The position numbers and the translations under genes were made by a program. From assembly GCA_024692605.1 (NCBI GenBank), contig JAILMQ010000141.1, positions 1 through 49,277 of the forward strand: a DNA stretch of 49,277 bases, read 5' to 3'. This DNA comes from Eubacterium sp. Its GTDB lineage: Bacteria; Bacillota; Clostridia; Lachnospirales; Lachnospiraceae. The notes under the pieces were generated by a model. That model did not search any database, had not been told where the DNA came from, and saw only the letters and a list, made by a program, of their open reading frames with translations. Shown one piece after another: positions 1 to 49,277 of the stretch (positions are counted from its first letter, which is position 1; every line of letters begins with the position of its first letter).

Positions 1-1109
1 TGAAGAAGCCTGCAAATTATGCCTGTGGAGATGATCCGGCTGTTCTGTTCTTTACGTCCGGAACCACCTCTTATCCTAAGATGGCAATGCATAGTCATAA
101 ATATCCCCTTGGTCATTATGTAACTGCCAAGTACTGGCATCAGGTCCGGGAGGATGGAATGCATCTTACCATCAGTGATACGGGCTGGGGAAAAGCACTT
201 TGGGGCAAACTGTATGGGCAGTGGCTGTCGGAAGCTCCGGTGTTTACCTATGACTATGATGAATTCTTTGCCAAAGAGATTCTGGGAATGATAGAAAAGT
301 ATAAGATCACTACATTCTGTGCACCTCCTACGGTATTCAGAATGCTGGTGCATGTGGATATGAGGAAGTTTGATCTATCGAGTCTGAAGAATGTGTCCAC
401 TGCAGGAGAAGCATTAAATCCTGAAGTATATGAGAAATTCTACAAGGCTACCGGTCTTAAAATCATGGAAGGCTTTGGTCAGACAGAAACTACACTGCTT
501 ATTGCAAATCTTAAGGGAACGGTTCCAAGACCCGGTTCCATGGGTAAGGTTAATCCACTATATGATCTGAGACTTCTGGTAGATGATACCACTGAGGCAC
601 AGATCGGACAGGTTGGAGAGATTTGTGTAAAGGTTCCTGAAGAAGGCATAAAGCAAAGAGGACTTTTCGAAGGTTATTATAAGGATGCTGAAAAAACTCA
701 TGCAGTCCTTCATGATGGCTATTATCATACCGGAGATACAGCGTATCTGGATGAGGATGGATACTTCTGGTATGTGGGAAGAGTTGATGATGTAATAAAA
801 ACTGCGGGATACAGAGTTGGTCCATTTGAGATAGAAAATGAGATAATGAAGCTTCCGTATGTTCTTGAATGTGCTGTAACAAGCGTTCCGGACAGAGTGC
901 GTGGACAGGCTATCAAAGCTTCCATCGTGCTTACAAAAGGAAATAAAGATATAGAAAAAATCCGAAAGGAGATGATGAAATACCTGAAAGGAAATCTGGC
1001 ATCATACAAACGTCCTAAATTCATAGAATTTGTTGAAGATCTTCCTAAAACTTCCAGCGGAAAGATAAGAAGAGCTGAGATAAAGAATAAGGATTGGACA
1101 AATGCTTAG
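1..1109 (+). CDS. acyl-CoA synthetase, AMP-forming (5' end outside window)
   Basis: ANL-superfamily adenylating enzyme that would activate a carboxylic acid to its acyl-AMP and then its CoA thioester in the cytosol. The reading frame is already open at base 3. It begins in the core with the phosphate-binding signature (FFTSGTTSYPK, about bases 48-80). It continues with GFGQTET, the adenylate-binding YHTGD, the hinge-side GRVDDVIKTAGYRVGP and the C-terminal catalytic-lysine motif PKTSSGKIRR. The overall pattern resembles medium-chain (ACSM/benzoate-type) synthetases rather than acetyl-CoA synthetase, but the substrate cannot be read from this fragment. The N-terminal third is missing because of the window edge, not visible damage. 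It lies just upstream of the fatty-acid operon but is separated from it by a strong promoter, so co-transcription is not required. Confidence 0.88.
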   Translation, partial: KKPANYACGDDPAVLFFTSGTTSYPKMAMHSHKYPLGHYVTAKYWHQVREDGMHLTISDTGWGKALWGKLYGQWLSEAPVFTYDYDEFFAKEILGMIEKYKITTFCAPPTVFRMLVHVDMRKFDLSSLKNVSTAGEALNPEVYEKFYKATGLKIMEGFGQTETTLLIANLKGTVPRPGSMGKVNPLYDLRLLVDDTTEAQIGQVGEICVKVPEEGIKQRGLFEGYYKDAEKTHAVLHDGYYHTGDTAYLDEDGYFWYVGRVDDVIKTAGYRVGPFEIENEIMKLPYVLECAVTSVPDRVRGQAIKASIVLTKGNKDIEKIRKEMMKYLKGNLASYKRPKFIEFVEDLPKTSSGKIRRAEIKNKDWTNA

Positions 1110-1123
1110 ATTTATCGTACAAA

Positions 1124-1139
1124 ATTCAAAGATTTGTAT
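1124..1139. promoter_or_regulatory. imperfect inverted repeat next to the acpP promoter, candidate operator
   Basis: ATTCAAAGATTTGTAT is a 16-bp inverted repeat with one mismatched pair. It ends one base before the -35 hexamer of the acpP promoter. Its position suits an operator for a fatty-acid regulator, and a MarR/FabT-like gene is the last gene of the operon. The half-site order (CAAA then TTTG) is not the streptococcal FabT order, so the assignment is only a guess from position and symmetry. Confidence 0.25.
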
Positions 1140-1140
1140 G

Positions 1141-1168
1141 TTGACAAATGGGTATTATGGTCTATAAT
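1141..1168 (+). promoter_or_regulatory. sigma-A type promoter of the fatty-acid operon
   Basis: TTGACA at 1141-1146 and TATAAT at 1163-1168 match both consensus hexamers exactly, with a 16-bp spacer. Transcription would start near 1175. This gives acpP a leader of about 75 nt holding an AT-rich hairpin (1177-1188 with 1194-1204) and a CCC-GAAA-GGG mini hairpin (1213-1222) before the ribosome binding site AAAAGGAGA. It is the strongest promoter I can see in the window and fits the high demand for acyl carrier protein. Confidence 0.8.
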
Positions 1169-1251
1169 AAAAAAGGTTAAAAAAATTTAAATAAAATTTT
1201 TTAACAAAAATAACCCGAAAGGGAATAATAATTAAAAAGGAGAATAAAGAA

Positions 1252-1476
1252 ATGTTTGATGAGATCAAGTCTGTAATCGCTGAGACACTTAGTGTTGACG
1301 AGGACAAAATTACACTTGAGGCATCTCTTACAGATGACCTTGGTGCAGATTCACTTGACGCTGTTGAGCTTGGAATGGCTATTGAAGATGCGGTTGGAGT
1401 AGCAATTGCTGATGAGGACCTTCCTAATATCAAGACAGTTCAGGATCTTGTTGATTATGTGGAGTCACATAAGTAA
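1252..1476 (+). CDS. acpP: acyl carrier protein
   Basis: Small acidic carrier that holds the growing acyl chain on a 4'-phosphopantetheine arm and shuttles it among the Fab enzymes. The product is 74 residues, the usual length. It has the DSL attachment motif in [12 protein letters not shown], with Ser34 as the predicted pantetheinylated residue, followed by the acidic recognition helix. The start is supported by AAAAGGAGA a few bases upstream. It is the first gene after the consensus promoter and is separated from accD by a strong hairpin, which could keep its transcript more abundant than the rest of the operon. Confidence 0.97.
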
Positions 1477-1499
1477 AACATAACTTAAATCATATGTAG

Positions 1500-1539
1500 G
1501 AGTCGAGCAAAAGGGGTTAAGTCCCCAAAGGTTCGACTC
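1500..1539 (+). terminator. nested hairpin between acpP and accD, possible attenuator or processing site
   Basis: GAGTCGA (1500-1506) pairs perfectly with TCGACTC (1533-1539), and a G-U and a C-G pair extend the stem to 9 bp. Inside it, GGGG (1513-1516) can pair with CCCC (1523-1526). The hairpin is followed by a broken U-rich stretch (TTTCGTTTG), not a clean U-run. It looks like a leaky terminator or an RNA processing/stabilising element that would raise acpP message above that of downstream genes. The function is inferred from position. Confidence 0.5.
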
Positions 1540-1578
1540 TTTCGTTTGATTAAAACTCTTTTTTGGGAGGAAACGGAC

Positions 1579-2481
1579 ATGAAACTATTTGGTAATCATA
1601 CCAAGGATAGTTCTAATAATGATAATACCGGGATTGCAGCTCCTGAGTTTGTGGAAACAGCTTCTCATTTTGAGGAGAAAAGTGATTCTTCAGACCAGAC
1701 TTTTGAATGCCCCGGCTGCAAAAAGGTATTTGCTTTATCAGCTATAAAGAAAAACTTATATGTGTGCCCCGAGTGTGGAAAGCATTCTAAGATATCAGCA
1801 AGAAGACGTATGGCAGGACTTGCGGATCCGGGTACATTTAAAAAATTAAAAATGGATATACCTTTTATAAATCCTCTTGATTATCCGGAATATGATGAAA
1901 AGATTGCCGGACTTAAGGAAAAAACAGGACTTGATGAGGGTATCCTTTCAGGCGTTTGTGAAATTCATGGACATAAGGCTGTAGTTGCAGTTATGGCCAG
2001 TGAGTTTTTGATGGGTAGTATGGGTATTTCAGTTGGAGAAATGGTTACAAAGACTTTTGAAGCAGCTGAGAAACTGGAACTGCCGGTTATAATTTTTACA
2101 GCAAGTGGTGGAGCCAGAATGCAGGAAGGTATTCTTTCACTTATGCAGATGGCAAAGACTTCAGCAGCTGTACAGAGATTCAGTGACAATGGAGGATTAT
2201 ATATATCTGTACTTACACATCCTACCACAGGTGGTGTTAGTGCCAGCTTTGCAACTCTGGCAGATATTACTCTTGCAGAACCGGGAGCTCTTATAGGATT
2301 TGCGGGACCGAGAGTAATCGAACAGACAATTGGTCAGAAGCTTCCTAAGGGATTCCAGAGAGCTGAATATCTTGAAGAGCATGGCTTTGTAGATGGAATT
2401 GTTCCTCGTATGGAACTTAGAGAAACTCTTGCTCAAGTGTTGAGACTGCATGAGAAAAGGAGGAAGTCATGGCTACGATAA
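1579..2481 (+). CDS. accD: acetyl-CoA carboxylase carboxyltransferase subunit beta
   Basis: Beta subunit of the carboxyltransferase half of acetyl-CoA carboxylase, which with AccA moves the carboxyl group from carboxybiotin to acetyl-CoA to make malonyl-CoA. A four-cysteine zinc ribbon (C44, C47, C63, C66) precedes the crotonase-fold domain with the FTASGGARMQEG and GGVSASFA segments. I chose ATG 1579 because GGGAGG sits 8 nt upstream; a TTG at 1546 in the same frame has no ribosome binding site. The product is 300 residues, with an unusual 40-residue polar N-terminal extension before the zinc ribbon. Its end overlaps accA by 13 nt, so the two subunits are likely translationally coupled. Confidence 0.95.
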   Translation: MKLFGNHTKDSSNNDNTGIAAPEFVETASHFEEKSDSSDQTFECPGCKKVFALSAIKKNLYVCPECGKHSKISARRRMAGLADPGTFKKLKMDIPFINPLDYPEYDEKIAGLKEKTGLDEGILSGVCEIHGHKAVVAVMASEFLMGSMGISVGEMVTKTFEAAEKLELPVIIFTASGGARMQEGILSLMQMAKTSAAVQRFSDNGGLYISVLTHPTTGGVSASFATLADITLAEPGALIGFAGPRVIEQTIGQKLPKGFQRAEYLEEHGFVDGIVPRMELRETLAQVLRLHEKRRKSWLR

Positions 2482-3404
2482 GAGAAATCGACGATAAATT
2501 AACTATCCTTGAGGAACAGATAGATGCGATAAAGGACAATATGGACCAGCTTGAGAAGCTGAGTGATCTGCATGCGGAGTATGATAAGACTGCTCAGGAG
2601 GCAGCAGAACTCAGTCCTCATGACAGGGTATTTCTTGCAAGACATGCAAAAAGACCTAAGGTTGATGATTATATAGATGCACTTTTTGATGATCTTTTTA
2701 TTCAGAGAGGTGATATTCTGAATAAGGAAGATAAGAGTATATTTGGTGGTATCGCAACCTTCCATGGACTTCCTGTTACAGTACTTGGACATCGTAAGGG
2801 AAGAAATCTTCAGGAAAATATGGAATTCAACTTCGGTATGCCTGAACCTGAAGGCTACAGAAAAGCCCTTCGTATGATGAAGCAGGCTGAGAAGTTTGGA
2901 CGTCCGATCATTACATTTATCGATACTCCCGGAGCATACCCGGGACTTGATGCTGAAGCACATGGACAGAGTCAGGCGATTTCAAGAAACCTGGCAGAAA
3001 TGAGTGCTCTTAAGGTTCCTGTAATTGCAATTGTTACCGGAGAGGGAAGCAGCGGAGGAGCTCTTGCCATCGGTGTTGCAAATACAGTTTATATGCTTGA
3101 GAATGCCATATATTCAGTGCTTTCACCGGAAGGCTTTGCTTCTATTCTCTGGAAGGATTCTTCAAGGGCGGATGAGGCCTGCAAGCTTATGAAGCTTACA
3201 GCAAATGACCTTTATGAATACGGCGTTATTGATGGAATAATCAGAGAACCTCTTGGAGGAGCTCATCATAATCCAAGTGTTGTATTCAGCGATATAGATG
3301 AAATGCTGGTTAGGGAACTTAGGAAATTCAAAGGAAAATCCGGTTCTGAAATCGCAAAGGACAGATACGAAAAATTCAGACATATAGACAGACAGGTTTT
3401 ATAA
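2469..3404 (+). CDS. accA: acetyl-CoA carboxylase carboxyltransferase subunit alpha
   Basis: Alpha subunit of the carboxyltransferase; it pairs with AccD to form the active heterotetramer in the first committed step of fatty-acid synthesis. It has 311 residues, normal for the family. The N-terminal helical region is followed by the carboxyltransferase domain with FIDTPGAYPG and GEGSSGGALAIG, the oxyanion-hole and acyl-CoA-binding segments. AGGAGGAAG upstream, inside the end of accD, supports the ATG. The biotin carrier (accB) and biotin carboxylase (accC) subunits this protein needs are not encoded in the window. Confidence 0.96.
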   Translation: MATIREIDDKLTILEEQIDAIKDNMDQLEKLSDLHAEYDKTAQEAAELSPHDRVFLARHAKRPKVDDYIDALFDDLFIQRGDILNKEDKSIFGGIATFHGLPVTVLGHRKGRNLQENMEFNFGMPEPEGYRKALRMMKQAEKFGRPIITFIDTPGAYPGLDAEAHGQSQAISRNLAEMSALKVPVIAIVTGEGSSGGALAIGVANTVYMLENAIYSVLSPEGFASILWKDSSRADEACKLMKLTANDLYEYGVIDGIIREPLGGAHHNPSVVFSDIDEMLVRELRKFKGKSGSEIAKDRYEKFRHIDRQVL

Positions 3405-3429
3405 GGCAACTTGCCTTGGAGGTAGAATA

Positions 3430-4350
3430 ATGATAAATGAGATGTTGGGTACAAAGTACCCTATAATTCAGGGCGGTATGGCTAATATAGCCCTGGGTAA
3501 ATTCGCAGCAGCAGTTTCAAATGCCGGTGGTCTTGGACTTATTGGTTCAGGAGGATATGATGCTGCACGTATTGAGCAGGAAATCTATGATGCAAGAAAG
3601 GCAACTGATAAGCCCTTTGGTGTAAATCTGATGCTGCTTAATCCTGATGTGGACAATATCGCAGATCTTCTTGTAAAGGAGAAGATTAAGATAATTACTA
3701 CAGGTGCAGGTACACCCGGAAAGTATATGGAAAAATGGAAAGAGATGGGAGCCATCGTTATCCCGGTTATAGCAAGTAGTGCTCTTGCCCGCCGCGTAGA
3801 AAAGCAGGGTGCAGACGCAGTAATTGCAGAGGGTGGTGAAAGTGGTGGACATGTTGGTGACATGACAACCATGGCTCTTGTTCCTCAGATAGTTGACTGC
3901 GTGAATATTCCTGTTATAGCTGCAGGCGGTATTGCAGATGGAAGACAGTTTGCTGCTGCAATGTGCCTGGGAGCACAGGGTGTTCAGATAGGAACATGTC
4001 TTCTGGTAAGTGAAGAGTGTCCTGTTCATGATAATTATAAGCAGGAGCTTATTAAGTCAAAGGATAACAGCACAACCGTAACAGGCCGAAGCCTCAATGC
4101 ACCGGTTCGTATAATTAAGAATCAGATGGCAAGAGAGTATCTGAAACTTGAAGCTGAAGCAGCTTCACGTGAAGAGCTTGAGCAGATTACACTGGGTGGT
4201 CTTCGCCGTGCAGTTACAGATGGAGATATGAAGACAGGTTCGGTAATGGCAGGTCAGGTCTGTGGACAGCTGAAGGAGATTCGTCCTGTGGCTGATATCA
4301 TCAGTGGTCTTTATGAGGATGGAATGAAGATTCTTAAAGGACAGAACTAA
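3430..4350 (+). CDS. fabK: enoyl-[acyl-carrier-protein] reductase II (FMN)
   Basis: FMN-dependent NAD(P)H reductase that completes each elongation round by reducing trans-2-enoyl-ACP. It is the triclosan-resistant alternative to FabI. It has 306 residues and aligns along its length with my memory of streptococcal FabK: YPIIQGGMANIA at the N-terminus, KPFGVNLMLL, TTGAGTPGKYM, the FMN-phosphate segment VIAEGGESGGHVG and PVIAAGGIADG. The neighbours fabD/fabG/fabF make FabK far more likely than the related nitronate monooxygenase. GGAGG lies 7 nt before the ATG. A small self-complementary stretch (AAGGCAA and TTGCCTT, 3403-3417) sits just ahead of the ribosome binding site. Confidence 0.95.
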   Translation: MINEMLGTKYPIIQGGMANIALGKFAAAVSNAGGLGLIGSGGYDAARIEQEIYDARKATDKPFGVNLMLLNPDVDNIADLLVKEKIKIITTGAGTPGKYMEKWKEMGAIVIPVIASSALARRVEKQGADAVIAEGGESGGHVGDMTTMALVPQIVDCVNIPVIAAGGIADGRQFAAAMCLGAQGVQIGTCLLVSEECPVHDNYKQELIKSKDNSTTVTGRSLNAPVRIIKNQMAREYLKLEAEAASREELEQITLGGLRRAVTDGDMKTGSVMAGQVCGQLKEIRPVADIISGLYEDGMKILKGQN

Positions 4351-4377
4351 TACTAATACATATAAGAGGAATATATT

Positions 4378-5343
4378 ATGAAGCTTGGATTTATATATGC
4401 CGGTCAGGGATCCCAGAAGGTTGGAATGGGACTTGACCTTTATGAAAAATATCCTGAATTTAAGGAAACATTTGATAATGTAAAAGGTGTTGATTTTGAT
4501 CTGAAGAAGGTGTGCTTCGAGGGACCACAGGAAACACTTAATGAAACAAAGTATACACAGCCATGTATGGTTGCATTTGCAGTGGGAATGACAAAGGTTC
4601 TGAAGAAATTGGGAGTCGAGCCGGTATGTGCAGCAGGTCTTTCTCTCGGAGAATATTCTGCTCTTTATGCGGCAGGTGTATTTACTGAAGAACAGGTGGT
4701 TCCACTTGTTCAGTTCAGAGGAAATGCTATGCAGACTGCAGTACAGGGAAGAGACTGTAAGATGATTGCTGTACTTGGTCTTGATAAGGATACAGTTTTT
4801 GCAGGATGCGAAAAAGTTCGTGAACAGTTAAAGTCTGAAGGTAAGGTTGATGCTGAAGGAAAACTTCTGGTTGCAGAGCCGGCCAACTTTAACTGCCCCG
4901 GACAGATTACTGTATCAGGTGATGCAGAGGCTGTTGATATGGCAGGAGAGGTTCTTAAAGAGATGGGAGCCAAGAGATGTCTTCCCGTAAAGGTTAGCGG
5001 ACCGTTCCATACTTCTCTTATGAAGGCAGCAGGTGATGCACTTGCTGAGAGATTCAAGGATGAAGCTTTTGGAGATATGAAGCTTCCTGTAATCTTCAAC
5101 TGCATCGGAAGAGAAAAGAAGGAGGATGAAACTATTCCTGCACTTCTTGAACAGCAGGTTCAAAAGTCAGTATATTTTGATGACAGCATAAAGGCTATGG
5201 CAGATATGGGGATAGACGCATTTATTGAAATCGGACCGGGAAAGACACTTTCCAAGTTTGTTCAGAAAACAACTCCTGATATCCCGGTTTATGCTGTGGA
5301 AACAGTAGAAGACATAGAAAAACTGCTTGAAGCGATTGGTTGA
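4378..5343 (+). CDS. fabD: malonyl-CoA:ACP transacylase
   Basis: Transfers malonyl from CoA to the ACP arm, supplying the extender unit. It has 321 residues with the family layout: N-terminal FIYAGQGSQKVGMG, the nucleophile motif GLSLGEYSAL (Ser89), and the catalytic His211 in VSGPFHTSLM, followed by the C-terminal IEIGPGKTLS. AAGAGGAA precedes the ATG. It sits between fabK and the unknown small membrane protein and is clearly part of the same operon. Confidence 0.96.
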   Translation: MKLGFIYAGQGSQKVGMGLDLYEKYPEFKETFDNVKGVDFDLKKVCFEGPQETLNETKYTQPCMVAFAVGMTKVLKKLGVEPVCAAGLSLGEYSALYAAGVFTEEQVVPLVQFRGNAMQTAVQGRDCKMIAVLGLDKDTVFAGCEKVREQLKSEGKVDAEGKLLVAEPANFNCPGQITVSGDAEAVDMAGEVLKEMGAKRCLPVKVSGPFHTSLMKAAGDALAERFKDEAFGDMKLPVIFNCIGREKKEDETIPALLEQQVQKSVYFDDSIKAMADMGIDAFIEIGPGKTLSKFVQKTTPDIPVYAVETVEDIEKLLEAIG

Positions 5344-5399
5344 CATAATGTAGTATAAATACCAATTCAATTTAGTGGAGGTGTACTAAGGCAGGATTC

Positions 5400-5588
5400 A
5401 TGGGAGGATTCAAAGAAACTTCAAAGGGAATGATCATTGCGATAATCGGTATTATTGCAGCAATAATACTTTTCGTGGTTATACTTCTGGTCAAACTTGG
5501 TGGAGCTGATTTTTTCGGTTCCGGAATAAAGGAATCATATGATAGTTATAATGAGTTCCATGAGGATACCGGAAAAGTTATTATTTGA
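5400..5588 (+). CDS. unknown small single-pass membrane protein in the fab operon
   Basis: A 62-residue product I do not recognise. After a short polar N-terminus (about 11 residues) comes one strongly hydrophobic segment, about residues 12-32 (IIAIIGIIAAIILFVVILLV). A soluble tail of about 30 residues follows, with several Tyr, Asp and Glu. The likely orientation is undetermined. AAGGCAGG lies 4 nt before the ATG; a better GGAGGTG (5377-5383) is 16 nt upstream, so initiation is not certain. The frame lies between fabD and fabG with 56 nt and 79 nt spacers. The clear TM pattern and operon position argue that it is a real gene. It might anchor or regulate fatty-acid enzymes at the membrane, but that is speculation. 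Confidence 0.6.
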   Translation: MGGFKETSKGMIIAIIGIIAAIILFVVILLVKLGGADFFGSGIKESYDSYNEFHEDTGKVII

Positions 5589-5667
5589 TATCAATAAGAG
5601 AAAGTCTTCATAGATATAAAAGAAACTAATATAAACATCAAAGTAATATAATTAAAGGAGCCCTAAA

Positions 5668-6417
5668 ATGAGCAAAAGATTAGAAGGAAAAACAGCAATA
5701 GTAACCGGCGGCGGACGTGGAATCGGTAGAGCAATCAGTGTAAAGCTTGCATCAGAAGGTGCAAATGTGGTTATCTGCGATATCGTTATCAATGAAGCTG
5801 CTGAGGAAACCATAAAACTTATAGAAGAGCAGGGCGTTAAAGCTGCTGCATTTCAGGCAAATGTAACAGTTCCTGAAGATTGCGAAAACCTCTTTAAGCA
5901 GGCTGCTGAAGAGTTTGGCAAGGTTGATATCCTTGTTAATAACGCAGGTGTAACAAGAGATAACCTTATCATGAGAATGAAGGAAGAGGAGTTTGATCTT
6001 GTAATCGCAACAAATCTTAAGGGAACATATAACATGATGAAAGCAGCTACCCGTCCTATGATGAAGGCTCGCTACGGACGTATCGTAAACATCAGTAGTG
6101 TCGTAGGTATCTACGGAAATGCCGGACAGGTTAACTATTCTGCAAGTAAGGCCGGAGTTATCGGTATGACAAAGTCACTGGCAAAGGAACTTGGAAGCAG
6201 AGGTATCACTGTTAATGCAGTTGCACCGGGATTCATTGAGACAGATATGACAAAGGTCCTTCCGGATGATCTTAAAGCAGAGATGGTTAAGAACATTGCA
6301 CTTGGCAGAGCCGGTCAGCCTGAGGACGTAGCAAAGGTTGTTGCCTTCCTTGCTTCCGATGAAGCAGAGTACGTAACAGGACAGGTTATTGAATGCTCCG
6401 GTGGTATGAGCTGCTAA
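5668..6417 (+). CDS. fabG: 3-oxoacyl-[ACP] reductase
   Basis: NADPH-dependent short-chain dehydrogenase that reduces beta-ketoacyl-ACP to beta-hydroxyacyl-ACP. It has 249 residues. The Rossmann cofactor motif TGGGRGIG lies near residue 14, then NNAG, the catalytic Ser144, and the YxxxK pair Tyr157/Lys161 in YSASK, ending with the usual [17 protein letters not shown] precedes the ATG at good distance. Its place between fabD and fabF leaves little doubt that this is FabG rather than one of the many related dehydrogenases. Confidence 0.96.
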
Positions 6418-6459
6418 GAAAACAGTCCCCAATTAAAATTAATAGAAAGAGGAAATATT

Positions 6460-7695
6460 ATGAGACGAGTAGTTATTACAGGAATAGGAACTATTAACCC
6501 CGTAGGACATAACCTTGAGGAATCATGGGAGAATATTAAGAAGGGTGTATGCGGTATTGACTTTACAAAGCAGATCGATACTACAGATTTTAAAGTTAAG
6601 GTATCCGGCGAAGTAAAGGATTATGATCCTGCTAACTTCCTTGATAAGAAGGAAGCCCGTAAGATGGACAGATATACTCAGTTCGGTATGATCGCTGCAA
6701 GAGAGGCAATCAAGGACAGTGGTATAGATATTGAGAAGGAAGACCCTTTCAGATGTGGAACTATTGTTTCATCAGGTATCGGTGGACTTATCACTATTAC
6801 AGAACAGACCATGAGAGGAGCAGATAAGGGTTATGAAAGAATATCACCTTTCTTTATCCCTATGTCAATTTCTAATATGTGTGCCGGTGAGATAGCTATA
6901 GATACAGGTTTCAAGGGTGTATGTGAATGTATCGTTACTGCATGTGCCAGTGGTAATAACTCAATCGGTGAAGCCTTCCATAAGGTTCGTGATGGATATC
7001 AGGATGTTATGATCACCGGAGGTGCAGAGGGCTGTATCTGTCAGATGGGTGTTGGTGGATTTACTGTAATGCAGGCACTTAGTACATCTACAGATCCAAA
7101 CCGTGCTTCAATTCCATTTGACGCTGAAAGAGGTGGATTTGTAATGGGCGAGGGTGCAGGTGTCCTTATAATTGAGGAACTTGAACATGCAAAGGCCCGT
7201 GGCGCTAAGATCTACGGTGAGATCGTAGGATATGGAGCAAGCTGTGATGCACATCATATTACTGCACCGGACCCAACAGGAGCAGGGGCAGCAGGATGTA
7301 TGGAAATGGCTGTTGCAGATGCAGGAATAAACAAAGAGGATGTTGATTATATCAATGCACATGGTACATCAACTCATCTTAATGATGCAGGAGAGACTAA
7401 GGCTATAAAGACTGTATTTGGTGATCATGCATATAAGCTTATGGTAAGCTCAACAAAGTCAATGACAGGACATCTTATGGGAGCTGCTGCAGCAATTGAG
7501 GCTATATTTACAACAATGGCTCTTAAGGATGGATTTGTTCCGGCAACAATTAATTACAAGACACCTGATCCGGAATGTGATCTTGATATTGTACCAAATG
7601 AAGGCCGTGAAGCAGACATCAAGTATGCACTTTCTAATTCACTTGGTTTCGGTGGTCATAATGCGGCTGTTCTCTTCAAGAAATTTGAAGACTAA
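6460..7695 (+). CDS. fabF: beta-ketoacyl-ACP synthase II
   Basis: Elongating condensing enzyme that joins malonyl-ACP to acyl-ACP with loss of CO2. It has 411 residues, typical of FabF. The catalytic triad is visible: Cys162 in TACASGNN, His301 in [11 protein letters not shown] and His338 in [10 protein letters not shown]. The C-terminal glycine-rich [11 protein letters not shown] loop is intact. AGAGGAAA precedes the ATG. No fabH (initiating KAS III) lies in this window, so chain initiation must be provided from elsewhere in the genome. Confidence 0.96.
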
Positions 7696-7739
7696 AGTTG
7701 CATTTGACTTTCGATTGTTTCGAAAAGGAGATAAAATTT

Positions 7740-8177
7740 ATGGAACTTAATTCAAATCAGATCAGAGAAATAATTCCGCATCGCTATCCGATGCAGCTTG
7801 TAGATAAGATTACAGATTTTGAGCCTGGAAAATGGGCTGAAGGAATCAAATGTGTTTCAGTTAATGAATCCTTCTTTCAGGGGCATTTTCCTCAGGAGCA
7901 TGTAATGCCGGGAGTGCTTATAGTAGAGGCTCTCGCGCAGTGTGGTGCAGTGGCAATTCTTTCCGCTGATGAATTTAAAGGGAAGATAGCATTTTTTGGA
8001 GGAATAAAAAATGCAAGATTCCGCAGACCTGTTAAGCCGGGAGATGTTCTGGAACTGAAATGTGAAATTACTGAAAGAAGAGGGCCTCTAGGATTCGGAA
8101 AGGGAGTCGCTAAGGTTGATGGTAAAGTAGCATGTCAGGCAGAAATATCATTTGCTATTGGAGATGCAGATAAATAG
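7740..8177 (+). CDS. fabZ: 3-hydroxyacyl-[ACP] dehydratase
   Basis: Hot-dog-fold dehydratase that turns beta-hydroxyacyl-ACP into the trans-2-enoyl substrate of FabK. I start it at ATG 7740, where AAAGGAG lies 9 nt upstream and the product begins [21 protein letters not shown] further upstream (7698) is in frame but has no ribosome binding site. It has 145 residues, with the catalytic pair His49 (FFQGHFP) and Glu63 (MPGVLIVEA). It sits 44 nt after fabF. In many Clostridia accB sits between fabF and fabZ; here it does not. Confidence 0.95.
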
Positions 8178-8198
8178 TTAGCAAAGAAGGTGAACAAG

Positions 8199-8693
8199 AT
8201 GACAAGTAGTCCTGAAGAAAGAGTTGGACTGACACCTAAAGAGAGACTTGAAAGAAATCCGCTTTCAGCTTTATATTCCAAGTTCAGAGTACATTATTAT
8301 AGGGATGTATTCAAAAGAATTAATTCAAGGGAACTTTCATTAACTACAACGGAAGTATATTGCGTTGAAATCATTCATAATCTTGAACATCCTACTATTC
8401 AGGAGTTTGCTAACTTTATCGGTATTTCATCGCCCAATGCGACCTATAAGGTTAATTCTCTGATAAAGAAGGGGTATGTTAAGAAGGTTCAGTCAGATAA
8501 GGATAAAAGGGAATTCTATCTGGATGTAACAGAGAAGTATTACAGGTATTATAATATTAATGAAAAGTATCTTGATATAGTTGAAGAAAGACTTCAGAAT
8601 ACTTTATCAGAAGAAGAATTCGCTATGTTTAACAATATCTTAAAGAAGATATATTTTGATCTGATGCCGGAAGTCGACCTAGATTCCCGGTAA
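8199..8693 (+). CDS. MarR-family regulator, probably of fatty-acid synthesis (FabT-like)
   Basis: Winged-helix repressor of 164 residues. The middle holds the MarR DNA-binding region (TIQEFANFIGISSPNATYKVNSLIKKG, then the wing QSDKDKREFYLDVT), flanked by the N- and C-terminal helices that form the dimer. ATG 8199 is preceded by AAGAAGGTG at proper spacing; a GTG at 8190 overlaps that site and is less likely. The gene closes the fab operon, 21 nt after fabZ. Low-GC Firmicutes often place a MarR-type FabT regulator in this operon, so autoregulation of the acpP promoter is a reasonable inference. Identity with FabT itself is not proven. Confidence 0.85.
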   Translation: MTSSPEERVGLTPKERLERNPLSALYSKFRVHYYRDVFKRINSRELSLTTTEVYCVEIIHNLEHPTIQEFANFIGISSPNATYKVNSLIKKGYVKKVQSDKDKREFYLDVTEKYYRYYNINEKYLDIVEERLQNTLSEEEFAMFNNILKKIYFDLMPEVDLDSR

Positions 8694-8745
8694 TCAGGAT
8701 CGCTGAACGGTTACAAAGATTTTAAATATATATGGAATTGGTATT

Positions 8746-9852
8746 ATGGATAGAAAATTATTTAGTAAAGAGGTAGTTAATAAAGGACGTCAAAAGGAAT
8801 TCGACTGGGCAAAGGCATTTACCATTATGGTAATGCTTACGATTCATACATATGAAGAGCTTAGTGTGGTTGATATTAATCAAAGACCCACCGGAATATT
8901 CAGAAATGTTCTTGAGTTTTTGGCAGGTCCTTTAGGTGCTCCGCTTTTCATGTTTTCTATGGGAATCGGAATGATGTATTCCAGGAATACAGAACCGGGC
9001 AAAATGTGTTTCAGAGGCGTTAAGCTTATGAGAAACGGTTATCTCCTTAGTTTTTTCAAGGGAACGGTTTTTGTAATTATCGGAACACTCTTAGGTGAGG
9101 AGACTCCAATATCAATTTCCGATTCTTTGTTCCTTGTGAGTATACTTCAGTTTGCGGGAATGGCTTTCTTTGCTATTGCTCTTATGAAAAAGCTGAAGCT
9201 TCCGCTTCCGGGAATGCTGGCGGTGTCTCTTATACTGTCGGTAGCAGGTACCTGCCTTAATACCTATGATATGACAGGATGGAAGCAGTATCTGCTAGGG
9301 CTTTTCTTTATGACTAACGAGGTTACTTCATTTCCGCTGTTTCTGTGGCTGTATTATCCTGTTGCCGGAATGATTTTTGCGTATTTCCTGCTCCGAGTAA
9401 ATGACAAGAAAAGATTCTATACTATGCTCTTCATTTTCTCTGTTATAGGAATAATACTTACATCGGTTATTTATTACCTGTGCGGTATTGATCTTAAATC
9501 AATGTATATGCTTATGAACAGAACATTTTATACCCAGTCAGTTTGGCATTATATATTTACAACCTTTGTAATTCTTGCGGGCATGTCGGTATATTATGCA
9601 CTTTCAGAGCTTATAACAGCTGAGCCTGTGGTCAGATTCGTCAGCTTCCTCGGAAAGAATCTGGATGTTGTATATATTGTTCAGTGGCTGGTTGTCTCAT
9701 ACATAGAAGTAATTATCGTTGCAACCAATTCCCCTAAGCTTTCGCTTTATATGGTTGTTCCTGTAGGACTGATTCTTTTGGTTGTATCTATGTGTATCAC
9801 GAATATATACCTGAAGGTCAGAGCAAAAAGACAGGCTAAGAAGAAAAACTGA
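8746..9852 (+). CDS. multi-pass membrane acyltransferase-like protein
   Basis: 368-residue integral membrane protein with about ten hydrophobic segments and a basic C-terminal tail. The start resembles acyltransferase-3/heparan-glucosaminide acetyltransferase families: a charged N-terminus, then FDWAKAFTIMVMLTIHTYEE with a histidine inside the first membrane helix, and AGPLGAPLFMFSMGIGMMYSR. Such proteins transfer acyl groups from the cytosolic side to envelope sugars, but the substrate cannot be inferred. The gene lies 52 nt after the MarR gene and 11 nt before the alarmone synthetase, so it may be read with the latter. The family assignment is by pattern and moderately sure; the exact function is unknown. 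Confidence 0.65.
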   Translation: MDRKLFSKEVVNKGRQKEFDWAKAFTIMVMLTIHTYEELSVVDINQRPTGIFRNVLEFLAGPLGAPLFMFSMGIGMMYSRNTEPGKMCFRGVKLMRNGYLLSFFKGTVFVIIGTLLGEETPISISDSLFLVSILQFAGMAFFAIALMKKLKLPLPGMLAVSLILSVAGTCLNTYDMTGWKQYLLGLFFMTNEVTSFPLFLWLYYPVAGMIFAYFLLRVNDKKRFYTMLFIFSVIGIILTSVIYYLCGIDLKSMYMLMNRTFYTQSVWHYIFTTFVILAGMSVYYALSELITAEPVVRFVSFLGKNLDVVYIVQWLVVSYIEVIIVATNSPKLSLYMVVPVGLILLVVSMCITNIYLKVRAKRQAKKKN

Positions 9853-9863
9853 TAGAGGTCGTT

Positions 9864-10469
9864 ATGGATAGTATATATGGAAAATATGAATGTACTCTCG
9901 ATCTGATCAAAGAGATGATTGAAGGAAAGCTTTTGGAATATCAGGAAAGTATTTTTGAAGCATCCGGTGACAATGGTTTTGAACATATTGCTTCAAGGAT
10001 AAAAACTGATGAGAGTATGAGAGAAAAATGTCGCAGAAGAGAACTTCCGGAAACGGAAGTATCAGCTCTGGTAACACTTAAGGATGCTATAGGTATCAGA
10101 GTTGTGTGTTCTTTTGTTGATGATGTATTTAATCTTATTGATTATATAAAGACTCTTGATGACTGCAAGGTTGTTGAGGAAAAGGATTATATAAGACATG
10201 CAAAGCCCAATGGCTATCGTAGTTATCATATGATCCTTGAGGTGAAAGTTCCATACGAGGATGCGTTGGGACAGACTCCCGGAAAATACTATGTTGAAAT
10301 GCAGATAAGAACAATTGCCATGGATACATGGGCTGCACTTGAACATAAGATGAAATATAAGAAAGATATTCCTAATCAGGACCTTCTGGTTTCGGAACTT
10401 AAGAGAGTCGCAGATGAACTTGCGTCCTGTGACTTATCAATGCAGACTATAAGGGATCTGATAGGTTAG
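9864..10469 (+). CDS. small alarmone synthetase (RelA/SpoT domain, GTP pyrophosphokinase)
   Basis: Single-domain (p)ppGpp synthetase of 201 residues, with no hydrolase, TGS or ACT domains. Family motifs in order: the basic region around HIASRIKTDESMREKC, DAIGIRVVC, KPNGYRSYHM (substrate-binding Tyr/His), and EMQIRTIAMDTWAALEHKMKYK, which contains the catalytic Glu. The length and C-terminal helices match RelQ/SAS1-type enzymes, which transfer pyrophosphate from ATP to GDP/GTP and are typically controlled by transcription. It lies 11 nt after the membrane acyltransferase gene and just before a two-component system, suggesting a stress-responsive unit. Confidence 0.9.
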   Translation: MDSIYGKYECTLDLIKEMIEGKLLEYQESIFEASGDNGFEHIASRIKTDESMREKCRRRELPETEVSALVTLKDAIGIRVVCSFVDDVFNLIDYIKTLDDCKVVEEKDYIRHAKPNGYRSYHMILEVKVPYEDALGQTPGKYYVEMQIRTIAMDTWAALEHKMKYKKDIPNQDLLVSELKRVADELASCDLSMQTIRDLIG

Positions 10470-10488
10470 ATATAATTGGAGTGTTAAT

Positions 10489-11157
10489 ATGGATATATTA
10501 CTGGCTGAAGATGAGAAGGATTTATCACGTGCTCTGACAGCGGTTCTGCAGCATAATGGTTACACGGTTACTGCAGTATATGATGGCGTGGCTGCTGTGG
10601 AGGCAGCGAAAAAGGATGCCTTTGACTGTATGATTTTTGATATCATGATGCCAAAGATGGATGGAATTACGGCACTTAAAACTATTCGGGAAAGTGGTGA
10701 TATAACACCGGCTCTGTTTCTTACTGCAAAGGCTGAGATGGATGATAAGGTTACGGGACTTGATGCAGGAGCTGATGATTATATTACAAAACCATTTGCT
10801 ATGGTTGAACTACTGGCTCGTGTCAGATCACTGACAAGAAGAAGAGGAGATTATACTCCGAAGAGACTTAAATATGGAAAGGTTACTCTGGATATATCAG
10901 GACAGGAACTTGTTGGTGAGAACTCTGTAAGACTTGCGGGAATGGAAGCAAGCCTAATGGAGTTTTTGATGATGAATCCGGAAAAAACATTTACCACGGA
11001 AGAACTTTTCAACCATGTATGGAAGGATACTGAGTCAACTAAGGATGTGGTCTGGGTTTATATATCTTATCTGAGAAATAAGCTCATATCTATTTCCGGT
11101 GATGTTAAGATCGAAGGAGAAAAGGACGGGGAGTTTAGACTATGTTTAAAGAGCTGA
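10489..11157 (+). CDS. response regulator, OmpR/PhoB family
   Basis: 222 residues. The receiver domain (1-115) has the acidic pair near the N-terminus (AEDEKD), phosphoacceptor Asp51 in FDIMMPKMDG, the switch Thr in FLTAKAE and Lys in DDYITKPF. A winged-helix DNA-binding domain follows (about 125-222: LAGMEASLMEFLMMNPEKTFTTEELF...). Its end overlaps the sensor kinase gene by 16 nt, so the pair is translationally coupled. The target genes are unknown. Confidence 0.94.
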   Translation: MDILLAEDEKDLSRALTAVLQHNGYTVTAVYDGVAAVEAAKKDAFDCMIFDIMMPKMDGITALKTIRESGDITPALFLTAKAEMDDKVTGLDAGADDYITKPFAMVELLARVRSLTRRRGDYTPKRLKYGKVTLDISGQELVGENSVRLAGMEASLMEFLMMNPEKTFTTEELFNHVWKDTESTKDVVWVYISYLRNKLISISGDVKIEGEKDGEFRLCLKS

Positions 11158-12371
11158 GAATAAAATTTATAATTATTTCAGCTTTATCCATGTTTATTGT
11201 TTTAGGCATGGTTTTATTTTTAGTGAATATAATAACCTATAGAAATGCAATCTCCGATGTTTTTACAACATTGGAGTTTTTGTCAAAGCATAGTGATAAA
11301 TATCTTGATGAAAAGGATATTCTTGCCTTTGAAAAAAAGGAGATAACACCTGAGATTCAGTATGAATCAAGATATATAACAGTCACGGTTGATAAAAATG
11401 GTAAACTTATCAATTATAACAGTGAGCATATATTTGCAATTGATGATAGTGAGATAGAAGAGTTTATTAATTTTGCAACAGTGACCAACAGTAAACGGGG
11501 AATATTTGTTTATGATAATCTGATATATGCCTTTTTAAAGGTGCCGGATAGTTTGAATACCACCAATATTACAATAATGGATTGTACAAGATATCTTTCA
11601 AATGTTGAGATGTTTATCAGGTTTTCCATTAATGTAGGTGTTATCAGTATGCTTTTACTTATTCTGGTGATTTCAGTATTTTCCAGAAAGGCAATACAGC
11701 CTATGGTTAATAATATAAAAGCCCAGAAGCAGTTTATCACCAATGCCAGCCATGAACTAAAAACGCCGCTGGCAGTAATTTCAGCCAATACTGAAGTTAT
11801 GGAAATGATGAATGGAAAAAATGAGTGGACTGAAAGTACAATTAATCAGGTAAATAAGATGTCGGAACTCATTTCCCAGCTGGTGGTACTTTCAAAGCTT
11901 GAGGAAAGAGAAGATATAGTTCTCACTGATGTGAATATATCTGAGGAAGCAAAGAAAGTTGCAGAATCCTTTAAAACAGTTGCAGAAACAAACGGAAAAA
12001 AATTCGAATCCAGTATTGCAGAGGATATCCATGTGACTGCTGAGTTAAAGGGTGTTCACGAACTTATCAATATACTGGTGGATAATGCGGTTAAGTATTG
12101 CGATGATGAGGGTTCCATAAAAATGGAACTGGTACAGAAGGGAAAAACAGCACTTCTTACAGTATCGAATGATTATTCTGATGGAGAAGGTGTTGATTAT
12201 AAGAGATTCTTTGACAGATTCTATAGAGAAGATCAGTCTCATAACAGTGAAAAGCAGGGCTTTGGAATAGGGCTTTCCATGGCGGATAGTCTTGTCAGAA
12301 TGTTTAAAGGCAAGATAAGTGTAAATTATAAAAATAAGATAATCAGTTTTGTGGTTGCTTTAAATACATAG
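11142..12371 (+). CDS. sensor histidine kinase
   Basis: 409-residue membrane kinase partnering the response regulator it overlaps. Two TM helices (about 8-31 and 165-186) bracket an extracellular sensor of roughly 130 residues with no motif I recognise. The DHp helix carries His204 in NASHELKTPLAV; the ATPase domain has the N box (LVDNAVKYC), an F box (FDRFYRED) and the glycine-rich GFGIGLSMADSLV. The G1 box (DxGxG) is poorly recognisable, replaced by NDYSDGEGVDYK, so catalytic strength is uncertain. It is followed by hairpins that look like terminators. Confidence 0.92.
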   Translation: MFKELRIKFIIISALSMFIVLGMVLFLVNIITYRNAISDVFTTLEFLSKHSDKYLDEKDILAFEKKEITPEIQYESRYITVTVDKNGKLINYNSEHIFAIDDSEIEEFINFATVTNSKRGIFVYDNLIYAFLKVPDSLNTTNITIMDCTRYLSNVEMFIRFSINVGVISMLLLILVISVFSRKAIQPMVNNIKAQKQFITNASHELKTPLAVISANTEVMEMMNGKNEWTESTINQVNKMSELISQLVVLSKLEEREDIVLTDVNISEEAKKVAESFKTVAETNGKKFESSIAEDIHVTAELKGVHELINILVDNAVKYCDDEGSIKMELVQKGKTALLTVSNDYSDGEGVDYKRFFDRFYREDQSHNSEKQGFGIGLSMADSLVRMFKGKISVNYKNKIISFVVALNT

Positions 12372-12374
12372 GGT

Positions 12375-12443
12375 GGGTATAATAGATATTAGTTATACCC
12401 TTTATAAAGATAAAAGGACGAATTCATGCAAATCCGTCCTTTT
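12375..12443 (+). terminator. two hairpins downstream of the sensor kinase, likely terminator
   Basis: GGGTATAA (12375-12382) pairs with TTATACCC (12393-12400), followed by TTT. A second stem, AAAAGGACG (12412-12420) with CGTCCTTTT (12435-12443), is perfect over 9 bp and has A- and T-rich flanks, so it could work in both directions. Together they probably end the two-component transcript. An open frame of 70 codons crossing this region is not coding. Confidence 0.65.
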
Positions 12444-12477
12444 ACCATTAGTGAAGGTTAAAAGTATTTATATGATT

Positions 12478-12498
12478 AAAGAAGATATAATCTTCTTT
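12478..12498. promoter_or_regulatory. perfect 9-bp-arm palindrome upstream of the AraC-type gene
   Basis: AAAGAAGAT and ATCTTCTTT flank a 3-bp centre (ATA), giving a perfect 21-bp dyad about 125 bp before the AraC-type gene. It lacks a following T-run, so an operator is as likely as an RNA hairpin. Nothing ties it to a given regulator. The rest of the 253-bp gap between the sensor kinase and this gene is AT-rich, with only the terminator hairpins and weak promoter-like stretches. Confidence 0.35.
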
Positions 12499-12624
12499 AA
12501 CAGGGGGCGTTGTTTTTTATTACGCTTAGTATATAGATTTGAAAATAAAAATGATACAAAAATATTGTTAATAATATTAAATTAATGTGCAAATATTAAA
12601 AAAGTTTCAGAAAGGAGAGTATAT

Positions 12625-13368
12625 ATGCCAAATATAGAGCAGGAGATAACAAAAACAATGTTTGAAGAACGGGAAAATGAAGTAAAGCACCCAACATATG
12701 ATAATGAGATGGCATTCTATAGTCTTATTGCTGAAGGTAAAATTGACGCTGTAAAGAAAAGGTGGGATACTGCTCCTCGTTCAGATGCGAAGGAAAGGGG
12801 AATTCTTTCTGAGAATAGTCTTAGGAATTCGATGTATCATCATGTGGCGCTTACAACAGCTTTAACAAGGGTTTGTATAAGTAAGGGTATGCCTCAGGAT
12901 ATTGCATATAAGCTTAGTGATGCATATATTCTCAAAGCTGATAAGCAGTCCAGACTGGAAGATATCAGAGAAGTTCAGTGGGAAATGATAATGGCATTTG
13001 CCAGTTATATGAATGATTCCAAGAGGAATGTTGCTAAATCTAAACAGATTGTTCAGTGTATAGATTACATTCGTGAGAATATTCATAAAACAATTACTGT
13101 ATCTGAACTTGCAGATAATGTTGGACTCAATGAAACTTATCTTTCTAAATTGTTTAAAAAGGAAGTTGGTTGTTCTGTCAGTGAATATATCAGAAATGAA
13201 AAAATAGAAGAGGCATGCTGGCTGCTGAGATATACTAATAAAACAAGTATAGAAATAGCAACAGATCTCTCGTTTTCATCTCACAGCTATTTTATCAGTG
13301 TGTTTAAAAAGGTTACAGGAACAACTCCTAAGGAGTACAGAAATAACAGCTACAGAATGTTTAATTAG
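12625..13368 (+). CDS. AraC-family transcriptional regulator
   Basis: 247 residues. The C-terminal 105 residues form the double helix-turn-helix of AraC/XylS proteins: ITVSELADNVGLNETYLSKLFKKEVG, then IEIATDLSFSSHSYFISVFKKVTGTTPKEYR. The N-terminal 140 residues lack a cupin pattern and resemble the helical, poorly characterised N-domain seen in many clostridial AraC regulators, so the signal is unknown. AAAGGAG lies 7 nt before the ATG. It appears to be a single gene between a terminator and the Nudix gene, and its targets are not indicated by neighbours. Confidence 0.9.
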   Translation: MPNIEQEITKTMFEERENEVKHPTYDNEMAFYSLIAEGKIDAVKKRWDTAPRSDAKERGILSENSLRNSMYHHVALTTALTRVCISKGMPQDIAYKLSDAYILKADKQSRLEDIREVQWEMIMAFASYMNDSKRNVAKSKQIVQCIDYIRENIHKTITVSELADNVGLNETYLSKLFKKEVGCSVSEYIRNEKIEEACWLLRYTNKTSIEIATDLSFSSHSYFISVFKKVTGTTPKEYRNNSYRMFN

Positions 13369-13407
13369 TTTTTACATTTTACTAAATAACAGATCAGGAC
13401 AGGTACT

Positions 13408-13968
13408 ATGAGATTTAAAGGCATCGAGAAAAAATCAGAGGGAAGATTTATCACCCGGTATGATATTTCTTACGAAACAGAAGACGGACAGGAAAAATTA
13501 TATGAAATAATCAGCCGGAATAATAATATCAAAACATATGATGAGCTTCACGGCGCTTCTCCTGATGCAGTTGTACTTATTATGACCTCTGAGGATGGAG
13601 AAAGAATTCTGATCAATAAGGAATTTCGAATGGCGGCAGGTATGTGGGTATATAACTTTCCCGCAGGCCTTATTGATGAGGGGGAAACTCCGGAGGTGGC
13701 TGCTGCCAGAGAACTTAGGGAAGAAACGGGGCTAAAACTCTTAAGGATAGATGATGTTATCGGACTTAGTTATAGTGCTGTTGGATTTTCCAATGAAATG
13801 AATGTATGCGTTGTTGGTGTCTGTGAAGGGGATATACAAAGAAGCGATTCTTCATTTGAAGAGATAGAAGCTGCGTGGTATACTAGAAAAGAAGTTCGTG
13901 AACTCTTGAAAAAAGAAAGATTTGCTGCAAGAACACAGGCCTATCTGTATATGTGGTCACGAAACTGA
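13408..13968 (+). CDS. Nudix hydrolase, ADP-ribose pyrophosphatase-like
   Basis: 186 residues with a complete Nudix box starting at Gly87: G-L-I-D-E-G-E then RELREETGLKL, supplying the metal-binding glutamates. The N-terminal beta-strand region (RYDISYETEDGQEKLYEII) and the aromatic GMWVYNFPAGL before the box fit ADP-ribose/NDP-sugar pyrophosphatases, which clear toxic nucleotide derivatives. The exact substrate is not certain. It lies 39 nt after the AraC-type gene. Confidence 0.85.
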   Translation: MRFKGIEKKSEGRFITRYDISYETEDGQEKLYEIISRNNNIKTYDELHGASPDAVVLIMTSEDGERILINKEFRMAAGMWVYNFPAGLIDEGETPEVAAARELREETGLKLLRIDDVIGLSYSAVGFSNEMNVCVVGVCEGDIQRSDSSFEEIEAAWYTRKEVRELLKKERFAARTQAYLYMWSRN

Positions 13969-14012
13969 TCAGGCTGTGAATGTACTTGGCGAATTACCAG
14001 GAGGTATTGATA

Positions 14013-14690
14013 ATGGGGATTTTATCCAGATTTAAGACTATAATGGCTTCAAATATAAATGCCATTTTCAATAAAGATGAAAAGCATCCGGAGAAAGCGA
14101 TTGAAAAATATCTTGATCAGCTTAAGTATGATCTGGGTCAGGTAAAGTCAGAAACAGCAGCTCATGAAATGGATGTCAGACGTTCGCGTATGGCTTATGA
14201 GGAAAAAAGAGCCGAAGTTGATAAGCTTAACAGATATATATCAAAGGCTGAGGAGGCAGGTAATACTTCCGATGTTGTAGTGTATCAGACAAAGCTGGAC
14301 GGCGCTTCTTTAGAACTTGAGAAGTTAGAGGCCAAGTATAATTCAGCTAAAGTAAATCTCGATAATCTTAATCAAATGAATGAGAAGCTTAGTAGTGATA
14401 TTCAGACTCTTGAAGGCAAGCTTCAGGAGATTAAACAAAAGATGTCCGCTGCAAGTGCCCAGGAAAAGATGAATCAGATGGCAAAGAAGGCAGGAACAGC
14501 AAACAGTGATGAGATGTTTGAGAAAATGAATGAGAAGGCTGATTATGCACTGGATAAAGCCAATGCTTATGCAGAGCTGGAGAATTCTCAGAAGATGTCG
14601 GATTATGATGATATATCCGAATTATCAGATAAATATGAAAATAGTACAGAAAATTCCGATGACAATGACGGAATTATTGATATAAGATAA
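14013..14690 (+). CDS. PspA/IM30-family protein
   Basis: 225 residues, almost wholly alpha-helical coiled coil. It begins MGILSRFKTIMASNINAIFNK, the amphipathic N-terminal helix by which PspA/Vipp1 proteins bind stressed membrane. Long heptad-rich helices (about 25-160) and an acidic disordered tail follow. ATG 14013 has AGGAGG 8 nt upstream; an in-frame ATG at 13980 lacks one. The following SPFH/zinc-ribbon gene recalls the Bacillus subtilis pspA-ydjGHI unit, where the proteins guard membrane integrity. There is no PspF or PspB/C. Confidence 0.9.
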   Translation: MGILSRFKTIMASNINAIFNKDEKHPEKAIEKYLDQLKYDLGQVKSETAAHEMDVRRSRMAYEEKRAEVDKLNRYISKAEEAGNTSDVVVYQTKLDGASLELEKLEAKYNSAKVNLDNLNQMNEKLSSDIQTLEGKLQEIKQKMSAASAQEKMNQMAKKAGTANSDEMFEKMNEKADYALDKANAYAELENSQKMSDYDDISELSDKYENSTENSDDNDGIIDIR

Positions 14691-14701
14691 CGGAGGTGAC
14701 T

Positions 14702-15703
14702 ATGGGTATTTTATCAAATCAATTTGCAAATGTAGTTGAGTGGGAAGAGTATGATGACAGTCTTATCTTCTGGAAATGGACCAATAAGGAAATCAAGAAG
14801 GGTTCAAGACTTATAATCCGTCCGGGACAGGATGCTATATTCCTTTATCAGGGTAAGGTTGAAGGTGTATTCACAGATGAGGGTGATTATGATATAGAGT
14901 CAAAGATCATTCCATTCCTTTCAACTCTTAAAGGATTTAAATTTGGATTTAATTCAGGACTTAGAGCTGAGGTTCTTTTTATAAATACAAAAGAGTTTAC
15001 CATTAAGTGGGGAACAAAGGGACCTATAATGCTTCAGGCTCCGGGACTTCCGGGTGGTATGCCGGTGAGAGCTAATGGAACTGCAAATGTAAAGGTTTCG
15101 GATTATGCTACACTTATTGATAAGGTTGCCGGAATAAAGCAGTCATATTCAATTGAAGATGTTAAGATTCGTATTATTACAATTCTTGATCAGCTGCTTA
15201 TGAAGTGGATATCCAAAGAAGGAAAGGATATGTTCAATCTTCAGGCAAGTGCATTTGATATATCCAAGGGAATTCAGGAAGACCTTGATATGGAGACCAG
15301 CAAGGATGGTATCTCTGTAACAGGCTTCAGTATAAATAACTTCAATTATCCTGAAGAGATTCAGCAGAAGATTAACCAGGTGGCTGCTCAGTCAATGGTT
15401 GGAGATCCCGGTACATATTCACAGCTTACAATGGTTGATGCTATGGCTGAAGGAAAGACCGGTGGAAACTCAACTATGGGTAACATGGCTGAGATGATGA
15501 TGGGCATGACCATGGCTAACCAGATGATGGGAAGCATGGGAATGGGAGCTCAGCAGCAGGCAGCACCTCAGCAGGCAGCACCTCAGCAGGCTGCTCCACA
15601 GCAGGCAGCACCTGCAGGTCCGGGACCAAAGTTCTGTCCGGAATGCGGAACACCTACAAATGGTGCAAAGTTCTGTTCAAACTGCGGTGCAAAATTAATA
15701 TAA
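14702..15703 (+). CDS. SPFH-domain protein with C-terminal zinc ribbon (YdjI-like)
   Basis: 333 residues. The N-terminal two thirds form an SPFH/band-7-like domain without a membrane helix (WEEYDDSLIFWKW, then SRLIIRPGQDAIFLYQGKVEG). A Met-rich low-complexity stretch follows (about 250-283), then four exact QQAAP repeats (bases 15554-15613), and a zinc ribbon with CPECG...CSNCG at the end. ATG 14702 follows CGGAGGTG. It lies 11 nt after the PspA-like gene, the same pairing as PspA with YdjI in Bacillus, where the SPFH protein recruits PspA to membranes. A similar role is inferred. Confidence 0.85.
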   Translation: MGILSNQFANVVEWEEYDDSLIFWKWTNKEIKKGSRLIIRPGQDAIFLYQGKVEGVFTDEGDYDIESKIIPFLSTLKGFKFGFNSGLRAEVLFINTKEFTIKWGTKGPIMLQAPGLPGGMPVRANGTANVKVSDYATLIDKVAGIKQSYSIEDVKIRIITILDQLLMKWISKEGKDMFNLQASAFDISKGIQEDLDMETSKDGISVTGFSINNFNYPEEIQQKINQVAAQSMVGDPGTYSQLTMVDAMAEGKTGGNSTMGNMAEMMMGMTMANQMMGSMGMGAQQQAAPQQAAPQQAAPQQAAPAGPGPKFCPECGTPTNGAKFCSNCGAKLI

Positions 15704-15729
15704 TATGAATTCATTAAACTCATAAGTGT

Positions 15730-15757
15730 GCCACGGGGAAAGTCCCGTGGCATTTTA
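15730..15757 (+). terminator. intrinsic terminator after the PspA-SPFH operon
   Basis: GCCACGGG (15730-15737) pairs perfectly with CCCGTGGC (15744-15751) and is followed by ATTTTAT. The GC-rich stem plus T-stretch just before the clpB promoter marks the end of the preceding transcription unit. Confidence 0.8.
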
Positions 15758-15769
15758 TGATTTTGGGTG

Positions 15770-15799
15770 TTGACAAAGGGGAGGGTAGAGTGTTATAAC
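15770..15799 (+). promoter_or_regulatory. sigma-A promoter of clpB
   Basis: TTGACA (15770-15775) and TATAAC (15794-15799) with an 18-bp spacer. The predicted start point, about 15806, places the CIRCE operator immediately downstream, the standard geometry for HrcA repression. Confidence 0.75.
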
Positions 15800-15815
15800 A
15801 TAGTCAAATGAATTG

Positions 15816-15842
15816 TTAGCACTCAAACGGAGAGAGTGCTAA
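15816..15842. promoter_or_regulatory. CIRCE element (HrcA operator)
   Basis: TTAGCACTC (15816-15824), nine spacer bases, then GAGTGCTAA (15834-15842): an exact match to the CIRCE consensus. It predicts heat-inducible, HrcA-repressed expression of clpB. hrcA, groESL and dnaK are not in the window. Confidence 0.97.
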
Positions 15843-15868
15843 CAACAAAACCGAAAGGGGGTTTGATT

Positions 15869-18457
15869 ATGAACGCTGATAAATTTACAAGGAAATCTCT
15901 GGAGGCTGTAGAAAACAGTCAGAGACTTTGTATGGAATATAATAATCAGGAAGTGGTTTCAGAACATCTTTTATACAGCCTTCTTACTATTGATGACAGC
16001 CTTATTGCAAAGCTTCTTAAGAATATGGGAATTGCGGTGTCCGCATTTACCAATGAAGCAGAGGAACTTATTAAAAAGAGACCTCATGTATCCGGTTCTT
16101 CAGAGGATATATTTATGGGACAGGATATGAGTCGTGTTATTCTCACTGCAGAAACAGAATCGAAGAAGATGGGAGACGAGTTCATCTCTGTGGAGCATCT
16201 ATTCATCGCCCTCCTGGAAAAAGGCAATTCTGAAGTGAAAGAGCTCTTTAAAAAGTTCGGTGTTAAAAAGACTGATTTTTTAAATGTATTAAAGGACGTT
16301 AGAGGAAACAAGAAGGTTGAATCAGATAACCCTGAGGATACCTATGATGCACTTGGTAAATTCGGAGAAAGTCTGGTTGAAAGAGCAAGACAGCAGAAAC
16401 TGGATCCTGTCATCGGACGTGACAGTGAGATAAGAAATATTGTTCGAATCCTTTCCAGAAAGACTAAGAATAATCCTGTTCTTATAGGTGATCCGGGTGT
16501 TGGTAAGACAGCTGTTATTGAAGGACTTGCTCAAAGAATCGTTAAGGGTGATGTGCCTGATTCACTTAAGGATAAGGAAATCTTTGCATTGGATATGGGC
16601 TCCCTTATAGCAGGTGCCAAGTACAGAGGTGAGTTTGAGGAAAGACTTAAGTCTGTACTGGATGAGGTAAAGAAATCTGATGGCCGTATTATCCTCTTTA
16701 TTGATGAGATTCATACTATAGTTGGAGCAGGAAAAACAGATGGAGCTCTGGATGCGGGAAATATGCTGAAGCCAATGCTTGCCAGAGGTGAGCTGCATTG
16801 TATTGGTGCCACAACTGTAGATGAGTACAGAAAATATATCGAGAAGGATAAGGCTCTTGAAAGGAGATTCCAGCCTGTACAGGTTAATGAACCTACAGTT
16901 GAAGATACCATTTCTATACTCCGAGGAATCAAGAACAGATACGAAGTATTCCATGGCGTTAAGATTTCTGATGGTGCACTTGTGGCAGCGACAACACTTT
17001 CCAACAGATATATTACCGACAGATTCCTTCCGGATAAGGCTATTGACCTTGTGGATGAGGCCTGTGCAATGATAAAAACAGAACTGAATTCTATGCCGGC
17101 AGAAGTGGATGAAATTGAAAGAAAAATCATGCAGCTGGAGATAGAAGAGGCGGCTCTTAAGAATGAAGATGATCATCTTTCGCAGGAAAGACTTAACAGT
17201 CTGAGAACCGAACTTGCAGAACTTAAGGAAAAAGCTAATTCCATGAAGGCAACCTGGGAGAATGAAAAGGCAGAAGTAGACAAGGTAAGACAGCTTAGAG
17301 AAGAGATAGAAAATGTAAAAGATGATATTGAAATTGCTCAGAGAAAATATGACCTGAACAAGGCAGCAGAACTTCAGTATGGAAAACTTCCGCAGTTAAA
17401 GGCTGAGCTTGAGGCTTTGGAAAACAGTTCGACTATTAAGGAAAGACAGCTGCTTCATGAGACAGTAACAGATGAAGAGATATCTAAGATCGTATCCAAG
17501 TGGACCGGTATACCTGTAGCAAAGCTTTCTGAATCTGAAAGAAATAAAACTCTTCACCTTGCTGATGAACTTCATAAGAGAGTGGTTGGTCAGGATACTG
17601 CGGTAAGTCTTGTAAGTGAGGCAATCATAAGATCCAAGGCAGGTATCAAGGATCCATCAAAGCCTATAGGTTCATTCCTTTTCCTGGGTCCTACAGGTGT
17701 TGGTAAAACCGAACTGGCAAAAACTCTGGCAGAGGCGCTCTTTGATAATGAGAATAATATTATCAGAATCGATATGAGTGAGTATATGGAGAAGCATAGT
17801 GTGTCCAGACTTATTGGAGCTCCTCCGGGATATGTTGGTTACGATGAAGGGGGCCAGCTTACAGATGCTGTAAGAAGAAACCCATATTCTGTAGTGCTTT
17901 TTGATGAGGTTGAAAAGGCTCATCCGGATGTATTCAATGTAATGCTTCAGATACTTGATGATGGACGTATAACCGATTCGAAGGGTAACCTTGTAGATTT
18001 CAAGAATACTATTCTGATTATGACCTCCAACATCGGTTCTGAATTCCTGCTTGAAGGAATTGATGAAAGTGGAGCTATTAAGCCGGAAGCAGAAAAGCAG
18101 GTTCAGGATATGCTTAAACTTCATTTCAGACCTGAATTCCTTAACAGACTTGATGAGATAATAATGTTTAAGCCGCTTACAAAAGAGAATATCGGAAATA
18201 TCGTTAATCTTCTGATGAAGGATCTGAATAGGCGAGTTGAGGAAAAGGAAATATCCATCGAGCTGACTGATGAGGCAAAGGACTACATCATTGATGCCGG
18301 TTACGATCCGGTATACGGAGCAAGACCACTGAAGCGTTTCCTTCAGAAGAATGTTGAGACACTTGTGGCAAGGGCAATCCTTGGAAATACCCTTTCCTTA
18401 GGAGATACGGTGCTTATTGATAAGGACGATAGCGGTCTTGTTTGCAAACGTAAATAG
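15869..18457 (+). CDS. clpB: ATP-dependent disaggregase ClpB
   Basis: Hexameric AAA+ chaperone that, with DnaK, pulls proteins out of aggregates. It has 862 residues: Clp N-domain repeats (1-145), first AAA+ domain with Walker A GDPGVGKT and Walker B ILFIDEIH, a full-length coiled-coil middle domain (about 405-520), second AAA+ domain with GPTGVGKT and VLFDEVEKA, and the C-terminal D2-small domain ([11 protein letters not shown]). The long middle domain and absence of a ClpP-binding IGF-type loop favour ClpB over ClpC/ClpA. I chose ATG 15869, behind AAAGGGGG; an in-frame GTG at 15836 lies inside the CIRCE operator and is rejected. A perfect terminator follows. Confidence 0.96.
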
Positions 18458-18469
18458 CGAATACCGACA

Positions 18470-18508
18470 GTAACCATTGGGGTCAGACCCCAATGGTTAC
18501 TTTTTTTT
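18470..18508 (+). terminator. strong intrinsic terminator of clpB
   Basis: GTAACCATTGGGG pairs perfectly with CCCCAATGGTTAC and is followed by eight T residues (18501-18508). It is the clearest terminator in the window. Confidence 0.95.
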
Positions 18509-18535
18509 GCTATTGGATGGGCTGTATGATAAAAT
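18507..18535 (+). promoter_or_regulatory. possible promoter of the BspA-like gene
   Basis: TTGCTA (18507-18512) and TAAAAT (18530-18535) with a 17-bp spacer, starting in the terminator's T-run. It is a plausible but imperfect sigma-A match; the leader to the start codon is about 60 nt. Confidence 0.4.
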
Positions 18536-18604
18536 GAAAACTGTAAAATGAAAATTGGTATTATGGGTCAGCGCCCAAGAAAAAAATGAAGAAGGGGGTA
18601 TTTT

Positions 18605-20326
18605 ATGTGTAATTGGAGGAGATTAATCGTTGTTTTGGCGTTGGTGATTTTGGCGTCTGTGTTTGGAGGGAAGTCAGTTGTACAGGCTGGTTCTCCGGAG
18701 GATTTGATGGTGAACTGTATTCCGGATTATACCGAAAAGGGAGCACCAACGTATGTTTATTTATCAGATGAAGAGCATGAAGCTGTGCCGGGTATCTCAT
18801 GGGATGCAGGCAAACGCGTATTGACATTAAATGGTTATAAAGGCGGTCCTATTGATATTGTCTACTTTAACGATGATCGCAGTGAACTTATAGATGTGGA
18901 AATTCGTGTTATAGGTGAGAATATAATTCACTCACTCCCTAATCTTGAGCCGGAATGTGCCACATTAGAAATTTTTGATGTTAATGCTAAAATTACAGGA
19001 ACAGGTTCACTTACAGTAGAAAGTCAGAATGCAACTGCCGGAGAAAACATTAATGTTTCCGGAGACCTTACAATTGATGGTCCGACAATTAATGTGCCTG
19101 ATACATATGATGCTATTTCCTGTACCCTGGGAACCGTATATGTTTTTGATGAAGACGGTGAAAAGAAAATAGAGGGATGGGAGGAGGATGATGATGATGG
19201 ACGGTATCCTGTCTATGAGATGGATACAGTTGGAGGTAATATTACCGTAAAATCAGGAAATGTCCGTATGTCTCTTAAACCTGCAGAGGTTGATTCTTAT
19301 ACAGATGATGACGTCTGGGTAAAAAAGCTTAAATATCAGATGGGCAGTGCTATTTTTGCAGTTAAAGATATAAATATCACAGGCGGAAGATTCGTTATTG
19401 ATATGGATTGGCCGAACAAAGTTGACTGTCCGCTTTTTGAAGAACCTGATAGTTTTATTTATGCACATGGTAAGATAAATGTTAGTAACTCAACTGTAAT
19501 TGTTACAGTGGCTGACAAGATTAAGAATATTCCTGTATTCCTTGTTCCATATGCAGATCTTGATGATGAAGACTACAAAAAGGACTCAAACGGATGCTAT
19601 ATTACTGACCCTGCAAAAACAAAGATTGATTCATCAGTAGCAGTTTTCAAAGGAAAGTATGGTGAGAAGGCCAGCATAAGTACTGCAGAGATTACTCTGG
19701 CAGAGAATTCATTTGTATTTGACGGAACAGAAAAGAAGCCTGCAGTAACTGTTAAGGGACTTCAGGAAGGAACAGACTATACTGTTTCATATTCAAATAA
19801 TACCAATATTGGAACAGCTGCAGTTATTATCACAGGCAAGGGTGATTTATCAGGTACCGCAACGACTACATTTAACATTACTGCACCTAAGAAGGGTAAG
19901 ATTTTCACAAAGGGTAAGCTTAAGTATAAGATTACAAAGGCACCTAAAGGAAAGACTCCGGGAGCTGTGACAGTAGTTGGTCCTGTTAAGAAGACTTACA
20001 AGAGTGTAGTTATTCCTGATTATATTAATATTGGGGAAAAATATAATGTAACTGCTATCGGACCTAAGGCATTTATGAATAATAAGAAGCTTGAGAAGGT
20101 TACAATCGGAAAGAATGTAACAACTATCGGTGCACAGGCATTTGCAGGATGCACTAAGCTTAAGACGATTATTATTAAGACTTCAAAGTTAAATAAGGTT
20201 GGAGGAAAGGCCTTTAGGGGTATTAAGAAAAATGCAAGTTTCAAGGTTCCTAAGAAGATGATTAAAAAATACAGATCTAAGATTAGAAAAGCGAAAGCTT
20301 CAAAAGGATTTAAGGTAACTAAGTAA
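18605..20326 (+). CDS. secreted BspA-like leucine-rich-repeat surface protein
   Basis: 573 residues with a signal peptide (about 1-28: basic MCNWRR, hydrophobic core, cleavage near VQAG). Residues about 30-350 are a beta-rich region with acidic stretches that resembles carbohydrate/adhesin modules, not a named family. An Ig-like surface repeat follows (about 357-428, ITLAENSFVFDGTEKKPAVTV), then BspA/LRR_5-type repeats (AIGPKAFMNNKKLEKVTIG, TIGAQAFAGCTKLKTIII) and a very basic lysine-rich end. No LPXTG anchor is seen, so the basic tail may hold it to the wall electrostatically. GAAGGGGGT precedes the ATG. A damaged tandem copy follows. The role is probably adhesion or substrate binding. Confidence 0.8.
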   Translation: MCNWRRLIVVLALVILASVFGGKSVVQAGSPEDLMVNCIPDYTEKGAPTYVYLSDEEHEAVPGISWDAGKRVLTLNGYKGGPIDIVYFNDDRSELIDVEIRVIGENIIHSLPNLEPECATLEIFDVNAKITGTGSLTVESQNATAGENINVSGDLTIDGPTINVPDTYDAISCTLGTVYVFDEDGEKKIEGWEEDDDDGRYPVYEMDTVGGNITVKSGNVRMSLKPAEVDSYTDDDVWVKKLKYQMGSAIFAVKDINITGGRFVIDMDWPNKVDCPLFEEPDSFIYAHGKINVSNSTVIVTVADKIKNIPVFLVPYADLDDEDYKKDSNGCYITDPAKTKIDSSVAVFKGKYGEKASISTAEITLAENSFVFDGTEKKPAVTVKGLQEGTDYTVSYSNNTNIGTAAVIITGKGDLSGTATTTFNITAPKKGKIFTKGKLKYKITKAPKGKTPGAVTVVGPVKKTYKSVVIPDYINIGEKYNVTAIGPKAFMNNKKLEKVTIGKNVTTIGAQAFAGCTKLKTIIIKTSKLNKVGGKAFRGIKKNASFKVPKKMIKKYRSKIRKAKASKGFKVTK

Positions 20327-20362
20327 AATATAATTTTTTAGCTATATGTTTTTAGGGGTTTT

Positions 20363-20961
20363 ATGAGAAGTGTTAAGAAAACTATAGGTTTACTGGCAGT
20401 ACTTCTGGTGATGTCGGTTTTGGGGGACGTTTTATTGCAAAGGCTGATACAGCAAAGGATTTAAAAGTGATAGTTCTCATACATCAATGTTCGCTTTAAG
20501 TGGTGTTAATTGTAATTGCAGCGCCTGCAAAAGGAACAACCTTTGTAAACGGAAATTATAAGTATAAGATCACTAAGGCTGCCGCAGGTTCAAAGGCAGG
20601 AGCAGTTACTCTTGTAGGTCCTGTTAAGAAGACTCTTAAGGCAATTGTGGTTCCTGACACTGTTAATATCGGTGTTAAGTACAATGTTACAGCAATCGGT
20701 CCGAAGGCATTTATGAATAACAAGAAGGCTACGAAGGTTACAATCGGTAAGAATGTAACTCAGATCGGAGCAAATGCATTCGCAGGCTGTAAAAAAGCAA
20801 AGACATATGTTATCAAATCAGCAAAGATTAAGAAGATTGGTGCAAAGGCCTTCAACAAGACCAAGAAGGGTGCTAAGTTTAAAGTGCCAAAGAAAATGAT
20901 CAAGAAATACAGAAAGATGATCATCAAAGCAAAAGCAAAAGCACCAAAAGTAACTAAATAA
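20363..20961 (+). pseudogene. broken tandem copy of the BspA-like gene
   Basis: An ATG at 20363 opens a signal peptide (MRSVKKTIGLLAVLLVMSV) parallel to the neighbour's. The frame is lost at the T4/G5 run 20418-20426: restoring one base gives SVFGGRFIAKADTAKDLK, which matches the neighbour's SVFGGKSVVQAG...EDL. Stops follow, about 300-400 codons of the adhesin region are missing, and from about 20515 a frame resumes with the LRR tail (AAPAKGTTF..., AIGPKAFMNNKK, FKVPKKMIKKYR) running to the stop at 20961. The tail alone, 153 codons from a GTG at 20500, has no ribosome binding site. So this is a duplicate reduced by a frameshift and a large internal deletion. A sequencing error could explain the frameshift but not the deletion. 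Confidence 0.8.
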
Positions 20962-20994
20962 TTAACTCTTTAATATGTAATTTAAATGTGATAC

Positions 20995-21034
20995 AATATC
21001 GATTGGCTGTTTAATATAGTCAATCGATATTTTG
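20995..21034 (+). terminator. hairpin before the phenylacetate-CoA ligase gene
   Basis: AATATCGATTGGCT (20995-21008) pairs with AGTCAATCGATATT (21018-21031), 14 bp with one G-U, then TTGCTT. It may terminate the broken BspA copy. However, a -10-like TACAAT (20992-20997) overlaps its left edge, so it could instead be a 5' hairpin of the next message. A similar hairpin follows the same gene at 22410-22449. Confidence 0.55.
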
Positions 21035-21054
21035 CTTATGGAGGAGTTATAGAA

Positions 21055-22374
21055 ATGGCAAAAAAAATGTATTACCAGGAAGAAATCGAAACAATGCCTG
21101 TTGAGCAGATTAAGGCTCTTCAGACGGAAAAACTGCTTAAGCAGGTTAAATATGTATATGATAACAATGAGTATTATCGTAATCTCATGGATGAGAAGGG
21201 AGTTACTCCGGATGATATAAAAGGACTTGATGATATCAGCAAACTTCCTTTCCTCACAAAAAATGATCTGAGAGAAGCTTATCCATACGGCCTTCTTTCA
21301 GCACCTCTGAAGGATTGTGTTCGTATACATTCTACCAGTGGAACAACAGGAAGGCGTGTAGTTGCATTCTATACACAAAATGATATTGATCTCTGGGCTG
21401 AGTGCTGTGCCAGAGCCATAGTAGCTGCCGGCGGTTCAAAGAAGGATGTTGTTCATGTAGCTTATGGATATGGACTTTTCACAGGTGGTGCCGGACTTCA
21501 CGATGGTTCCCATAAGGTTGGATGTCTTACAATTCCTATGTCATCAGGTAATACAGAGAGACAGATTCAGTTCATGAAGGACCTGAATTCTACCATCCTC
21601 TGTTGTACACCTTCCTATGCTGCTTATATCGGAGAGAAGCTTCATGATATGGGTATGACTGCAGATGATATCAATCTTAAGGCAGGTATCTTTGGTGCAG
21701 AACCATGGACCGAAGAAATGAGACAAAGTATTGAACAGAGTCTTGGAATCAAGGCCTATGATATATATGGTCTTACAGAAATATCCGGACCGGGTGTTTC
21801 CTTTGAGTGTGAGGCACAGACAGGAATGCACATTAATGAAGATCATTTCTATGCCGAGGTTATTGATCCTGAAACAGGTGAAGTACTTCCGGAGGGAACA
21901 GAGGGAGAACTTGTATTCACATCTCTTGATAAGGAAGCTTTCCCACTTCTCAGATATAGAACCAGAGACCTTGTTGTACTTAAGAGAGAGCAGTGTGCAT
22001 GCGGCCGTACACATATTAAGATGTGTAAGCCAAAGGGCCGTTCAGATGACATGATGATCATCCGTGGTGTAAATGTATTCCCATCACAGATTGAAACAGT
22101 ACTTCTTAAGACAGGTTACACACCTAATTATCAGATCCTTGTAGACAGAATCGGAAATGAAGATACATTTGATATAAATGTTGAGCTTTCAGAGGAGCAG
22201 TTCAAGAAGTATCGCGAAGAGTCTGATCTTGATGCTGCAAGAAAGAGTCTTCAGCAGGCAATGGTTGCAATGCTTGGTATCAGACCTAAGATGCATCTGC
22301 TTCCACCTAAGTCAATTGTCAGAAGCGAGGGTAAGGCTGTCAGGGTAGTAGATAAGAGAAAGCTTCATGACTAA
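21055..22374 (+). CDS. phenylacetate-CoA ligase family protein (PaaK-like)
   Basis: 439-residue adenylating enzyme forming an acyl-CoA from an aryl or related carboxylic acid, ATP and CoA. It has the PaaK-type pattern: HSTSGTTGRR near residue 91, YGLTEISGPG, RYRTRDLV, CACGRTH, and the C-terminal GRSDDMMIIRGVNVFPSQIE. GGAGGAG precedes the ATG. There are no paa oxygenase or ring-cleavage genes around; in gut anaerobes such PaaK homologs are usually stand-alone and may activate phenylacetate, indoleacetate or serve unknown thioester chemistry. The family is secure, the substrate open. Confidence 0.88.
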   Translation: MAKKMYYQEEIETMPVEQIKALQTEKLLKQVKYVYDNNEYYRNLMDEKGVTPDDIKGLDDISKLPFLTKNDLREAYPYGLLSAPLKDCVRIHSTSGTTGRRVVAFYTQNDIDLWAECCARAIVAAGGSKKDVVHVAYGYGLFTGGAGLHDGSHKVGCLTIPMSSGNTERQIQFMKDLNSTILCCTPSYAAYIGEKLHDMGMTADDINLKAGIFGAEPWTEEMRQSIEQSLGIKAYDIYGLTEISGPGVSFECEAQTGMHINEDHFYAEVIDPETGEVLPEGTEGELVFTSLDKEAFPLLRYRTRDLVVLKREQCACGRTHIKMCKPKGRSDDMMIIRGVNVFPSQIETVLLKTGYTPNYQILVDRIGNEDTFDINVELSEEQFKKYREESDLDAARKSLQQAMVAMLGIRPKMHLLPPKSIVRSEGKAVRVVDKRKLHD

Positions 22375-22409
22375 TAACTTCAGTCTTTAAAAAATACATA
22401 TAATATGAT

Positions 22410-22449
22410 AAAATAACGGTTGGCTGATTAAAAGGCTGACCGTTATTTT
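22410..22449 (+). terminator. hairpin between the ligase and the C39-like gene
   Basis: AAAATAACGGTTGGC (22410-22424) pairs with GCTGACCGTTATTTT (22435-22449), 15 bp including two G-U pairs, loop of 10, followed by GTGAG. TATAAT at 22399-22404 lies just upstream, so it is either the ligase terminator or a hairpin at the very 5' end of the next transcript. Confidence 0.55.
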
Positions 22450-22489
22450 GTGAGTAGTGAAAACTACTTGATTCTGGAAAGGAAAGTGT

Positions 22490-23455
22490 ATGAGTAACAA
22501 ACTGAAATACATTTTAATATTTGTTGCTTTGCCGGTTACTCTTGTACTGGTATTTTTTTTATCGATGGTGCTGGAAGAAAAGAAGGCCGCAAAGGAAGCA
22601 AAGGATACAGCTTCTGAGACTTCTGCAATTTCTGAAGAAGAGAGAATAAATCAGATGCTCCTTGCCGAGTATCAGAAATCTCAGACTACAAGACAGCAGG
22701 TGGAAATAAGCACTGAGACCCAGGAACTTACACCTGAAGATAATGAGTTCGATGACATGATTGATGAGACGGATGCTTCTGAGGTTGCGGCGCCATCCGA
22801 GGATGACTTGTCTGAGGAAGATGAGGCCATCATCAAGGCTGCAGAGGAAGAGAACAGAAGCAATAATGGTCTCAATTATAATGGTATTCAGATTGTAACA
22901 GGAATGAACATGGGAGCGGCTACAGATGGTTTTGTGCTGACACTTACAGATGCAGAACTTGCGGCACCCCATCCACTTTTCCTGCAGTATGATCCAAGGT
23001 GGGCAGGTTTCCCATATGGAATGGGTACTATGAAGTCATCGGCCTGTGGCCCTACCTGCTTTGCAATGGTAATCACAGCTCTGACAAACATTACCAATGC
23101 TTCACCTCCGATGGTTGCAACCTACAGTATGAACCACAATTATTATGTGCCGGGAGCGGGAACTGCTCATGGACTCTTTCTTCAGGGCGCTTCGGATTTT
23201 GGCCTTTACTGTATGGAGATAAGCAATAATGAGGCGGAAATGAAGGCACATATAGATAATGGTGAGATGCTGGTGCTTAGTGTGCACTATGGTAACTTTA
23301 CTCACTCCGGTGCAGGTCACTTTATCGTAATCTATGGTTATAATGATAATGGATTCATGGTCAATGATCCTGCTTCGTATGAAAGAAGTACCAGGTACTG
23401 GCCATATTCAGTATTTTCCGGAGATATAAATAAGATATATGCTCTTGGAAACTAA
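22490..23455 (+). CDS. membrane-anchored or secreted C39-like cysteine peptidase
   Basis: 321 residues. One N-terminal hydrophobic helix (about 6-26) works as signal anchor, followed by an acidic, Ser/Glu-rich linker (about 30-130). The C-terminal 160 residues form a papain-like C39_2 domain: catalytic Cys186 in SSACGPTCFAMV, His277 in GAGHFIVIYGY and the Asp of MVNDPAS. The product thus projects a peptidase domain outside the membrane. C39_2 proteins in Firmicutes are common and mostly uncharacterised; no bacteriocin precursor or ABC exporter is nearby, so bacteriocin processing is not supported. GGAAAGG precedes the ATG. Confidence 0.85.
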   Translation: MSNKLKYILIFVALPVTLVLVFFLSMVLEEKKAAKEAKDTASETSAISEEERINQMLLAEYQKSQTTRQQVEISTETQELTPEDNEFDDMIDETDASEVAAPSEDDLSEEDEAIIKAAEEENRSNNGLNYNGIQIVTGMNMGAATDGFVLTLTDAELAAPHPLFLQYDPRWAGFPYGMGTMKSSACGPTCFAMVITALTNITNASPPMVATYSMNHNYYVPGAGTAHGLFLQGASDFGLYCMEISNNEAEMKAHIDNGEMLVLSVHYGNFTHSGAGHFIVIYGYNDNGFMVNDPASYERSTRYWPYSVFSGDINKIYALGN

Positions 23456-23460
23456 TAATA

Positions 23461-23494
23461 AATAAAGCATTCCATGAAAAGGGATGAATTTATT
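23461..23494 (+). promoter_or_regulatory. hairpin covering the ribosome binding site of the NAD(P)HX repair gene
   Basis: AATAAA (23461-23466) with TTTATT (23489-23494) and CATTCC (23468-23473) with GGGATG (23481-23486, one G-U) form an imperfect stem. It contains the only Shine-Dalgarno-like AAAAGGG before ATG 23497. It could lower translation or act as a weak terminator of the upstream gene. Confidence 0.35.
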
Positions 23495-23496
23495 CT

Positions 23497-25287
23497 ATGA
23501 AGTATTATCTTACAGGAAAACAGGCACAGTGTATTGATAAATATACCCAGGAGACTATAGGAATTCCTGGGCTTGTTTTAATGGAAAAAGCAGCCGGTGT
23601 TCTGGCTGATGAAATAGAGAAGAGGATAAATAAAAATAATTTTGGTGAAAAGTTTCGTAGTTTTGATAAGAATAAAGACAGAATCCTTGCGGTTGTAGAA
23701 AGTGGCAACAATGGCGGAGATGCAGTGGCAGCTGCCTGGATGTTGAAGGAAAGAGGATATGACACATATATTTATGAGATAGGTGGCTTACCTAAGCAGA
23801 CGGATTCTTATAAGACTGAGATACAGAAAGCCATAGAATGTGGAGTTGGATTATTGCAAAAAAAGTCAGATGAAGATCCGGAGAAAATAAACCCGGATGA
23901 AGAATTCTTTGACTATAGGATAATCATAGATGGCATATTCGGAGTTGGCCTTACCAGAGGTGTTAAAGGTGTTCAGAGCAAAGCTATAGATATGATAAAT
24001 GCGGCCGGTGATAATGGCAGTTTTATAGTAGGTGCTGATATACCGAGCGGCATCAGCAGTGACACAGGTCATATACTTGGAAATGCAGTTAAATGTGATA
24101 TGACGGTTACATTTGAATATACTAAGTACGGAATGCTTTTGAATGAAGGTCGTCAGTATTCAGGAGATATAAAGTGTGAATCTATTGGATTGTACGTTCC
24201 TGAAAATGTTTCGGAGATGGCTAAATTATTAGAAGATGGATGTGTCTTTATGATAGATAGTAAAGACTCAAATATAAACAAAACGGCTGCCGATAATATA
24301 TATATTTGTTATGAAAAAGAGCCGGAAGAGATAAATAGTCTGATTCCTGGAAGAAAGCCTGATTCAAATAAAGGTACCTATGGGAAGGTGCTTACAGTTG
24401 CAGGCTCCAAGGAAATATATGGTGCAGTTTATATGGCGGCTGAAGCGGCATATAGAGTTGGTGCAGGTCTTGTTAAGATTGTTACCGATATAAGAAATAG
24501 AGATATACTATGCGACAAACTTCCGGAAGCTATGATGCTTACTTATGATACTGATAAGACCGGCAGAGGTTTTGAAAAGGATTATATAGATTCTATAAAG
24601 TGGGCAGATGTGATACTTGCCGGTCCCGGTCTGGGAACGGGAAAGGTATCAGAGAAGTTACTGAAAATTCTTTCGGATAATCTGTCCTCAGGTCAGAAAC
24701 TGATTCTTGATGCTGATGCTCTGAATATTATTTCTATGATTAATCCATCCAAATGGTTTAAGTTATTTACCGAAAAAGTAGGAAAGGGTAATGTTATCAT
24801 TACGCCGCATATGATGGAGATGCTCAGAATAGTAAGAGCCGGATATGATAAGAAAACATATGATTTTATGATTCAAAATCTTGGCAGTAAGTCAGAGATG
24901 GATTTCTTAAAGGATTATAGAAAGAGCCAGACGTATAGTCTGTCGTATAATAACGGCATAATAACTGTTCTTAAGGATGCAAGAACTGTTGTGGCTTATA
25001 AAACTGATGATGAGTCAGAGATAGCAGCCGGTTATTTGAGAGAATGTCCACTCTATGTGAACACTACCGGAAACTCCGGTATGTCCAAGGGCGGTTCCGG
25101 TGATGTTCTTGCCGGTATGATAGCAGGACTTCTGGCACAAAGAAAAGGTGAGGGGATATCTGTGGCGGATACTGTTATAGCTGCAGTGTCTTTACATGGA
25201 CGAGCAGGAGACATAGCGAGAGACAGAGTTGGCGAAAGGTCGATGATAGCTCGTGATATACTTAAAGCCATACCGGAATGCTTTTAA
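23497..25287 (+). CDS. nnr: bifunctional NAD(P)H-hydrate epimerase / ADP-dependent NAD(P)HX dehydratase
   Basis: Repairs damaged NADH/NADPH hydrates: the N-terminal domain epimerises R to S NAD(P)HX and the C-terminal domain dehydrates the S form using ADP. It has 596 residues. The YjeF N-domain spans 1-225 (ESGNNGGDAVAAAWML, IIDGIFGVGLTR, GADIPSG); the ribokinase-like dehydratase spans about 285-590 (GRKPDSNKGTYGKVLTVAGS, AGPGLGTGK, LDADALNI, then TGNSGMSKGGSGDVLAGMIAG). The fused arrangement is the usual bacterial one. A stretch of about 40 residues (around 455-495) inside the C-domain seems a little longer than typical. Confidence 0.93.
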   Translation: MKYYLTGKQAQCIDKYTQETIGIPGLVLMEKAAGVLADEIEKRINKNNFGEKFRSFDKNKDRILAVVESGNNGGDAVAAAWMLKERGYDTYIYEIGGLPKQTDSYKTEIQKAIECGVGLLQKKSDEDPEKINPDEEFFDYRIIIDGIFGVGLTRGVKGVQSKAIDMINAAGDNGSFIVGADIPSGISSDTGHILGNAVKCDMTVTFEYTKYGMLLNEGRQYSGDIKCESIGLYVPENVSEMAKLLEDGCVFMIDSKDSNINKTAADNIYICYEKEPEEINSLIPGRKPDSNKGTYGKVLTVAGSKEIYGAVYMAAEAAYRVGAGLVKIVTDIRNRDILCDKLPEAMMLTYDTDKTGRGFEKDYIDSIKWADVILAGPGLGTGKVSEKLLKILSDNLSSGQKLILDADALNIISMINPSKWFKLFTEKVGKGNVIITPHMMEMLRIVRAGYDKKTYDFMIQNLGSKSEMDFLKDYRKSQTYSLSYNNGIITVLKDARTVVAYKTDDESEIAAGYLRECPLYVNTTGNSGMSKGGSGDVLAGMIAGLLAQRKGEGISVADTVIAAVSLHGRAGDIARDRVGERSMIARDILKAIPECF

Positions 25288-25301
25288 AAACATGCTTTAT
25301 T

Positions 25302-25310
25302 TGTTATAAT
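25302..25310 (+). promoter_or_regulatory. extended -10 promoter of alr
   Basis: TGTTATAAT is a TGn-extended consensus -10 about 47 bp before the alr start, just after the stop of the preceding gene. No good -35 is present, as expected for an extended -10 promoter. Confidence 0.55.
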
Positions 25311-25356
25311 GAAGATTGGCCGTTATGGTTACTGATTATTATTACTTGAGGAAAAA

Positions 25357-26544
25357 ATGATGAGTTATAGAAGAGTAGAAGCAGATATAGATTTAGATGC
25401 AATAAGATATAATATCGAGACTGTTAAAAATCTCAATGCCCCGGATAAAAAGGTATGTCTTGTTATCAAGGCAGATGCCTACGGACATGGGGCTGTAACC
25501 CTGGCAAATGAACTGGATGATCTGGCAGATTATTATGCGGTTGCAACAGTTATGGAGGCAATGGAATTAAGAAATGCAGAGATAACAAAACCAATTCTTA
25601 TTTTGGGTTATACGGATCCTTCAGAGTATGAGCTGGTTATTGAACATGATATAACAGTTGCCATGTATGATATGGATAGAGCAAGGCTCTTCTCAGAAAA
25701 AGCTGAGAGCCTGAATAAAAAGGCAAAGGTGCATATCAAGGTGGATAGCGGTATGAGCCGTATAGGTTTCCAGTGCACAAAGGAGGGTGTTAATGCTGCT
25801 GCAGAAGTGGCTAAACTTCCTATGCTTGATGTGGAAGGAATCTTTACACATTATGCAAAGGCCGACTTTAATGATAAGTCAGATGCGAAAAAACAGTATG
25901 ATAATTTTACCTGGTTCATATCTGAGATGGAGAGCCGTGGAATCACATTTGAATTAAAGCATATGGATAACAGCGCCGGAGCCATGGAAATACACTCAGA
26001 GGGCTTTGACATGATGCGTCTAGGAATAGTAATATATGGACTGTATCCATCTGAAGAAATTGATAAAAAGGTTATCTTAAAACCTGCCATGTCGCTTAAG
26101 TCCAAGGTTATCCATGTTAAGGAACTGGAGGCCGGAAGAGGTGTCGGATATGGATGGACCTATGTGACTGAAAAAACTACCAAGATTGCCACTGTATCAG
26201 TGGGATATGCGGATGGTTATCCAAGAGCTCTTTCAAACCGGGGAAGAGTACTTATTCATGGACAGTATGCACCAATCTTAGGTCGTGTCTGCATGGATCA
26301 GATCATGGTTGATGTAACAGATATAGAGGGCTTAGAGTCACAGGGGTATTCCAAAGAGGTTAAGGTTGGAGACGAGGTTGTTCTGTTCGGAAAGCAGGGG
26401 GAACATATGATCCCTGTTGAAGAGGTTGCTGCCCCGGCAAACAGCTTTAATTACGAAGCAGTCTGCAACATAAGCCGAAGGGTTCCAAGAGTTTATTATA
26501 AAGATGGAAAAGAAGCATATAGTGTGGATTTTCTCATGGATTAG
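25357..26544 (+). CDS. alr: alanine racemase
   Basis: PLP enzyme making D-alanine for peptidoglycan. It has 395 residues. The N-terminal TIM barrel carries Lys38 (VIKADAYGHG), which binds PLP; the second catalytic base Tyr265 lies in GVGYGWTYVT, and the C-terminal beta domain holds GRVCMDQIMVDVT. Two adjacent ATGs (25357 and 25360) follow TTGAGG; either could start. The next gene, a CorC-like protein, begins 21 nt later. Confidence 0.95.
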   Translation: MMSYRRVEADIDLDAIRYNIETVKNLNAPDKKVCLVIKADAYGHGAVTLANELDDLADYYAVATVMEAMELRNAEITKPILILGYTDPSEYELVIEHDITVAMYDMDRARLFSEKAESLNKKAKVHIKVDSGMSRIGFQCTKEGVNAAAEVAKLPMLDVEGIFTHYAKADFNDKSDAKKQYDNFTWFISEMESRGITFELKHMDNSAGAMEIHSEGFDMMRLGIVIYGLYPSEEIDKKVILKPAMSLKSKVIHVKELEAGRGVGYGWTYVTEKTTKIATVSVGYADGYPRALSNRGRVLIHGQYAPILGRVCMDQIMVDVTDIEGLESQGYSKEVKVGDEVVLFGKQGEHMIPVEEVAAPANSFNYEAVCNISRRVPRVYYKDGKEAYSVDFLMD

Positions 26545-26565
26545 ATTGAATAATACGGGAGTTCT

Positions 26566-27384
26566 ATGTTTAAGAAAAAAGACGAAGAACGTGTGGAAGA
26601 GGAGATACTCTCCATAGTTGAAGAAGGTCATGAACAGGGATTTATCGAAGAGGATGAGGTGGAAATGATTTCCAACATCCTTGATCTTGATGATAAAATT
26701 GTCCGTGACGTAATGACCAGCAGAAACAAGATATATGCGGTCTGTAAAAGTGATATAATAAAAGATATTATTGAGGATTGTCTTGAAAGCGGTTTTTCAA
26801 GATATCCGGTTTATGATGAGGATATAGATAATATCATCGGAGTGCTTCATCTTAAAAATATGACCATGGCTTATCTGAAGAATCCGGATACGGTTGTGGA
26901 AGAAATAATAGATGAGGCTATGTTTATTCATCCGACCTATGATATCTCCAAGCTTCTGAAAAAGATGCAGAAGGAAAAGAATCATATGGCTGTGGTTCTT
27001 GATGAGTATGGTCAGACTGACGGAATAGTTACTCTGGAGGATATTCTGGAGGAAATAGTGGGAAATATCTGGGATGAACACGATGAAGAAACAGAAGAAG
27101 TAAGAGAAACCTATGGCGATGGCTATATGGTTGATGGCATGATAAAGCTTCATGACCTGGAAGAACTCATTGAAGATCTTGAATTTCCGGATACGGATAT
27201 AGAAACATTAAATGGTTTTCTGTTATTTAAGTTTGGAAGATTCCCTAAACCAAACGAATTATTCAAGATTGATTATGGGGGTTACTTGTTTGAACCTACA
27301 CAGATTGAGAAGGGTCTCATAAAATCTGTCAGGATCAGCAGGATTGAAATAAAAGAAGAAAATGATAAGAAAGAAGAGGAATAA
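26566..27384 (+). CDS. CBS-pair / CorC-HlyC domain protein, cytosolic
   Basis: 272 residues: an acidic helical lead (1-45), two CBS domains (VRDVMTSRNKIYAV...; MFIHPTYDISKLLKKM...) followed by VVLDEYGQTDGIVTLEDILEEIVG, and the C-terminal CorC_HlyC domain (about 185-260). It lacks the DUF21 membrane part found in full-length CorB/hemolysin-III-like transporters, so it is the short CorC type linked to magnesium/cobalt efflux or membrane-ion tuning. It overlaps nothing and sits 2 nt before yebC, suggesting co-transcription. Confidence 0.85.
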   Translation: MFKKKDEERVEEEILSIVEEGHEQGFIEEDEVEMISNILDLDDKIVRDVMTSRNKIYAVCKSDIIKDIIEDCLESGFSRYPVYDEDIDNIIGVLHLKNMTMAYLKNPDTVVEEIIDEAMFIHPTYDISKLLKKMQKEKNHMAVVLDEYGQTDGIVTLEDILEEIVGNIWDEHDEETEEVRETYGDGYMVDGMIKLHDLEELIEDLEFPDTDIETLNGFLLFKFGRFPKPNELFKIDYGGYLFEPTQIEKGLIKSVRISRIEIKEENDKKEEE

Positions 27385-27386
27385 TT

Positions 27387-28112
27387 ATGTCAGGACATTC
27401 AAAATTTGCGAATATCAGAGCAAAGAAGGAAAAGAACGATGCAGCTAAGGGAAAGGCCTTTACTGTAATCGGAAGAGAGATTGCAGTTGCAGTTAAGGAG
27501 GGTGGCCCTAATCCGGAAAACAACTCCAAGCTTCGTGATGTTATAGCTAAGGCAAAGGCCAACAACATGCCTAACGATACCATCGAAAGAGGAATCAAGA
27601 AGGCGGCCGGAGATCTTGAAAGCGTTAACTTCTCATACAATACCTATGAGGGCTATGGACCCGGTGGAGTTGCTATAATCGTTAAGTGCCTTACAGATAA
27701 TAACAACAGAACTGCTGCAAATGTAAGAAGCGCATTTACAAAAGGAAATGGAAACATCGGAACAACCGGATGCGTGTCATATATGTTTGATGAGAAAGGT
27801 CAGATCATCATCGATAAGGAAGAAGTGGAAATGGATGCAGATGAGCTTATGATGATTGCTCTTGATGCGGGAGCAGAGGACTTTTCAGAAGAAGAGGATT
27901 CATATGAGATCATTACAGAGCCTTCAGCTTTCTCTGAAGTAAGAGATAATCTTGAGAAGGCAGGTATAAAAATGGCTTCAGCTGAAGTGACTATGATTCC
28001 ACAGAACTATGTTGCTGTAGCTGCAGAAGAAGATCAGAAGAACTTAGACAGAATCCTGGATCTGCTTGATGCAGATGATGATGTGCAGGATGTTTATACA
28101 AACGTGGAATAA
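27387..28112 (+). CDS. yebC: YebC/PmpR/TACO1-family translation or transcription factor
   Basis: 241 residues of the standard three-domain fold: SGHSKFANIRAKKEKNDAAKGKAFTV at the N-terminus, GPGGVAIIVKCLTDNNNRTAANVR in domain 2, and the domain-3 repeat ending DADDDVQDVYTNVE. Family members were described as transcription regulators and, for some, as factors easing ribosome passage through difficult peptides such as polyproline. The start follows GAGGAATT at close range. The gene is followed by an unusual structured intergenic element (28121-28289). Confidence 0.94.
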   Translation: MSGHSKFANIRAKKEKNDAAKGKAFTVIGREIAVAVKEGGPNPENNSKLRDVIAKAKANNMPNDTIERGIKKAAGDLESVNFSYNTYEGYGPGGVAIIVKCLTDNNNRTAANVRSAFTKGNGNIGTTGCVSYMFDEKGQIIIDKEEVEMDADELMMIALDAGAEDFSEEEDSYEIITEPSAFSEVRDNLEKAGIKMASAEVTMIPQNYVAVAAEEDQKNLDRILDLLDADDDVQDVYTNVE

Positions 28113-28120
28113 TACATTAC

Positions 28121-28289
28121 TATTTGCGTAAATATATGATATATGCATTCTGCAAGTTCACTTGCAAGAATGCTATATATCATATATTTCCTGCTAAGCA
28201 GGAATCAAAAATACATGAGGAAATTGTCTGCGAAGCAGACAGTAGAGCACGAAGTGCGTAATTTCCGAATGGATTTTTGATAGCAAATA
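28121..28289. repeat. branched multi-hairpin intergenic element
   Basis: The outer arms TATTTGC (28121-28127) and GCAAATA (28283-28289) enclose three structures. (a) A long hairpin 28130-28189 with perfect 15-bp outer arms AAATATATGATATAT/ATATATCATATATTT, then GCATTC/GAATGC and TGCAAGT/ACTTGCA with two 1-nt bulges and a 2-nt loop. (b) TTCCTGC-TAA-GCAGGAA (28188-28204). (c) An arm closed by ATCAAAAA (28204-28211)/TTTTTGAT (28274-28281) and GGAAATT (28219-28225)/AATTTCC (28260-28266). Arm (c) carries two sub-hairpins with GAA loops: GTCTGC/GCAGAC (28226-28240) and GCAC/GTGC (28247-28257). It occupies nearly all of the yebC to kinase gap. It could be a MITE/REP-like repeat or a structured RNA. 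Confidence 0.75.
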
Positions 28290-28314
28290 TAGCATTATAC
28301 ATAAGGGGGAGCGT

Positions 28315-28968
28315 ATGGATAAATTTGTAATTACAATAGCAAGAGAATATTGCTCAGGTGGTCAGAAGATAGGAACACGTCTGGCAGAGGAACTGGGAGT
28401 AAACTGCTATAACAGTGAGATGTTCAGACTTGTATCTAAGAACGAGAATATGAGAGATGATGTAGTTTCTCATGATGACCGCATAAAGGATACATCACTT
28501 TTTGATGTTGCCAAAGAGATTTATACCGATCCCCTTCCTACAAGGGATGTAAAGGATGTTCTTACCGATAAGATTGAAGATGAGGATGTTGTCCTGATTA
28601 AGAATCTTTACGATTATCAGTCTGAGATTATTGTCGAACTGGCAAAAAGAGAGTCCTGTATTATAGTGGGAAGATGTGCTAATTACATTCTGAAGGATAA
28701 TCCCAATGCTATAAATGTATTTATTCATGCTCCTATCGGTTTCAAATTAAAAAGGGCACAGTCCAGACATTACATGCCTGAAAATGAGCTTAGAAACTAT
28801 CTTGCTAAGGTTGATGAAAGAAAAGCTGATTATTATTTCAAATATACAGGCTGCGACTGGACAGATATTAAGAATTATGACATATCCCTTGACACATCGA
28901 AATACGGTATCAGTGGATGTGTGGAACTTATTAAAAAATTCCTAGAGCTGAAGCAGAAACTGGATTAG
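28315..28968 (+). CDS. cytidylate kinase-like family protein
   Basis: 217-residue P-loop protein of the AAA_26/cytidylate-kinase-like group. It begins FVITIAREYCSGGQKIGTRLAEELG, where the usual GxxGxGK loop is replaced by the family's REYCSGGQKIG form. IIVGRCANYIL and a lid-type segment (RKADYYFKYTG) follow. True CMP kinase (cmk) has a different loop and length, so nucleotide kinase activity is probable but the substrate is unknown; such genes are abundant in Lachnospiraceae. AAGGGGGAG lies just before the ATG, immediately after the branched element. Confidence 0.85.
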   Translation: MDKFVITIAREYCSGGQKIGTRLAEELGVNCYNSEMFRLVSKNENMRDDVVSHDDRIKDTSLFDVAKEIYTDPLPTRDVKDVLTDKIEDEDVVLIKNLYDYQSEIIVELAKRESCIIVGRCANYILKDNPNAINVFIHAPIGFKLKRAQSRHYMPENELRNYLAKVDERKADYYFKYTGCDWTDIKNYDISLDTSKYGISGCVELIKKFLELKQKLD

Positions 28969-29020
28969 GCATTTTAAGTCAGAAATGTCAGTTTTTCTGC
29001 TATTCAAACACAAAGATTTT

Positions 29021-29029
29021 TGGTATAAT
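29021..29029 (+). promoter_or_regulatory. extended -10 promoter of glgA
   Basis: TGGTATAAT is a TGn-extended -10. About 20 nt downstream the leader holds GGATAAA (29049-29055) pairing with TTTATCC (29062-29068), a small hairpin some 35 nt before the glgA start. Confidence 0.6.
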
Positions 29030-29103
29030 CAGAAGTGGGTTATTTGTTGGATAAATCGGGGTTTATCCGTAGAGATATATAATGTACGAATGGAGGTTCA
29101 GGC

Positions 29104-30540
29104 ATGAAAAAAGTAGCTTATATTGCGTCAGAGTGCGTACCCTTTATTAAAACAGGAGGTCTTGCTGACGTAGTAGGAACCCTTCCTAAGAAGTTCAATA
29201 GAAGTGAGTATGATGTGAGAATCATTATGCCAAACTATATGTGTCTTCCTGAGAAGTATAAGAGTAAGATGAAATATATCACACATTTCCATATGGACAT
29301 CGGCTGGAAACAGCAGTACGTAGGTGTCATGTATATGGAGTATGAAGGTGTTCCGGTATATTTTATCGATAATGAGTATTACTTTAACGGCTTCAACATC
29401 TATGGGGATGTTAAGTGGGATATTGAGAAATATTGTTATTTCTGCAAGGCTGCATTATCAATACTTCCAAGTATAGGTTTCAGACCTGACATAGTTCATT
29501 GTCATGACTGGCAGAGTGGTCTTGTTCCGGTTTATCTCAAGACACTTTTTGCAAGCAATCCTTTCTATCAGGGAATCAAATCAGTTATGACAATTCATAA
29601 CCTTCAGTTCCAGGGCAGATGGGATATAAAGACAATCCAGGAGTATTCAGGACTTCCAAGTGATCTGTTTACACCTGACAAGCTGGAAATGAATAAAGAC
29701 GCAAGTATGCTTAAGGGTGGACTTGTTTATGCAGATAAGATCACCACAGTTTCTAATACTTACGCTCATGAGATTCAGACCCCTTATTACGGCGAGGGAC
29801 TTGACGGTCTGCTTCAGGCACGTTGGCAGAGCCTTTGGGGAATTGTAAATGGTATCGATTATGATATCTTTAATCCTGCCAAGGATGATAAGATAGCATG
29901 TAAATACAATCTCAGAAATTATAAGAAAAATAAGCTTAAGAATAAGCTGGCACTTCAGAAAGAACTTGGTCTTCCTGAAGATGAAAATGCATATGTTATG
30001 GGTATTGTTTCAAGACTCACTGATCAGAAGGGTCTTGACCTTATCGATCATATTATGAATGATATCATGACAGACGGAACTCAGCTGGTGGTATTGGGAA
30101 CCGGTGACAGACGTTATGAGGAAATGTTCAAATACTATCAGGGCTTCCATCCGGCAAAGCTTTCAGCAAATATATATTTCAGTGATGAACTGTCACATAA
30201 GATATATGCAGGATGTGATTCTATACTTGTTCCGTCAAGGTTTGAGCCTTGTGGTCTTACACAACTTATGGCTCTTAAATATGGTTCACTGCCAATAGTA
30301 AGAGAGACAGGTGGACTTAAGGATACTGTTCAGCCTTACAATGAATACGAAGGAACAGGAACAGGATTCAGTTTTGCAAACTATGACGCAAGAGAGCTTC
30401 TTAACACCATTAATTATTCTAAGCAGATCTACTTCGATAGAAGAGATGACTGGAATAAGATGGTTAAGAGAGCTATGGAACAGGATTACAGCTGGGATCA
30501 GAGTGCAAAGATTTACGAGCAGCTGTATTCAGAATTATAG
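29104..30540 (+). CDS. glgA: glycogen synthase (ADP-glucose, GT5)
   Basis: Extends alpha-1,4-glucan from ADP-glucose. It has 478 residues, the family's normal size. The N-terminal Rossmann domain starts KKVAYIASECVPFIKTGGLADVVGTLPK with the Lys of the KTGGL ADP-glucose site. The C-terminal domain has the conserved VSRLTDQKGLDL, LGTGDRRYEEMF and the acidic PSRFEPCGLTQLMALKYG motif, with the invariant glutamate. GGAGGTTCAGGC precedes the ATG. Other glg genes are not in the window, so it is a stand-alone copy. A large hairpin follows the stop. Confidence 0.95.
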   Translation: MKKVAYIASECVPFIKTGGLADVVGTLPKKFNRSEYDVRIIMPNYMCLPEKYKSKMKYITHFHMDIGWKQQYVGVMYMEYEGVPVYFIDNEYYFNGFNIYGDVKWDIEKYCYFCKAALSILPSIGFRPDIVHCHDWQSGLVPVYLKTLFASNPFYQGIKSVMTIHNLQFQGRWDIKTIQEYSGLPSDLFTPDKLEMNKDASMLKGGLVYADKITTVSNTYAHEIQTPYYGEGLDGLLQARWQSLWGIVNGIDYDIFNPAKDDKIACKYNLRNYKKNKLKNKLALQKELGLPEDENAYVMGIVSRLTDQKGLDLIDHIMNDIMTDGTQLVVLGTGDRRYEEMFKYYQGFHPAKLSANIYFSDELSHKIYAGCDSILVPSRFEPCGLTQLMALKYGSLPIVRETGGLKDTVQPYNEYEGTGTGFSFANYDARELLNTINYSKQIYFDRRDDWNKMVKRAMEQDYSWDQSAKIYEQLYSEL

Positions 30541-30547
30541 AAGTGCG

Positions 30548-30616
30548 ATGGGACATGGAGTCGGGCACTTCGTCCCATAAACTAGATGGGACAGAGTGTC
30601 CGGCTCCATGTCCCAT
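30548..30616. repeat. 31-nt-armed inverted repeat after glgA
   Basis: The left arm (30548-30578) and right arm (30586-30616) are reverse complements at 27 of 31 positions around a 7-nt loop; two of the four differences still form G-U pairs in RNA. Each arm also begins and ends with its own ATGGGAC/GTCCCAT palindrome, so it can fold as one long hairpin or two shorter ones. TTATTTT follows, so it may terminate glgA, but it is larger than an ordinary terminator. Confidence 0.75.
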
Positions 30617-30632
30617 TATTTTGGAGTGAGTA

Positions 30633-32444
30633 ATGGCATACGATGGAGTTGTGATCAGCAGTATAATTAACGAAATAGGAACTTCCTGCAAAGGCGGAAG
30701 AGTGCTTAAAGTACAGCAGCCTTCGGCAGATGTGATAACAATTACTGTTAAGGGATATAAAGGACAGACAAAGCTGTACCTGTCAGCTTCTCCTTCGCTT
30801 CCGATAGTATACGTAGCGGACTCACTTCCTCAGGCTCCAATGCAGGCTCCAGCCTTTTGCATGCTTTTAAGAAAACATCTGGCTAATGGACGACTGGTTG
30901 ACATAAAACAACCGAATTTTGACAGGGTTTTTGATTTTATATTTGAGCATATGGACGAGATGGGGGATATTTCCGACAGGCACCTTATAGTTGAAATCAT
31001 GGGACGTCAGAGTAATATCATCTTAGCGGATAATGATTTGAAGATTATTGACTGTCTCAGAAGAGTTATGCCGGATCTTAGTGATGCCATCTCAAAGGAC
31101 AGCGATAATGAAATAAGGATTTTGTATCCTGGACAGCAGTACAGTGCTCCGGATTCTCAGGGTAAGATAAATCCTCTGACTGAACTTGATAAAGAGACTT
31201 TTGATTCCCGGATATCTTCGCAGTCAGGGCCGGTTGTTAAAGCAATCTTTTCGACTATAACCGGCTTCTCAAAGGGCTTTGCTGAGGAGATAGTATATGC
31301 GTCAGGAATAGACGGCCGTGCCAGCTTTTCTGATCTGGATGGGGCTTGTAAGGAAAGACTTTATGAAACAATTCTTGGATATGTGAATAATATTAAGGAG
31401 GATAAATACTCTCCATGTATAGGCATTCTTCAGGGCCTTCCCAAAGATTTTCATGCATTTGAGATGAAAAGATTTGATGAGCTTATAACTCTGGATGATC
31501 TGACAGAACAGTCCTCGGATGCTGCCATGTCGCAGTTTATCATAAGATTCTATGAGCAAAAACAGAGGGATGTGAATATTCGTTCTAAATCCTCTGATAT
31601 AAAGAAGGTTCTTCAGACGGCGATTGAAAGAGCTTCAAAGAAGTATGATATCCAGCTTTCTCAGCTTAAAAGCACTGAGGATAGAGATAAGTTCAGAATA
31701 TACGGAGAGCTTATTAATACATATGGCTACGAGCTGAAGGGCGGAGAAAAGAGCCTCAGCTGTGTCAATTATTATGATGGTCAGGAGATAACCATTCCAC
31801 TGGACACTAATCTTTCGGCACAGGAGAATTCTCAGAAGTATTTTGCAAAATATAATAAGAAAAAGAGGACCTTTGAGGCCCTTACTGAATTTGTAAAAAA
31901 GACCCGTGAGGAGAGGGACTATCTCCTTACCATAAAGCATTCTCTTGATATAGCGGAGGATGATTCGGATATTCAGGAAATCAGAAAGGAACTGCAGCAG
32001 GCCGGGGTTCTGAAAAGCCGTTCGAAGGAAAAGGGCAGCAGAAAACAAAGTGCAGGTAAGCCCTTACATTTCCTTTCTTCTGAGGGCTATGATATCTATG
32101 TGGGAAAAAACAATATTCAGAACGAAGAGCTTACCTTCGGCCTGGCGACGGGAAAAGATATCTGGTTTCATGCAAAGAATATGCCGGGTTCACACGTGAT
32201 CGTGAAGGTAAAGGACGGAGATATGGATTTTGACAGTATACCGGATTCGGTTTTTGAGGAGGCGGCTCAGCTTGCCGCTTATTATTCAAGCGGAAGCAGT
32301 GCTCCAAAGGTTGAGGTGGATTATACTGAAAGAAAGCATCTTAAGAAGCCTCCACATGCTAACCCGGGCTACGTTATCTATCATACAAATTATTCCATGA
32401 TGGTAAAACCAGAAAAGGGAAATGTAATAAAACAGGAAGATTAA
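30633..32444 (+). CDS. rqcH: ribosome quality control protein RqcH (NFACT family)
   Basis: 603 residues. It binds 50S subunits stalled with peptidyl-tRNA and directs addition of C-terminal alanine tails that mark the peptide for degradation. It has the NFACT-N domain (MAYDGVVISSIINEI, then DRHLIVEIMGRQSNIILAD), a helical middle with coiled coil (about 270-440) and the NFACT-R domain (TFGLATGKDIWFHAKNMPGSHVIVK, VDYTERKHLKKP). It was formerly annotated as fibronectin-binding protein A. GGAG lies 7 nt before the ATG, just after the large hairpin. Confidence 0.94.
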   Translation: MAYDGVVISSIINEIGTSCKGGRVLKVQQPSADVITITVKGYKGQTKLYLSASPSLPIVYVADSLPQAPMQAPAFCMLLRKHLANGRLVDIKQPNFDRVFDFIFEHMDEMGDISDRHLIVEIMGRQSNIILADNDLKIIDCLRRVMPDLSDAISKDSDNEIRILYPGQQYSAPDSQGKINPLTELDKETFDSRISSQSGPVVKAIFSTITGFSKGFAEEIVYASGIDGRASFSDLDGACKERLYETILGYVNNIKEDKYSPCIGILQGLPKDFHAFEMKRFDELITLDDLTEQSSDAAMSQFIIRFYEQKQRDVNIRSKSSDIKKVLQTAIERASKKYDIQLSQLKSTEDRDKFRIYGELINTYGYELKGGEKSLSCVNYYDGQEITIPLDTNLSAQENSQKYFAKYNKKKRTFEALTEFVKKTREERDYLLTIKHSLDIAEDDSDIQEIRKELQQAGVLKSRSKEKGSRKQSAGKPLHFLSSEGYDIYVGKNNIQNEELTFGLATGKDIWFHAKNMPGSHVIVKVKDGDMDFDSIPDSVFEEAAQLAAYYSSGSSAPKVEVDYTERKHLKKPPHANPGYVIYHTNYSMMVKPEKGNVIKQED

Positions 32445-32465
32445 CTAATTATTTGGGAGAGATAC

Positions 32466-34448
32466 ATGACTTTTGAAGGTGTAAATGACACGCGAGTATA
32501 TATGTATTCTGCGGCGCTTATTATAGCTGTATCTTTAATGATGCATTCGTTTATTCAGAAGAGAACTGATAAACGTCAGAATGTAACATTTCTATATATG
32601 GTTGGCGCATTAATAATCAATTCATCAACCGAGATTGTCTGTGAATTTTTACATCCACATATAAGTGACTCGGCTGCGGCCTTCAATGTATACAAAGTAT
32701 TTCAGCTTTTATACTTTGTGGTACATGTTCTTCTTGCGCCTTTCTTCCTGCTGTATGAGATGTCTGTAACAGACTTAATAAAAAAGCTTAAGAATTATAC
32801 GGTAGTATTTGTTGTTTCCATAGTTTCTGCTACAGAGATCTTAGTGCTTACAAATCCTATAACGAACTTTGTGTATTATTATGATGGGTATGATTTTACC
32901 AGAAACTGGGGAGAGGGAATTATCTATATTGTAGCTGTAGTTTTCCTGCTTCTTTCTCTCGTAAATCTTTTCTATTACTGGAGAGCTATTAATCCTATTA
33001 AAAAGATGTCGCTTCTTTACTTCTTTGGTGTTGTTATTCTTGGTCTTTTGATTCAGCTTTTATTCCCGGAAGTGCGCTGTGAACTATTTGCAGAGGCTAT
33101 AGCTTTTGTGGGGGTTATGATCACCATTGAAAATGATGACATCATGAAGGATTATGAAACCGGGGTTTACGACCGGCCGGCGCTGATGACAGAGCTTAAG
33201 AATAATGAAGCCATGAATGTGAGATTTGGTCTGATAAGTCTCAGGTTAAAAGATGTTGATACGGTTTTTAAGACAAATGGACCTGAAAACTTTAATAAGC
33301 TGAGTGTCGAGGCTGCTGAGTTTTTAAAGACACTGATTCAGAGATATTATATATATCATTTTGACAGAGGGCATTTTGTAATAATTGTAAATACTGAAAT
33401 GAATGATCAGGGCAGACAGATCGTAAGGAAACTGGCCAGGAAGTATGAATCAAAGTATAATCTATCTGAACTTGCAAAAAAAATTGATGAGAGATTTAAT
33501 GATGAGTGGATTATAGATGATACCAGATACCTTTTAGGAATAGCTCAGGTAAAAATGAGTTATCCTGATGAGGTAACCAATGTAAATGATATAATCTATC
33601 TTTTGAATACAGATCTTCCTGAAGGTAAAGAAAAATCCATCTATGAGGGTGAAGACCTGAAGAAGATGCTTAGAAAGACAGAGGTTAAGAAAGCAATTAC
33701 AAGAGGTCTTGAGGAAAGTGAGTTCGAAGTTTACTATCAGCCTATATACCATATAGATGGTGAGAAACTATACGGTGCGGAGGCACTTCTAAGACTTCAT
33801 GACAGACAGCTTGGGGAGATATATCCTGATGAATTCATTCCTGCTGTTGAGGAGATGGGACTGATAGATGCTCTGGATGATTATGTTCTGAAAAATGTAT
33901 GCGCATTTATTAAATCCGGTATTCCTGCCGGTGGAGCCATGAAGAGCATCAGCGTAAATCTTTCTCTCCTTCAATTCAGAAATGAAGATTTTGTTGAGAG
34001 ACTTAACGGTATAGTTGAGGTATATAAAATACCTAAGACTATGGTTAATTTTGAAATAACAGAAACCGTAGGTTCTGATGATATGGACGATATTAAAGAT
34101 ATGGTTTCGAGGCTTAAGAATTTTGGATTTCATTTCTCCATGGATGATTATGGAACAGGATATTCCAATATCAGTAAAAGCTTTTCTCTTGATTTTGATG
34201 TGGTTAAGATCGACAAGAGCATTTTATGGGGAGCAGAGAAAAGCGAACTTGGAATGACCGTTCTTACTAACACGATCTATATGATAAAACAGCTTAATAA
34301 GAAAATAGTTGTCGAGGGAGTTGAAACCAAAGAACAGATGGAACTTCTGAGAAAGCTGGATGTGGATTATCTGCAGGGATATTATTTCTCGAAGCCTATT
34401 ACAAAGGATGAATTTATTCACGATATCATTGGAATAAAAGAATTATGA
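32466..34448 (+). CDS. membrane-bound EAL-domain cyclic-di-GMP phosphodiesterase with degenerate GGDEF
   Basis: 660 residues. About seven membrane helices (1-220) form a sensor region like the 7TM N-domains of clostridial signalling proteins. Residues about 228-375 keep a GGDEF-like fold, but the signature is lost (FDRGHF where GGDEF is expected), so no cyclase activity is predicted. The EAL domain (about 410-655) keeps the key motifs: EALLRL, NLS, EITE, DDYGTGYSN, KIDKS, EGVET and QGYYFSKP. It should therefore hydrolyse c-di-GMP in response to a membrane or extracellular signal. GGGAGAG precedes the ATG. Confidence 0.9.
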   Translation: MTFEGVNDTRVYMYSAALIIAVSLMMHSFIQKRTDKRQNVTFLYMVGALIINSSTEIVCEFLHPHISDSAAAFNVYKVFQLLYFVVHVLLAPFFLLYEMSVTDLIKKLKNYTVVFVVSIVSATEILVLTNPITNFVYYYDGYDFTRNWGEGIIYIVAVVFLLLSLVNLFYYWRAINPIKKMSLLYFFGVVILGLLIQLLFPEVRCELFAEAIAFVGVMITIENDDIMKDYETGVYDRPALMTELKNNEAMNVRFGLISLRLKDVDTVFKTNGPENFNKLSVEAAEFLKTLIQRYYIYHFDRGHFVIIVNTEMNDQGRQIVRKLARKYESKYNLSELAKKIDERFNDEWIIDDTRYLLGIAQVKMSYPDEVTNVNDIIYLLNTDLPEGKEKSIYEGEDLKKMLRKTEVKKAITRGLEESEFEVYYQPIYHIDGEKLYGAEALLRLHDRQLGEIYPDEFIPAVEEMGLIDALDDYVLKNVCAFIKSGIPAGGAMKSISVNLSLLQFRNEDFVERLNGIVEVYKIPKTMVNFEITETVGSDDMDDIKDMVSRLKNFGFHFSMDDYGTGYSNISKSFSLDFDVVKIDKSILWGAEKSELGMTVLTNTIYMIKQLNKKIVVEGVETKEQMELLRKLDVDYLQGYYFSKPITKDEFIHDIIGIKEL

Positions 34449-34487
34449 TGTCTGTAAAATACTAATTGTCTATTATGGGGGTATAGT

Positions 34488-35828
34488 ATGTTAGAAGATT
34501 ACAGCGCTGAATATAAAACCAAATTCAGAACACCTGATGAGGCTGTGAAGATAATAAAAAGTGGTGACTGGATTGATTATACCAGTTCTCTTGGTATGCC
34601 GGTGCTTTTAGATAAAGCTCTTTCTGAAAGAAAGGATGAGCTGGAGGATGTAAAGATTAGAGGTAATCTGCTTCCTGGGCCTATAGAGGTAGCTGAGTGC
34701 GATCCTGATCAGCAGACCTTCATCTACCACAGCTGGCATTGTTCCTCTTATGAGAGAAAGCTTTGCGATAAAGGGCTTTGTTATTACATTCCCATGGTAT
34801 TCCAGAATAACGCTGCATATTATGAGTTTTTCATAAAGGTAAATGTGGCTATGGTCTGTGTTTCGCCTATGGATAAGCACGGATTCTTTAACTTTTCCGT
34901 TAATACAGGAGTTGCAGGACCTATATGTGAGAAGGCAGATATAGTAATTGTTGAAGTAAATGAAAATATGCCTAAGGTACATGGTGGATATTCTGAATGC
35001 ATTCATATCTCTGAGGTAGACTATATAGTAGAGGGGGAGCATAAACCATTTAAAGATATGCCTCCAATCGTTCCTAGAGAGATTGATATGAAGATTGCGT
35101 CTCATATTATTCCATATATTGTTGATGGGGCAACCCTTCAGCTAGGTATAGGTTCAGTTCCAAATGCAGTGGGAAAGCTTATTGCAGAAAGTGACATTAA
35201 GGATCTGGGGATGCATACTGAGCTCTGTACTGATGCATATCTGGAGCTTTATCGTTCAGGGAAACTCACTAATAAACGTAAAAATATAGACAGAGGAAAG
35301 GGCGTATTCGGCTGTGCAGTAGGTTCAAATGATCTATATGAATGGCTGGATGATAATCATGGGATAGCTGCATATCCTCTGGAATATGTTAACAGACCAA
35401 GTGTTATTGCCCAGCTTGATAATATGGTTTCTATAAATGCCTGCGTAGCCGTGGATCTCTATGGTCAGGTTGCGGCAGAAAGCTCGGGAAACAGACAGAT
35501 AAGCGGAACCGGCGGCCAGCTTGATTTTCTGACAGGGGCTTCGGCATCAAGAGGTGGAAAAGCATTTATCTGTATGCCATCTGTATATCAGGGCAAGGAC
35601 GGTAATCTGCATTCCAGGATCAAGGCACAGTTTAATGGAGACATTATAACATCTCCAAGAAGTCAGGTTTATTTTATCGCAACAGAATATGGTGTGATCA
35701 ATCTTGAGGGTAAATCCACCTGGGAGAGAGCGGAAGATCTTATATCTATAGCTCATCCGGCCTTTAGAGAGGACCTGATCAAATCAGCCGAAAAGAGGAA
35801 AATCTGGAGAAAAAGTAATCGCAGATAG
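34488..35828 (+). CDS. acetyl-CoA hydrolase/transferase family CoA-transferase, butyryl-CoA:acetate type candidate
   Basis: 446 residues, matching butyryl-CoA:acetate and 4-hydroxybutyrate CoA-transferases in length and in most conserved blocks: DYSAEYKTKFRTPDEAVK, LQLGIGSVPNAVGKLIAESDIKDLGMHTEL (catalytic Glu in HTE), ISGTGGQLDF and the C-terminal ISIAHPAFREDLIK...IWR. The diagnostic segment that reads TWNSWH in known gut butyrate enzymes is IYHSWH here, so it is a divergent member and the acyl substrate is uncertain. It would swap CoA between acetate and a short acyl-CoA, the last step of butyrate formation if the assignment holds. GGGGG lies before the ATG. It appears monocistronic. Confidence 0.85.
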   Translation: MLEDYSAEYKTKFRTPDEAVKIIKSGDWIDYTSSLGMPVLLDKALSERKDELEDVKIRGNLLPGPIEVAECDPDQQTFIYHSWHCSSYERKLCDKGLCYYIPMVFQNNAAYYEFFIKVNVAMVCVSPMDKHGFFNFSVNTGVAGPICEKADIVIVEVNENMPKVHGGYSECIHISEVDYIVEGEHKPFKDMPPIVPREIDMKIASHIIPYIVDGATLQLGIGSVPNAVGKLIAESDIKDLGMHTELCTDAYLELYRSGKLTNKRKNIDRGKGVFGCAVGSNDLYEWLDDNHGIAAYPLEYVNRPSVIAQLDNMVSINACVAVDLYGQVAAESSGNRQISGTGGQLDFLTGASASRGGKAFICMPSVYQGKDGNLHSRIKAQFNGDIITSPRSQVYFIATEYGVINLEGKSTWERAEDLISIAHPAFREDLIKSAEKRKIWRKSNRR

Positions 35829-35855
35829 TTTTTCAGGGGACAGAGTATAGTCATC

Positions 35856-35884
35856 TTGAAAATAATTACGGCATAATGTATAAT
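35856..35884 (+). promoter_or_regulatory. sigma-A promoter of the yicC-gmk-rpoZ operon
   Basis: TTGAAA (35856-35861) and TATAAT (35879-35884) with a 17-bp spacer. Shortly after the start point, GTGTGCG (35891-35897) pairs with CGTACAC (35907-35913, one G-U), giving a hairpin at the 5' end of the mRNA. Confidence 0.75.
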
Positions 35885-35943
35885 GACTATGTGTGCGCAG
35901 AAAAGACGTACACTAGATTAAAAAGACTGGAAGTATTTAAAAT

Positions 35944-36852
35944 ATGGTATATAGTATGACAGGATTCGGAAGAAGTGAATATTCCGATGAATCAAGAAGA
36001 GTCGTTATTGAAATGAAGTCTGTGAATCACAGATATTGTGATATCAGCGTCAAACTTCCAAGAAGTATCAGCAGGTTTGAACCTGAGATCAGAAAAAAGA
36101 TTAAGAATTTTGTAGAACGAGGCAAGGTGGATGTATTTATTACATATAATAACCTTCAGTCCTCAGGATACACAGTTAAATATGATAAAGAAATAGCCGG
36201 TCAGTATATGGAGCATCTTCGTAGTATTGGATCGGATTTTGGTCTTGAAGAGGATATTAAGCCTACAGTTCTGGCGAGATTTCCTGATGTTCTCACAGTG
36301 GAAGAGAACTATGATGTTGAAGATACAGAATATGCTTATATAGAAAAGGCTATTGAGGAAGCAGGTACACAGTTCAAGGAGTCCCGTGCAAAGGAAGGGG
36401 CTAATCTTACTAAGGATATTCTTGAAAAGATGAGTGAACTGGAGTCACTTACCTGCAGAATAGATGAACTTGCACCAAAGCTTGTTGAGGAATACAGAAT
36501 TAATCTTACTGAAAAGGTTAAAAAGCTTTTGGAGACAACAACCATTGATGAAGCGAGAATCGCTCAGGAAGTTACTATATATTCAGATAAGGTTGCGGTA
36601 GATGAAGAACTGGTAAGACTTCATAGCCATATTGCAGCAGTGAGAGATCTTCTTTCATCTGATGACTCCGCTACTACTCAGGGTGATAAGAATACATCCA
36701 TCGGACGTCGTCTTGACTTTATAGTTCAGGAGCTTAACAGAGAAGCAAATACAACTCTTTCCAAGTCAGATACATTATCTGTTACTGAAATAGGAATAGA
36801 TATGAAGACCTGTATCGAAAAGGTTAGAGAACAGATTCAGAATATAGAATAA
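35944..36852 (+). CDS. YicC/YloC-family endoribonuclease
   Basis: 302 residues beginning MVYSMTGFGR, the family hallmark, with the N-terminal domain (1-155), long central helices, and the C-terminal DUF1732 part ending GRRLDFIVQELNREANTTLSKS...MKTCIEKVREQIQNIE. YicC proteins are ring-shaped RNases shown to cut small RNAs in E. coli. First gene of the long downstream housekeeping run; in Bacillus its homolog yloC also opens the same cluster. Ribosome binding site is weak (GGAAG). Confidence 0.92.
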   Translation: MVYSMTGFGRSEYSDESRRVVIEMKSVNHRYCDISVKLPRSISRFEPEIRKKIKNFVERGKVDVFITYNNLQSSGYTVKYDKEIAGQYMEHLRSIGSDFGLEEDIKPTVLARFPDVLTVEENYDVEDTEYAYIEKAIEEAGTQFKESRAKEGANLTKDILEKMSELESLTCRIDELAPKLVEEYRINLTEKVKKLLETTTIDEARIAQEVTIYSDKVAVDEELVRLHSHIAAVRDLLSSDDSATTQGDKNTSIGRRLDFIVQELNREANTTLSKSDTLSVTEIGIDMKTCIEKVREQIQNIE

Positions 36853-36880
36853 AGAATTAATCATTATTTGGGAGGCGTAT

Positions 36881-37501
36881 ATGTCAAAGGGAAGACTTAT
36901 AGTGATCTCAGGATTCTCCGGTGCGGGAAAGGGAACTGTAGTTAAAAGACTTGTTGAAAAGTATAATTACAGTTTATCTATATCAGCTACCACCAGAGCT
37001 CCCCGTGATGGTGAGCAGGATGGAAGAGAATACTATTTCAAGACAGTTGATGAATTCAAATCTTTGATAGATTATAACGGATTTATTGAGTGGGCTCAGT
37101 ATGTTGAGAATTATTATGGAACACCAAGAAAATTCGTGGAAGATGAAATAGCAGCAGGTAAAAATGTGATCCTTGAAATAGAGGTTCAGGGCGCCATGAA
37201 TATAAAAGCCCAGTATCCAAATGCTATCTTGATCTTTATTACTACTAAGGATATTGATACCTTAAAGGCAAGACTTACCGGAAGAGGTTCTGAAACTGAG
37301 GAAGTTATTGCCAAGAGAATGGCAAGAGCTGCTGAAGAGGCTGAGTCAATGGAATCCTATGAGTTCATTGTTGTGAATGATGAACTTGAGCAGTGTGTTG
37401 ATGCAGTGAATTCCATAGTAGTCAGTGAAAGCTGCAGAAAAACAAACAATACTGAATTTTTGATAGATATTAAAAATCAGTTTGATGATATTAAAGGTTA
37501 A
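36881..37501 (+). CDS. gmk: guanylate kinase
   Basis: Phosphorylates GMP to GDP, feeding GTP and (p)ppGpp pools. It has 206 residues with P-loop SGFSGAGKGTVVKRL, the GMP-binding SATTRAPRDGEQDGREYYF and the EVQGAMNIK segment. GGGAGGCG precedes the ATG. In Bacillus remA (DUF370) lies between yloC and gmk; here the 28-nt gap has no room for it. Confidence 0.96.
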   Translation: MSKGRLIVISGFSGAGKGTVVKRLVEKYNYSLSISATTRAPRDGEQDGREYYFKTVDEFKSLIDYNGFIEWAQYVENYYGTPRKFVEDEIAAGKNVILEIEVQGAMNIKAQYPNAILIFITTKDIDTLKARLTGRGSETEEVIAKRMARAAEEAESMESYEFIVVNDELEQCVDAVNSIVVSESCRKTNNTEFLIDIKNQFDDIKG

Positions 37502-37521
37502 TAAACCAGGAGGAAAAACAA

Positions 37522-37755
37522 ATGATACATCCATCTTACAGTGACTTAATGGGAATTGCTAACGAAGGTGTAGAACCCGGAGAGCACCCAGTAGTAAAGA
37601 GTCGTTATTCAATAGTTCTGGCAACTTCTAAACGTGCAAGACAGATAATAAGTGGCGATGAGCCTCTTATTGACGACGCTGAGGGAAAGAAGCCTCTGTC
37701 AATTGCTGTTGAAGAATTATACGAAGGAAAAATCAAGATACTTGGAGACGAGTAA
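37522..37755 (+). CDS. rpoZ: DNA-directed RNA polymerase omega subunit
   Basis: 77 residues with the omega signature: MIHPSYSDLM near the start and RYSIVLATSKRARQI in the conserved helix, then KPLSIAVEELYEGKI. Helps assemble beta-prime and, in some bacteria, binds ppGpp. AGGAGG precedes the ATG. It follows gmk as in most Firmicutes, and a terminator-like hairpin follows it. Confidence 0.95.
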   Translation: MIHPSYSDLMGIANEGVEPGEHPVVKSRYSIVLATSKRARQIISGDEPLIDDAEGKKPLSIAVEELYEGKIKILGDE

Positions 37756-37774
37756 TTGGTGACTATTTAGTTAT

Positions 37775-37800
37775 AAAGCGGACAGTTTTCTGTTCGCTTT
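37775..37800 (+). terminator. terminator-like hairpin between rpoZ and murE
   Basis: AAAGCGGACAG (37775-37785) pairs with CTGTTCGCTTT (37790-37800), 11 bp with one G-U, loop TTTT, then ATTCCTTT. It looks like a leaky terminator that could lower transcription of murE and the genes behind it relative to gmk-rpoZ. Confidence 0.6.
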
Positions 37801-37824
37801 ATTCCTTTAAAACGGAGGGTTGAT

Positions 37825-39384
37825 ATGACTATTCAGGAATTAATACAGGGTTTGGAATATGAAGTTGTTTGTGGTGAACTGGACAGTGAGATAACTGAAA
37901 TAACAAATGATTCCAGAAAAGCCGGAGCCGGTAAAATGTTCTTTGCAATAACCGGTGCAAGATTTGATGGATCACATTTTATCCCAGAGGTGATCAGAAA
38001 GGGTGCCGGTGCCATAATAACTGACCAGACAGAAAAGAAGCTGGAGATACTTCTTCAGAATGATATGACCATGAATGGTGATTTTGAGGAGTTTGAAGAG
38101 AATTCAGTTACTATTATCAGAGTTCCTTCTGCCAGATATGCCATGGGTGTTATTGCATCCAGATTCTATGGAGAACCTTCTAAGAATATATCCGTGGTTG
38201 GTATTACGGGAACTAAAGGAAAAACAACTACTGCATATATGGTTAGAGGAATGCTGGAGCTTGCAGGAATTAAGACCGGTCTTATTGGTACCATAGAGAT
38301 AATAGACGGTAAAAGCAGTCAGCCTGCAGGTAATACTACTCCGGAATCTCTTATTATTCATAAAAAGATACGCGATATGGTGGATAACGGTCTGGAATGT
38401 GTTGTTATGGAAGTTTCCTCCCAGGGACTTATGCAGGACAGAGTTGCAGGAGTAGATTTTGACTTTGGTATATTTACTAACCTTTCTCCGGATCATATCG
38501 GACCTAATGAGCATAGAGATTATGATCATTATAAAGAATGTAAGAAAAAGCTTTTCAGCTTATGTAAAAAAGCTATTTATAACATAGATGATAAAGAGGC
38601 TCAGTACATGATGGATGGTTCAACAGCTTATCCTCTTACCTTTGGAAGGGATGAGTTTGCTGATTATCGTGCAGTGGGACATAAGCTTTATTCTGAAAAT
38701 GGTATTCTGGGAATTGAATATACTCTTGAAAATACTTTGGAAGGAGATGTTAAAGTTGCACTTCCGGGTGACTTCAGTGTTTACAATTCTCTTGCTGCAA
38801 TCGTTGTTGCAGACTGTATGGGTGTAAGCTTCGACGAGATGCAGAGTATTCTTCAGAAGATTACAGTTCGTGGTCGTGTTGAGATGATTCCTATCTCAGA
38901 CAAATTCACGCTGATGATTGACTATGCCCATAACGGAATGTCACTTGAGTCCTTGTTAAAGGCCATCAGAGAGTATAATCCATCCAGAATGATCACATTA
39001 TTTGGATGTGGTGGAGACAGAGATAAGTCCAGAAGATATGAGATGGGTGAGGTGTCCGGAAAGTATTCTGACTTCTCCATCATTACCAGTGATAATCCGA
39101 GAACAGAGGATCCACAGGCCATCATCAATGACATCATTGAGGGTATTAACAGAACAGATGGAGAATATATAGATATAGTTGATAGAAAAGAAGCTATAAG
39201 ATTTGCAATCATGAATGCCAAAGAGGGGGATGTAATAATCCTTGCTGGTAAGGGTCATGAGGATTATCAGGAAATAAATGGTGTAAAGCATCATATGGAT
39301 GAAAGAGACCTGATAAGAGAGATTTTGGAGGAAGAGGATGAAAGCTCTATATGCGGATATAATAATAGATATTTCGCAGAGTAA
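37825..39384 (+). CDS. murE: UDP-MurNAc-tripeptide ligase, meso-diaminopimelate type
   Basis: Adds the third amino acid to UDP-MurNAc-L-Ala-D-Glu. It has 519 residues. The N-domain is followed by the ATP loop GITGTKGKTTTAYM, the central-domain EVSSQGL and LSPDHIG, and C-terminal TSDNPRTEDP. The DNPR sequence is the meso-DAP recognition motif, so the wall should be DAP type. CGGAGGG lies before the ATG. The gene occupies the slot between rpoZ and priA that holds coaBC in Bacillus. Its last 15 codons overlap priA (47 nt), an unusually long overlap, giving the tail [14 protein letters not shown]. Confidence 0.94.
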   Translation: MTIQELIQGLEYEVVCGELDSEITEITNDSRKAGAGKMFFAITGARFDGSHFIPEVIRKGAGAIITDQTEKKLEILLQNDMTMNGDFEEFEENSVTIIRVPSARYAMGVIASRFYGEPSKNISVVGITGTKGKTTTAYMVRGMLELAGIKTGLIGTIEIIDGKSSQPAGNTTPESLIIHKKIRDMVDNGLECVVMEVSSQGLMQDRVAGVDFDFGIFTNLSPDHIGPNEHRDYDHYKECKKKLFSLCKKAIYNIDDKEAQYMMDGSTAYPLTFGRDEFADYRAVGHKLYSENGILGIEYTLENTLEGDVKVALPGDFSVYNSLAAIVVADCMGVSFDEMQSILQKITVRGRVEMIPISDKFTLMIDYAHNGMSLESLLKAIREYNPSRMITLFGCGGDRDKSRRYEMGEVSGKYSDFSIITSDNPRTEDPQAIINDIIEGINRTDGEYIDIVDRKEAIRFAIMNAKEGDVIILAGKGHEDYQEINGVKHHMDERDLIREILEEEDESSICGYNNRYFAE

Positions 39385-41371
39385 CCTTGACAGACCATTT
39401 TGTTACCGGATTCCAGAGGAACTGACAGAAAAGGTTAGTGTAGGTTCTGTTGTTGAGGTTCCCTTTGGAAAGGGTAATAGTAAAAGAACCGGATATGTTA
39501 TAGGAATTACTGATCATGCAGCTATAGAAGAGGACAGGATAAAAGATATCCTGTCGGCTCCTGACAGAAATCTGAACGTAGAAGGAAAACTTATCAAGCT
39601 GGCAGAGTGGATGAAACAGAAATATAATTCCACAATGATAACTGCTCTTAAGACGGTTATGCCGGTAAAGGAAAAGGTAAGAGAAAGAAAAACAGATATT
39701 GATTCAAGAGAGAACATTCCTGTTTTTGAACCTGTGGAAGAGCTGGAGGAAGAACAGACAAGTGTTATAAATGATTTTATCAATGATCTGAATGCTGATA
39801 AAACTCATACCTATCTGCTTCATGGAGTAACCGGAAGCGGTAAAACTGAGGTTTACATAAAACTGGCTGAGGAGGTCATTAAAAGAGGCAAGGATGTAAT
39901 AGTTCTGGTTCCTGAAATAGCACTTACATTTCAAACAGTTGCAAGATTCAGCAGTTACTTTCAGGATTCCATAGCAATACTTAATTCAAAACTTAGCAAG
40001 GGAGAAAAGTATAGAGAGTTTGTAAAGGTCCGGGAGGGAGAAACTCATATAATGATCGGACCAAGATCAGCTCTCTTTGCTCCGTTTCCTAACCTGGGAC
40101 TTATCATAATTGATGAGGAACATGATATATCCTACAAAAGTGAAAAGACTCCTAAATATCATGCCAGAGAGGTGGCAATTGAAAGGGCAGGACTGGAAGG
40201 GGCATCTGTTGTTCTGGGGTCTGCCACTCCAAGTATAAGCAGCTACAGAAAAGCGGAGCTTGGTGAGTATAAGCTTTATTCTCTCAAAAACAGAGTTAAG
40301 GGAGCCACTCTTCCGGAGGTGGAGATTGTTGATCTCAGAGAGGAACTCCGGATGGGCAACAGAAGTATCATCTCCAATTCCTTATATGAAAAACTAAAGA
40401 ATGCATTTGACAGAAAAGAGCAGGCTATGCTCTTTATAAACAGAAGAGGCTATAATTCCTTTGTATCCTGCAGGGAGTGCGGCGAGGTTGTGAAGTGTCC
40501 GAGATGTGATGTATCCCTTTCTCTTCATGGTAATTCAAAGCTTATGTGTCATTACTGCGGATACGTTCAGCCCATGGTTAATAGTTGTCCTAAATGTAGC
40601 TCGAAGCTGATAGGTGGATACGGTACGGGTACAGAAAAACTGGAGGAAGAGATTAATAAACTATTTCCTAAAGTTAAGACTCTGAGGATGGATAAGGATA
40701 CCACTGCTCGTAAGGGGGCGCACGGTCGTATAATAGCCAAGTTCAGAGAGGGCAAAGCAGACTGCCTCATCGGAACCCAGATGATCGTAAAGGGACATGA
40801 TTTTCCAAAGGTTACGGTGGTTGGAAATATACTTGCGGATATGGGACTCTTTGATACTGATTATGAATCGGCAGAGAGAACATTTGACCTTATTACTCAG
40901 GCGGCAGGAAGAGCAGGCAGGGACAAGGCTCAGGGAAATGTTGTGGTCCAGACATATCAGCCTGACAATTATGCTATAAAAACTGCAGCCTCTCAGGATT
41001 ACGAAGCTTTTTATAAATATGAAATGGCATACAGGGAGATGCTGAGGTTTCCGCCGGTTTATGAGCTTCTTGGCATAATGGTCAGTTCGGGAGATGAACA
41101 GCTTTGTTCTCAGCTGGCTGAAGGTATGGCTAAGCTGATCAAGGAAAAAGCTACTTCAGATTCCCGGAATGATACAAGCTGTATCGGGCCGGCAGAGGCT
41201 GTTATATACAGAATAAATGAGATATACAGAAAAGTAATATATGTGAAGTCGAAGGATTATAATGTGCTGGTAAATATTGCCGGGCTCTGTGACCGGGTGA
41301 TGGAAGAACAGGGAGTGGAAGAAATCCAGGCTGAAGTGCAGTACGATTTTAATCCAATAAGAATATATTAA
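39338..41371 (+). CDS. priA: primosomal protein N', replication restart helicase
   Basis: Superfamily-2 helicase that recognises abandoned forks and reloads the replisome. It has 677 residues, slightly short for the family. The N-terminal DNA-binding part is followed by Walker [20 protein letters not shown] box, GSATPS, the zinc-binding cysteine block ([17 protein letters not shown]...CHYCG...CPKC), then [12 protein letters not shown] and QAAGRAGRD. The ATG is preceded by GGAGGAAGAGG inside the end of murE, so the start is well supported despite the overlap. Confidence 0.95.
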
Positions 41372-41399
41372 ACATTTTATTATAGAAAAGAGGTTTTGT

Positions 41400-41903
41400 A
41401 TGGCAATCAGAAATATTAGAGAAGACGGTGACGATGTACTTAGAAAGGTATGTAAGCCGGTTGAAAAGATGACAGAAAGACTGTCTACACTTATAGACGA
41501 CATGTTTGATACCATGTATGAGGCCAATGGTGTTGGACTTGCAGCACCTCAGGTTGGAGTATTAAGAAGGATAGTTGTAATAGATGTTATGGACGGAAAT
41601 CCACTTGTGCTTGTTAATCCTGAGATAGTAGAGGCAGACGGAGAACAGACAGGACCTGAAGGCTGCCTCAGTCTTCCGGGACTTCAGGGAGATGTTACAA
41701 GACCTAATCATGTTATCTGCAAGGCTCTTGACAGGGATATGAATGAAATAACAGTTGAGGGTGAGGAGCTTCTTGCCAGAGCTATCTGCCACGAGCTGGA
41801 TCATCTGGATGGCATTCTTTATAAGGATCTTGCCATTGACGGATTATACAAGGTAGAGCCGGTACAGCCGGAAGAATCAGATGACGATTTTGATGAAGAA
41901 TAA
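41400..41903 (+). CDS. def: peptide deformylase
   Basis: Removes the formyl group from new proteins. It has 167 residues with all three motifs: [18 protein letters not shown] (metal-binding Cys) and HELDHLDG (two metal His and catalytic Glu). An acidic C-terminal tail ends the product. It is followed 12 nt later by fmt, the enzyme that adds the formyl group, a classic pairing. Confidence 0.96.
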
Positions 41904-41915
41904 AGAGGAACGGGA

Positions 41916-42845
41916 ATGAGAATAGTTTATATGGGAACCCCTGATTTTGCAGTGGCTCCTTTAAAAAGTATATATGATGCAGGACATGAAGTAGTAGGTG
42001 TTTATACACAGCCTGACAGACAAAAGGGAAGAGGAAAAAAGTTTCTGCCATCTGATGTGAAGGTGGAGGCTGAAAGCCTGGGATTAAATGTGTATCAGCC
42101 GGAAAAACTTCGTGAGGCTGATGTGGTGGAAGAGCTTAAGGCGTTGAACCCGGAAATGATAGTTGTTGCAGCTTACGGACAGATACTCAGTGAGGAAGTG
42201 CTAAGTATCCCTAAGTATGGCTGTGTGAATATTCACGCGTCTCTTCTTCCTAAATACAGAGGTGCTTCTCCTATTGAGGCGAGTATTCTTAGCGGGGATG
42301 AGAAAACCGGAGTAACCATTATGTATATGGCAAAGGGACTTGATACCGGAGATATGATAAGCTCTGCCGAGATAGAAATAGGTTCTCATAATACAGAGAC
42401 CCTTACAAGGGAGCTTTCACTGATGGGGGCTGAACTTATTGTCAAGGCTATTTCAGATATAGAAAATGGAACAGCTGATAGAATTCCGCAGAATGATGCA
42501 GAAAGCTCATATGCTCCAAAGCTGGATAAAGCTATGGGAAAGATGGACTTCAGTGAATCTGCAGAAAGTCTTGAGAGAAAGATAAGAGGTCTTTATCCAT
42601 GGCCCTGCGCTTTTACTACATTTAACGGAAAAGGCGTTAAAATCCTGGGAGCCAGGGTTGAGGGAGAGGATATAAATCCTGAGACAGCCGGTCAGGTGGT
42701 GGAAGTAGGAAAGAAGAGACTGGTAATAGGAACAGGCAAGGGTAATCTTTCTATTACAATGCTTCAGCCTGAAGGCAAGAAGGCTATGGATGTTGTTTCA
42801 TTTTTAAATGGATACACTGTACAGGTGGGAGATAGATTTGAATAA
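41916..42845 (+). CDS. fmt: methionyl-tRNA formyltransferase
   Basis: Formylates initiator Met-tRNA. It has 309 residues: MRIVYMGTPDFAVAPL at the start, the folate site with NIHASLLPKYRGASPIEASILSGDEKTGVTIM (catalytic Asn/His), and a C-terminal OB-like tRNA-binding domain (about 205-309). AGAGGAACGGG precedes the ATG. Its stop overlaps the rsmB start by 8 nt. Confidence 0.96.
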   Translation: MRIVYMGTPDFAVAPLKSIYDAGHEVVGVYTQPDRQKGRGKKFLPSDVKVEAESLGLNVYQPEKLREADVVEELKALNPEMIVVAAYGQILSEEVLSIPKYGCVNIHASLLPKYRGASPIEASILSGDEKTGVTIMYMAKGLDTGDMISSAEIEIGSHNTETLTRELSLMGAELIVKAISDIENGTADRIPQNDAESSYAPKLDKAMGKMDFSESAESLERKIRGLYPWPCAFTTFNGKGVKILGARVEGEDINPETAGQVVEVGKKRLVIGTGKGNLSITMLQPEGKKAMDVVSFLNGYTVQVGDRFE

Positions 42846-44211
42846 CAGACAATTTGTTTTTGATATATTAAAAAAGCTGGAGGAAGAAAATGTATATGTC
42901 AGTGAACTTCTGACAGATGCTTTGAGACAAATCCAGTTTTCCGGTAAAAGAGACAGAGCTTTTGTTACCCGTCTGGTTGAGGGTGTTACGGAAAGAAAGA
43001 TCACCCTTGATTACATCATAGACCGGTTTTCAAAAAAGGGTAAAAAGACCGGAAAGAATAAAATAAGTAAAGATATCAGGATAATGCTCAGAATGGGCAT
43101 ATATCAGATTAAATATATGGATGCGGTACCTGACAGAGCAGCAATTTCCGAAACAGTTGAGCTGGCCAGGGAAAAGGGGTATGAAGGACTTACAGGATAT
43201 ATAAATGGTCTTCTCAGAACCGTTTCAGGACTAAAGGAAGAGAGAAGACTTGACAGTTTTCTTATGAGCTCTTTGGAGGTCAGATATTCCACTCCTCAGT
43301 GGCTATGTTTGTTTTTGCAGGATACATATGGAAAAGATATAGCAAAGAAAATCCTGGAAGATCAGTACATGGATCACGACACAGTTATCAGAGTGAACTC
43401 TCTTAAAATGGATACTGCTGAAATGAAGGGACTTCTTGAAGAAAAAAATATAAAGTTTAGTGATGGACTTTTTGCAGAAAGGTCCATCAGAATTCAGGAG
43501 TATGATTCGGTGAAAAGGCTTCCGGGATATAAGGAAGGCTTTTTCAGCGTACAGGACGAAACCTCCACATATGCAATAGATAGATTGGGAATAGAACCGG
43601 GAGATTTTGTACTGGATATGTGTTCCTCTCCGGGAGGAAAAAGCTTACTTGCTTATGAAATAAGCTGTAACAATGAAACCTGCGGAAGAATAGTATCCCG
43701 AGATATATCTGAATCAAAGCTTGAAAGAATTCAGGAAAATGCTGAGAGACTTGGAGTACCTGTAAGAGTCCTGAATCCGAAGGCGGGGAATAGTCCTGAT
43801 AAGGACAGATACCAGCCGGGAATAAATCTTGAAGTGCGTGATGCCACTGTTTCACCGGAAAAAGAAGATAAGTCTTACATAGGTAAGTTTGATAAAGTTA
43901 TTGCCGATGTTCCATGTTCGGGGCTTGGAATAATCGGAAGAAAAAATGATATTAAATATCATGTGACAAAACAGCAGATGGAAGAACTGTCTGAGATGGG
44001 ACTTAGCATACTTAAGAATGCATCCCGATATGTAAAAAAGGGCGGAAGGATATGCTTTTCCACCTGTACAATAAATCCCGGTGAAAATCAGGAAGTGGTT
44101 AAAAAATTCCTGGAATCACAGGAGGGGGCTGGCTTCGAAATTAAAGAGGAGAGAACCTTCCTTCAGGGGATTGATGGCAGTGATGGATTTTATTATTGTA
44201 TATTATCTTAA
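42838..44211 (+). CDS. rsmB: 16S rRNA (cytosine-967-C5) methyltransferase
   Basis: 457 residues from a TTG at 42838, which overlaps the fmt stop and has GGTGGGAG 7 nt upstream. The product then begins (M)NNRQFVFDILKKLEE as family members do. An ATG at 42808 in frame would add 10 codons inside fmt and has no ribosome binding site. The N-terminal NusB-like RNA-binding domain (1-140) precedes the methyltransferase domain: LDMCSSPGGKSL for SAM, ADVPCSGLG and FSTCTINPGENQ with the two catalytic cysteines. A long non-coding structured gap follows before rlmN. Confidence 0.93.
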   Translation: MNNRQFVFDILKKLEEENVYVSELLTDALRQIQFSGKRDRAFVTRLVEGVTERKITLDYIIDRFSKKGKKTGKNKISKDIRIMLRMGIYQIKYMDAVPDRAAISETVELAREKGYEGLTGYINGLLRTVSGLKEERRLDSFLMSSLEVRYSTPQWLCLFLQDTYGKDIAKKILEDQYMDHDTVIRVNSLKMDTAEMKGLLEEKNIKFSDGLFAERSIRIQEYDSVKRLPGYKEGFFSVQDETSTYAIDRLGIEPGDFVLDMCSSPGGKSLLAYEISCNNETCGRIVSRDISESKLERIQENAERLGVPVRVLNPKAGNSPDKDRYQPGINLEVRDATVSPEKEDKSYIGKFDKVIADVPCSGLGIIGRKNDIKYHVTKQQMEELSEMGLSILKNASRYVKKGGRICFSTCTINPGENQEVVKKFLESQEGAGFEIKEERTFLQGIDGSDGFYYCILS

Positions 44212-44228
44212 AATTACTTTTCATACTC

Positions 44229-44394
44229 GGAATCACTTATATAGTATAAAACACACTAAGATTTTATAGATTTATAGTCGGTTGCTTCAGTTTGTAATGC
44301 TGCTCGGCTTTAACTCGCAGCTTACAAATAATGAAGCTCCCTCCTTAAATCTGAATAAAATCCCGTTATCGTTTTTTACTATATACGTGATTCC
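44229..44394. repeat. 166-nt near-palindrome between rsmB and rlmN
   Basis: The outer arms 44229-44252 and 44371-44394 are reverse complements at 22 of 24 positions (GGAATCACTTATATAGT against ACTATATACGTGATTCC, then AGTATAAAAC region). Further in, GATTTTAT-AGATTTA matches TAAATCT-GA-ATAAAATC. The core hairpin 44284-44337 stacks GCTTCA/TGAAGC, TTTGTAA/TTACAAA and GCTGC/GCAGC around a 13-nt loop. The pairing runs with small internal loops through the whole segment, so it is one long hairpin. This is typical of a decayed palindromic mobile element (MITE) or a large structured RNA. No reading frame fits. Confidence 0.75.
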
Positions 44395-44428
44395 TATATA
44401 TGCAGTTCTAAAGAATACACAATAGTAA

Positions 44429-44503
44429 CTTCGCGAGTGAGTTTGCGAAGCGATGTCCTCTCAGACAAATAGGCATGACTGCGAGCATAACTCACCGCGG
44501 AAA
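44429..44503. repeat. second structured segment before rlmN
   Basis: CTTCGC (44429-44434) can pair locally with GCGAAG (44445-44450). Alternatively TTCGCG-A-GTGAGTT (44430-44443) can pair with AACTCAC-CGC-G-GAA (44489-44503 region), a stem of about 13 bp with two bulges. The two folds exclude each other. The rest of the 345-nt gap holds the near-palindrome (44229-44394) and an AT-rich stretch (44504-44556) where the rlmN promoter should lie; I see no clear consensus there. Confidence 0.5.
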
Positions 44504-44556
44504 GGATTGTTAAAAAGTATACTTTTAGAAAATTTACAGTTATATTTGGTGCTATT

Positions 44557-45588
44557 ATGAAAGATCAAGATATTTCCTCCATGTATCTGGAGGAGTTAAA
44601 TGAATATGTGATTGAGCAGGGCTGGCCTAAGTTTCGTGCAAAGCAGATCTATGAATGGCTTCACAAGAAGCATATTGACAGTGTAGATAAGATGACCAAC
44701 ATTCCTAAGGACATAAGAAGTGTTCTTGATGAGAATCTCTGTAAGGTTTCCTATGTTACACATCAGACTTCTGTTTCTGACGGGACTTCGAAGTTCCTCT
44801 TCAGTATGGAGGATGGCCAGAGAATAGAAACTGTTTTTATGCCATATCATCATGGCAACTCTATATGTATATCATCCCAGGCAGGATGTGCCATGGGATG
44901 TGCTTTTTGTGCGTCAACTATTGGAGGTTGTAAAAGGAATCTTACAGCAGGAGAGATGCTGGGACAGATTTATATGGCTGTCAATACGGTTGGCGAGGAT
45001 ATATCAAATGTAGTTGTTATGGGTACGGGAGAGCCGCTTCAGAATTATGATAATCTTATAAGATTTATTAAGATACTTACAAGTGAAGAGGGCTATAATC
45101 TCAGTATTCGTAATATTACTGTGTCATCCTGTGGTATCGTTCCTAATATCAGGAGGCTGGCAGATGAAGGGATGGGAATTACATTTGCCCTTTCTCTGCA
45201 TGCTCCTACGGATGAGAAAAGAAAGACTCTTATGCCTATTGCTAATTCTTATAGTATTAAGGAGACTCTGGAAGCAACAGATTACTATTTTAATAAGACA
45301 GGCAGGAGAATAACCATAGAATATAGCCTGATGGGAGGAATAAATGACTCTGATCAGGATGCTGAAACCCTTGGAAGGCTGCTTAAGGGAAGGGGATATC
45401 ATGTGAACCTTATCCCCGTAAACCCTGTGGATGAGCGGTCTTTTACCCCAAGTTCCAAGGCAAAAATAGCCGAATTTAAGAAAATACTTGAAAAATATGG
45501 AATTAATGTTACTATTAGGAGAGGTATGGGTAGCGATATTGACGCTGCCTGTGGACAGCTAAGAAGAAAGTATGGTGTGATTACGTGA
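44557..45588 (+). CDS. rlmN: dual-specificity 23S rRNA/tRNA A2-methyltransferase, radical SAM
   Basis: Methylates A2503 of 23S rRNA and A37 of some tRNAs. It has 343 residues. The radical-SAM cluster motif is C111-A-M-G-C115-A-F-C118, followed by GTGEPLQNYDN; the C-terminal cysteine in GSDIDAACGQL forms the methyl-transfer thioether partner. The ribosome binding site is weak. Its stop overlaps the next start (GTGA). Cluster position between rsmB and the phosphatase matches Bacillus yloN. Confidence 0.95.
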   Translation: MKDQDISSMYLEELNEYVIEQGWPKFRAKQIYEWLHKKHIDSVDKMTNIPKDIRSVLDENLCKVSYVTHQTSVSDGTSKFLFSMEDGQRIETVFMPYHHGNSICISSQAGCAMGCAFCASTIGGCKRNLTAGEMLGQIYMAVNTVGEDISNVVVMGTGEPLQNYDNLIRFIKILTSEEGYNLSIRNITVSSCGIVPNIRRLADEGMGITFALSLHAPTDEKRKTLMPIANSYSIKETLEATDYYFNKTGRRITIEYSLMGGINDSDQDAETLGRLLKGRGYHVNLIPVNPVDERSFTPSSKAKIAEFKKILEKYGINVTIRRGMGSDIDAACGQLRRKYGVIT

Positions 45589-46304
45589 TATCTACAGGAA
45601 GAACAGATAAGGGTAGAAAAAGAAGTAATAACCAGGACAGCATATTTATTAGCGATACACCTGTTGGGCCTTTGCCGAATCTGTATATAGTTGCAGATGG
45701 TATGGGCGGGCACGCTGCAGGAGATTTTGCTTCGAGATATGCTATAAGTGTTGTAATTGATTTTATCAGAAAGTCAACTGTAAGAAACCCTATATCCCTG
45801 TTAAAAAGAGCTCTTGTTTATGCAAGTAATGAATTATTCAAGGAAGCTGAGAAGGATAAAGATAAGCTTGGCATGGGAACCACTATGGTTGCGGCGGTTC
45901 TGGTAGACAGGGAACTGTATGTTGCAAATATCGGTGACAGCCGGTTATATATAGTAAGCGATGATATAACTCAGATCACTATGGATCATTCCTTAGTAGA
46001 AGAATTGATCCGAAGTGGACAGCTGGAAAGAAATAAGGGAAGAAATCATCCCGAAAAGAATCTCATTACAAGAGCCATGGGTTCAAGAGATGAGGCGATG
46101 CCGGATTTCTTTGAGATAACTCTGGAACCGGGCCAGAAAGTAATGATGTGCTCTGATGGACTATCAAATATGGTAGAAGATGATGAAATCAGAGATATAA
46201 TTCAAGAATCAGCAAAACCGGATGAGGCAGTTGATTCATTAATAAACCGAGCCAATTATTATGGTGGAAATGATAACATTTCCGTTATAATAATTTCAGT
46301 ATAG
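45585..46304 (+). CDS. prpC: PP2C-family Ser/Thr protein phosphatase
   Basis: 239 residues from a GTG start that overlaps the rlmN stop by 4 nt. It has the PP2C metal-binding pattern: GRTDKGRKRSNNQDS, VADGMGGHAAGDFAS, GTTMVAAVL, ANIGDSRLYIV, MCSDGLSNMV and GGNDNISVII. It reverses phosphorylation by the adjacent PASTA kinase, and the pair controls cell-wall growth and division in Firmicutes. Confidence 0.95.
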   Translation: MISTGRTDKGRKRSNNQDSIFISDTPVGPLPNLYIVADGMGGHAAGDFASRYAISVVIDFIRKSTVRNPISLLKRALVYASNELFKEAEKDKDKLGMGTTMVAAVLVDRELYVANIGDSRLYIVSDDITQITMDHSLVEELIRSGQLERNKGRNHPEKNLITRAMGSRDEAMPDFFEITLEPGQKVMMCSDGLSNMVEDDEIRDIIQESAKPDEAVDSLINRANYYGGNDNISVIIISV

Positions 46305-46315
46305 AGAGGTGCTTT

Positions 46316-48568
46316 ATGTTAAAACCAGGTACAATACTTGATGATAGATATGAAATAATAGATGTGGTGGGAACAGGTGGAATGTCCACTGTATACCGTG
46401 CCAAGGATGAAAGACTTAAAAGATTTGTAGCTATAAAGGTACTTAAATCAGATTATAGTTCTGATCAGAATTTTGTTTCAAAGTTCAGGGCAGAGGCTCA
46501 ATCTTCAGCAGGACTTACACATCCTAATATTGTTAGTGTGTATGATGTTTGCGAGGATGATGGAAGATATTTTATAGTTATGGAACTTGTTGAGGGTATC
46601 ACTCTGAAGGAGTTTATTAACCTCAACGGAAGACTTAATATGCAGCAGGCACTGGACTTTTCAATTCAGATAGCTTCAGGTCTCGAGGCTGCCCATGAGC
46701 ATCATGTTATTCACAGAGATATTAAACCACAGAATATCATTGTTTCTAAGAGCGGAAACATCAAGGTTACAGACTTTGGTATAGCTAAAGCTGCAACATC
46801 AACAACTATGTCTACTACCGGAATCGGTTCGGTACATTATATATCACCTGAGCAGGCAAGAGGCGGATATAGTGATGAAAGAAGTGATATATATTCACTT
46901 GGTATCACTATGTATGAAATGGTTACAGGAAGAGTTCCTTTTGAAGGAGATACAAATGTAGCTATAGCTCTTATGCATATCCAGAATGATATGATACCAC
47001 CGAGACAGTTATATCCGGATATATTCCCAAGTTTCGAAAAAATCATTCTGAAGGCAACACAGAAGAAGCCGGAAAGAAGATATCTTACAGCAGCTGCTCT
47101 TATAGCAGATCTTAACAGAGTAAAAGATAATCCTAATATAGATATTATTGTTGCACCTCCAACAATACCCGGTGGTCCTACACAGCAGTTCACTCGTGAA
47201 CAGATGGAGCAGATTAAGAATGGAAGTGCTATTAAGGGCTATGAGCCGGAAGAACCCGTTAGAAATGATGCTTCTCAGCTTGCTTCATCTGAAGTAAGAC
47301 CTGACAGAAGCAGAATTGATGAGCTTCTTAATCAGAAGGATGAAGACTTCTATGATGATTATGATGATGAACCATTTGATAGACCGAAAAGTAATGGTTC
47401 AAGAGGAAGTAAGGGTGGTATCAAGAGAGTTTCTGATGAATATGATGATGACGACAGATATTCGAAGGATTCCAGATACGACGATGAATATGACGATGAT
47501 GAAGAAGATGTAGATCCAAAGCTTGAAAAGGCGGTTATGATCGGTGGAATCGCTGCTGCAATTATAATTGCTGTACTTGTATTTGCATTTGTTGGAAATG
47601 CAATGGGATGGTTCAGCTTTGGTAAGAAGAATAAGTCTACAACAGAGTCTACTGTAACTACAGAAGAAGTTAAGAATATAAAGATGATGAATCTGGTGGG
47701 TCTTAGCCAGAAGGCTGCTGAGAAGGATCTTAAGGAAGCCGGATTCAAGAATTATAAGTTCGTTGAACAGAATTCTGTAGATGTAAGAGAAGGCTATGTT
47801 ATAAGCCAGAACGTGGAAGAAGGAAAAGAAATCCCTAAGGATACAGAACTCATTATTACTGTAAGTGTTGGAGCAGAAGAACTGACAGTAAGTGATGTTA
47901 AGGGTATGGATGAGGATGAAGCTTATACCGTACTTGAAAAGCAGGGATTTAAGCCAACTCGTTCTTATAAGTTTGATGATGAGATAGAAGATGGTAAGGT
48001 TATCAGCACTGACCCTAAGGCAGGAAGTTCTCTTAAGGCGGGAGAATCAATCGTTATCTATGTCAGCCAGGGTAAGGAAGAGAAAACAGTTGCTGTTCCG
48101 GATCTTTCAGGCCTTTCAGAGGCAACGGCAAAGGGTAATCTTGAATCTAATAAGCTTAAGGTTGGAAATGTTACTTATGAGTTTAACTCAGATGTAGATG
48201 CAGGTCTTGTAATAAGACAGAGCGTTAGTGCCGGTACTGAGGTTAAGGAAGGAACTTCTGTTGACTTTGTTATAAGTAACGGCCCTGAGAAGAAGACATA
48301 TAAGGTAAAGGTTTCCGGAAGCATTTCCACAAAGGATGAAGATCTTATAGGTGTAACAGTAACAGTTAGAGTTTATATAAACGATTCTGAAGGTACTCAT
48401 GAAGTATATAGTACCACAGAGGCTGGTGATTCCATCGAAGTCGGTGGAGCACTGGGTGGTCTTGCAAATAACAATGGTACAGTATCATATACAGTTACAA
48501 CGGCAGATGGAATGGATGTTTCGTCATCATATTCAAATTCTTTAACAGTAAATTATGAAGAAGAATAA
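46316..48568 (+). CDS. pknB: PASTA-domain Ser/Thr protein kinase
   Basis: 750 residues. The kinase domain (about 10-275) has GTGGMSTVYRAKD, the Lys of AIKVLK, HRDIKPQNII and DFGIAKA, all intact. A juxtamembrane linker (about 335-400) is extremely rich in Asp, Tyr and Ser/Arg. The single TM helix is about 406-428. Three extracellular PASTA repeats follow (about 451-520, 521-590, 591-658) that would sense muropeptide or lipid II, then a further domain of about 90 residues without PASTA pattern. GAGAGGTG precedes the ATG. Cognate phosphatase gene is immediately upstream. Confidence 0.95.
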   Translation: MLKPGTILDDRYEIIDVVGTGGMSTVYRAKDERLKRFVAIKVLKSDYSSDQNFVSKFRAEAQSSAGLTHPNIVSVYDVCEDDGRYFIVMELVEGITLKEFINLNGRLNMQQALDFSIQIASGLEAAHEHHVIHRDIKPQNIIVSKSGNIKVTDFGIAKAATSTTMSTTGIGSVHYISPEQARGGYSDERSDIYSLGITMYEMVTGRVPFEGDTNVAIALMHIQNDMIPPRQLYPDIFPSFEKIILKATQKKPERRYLTAAALIADLNRVKDNPNIDIIVAPPTIPGGPTQQFTREQMEQIKNGSAIKGYEPEEPVRNDASQLASSEVRPDRSRIDELLNQKDEDFYDDYDDEPFDRPKSNGSRGSKGGIKRVSDEYDDDDRYSKDSRYDDEYDDDEEDVDPKLEKAVMIGGIAAAIIIAVLVFAFVGNAMGWFSFGKKNKSTTESTVTTEEVKNIKMMNLVGLSQKAAEKDLKEAGFKNYKFVEQNSVDVREGYVISQNVEEGKEIPKDTELIITVSVGAEELTVSDVKGMDEDEAYTVLEKQGFKPTRSYKFDDEIEDGKVISTDPKAGSSLKAGESIVIYVSQGKEEKTVAVPDLSGLSEATAKGNLESNKLKVGNVTYEFNSDVDAGLVIRQSVSAGTEVKEGTSVDFVISNGPEKKTYKVKVSGSISTKDEDLIGVTVTVRVYINDSEGTHEVYSTTEAGDSIEVGGALGGLANNNGTVSYTVTTADGMDVSSSYSNSLTVNYEEE

Positions 48569-49277
48569 TAAGTTAACCGGAAAAATAATGAAAGGTGTTG
48601 GCGGCTTCTACTATGTAGATGCCGCCTGTGCTTTGTATGAATGCAGGGCGAGAGGTGTATTCAGAAAGCAGGGCCGTACTCCACTGGTAGGGGATATTGT
48701 TGATATAGAGCCTACAGATGAGGAGGGAGTTGCATTTCTCACTGAAATACATCCAAGAAAATCGGAAATGATAAGACCCGCAGTTGCAAATGTGGATCAG
48801 GTCATACTGATTTTTTCCTGTCAGCGTCCTAATCCCAATCCTGGTCTTATTGACAGGTTTTTGATCAATATGCAAAAACAGGATATGGAGACAGTTATCT
48901 GTATCAGTAAGATTGATACGGTCGATGAAAAGGAACTGGCTGAATTAAAAGAGGTGTATGTATCAGCCGGTTATCGGGTGGTATGTATCTCCAATGAAAC
49001 AGGACAGGGTATTGATGAGATAAGGGAACTCATCAGTGGAAAGACCACAGTTTTATCCGGCCCATCAGGAGTTGGAAAGTCGTCCCTGATAAATAGTCTT
49101 GTCCCTGATTTTAAAGCTGAAACAGGTGAGATAAGCGAAAAGATAGGGCGAGGTAAAAATACAACCAGGCATACGGAAATTATTCCGGTGGATGATGATA
49201 CAATGATCATTGACACACCGGGATATAGTTCTGTTGAAGTTCTATGTCAGGATGAAGATGAGATTTCATCCTGTATG
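48555..49277 (+). CDS. rsgA: ribosome small subunit-dependent GTPase A (3' end outside window)
   Basis: Circularly permuted GTPase that helps mature the 30S subunit. 241 codons are visible with no stop to the window edge. The OB-fold start LTGKIMKGVGGFYYVDAA is followed by the permuted G motifs: SKID (G4), GPSGVGKSSLINSLVP (G1), NTTRHTE (G2) and DTPGYSS (G3); the zinc-binding C-terminus is cut off. I start at ATG 48555, overlapping pknB by 14 nt, because the conserved GKI precedes the next ATG (48588). Neither start has a good ribosome binding site. Confidence 0.93.
   Translation, partial: MKKNNKLTGKIMKGVGGFYYVDAACALYECRARGVFRKQGRTPLVGDIVDIEPTDEEGVAFLTEIHPRKSEMIRPAVANVDQVILIFSCQRPNPNPGLIDRFLINMQKQDMETVICISKIDTVDEKELAELKEVYVSAGYRVVCISNETGQGIDEIRELISGKTTVLSGPSGVGKSSLINSLVPDFKAETGEISEKIGRGKNTTRHTEIIPVDDDTMIIDTPGYSSVEVLCQDEDEISSCM

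Follow-up and report, generated by a model that had tools for sequence, protein, structure and literature searches.

The gap between a yebC/TACO1-family gene and a cytidylate kinase-like gene in Eubacterium sp. (Lachnospiraceae; assembly GCA_024692605.1, contig JAILMQ010000141.1) is filled by a branched, highly paired sequence, raising the question whether it is a mobile element or a structured non-coding RNA, the two alternatives left by the original prediction. We addressed this question starting from the window, the whole 49,277-nt stretch of this contig that was analyzed, and extended the analysis to related genomes.

The gap behind yebC folds as a four-way cloverleaf

RNA folding of the + strand yielded a four-way cloverleaf filling the gap between yebC and the kinase gene, with a z-score of −7.81 and none of 200 dinucleotide shuffles folding equally well. 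The − strand folded as RNA with a z-score of −10.21 relative to dinucleotide shuffles, and the + strand of 28118–28296 folded with DNA parameters gave −10.54, likewise unmatched by shuffles. The resulting features are:

27387..28112, + strand: upstream gene, yebC/TACO1 family (Pfam PF01709, PF20772)
28112..28117, + strand: ATACAT, candidate target repeat on the left, starting at the final base of the yebC stop codon
28118..28296, + strand: whole element, proposed limits, 179 bp (from the fold, P1, other copies and the empty site in genome G080)
28121..28127, + strand: outer stem P1, 5' strand TATTTGC, 7 bp (fold and covariation)
28131..28188, + strand: arm A, long variable hairpin of 26 bp (predicted fold)
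28189..28203, + strand: arm B, short hairpin CCTGC-TAA-GCAGG (predicted fold)
28204..28281, + strand: arm C, compound, with basal stem ATCAAAAA/TTTTTGAT (predicted fold)
28214..28220, + strand: CATGAGG, facing CCGAATG via a tandem G.A step (alignment and fold)
28226..28240, + strand: sub-hairpin H1, GTCTGC-GAA-GCAGAC (predicted fold)
28247..28257, + strand: sub-hairpin H2, GCAC-GAA-GTGC (predicted fold); some copies carry a long, extended version
28265..28271, + strand: CCGAATG, partner of CATGAGG (alignment and fold)
28283..28289, + strand: outer stem P1, 3' strand GCAAATA, 7 bp (fold and covariation)
28297..28302, + strand: candidate right target repeat ATACAT (from the sequence; single copy in G080)
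28315..28968, + strand: downstream gene, cytidylate kinase-like (Pfam PF13189)

This fold agrees with the outer 7-bp stem, long hairpin, short hairpin and compound arm of the original prediction, with edges shifted by 1–2 nt. An inverted-repeat search recovered the 15-bp perfect outer arms of arm A (28130–28144/28175–28189), and the two GAA triloops described for the compound arm are present at 28232–28234 (H1) and 28251–28253 (H2). Most bases are indeed paired, the claim that nearly all are being slightly overstated, as the inner junction of arm C (28244–28246, 28258–28262) is predicted to remain unpaired. The element lies in sense orientation to yebC and the kinase gene alike, and the longest ATG/GTG/TTG frame overlapping it comprises 45 aa. 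The arms are not followed by a T-run, and we therefore do not regard this copy as an intrinsic terminator. No Rfam family matched the window at gathering scores; relaxed matches to the element (for the most part microRNA hairpins aligned to arm A, along with caiA and SprX) lay far below the cut-off and were rejected as chance.

Two further inverted repeats were observed in the window. The repeat at 15813–15845 (TTGTTAGCACTC, a 9-nt spacer and GAGTGCTAACAA) resembles a CIRCE operator for HrcA, and a 31-nt inverted repeat with a 7-nt spacer at 30548–30616 (ATGGGACATGGAGTCGGGCACTTCGTCCCAT) is distinct from the cloverleaf.

The window element belongs to a dispersed family

BLASTN, the check proposed with the original prediction, detected related DNA in 17 of 61 genomes, comprising the window's own genome, itself among the 17, and 60 relatives. 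A covariance model of the conserved core built from 31 sequences, termed R1, gave 193 matches in 30 of these 61 genus genomes, with up to 14 per genome, and none in the other 31; in the own genome R1 gave four matches with E no higher than 0.01, of which the lowest-ranking is weak (E 0.0017). In an even sample of the family Lachnospiraceae, R1 matched 36 of 397 genomes and 32 of 334 genera, where ten candidates per genome were scored and copy numbers are thus lower bounds. Furthermore, a degenerate pattern retrieved 27 stretches from named genome contigs, every title reading Lachnospiraceae or Eubacterium; 23 of them came from metagenome assemblies, several titled rumen or abomasum. Phage and plasmid records yielded no match to the element with blastn, nor did viral contigs in an exact-pattern search. 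The window segment is therefore one copy of a dispersed family of cloverleaf repeats. A limited literature search, mainly of titles and abstract openings, found no published description of this family, which is apparently previously undescribed.

For comparison of individual copies we combined 80 places, hand-picked mainly for high scores and long contigs from the listed R1 matches (of 193), with the window and 12 earlier loci, the 93 sources giving 105 hits, 104 of them distinct. The majority letters of the core read CCTGCGAAGCAGG ... CATGAGGAAAGTGTCTGCGAAGCAGACAGTAGAGC.CGAAG.GCGGACTTTCCGAATG, flanked by P1 and the variable long arm A, whose tip reads TGACTGCTTGCAG in the majority of other copies. 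Arm B has the majority sequence CCTGC-GAA-GCAGG, the window copy carrying a TAA loop instead. According to an automatic hairpin picker, the three small hairpins have GNA triloops in 82 of 99, 86 of 103 (H1) and 72 of 102 (H2) cases, closed mostly by C-G; the few GNNA tetraloops fit DNA and RNA alike. Since this loop type is shared by the small hairpins family-wide, the internal duplication first suggested for the GAA sub-hairpins of arm C is not supported. Duplication of another kind was found in other copies, where a module of arm B and arm C occurs in tandem, with four units at 129-bp spacing in G030 and further cases in G008 and others. Among the copies fetched, the closest pairs at different loci of one genome share 91.5% identity over 177 nt (G070) and 91.8% over 146 nt (G015), indicating moderately recent copies.

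Six loci (L049, L052, L053, L060, L061, L068) carry a long hairpin in place of H2, its tip being similar to AAGCTTGCTT and reminiscent of that of arm A. One gap in G000 (contig C63, about 10500–10800; L004, 900–1200) is, as judged by eye, crowded with different palindromic hairpins including one cloverleaf core.

Compensatory changes across the family

In the alignment of 31 core copies, standard pairs made up 93.7% of the proposed pairs (shuffles, 84.9%). We counted 66 double-change cells (shuffles, 12.8), distributed over 17 pairs (shuffles, 6.4), and this signal was lost when the 3' partners were slid. Likewise, RNAalifold applied to 20 full-length copies predicted 34 pairs, 19 of them with compensatory changes including P1, where for instance CG alternates with UA (11 and 8 of 20 copies) and GC with AU (10 and 9); many false elements from automatic extraction had been dropped by eye before alignment. 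Judged from these alignments, the pairs covary strongly, as expected for a structured RNA with conserved pairing, in line with the original prediction, and homologs that keep the pairing are evidently abundant. Template-switch repair of imperfect inverted repeats can also yield compensatory change, and the observed changes may stem from this process.

G.U pairs are scarce throughout the family, and weighing G.U against A.C as an indicator of selection on RNA rather than DNA gave a mixed picture across the arms: G.U exceeded A.C in arm A (51 vs 23, p 0.0015), whereas it was not above A.C in arms B and C (21 vs 28).

Site histories at yebC and tRNA-Leu(CAG)

The yebC site was compared as loci in 30 of the 61 genomes, six of which were matched by R1. 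The whole element is present in G000, G008 and G001, P1 with arms A and B but without arm C in G067, and remnants in G064, G016, G077, G076, G075 and G007; the copy in G067 and the last three of these remnants were assigned by eye. The remaining 20 genomes contain no recognizable element at this site. In G080 the gap reads TAATATACATAAG, with ATACAT present once. The occurrence of ATACAT on both sides of the window element and singly in G080 is consistent with a 6-bp target duplication. This pattern did not extend to the family, in which 2 of 36 copies with a clear P1 share at least 6 bp (1.4 expected, not significant); the mean shared flank length of these 36 copies was above that of permuted pairs (p 0.006), with the longest match lying within a tandem array. 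The original suggestion of a mobile element is thus supported by scattered copies and by presence and absence at the same site, while its target duplication remains suggestive here and is clearer in the related Clostridiales-1 units (see below). The copy in the window is most probably an ordinary, ageing member of the family. In G063 (L243) the same yebC gap is occupied by several units of a different repeat, GGTGACAAGGGGACAGGCACCATGTCAC.

A second informative site lies between tRNA-Leu(CAG), which it follows directly, and a gene identified by eye as greA-like. We examined 30 of 50 matching genomes; in 10 of these 30 loci the tRNA end was not found by pattern, so that the model is the only evidence there. 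Eleven carry the element (R1 E about 1e-12 or lower), with one weak match (E 0.05) left uncounted. In the own genome the contig ends 28 nt behind tRNA-Leu, in the apparent start of the same copy. An alignment of ten copies, omitting one of two near-identical copies (G071), showed a median pairwise identity of 0.64 and compensatory change in 28 of 58 pairs. Double-change cells amounted to 61; shuffled alignments gave 21.7 and slid partners no more than 22. Further pair types were not above shuffles in these ten sequences (384 of 500). Such compensatory upkeep at one locus in ten genomes is more than expected for a neutral insertion. In G033, only a remnant resembling the P1 3' strand is found at this site, and because losses occurred here as well as at yebC, the element is dispensable.

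Orientation and neighboring genes

Of the 104 distinct copies, 65 are sense to both neighbors and 11 antisense to both; grouping by locus (66 clusters) gave 38 and 8, respectively (p 9e-6). As the neighboring ORFs were taken mechanically from stop to stop, some orientations will be wrong; an earlier pass had given 61 vs 11. In the complete genome G005, with the terminus placed opposite dnaA, sense is co-directional with replication at the informative copies, so that gene and replication direction coincide and the sense bias may partly be due to replication direction. The stop of the upstream sense frame is located 68–87 nt ahead of arm B in many copies, which would place the beginning of P1 near it. 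Neighbor pairs named by eye from their translations include gyrB–gyrA, gap–pgk and mnmE–mnmG, and no shared function was seen among the neighbors. Two copies (L167, 1775–2120, G001; L150, 2050–2393, G062) are situated just behind a glmS ribozyme match on the same strand, scoring 79.5 and 78.4 bits, respectively. The frame that follows in L167 resembles glmS by eye, the element lying between ribozyme and gene.

These observations bear on the possibility that the repeat is foremost a functional structured RNA, an intercistronic cis-element acting in processing, stability or antitermination that is rarely copied and kept for its effect on the neighbors. Sense orientation next to such gene pairs, the onset of P1 near the upstream stop, the two positions behind glmS ribozyme matches (one ahead of a glmS-like frame), the G.U excess in arm A and the compensatory evolution at tRNA-Leu–greA would all suit such a role. 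However, the losses at yebC and in G033 at tRNA-Leu–greA, the lack of a common function among the neighbors, the G.U counts of arms B and C and the 31 genus genomes without an R1 match argue against it, and we consider this explanation rather unlikely.

Relationship to Clostridiales-1 RNA

The nearest known family to the cloverleaf repeats is Clostridiales-1 RNA (RF01699), characterized by Weinberg et al. 2010 (PMC2864571) as a probable RNA that is not cis-regulatory, from Clostridiales and the human gut. We compared it with 56 cloverleaf loci, 8 together with 48 drawn from the 80 hand-picked places. RF01699 matched 19 of them over its full length (35.2–58.8 bits, E up to 5e-4), and two loci from G070, L161 (58.8) and L160 (49.1), passed the gathering cut-off of 48 bits. 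The other 37 gave no match, and the window copy remained unmatched when E values of up to 10 were admitted. In the reverse direction, R1 detects Clostridiales-1 copies with E down to 5e-4, aligning AAACAUGAGGAAA...UUUCCGAAUG.

Both families, which occur in the same genomes, share the outer stem, a long arm A with a GCUUGC tip, the CAUGAG/CGAAUG arm with its tandem G.A step (in the window copy CATGAGG/CCGAATG) and the GAG-hairpin-GGA motif. In contrast, the cloverleaf family has an additional arm B and a single compound arm where Clostridiales-1 has two separate arms, and the ends differ (TACTATT... vs TGACAT...). The layout given by Rfam, comprising P1, a long arm, the CAUGAG/CGAAUG arm and a separate GAG-hairpin-GGA arm, was not found, the motifs being nested differently. 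L160 and L161 themselves adopt the cloverleaf layout with arm B and one compound arm, their arm C lacking the CATGAG/CGAATG step. Together with L158 they form a G070 subfamily that lacks CATGAGG and has a continuously paired arm C (ACATCGATAAAG/CTTTATCGATTGT) with no tandem G.A step; this subfamily yields the highest RF01699 scores. Based on the matches in both directions and the differing layouts, we regard the two families as relatives with a blurred border.

Clostridiales-1 itself looks mobile in these genomes, as far as can be judged from its copies and their flanks. Five typical copies (94–125 bits) are present in the own genome, and 46 of the 61 genus genomes contain places above the cut-off, at least one of those listed (G070:C17) being a cloverleaf copy. 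G008 harbors five copies identical over 168 nt with unrelated flanks, and a near-identical unit occurs in G071; among the cloverleaf copies fetched, none at different loci were as alike. Allowing two mismatches, we counted 32 left ends in G008 and 37 in G071, compared to zero for a reversed-pattern control. For nine copies, with a unit of 202–203 bp, the left and right 6-mers match at 45 of 54 positions (35.9 when permuted, p 1e-4), including four exact pairs (p 0.0014). The Clostridiales-1 end gave no match in phage, plasmid and viral records at the sensitivity used. At G071:C2:43881–43953 two left ends face each other 33 nt apart, possibly representing a solitary arm A.

The window element could accordingly be taken as a divergent Clostridiales-1 RNA, a branch of the known Rfam family, which would be compatible with mobility. 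The full-length matches at 19 loci, two of them above the cut-off, and the common tip, CAUGAG/CGAAUG and GAG-hairpin-GGA motifs speak for this assignment. It is nevertheless improbable in view of the 37 loci and the window copy without a match, the cloverleaf layout of the very two copies above the cut-off, and the coexistence of typical Clostridiales-1 copies in the same genomes.

Y1 transposases and single-stranded DNA

REP elements are conserved intergenic hairpins associated with RAYT/Y1 transposases, and Y1 elements are not known to leave flanking duplications. The repeats studied here are likewise conserved and intergenic, but fold as a cloverleaf rather than a simple palindrome. Movement as single-stranded DNA in the manner of REP/RAYT or IS200/IS605 elements, with the + strand folding and a Y1 (HUH) transposase acting as mover, could explain the scarcity of G.U pairs and the loops, as GNA triloops closed by C-G belong to a class of extraordinarily stable DNA mini-hairpins (PMC4686876). 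RAYT-sized Y1 frames are indeed found in some genomes including the window's own (252 aa). However, our survey detected Y1 in 15 of 30 genomes with the element and in 21 of 31 without it, leaving 15 and 10 genomes, respectively, without a Y1 match, where some genomes are incomplete. The Y1-less, element-bearing genomes include G068, G027 and G032 at 97–99% completeness, with G068 (99%) combining 12 copies with zero Y1. As Y1 genes thus do not track the element, we rejected REP/RAYT, and with it the suggestion of a REP-like repeat in the strict sense; the matching 6-bp flanks of the related Clostridiales-1 unit also stand against a Y1-type element, which we consider very unlikely.

A plain bidirectional terminator or chance palindrome, for which a long hairpin in an intergenic gap might be taken, is refuted by the homologs and has a negligible probability, the missing T-run, the z-score of −7.8 and a branched fold conserved among 193 genus matches making the element more than a terminator, as originally proposed.

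Discussion

The cloverleaf repeat is probably a non-autonomous mobile element that is transcribed within operons and whose fold is under selection, a reading in which we place moderate confidence. We base mobility on the dispersal of the copies, their turnover at the same site, the gain and loss of modules and a clearly mobile relative, and selection on the fold after insertion on the compensatory changes in place together with the sense bias. Such selection would most simply act in the transcript. In the proposed mechanism, an element of about 180 bp without a long reading frame, whose inverted-repeat ends close a four-armed cloverleaf, would be moved in trans by an enzyme recognizing the ends and/or the folded arms, the moved form being either double-stranded or single-stranded DNA. 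The inserted copy would then be transcribed with the operon, and its fold would form in the mRNA but not serve as an intrinsic terminator; selection for a harmless or useful transcript fold would keep the pairing at old sites such as tRNA-Leu–element–greA. No autonomous partner was found in our survey, which covered Y1 transposases. Mobile element and structured RNA, initially posed as alternatives, would accordingly each hold in part.

Among known systems, the family resembles miniature inverted-repeat transposable elements (MITEs) as this class is outlined in PMC3049150: it has terminal inverted repeats, with 36 of 104 copies passing a strict automatic P1 search, no long ORF, a high degree of pairing and a dispersed distribution. 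It differs in that its branched fold is kept by compensatory change and in that a target duplication was not evident across its copies. The BOX elements of Streptococcus pneumoniae, as described in the same source, are also small, folded, modular and intergenic with a variable number of inner modules, and have been proposed to be mobile and to influence the genes transcribed with them. Variation of inner modules is found here as well, in the tandem arm B and C units and in the loss of arm C in G067. This likeness is one of description; BOX has other modules and another fold, and BOX has a proposed IS partner, whereas none was found for the cloverleaf family.

Going beyond the mobile-element reading of the cloverleaf repeat, we tentatively propose, as a possibility somewhat short of even, that cloverleaf element and Clostridiales-1 form one mobile superfamily with a selected fold, in which Clostridiales-1 would transpose with duplication of about 6 bp, while a number of copies, for instance those at tRNA-Leu(CAG)–greA, might be kept as working RNA parts of operons. 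If true, Clostridiales-1, filed as a small-RNA gene, would be a transposing unit.

Our data extend the small folded interspersed repeats by a further family, with matches in 32 of the 334 genera sampled. The tRNA-Leu–greA series and the yebC decay series make selection on the fold in place, as opposed to on moving copies, directly testable. Furthermore, Clostridiales-1, an Rfam family without a stated function, gains a likely explanation as a mobile element.
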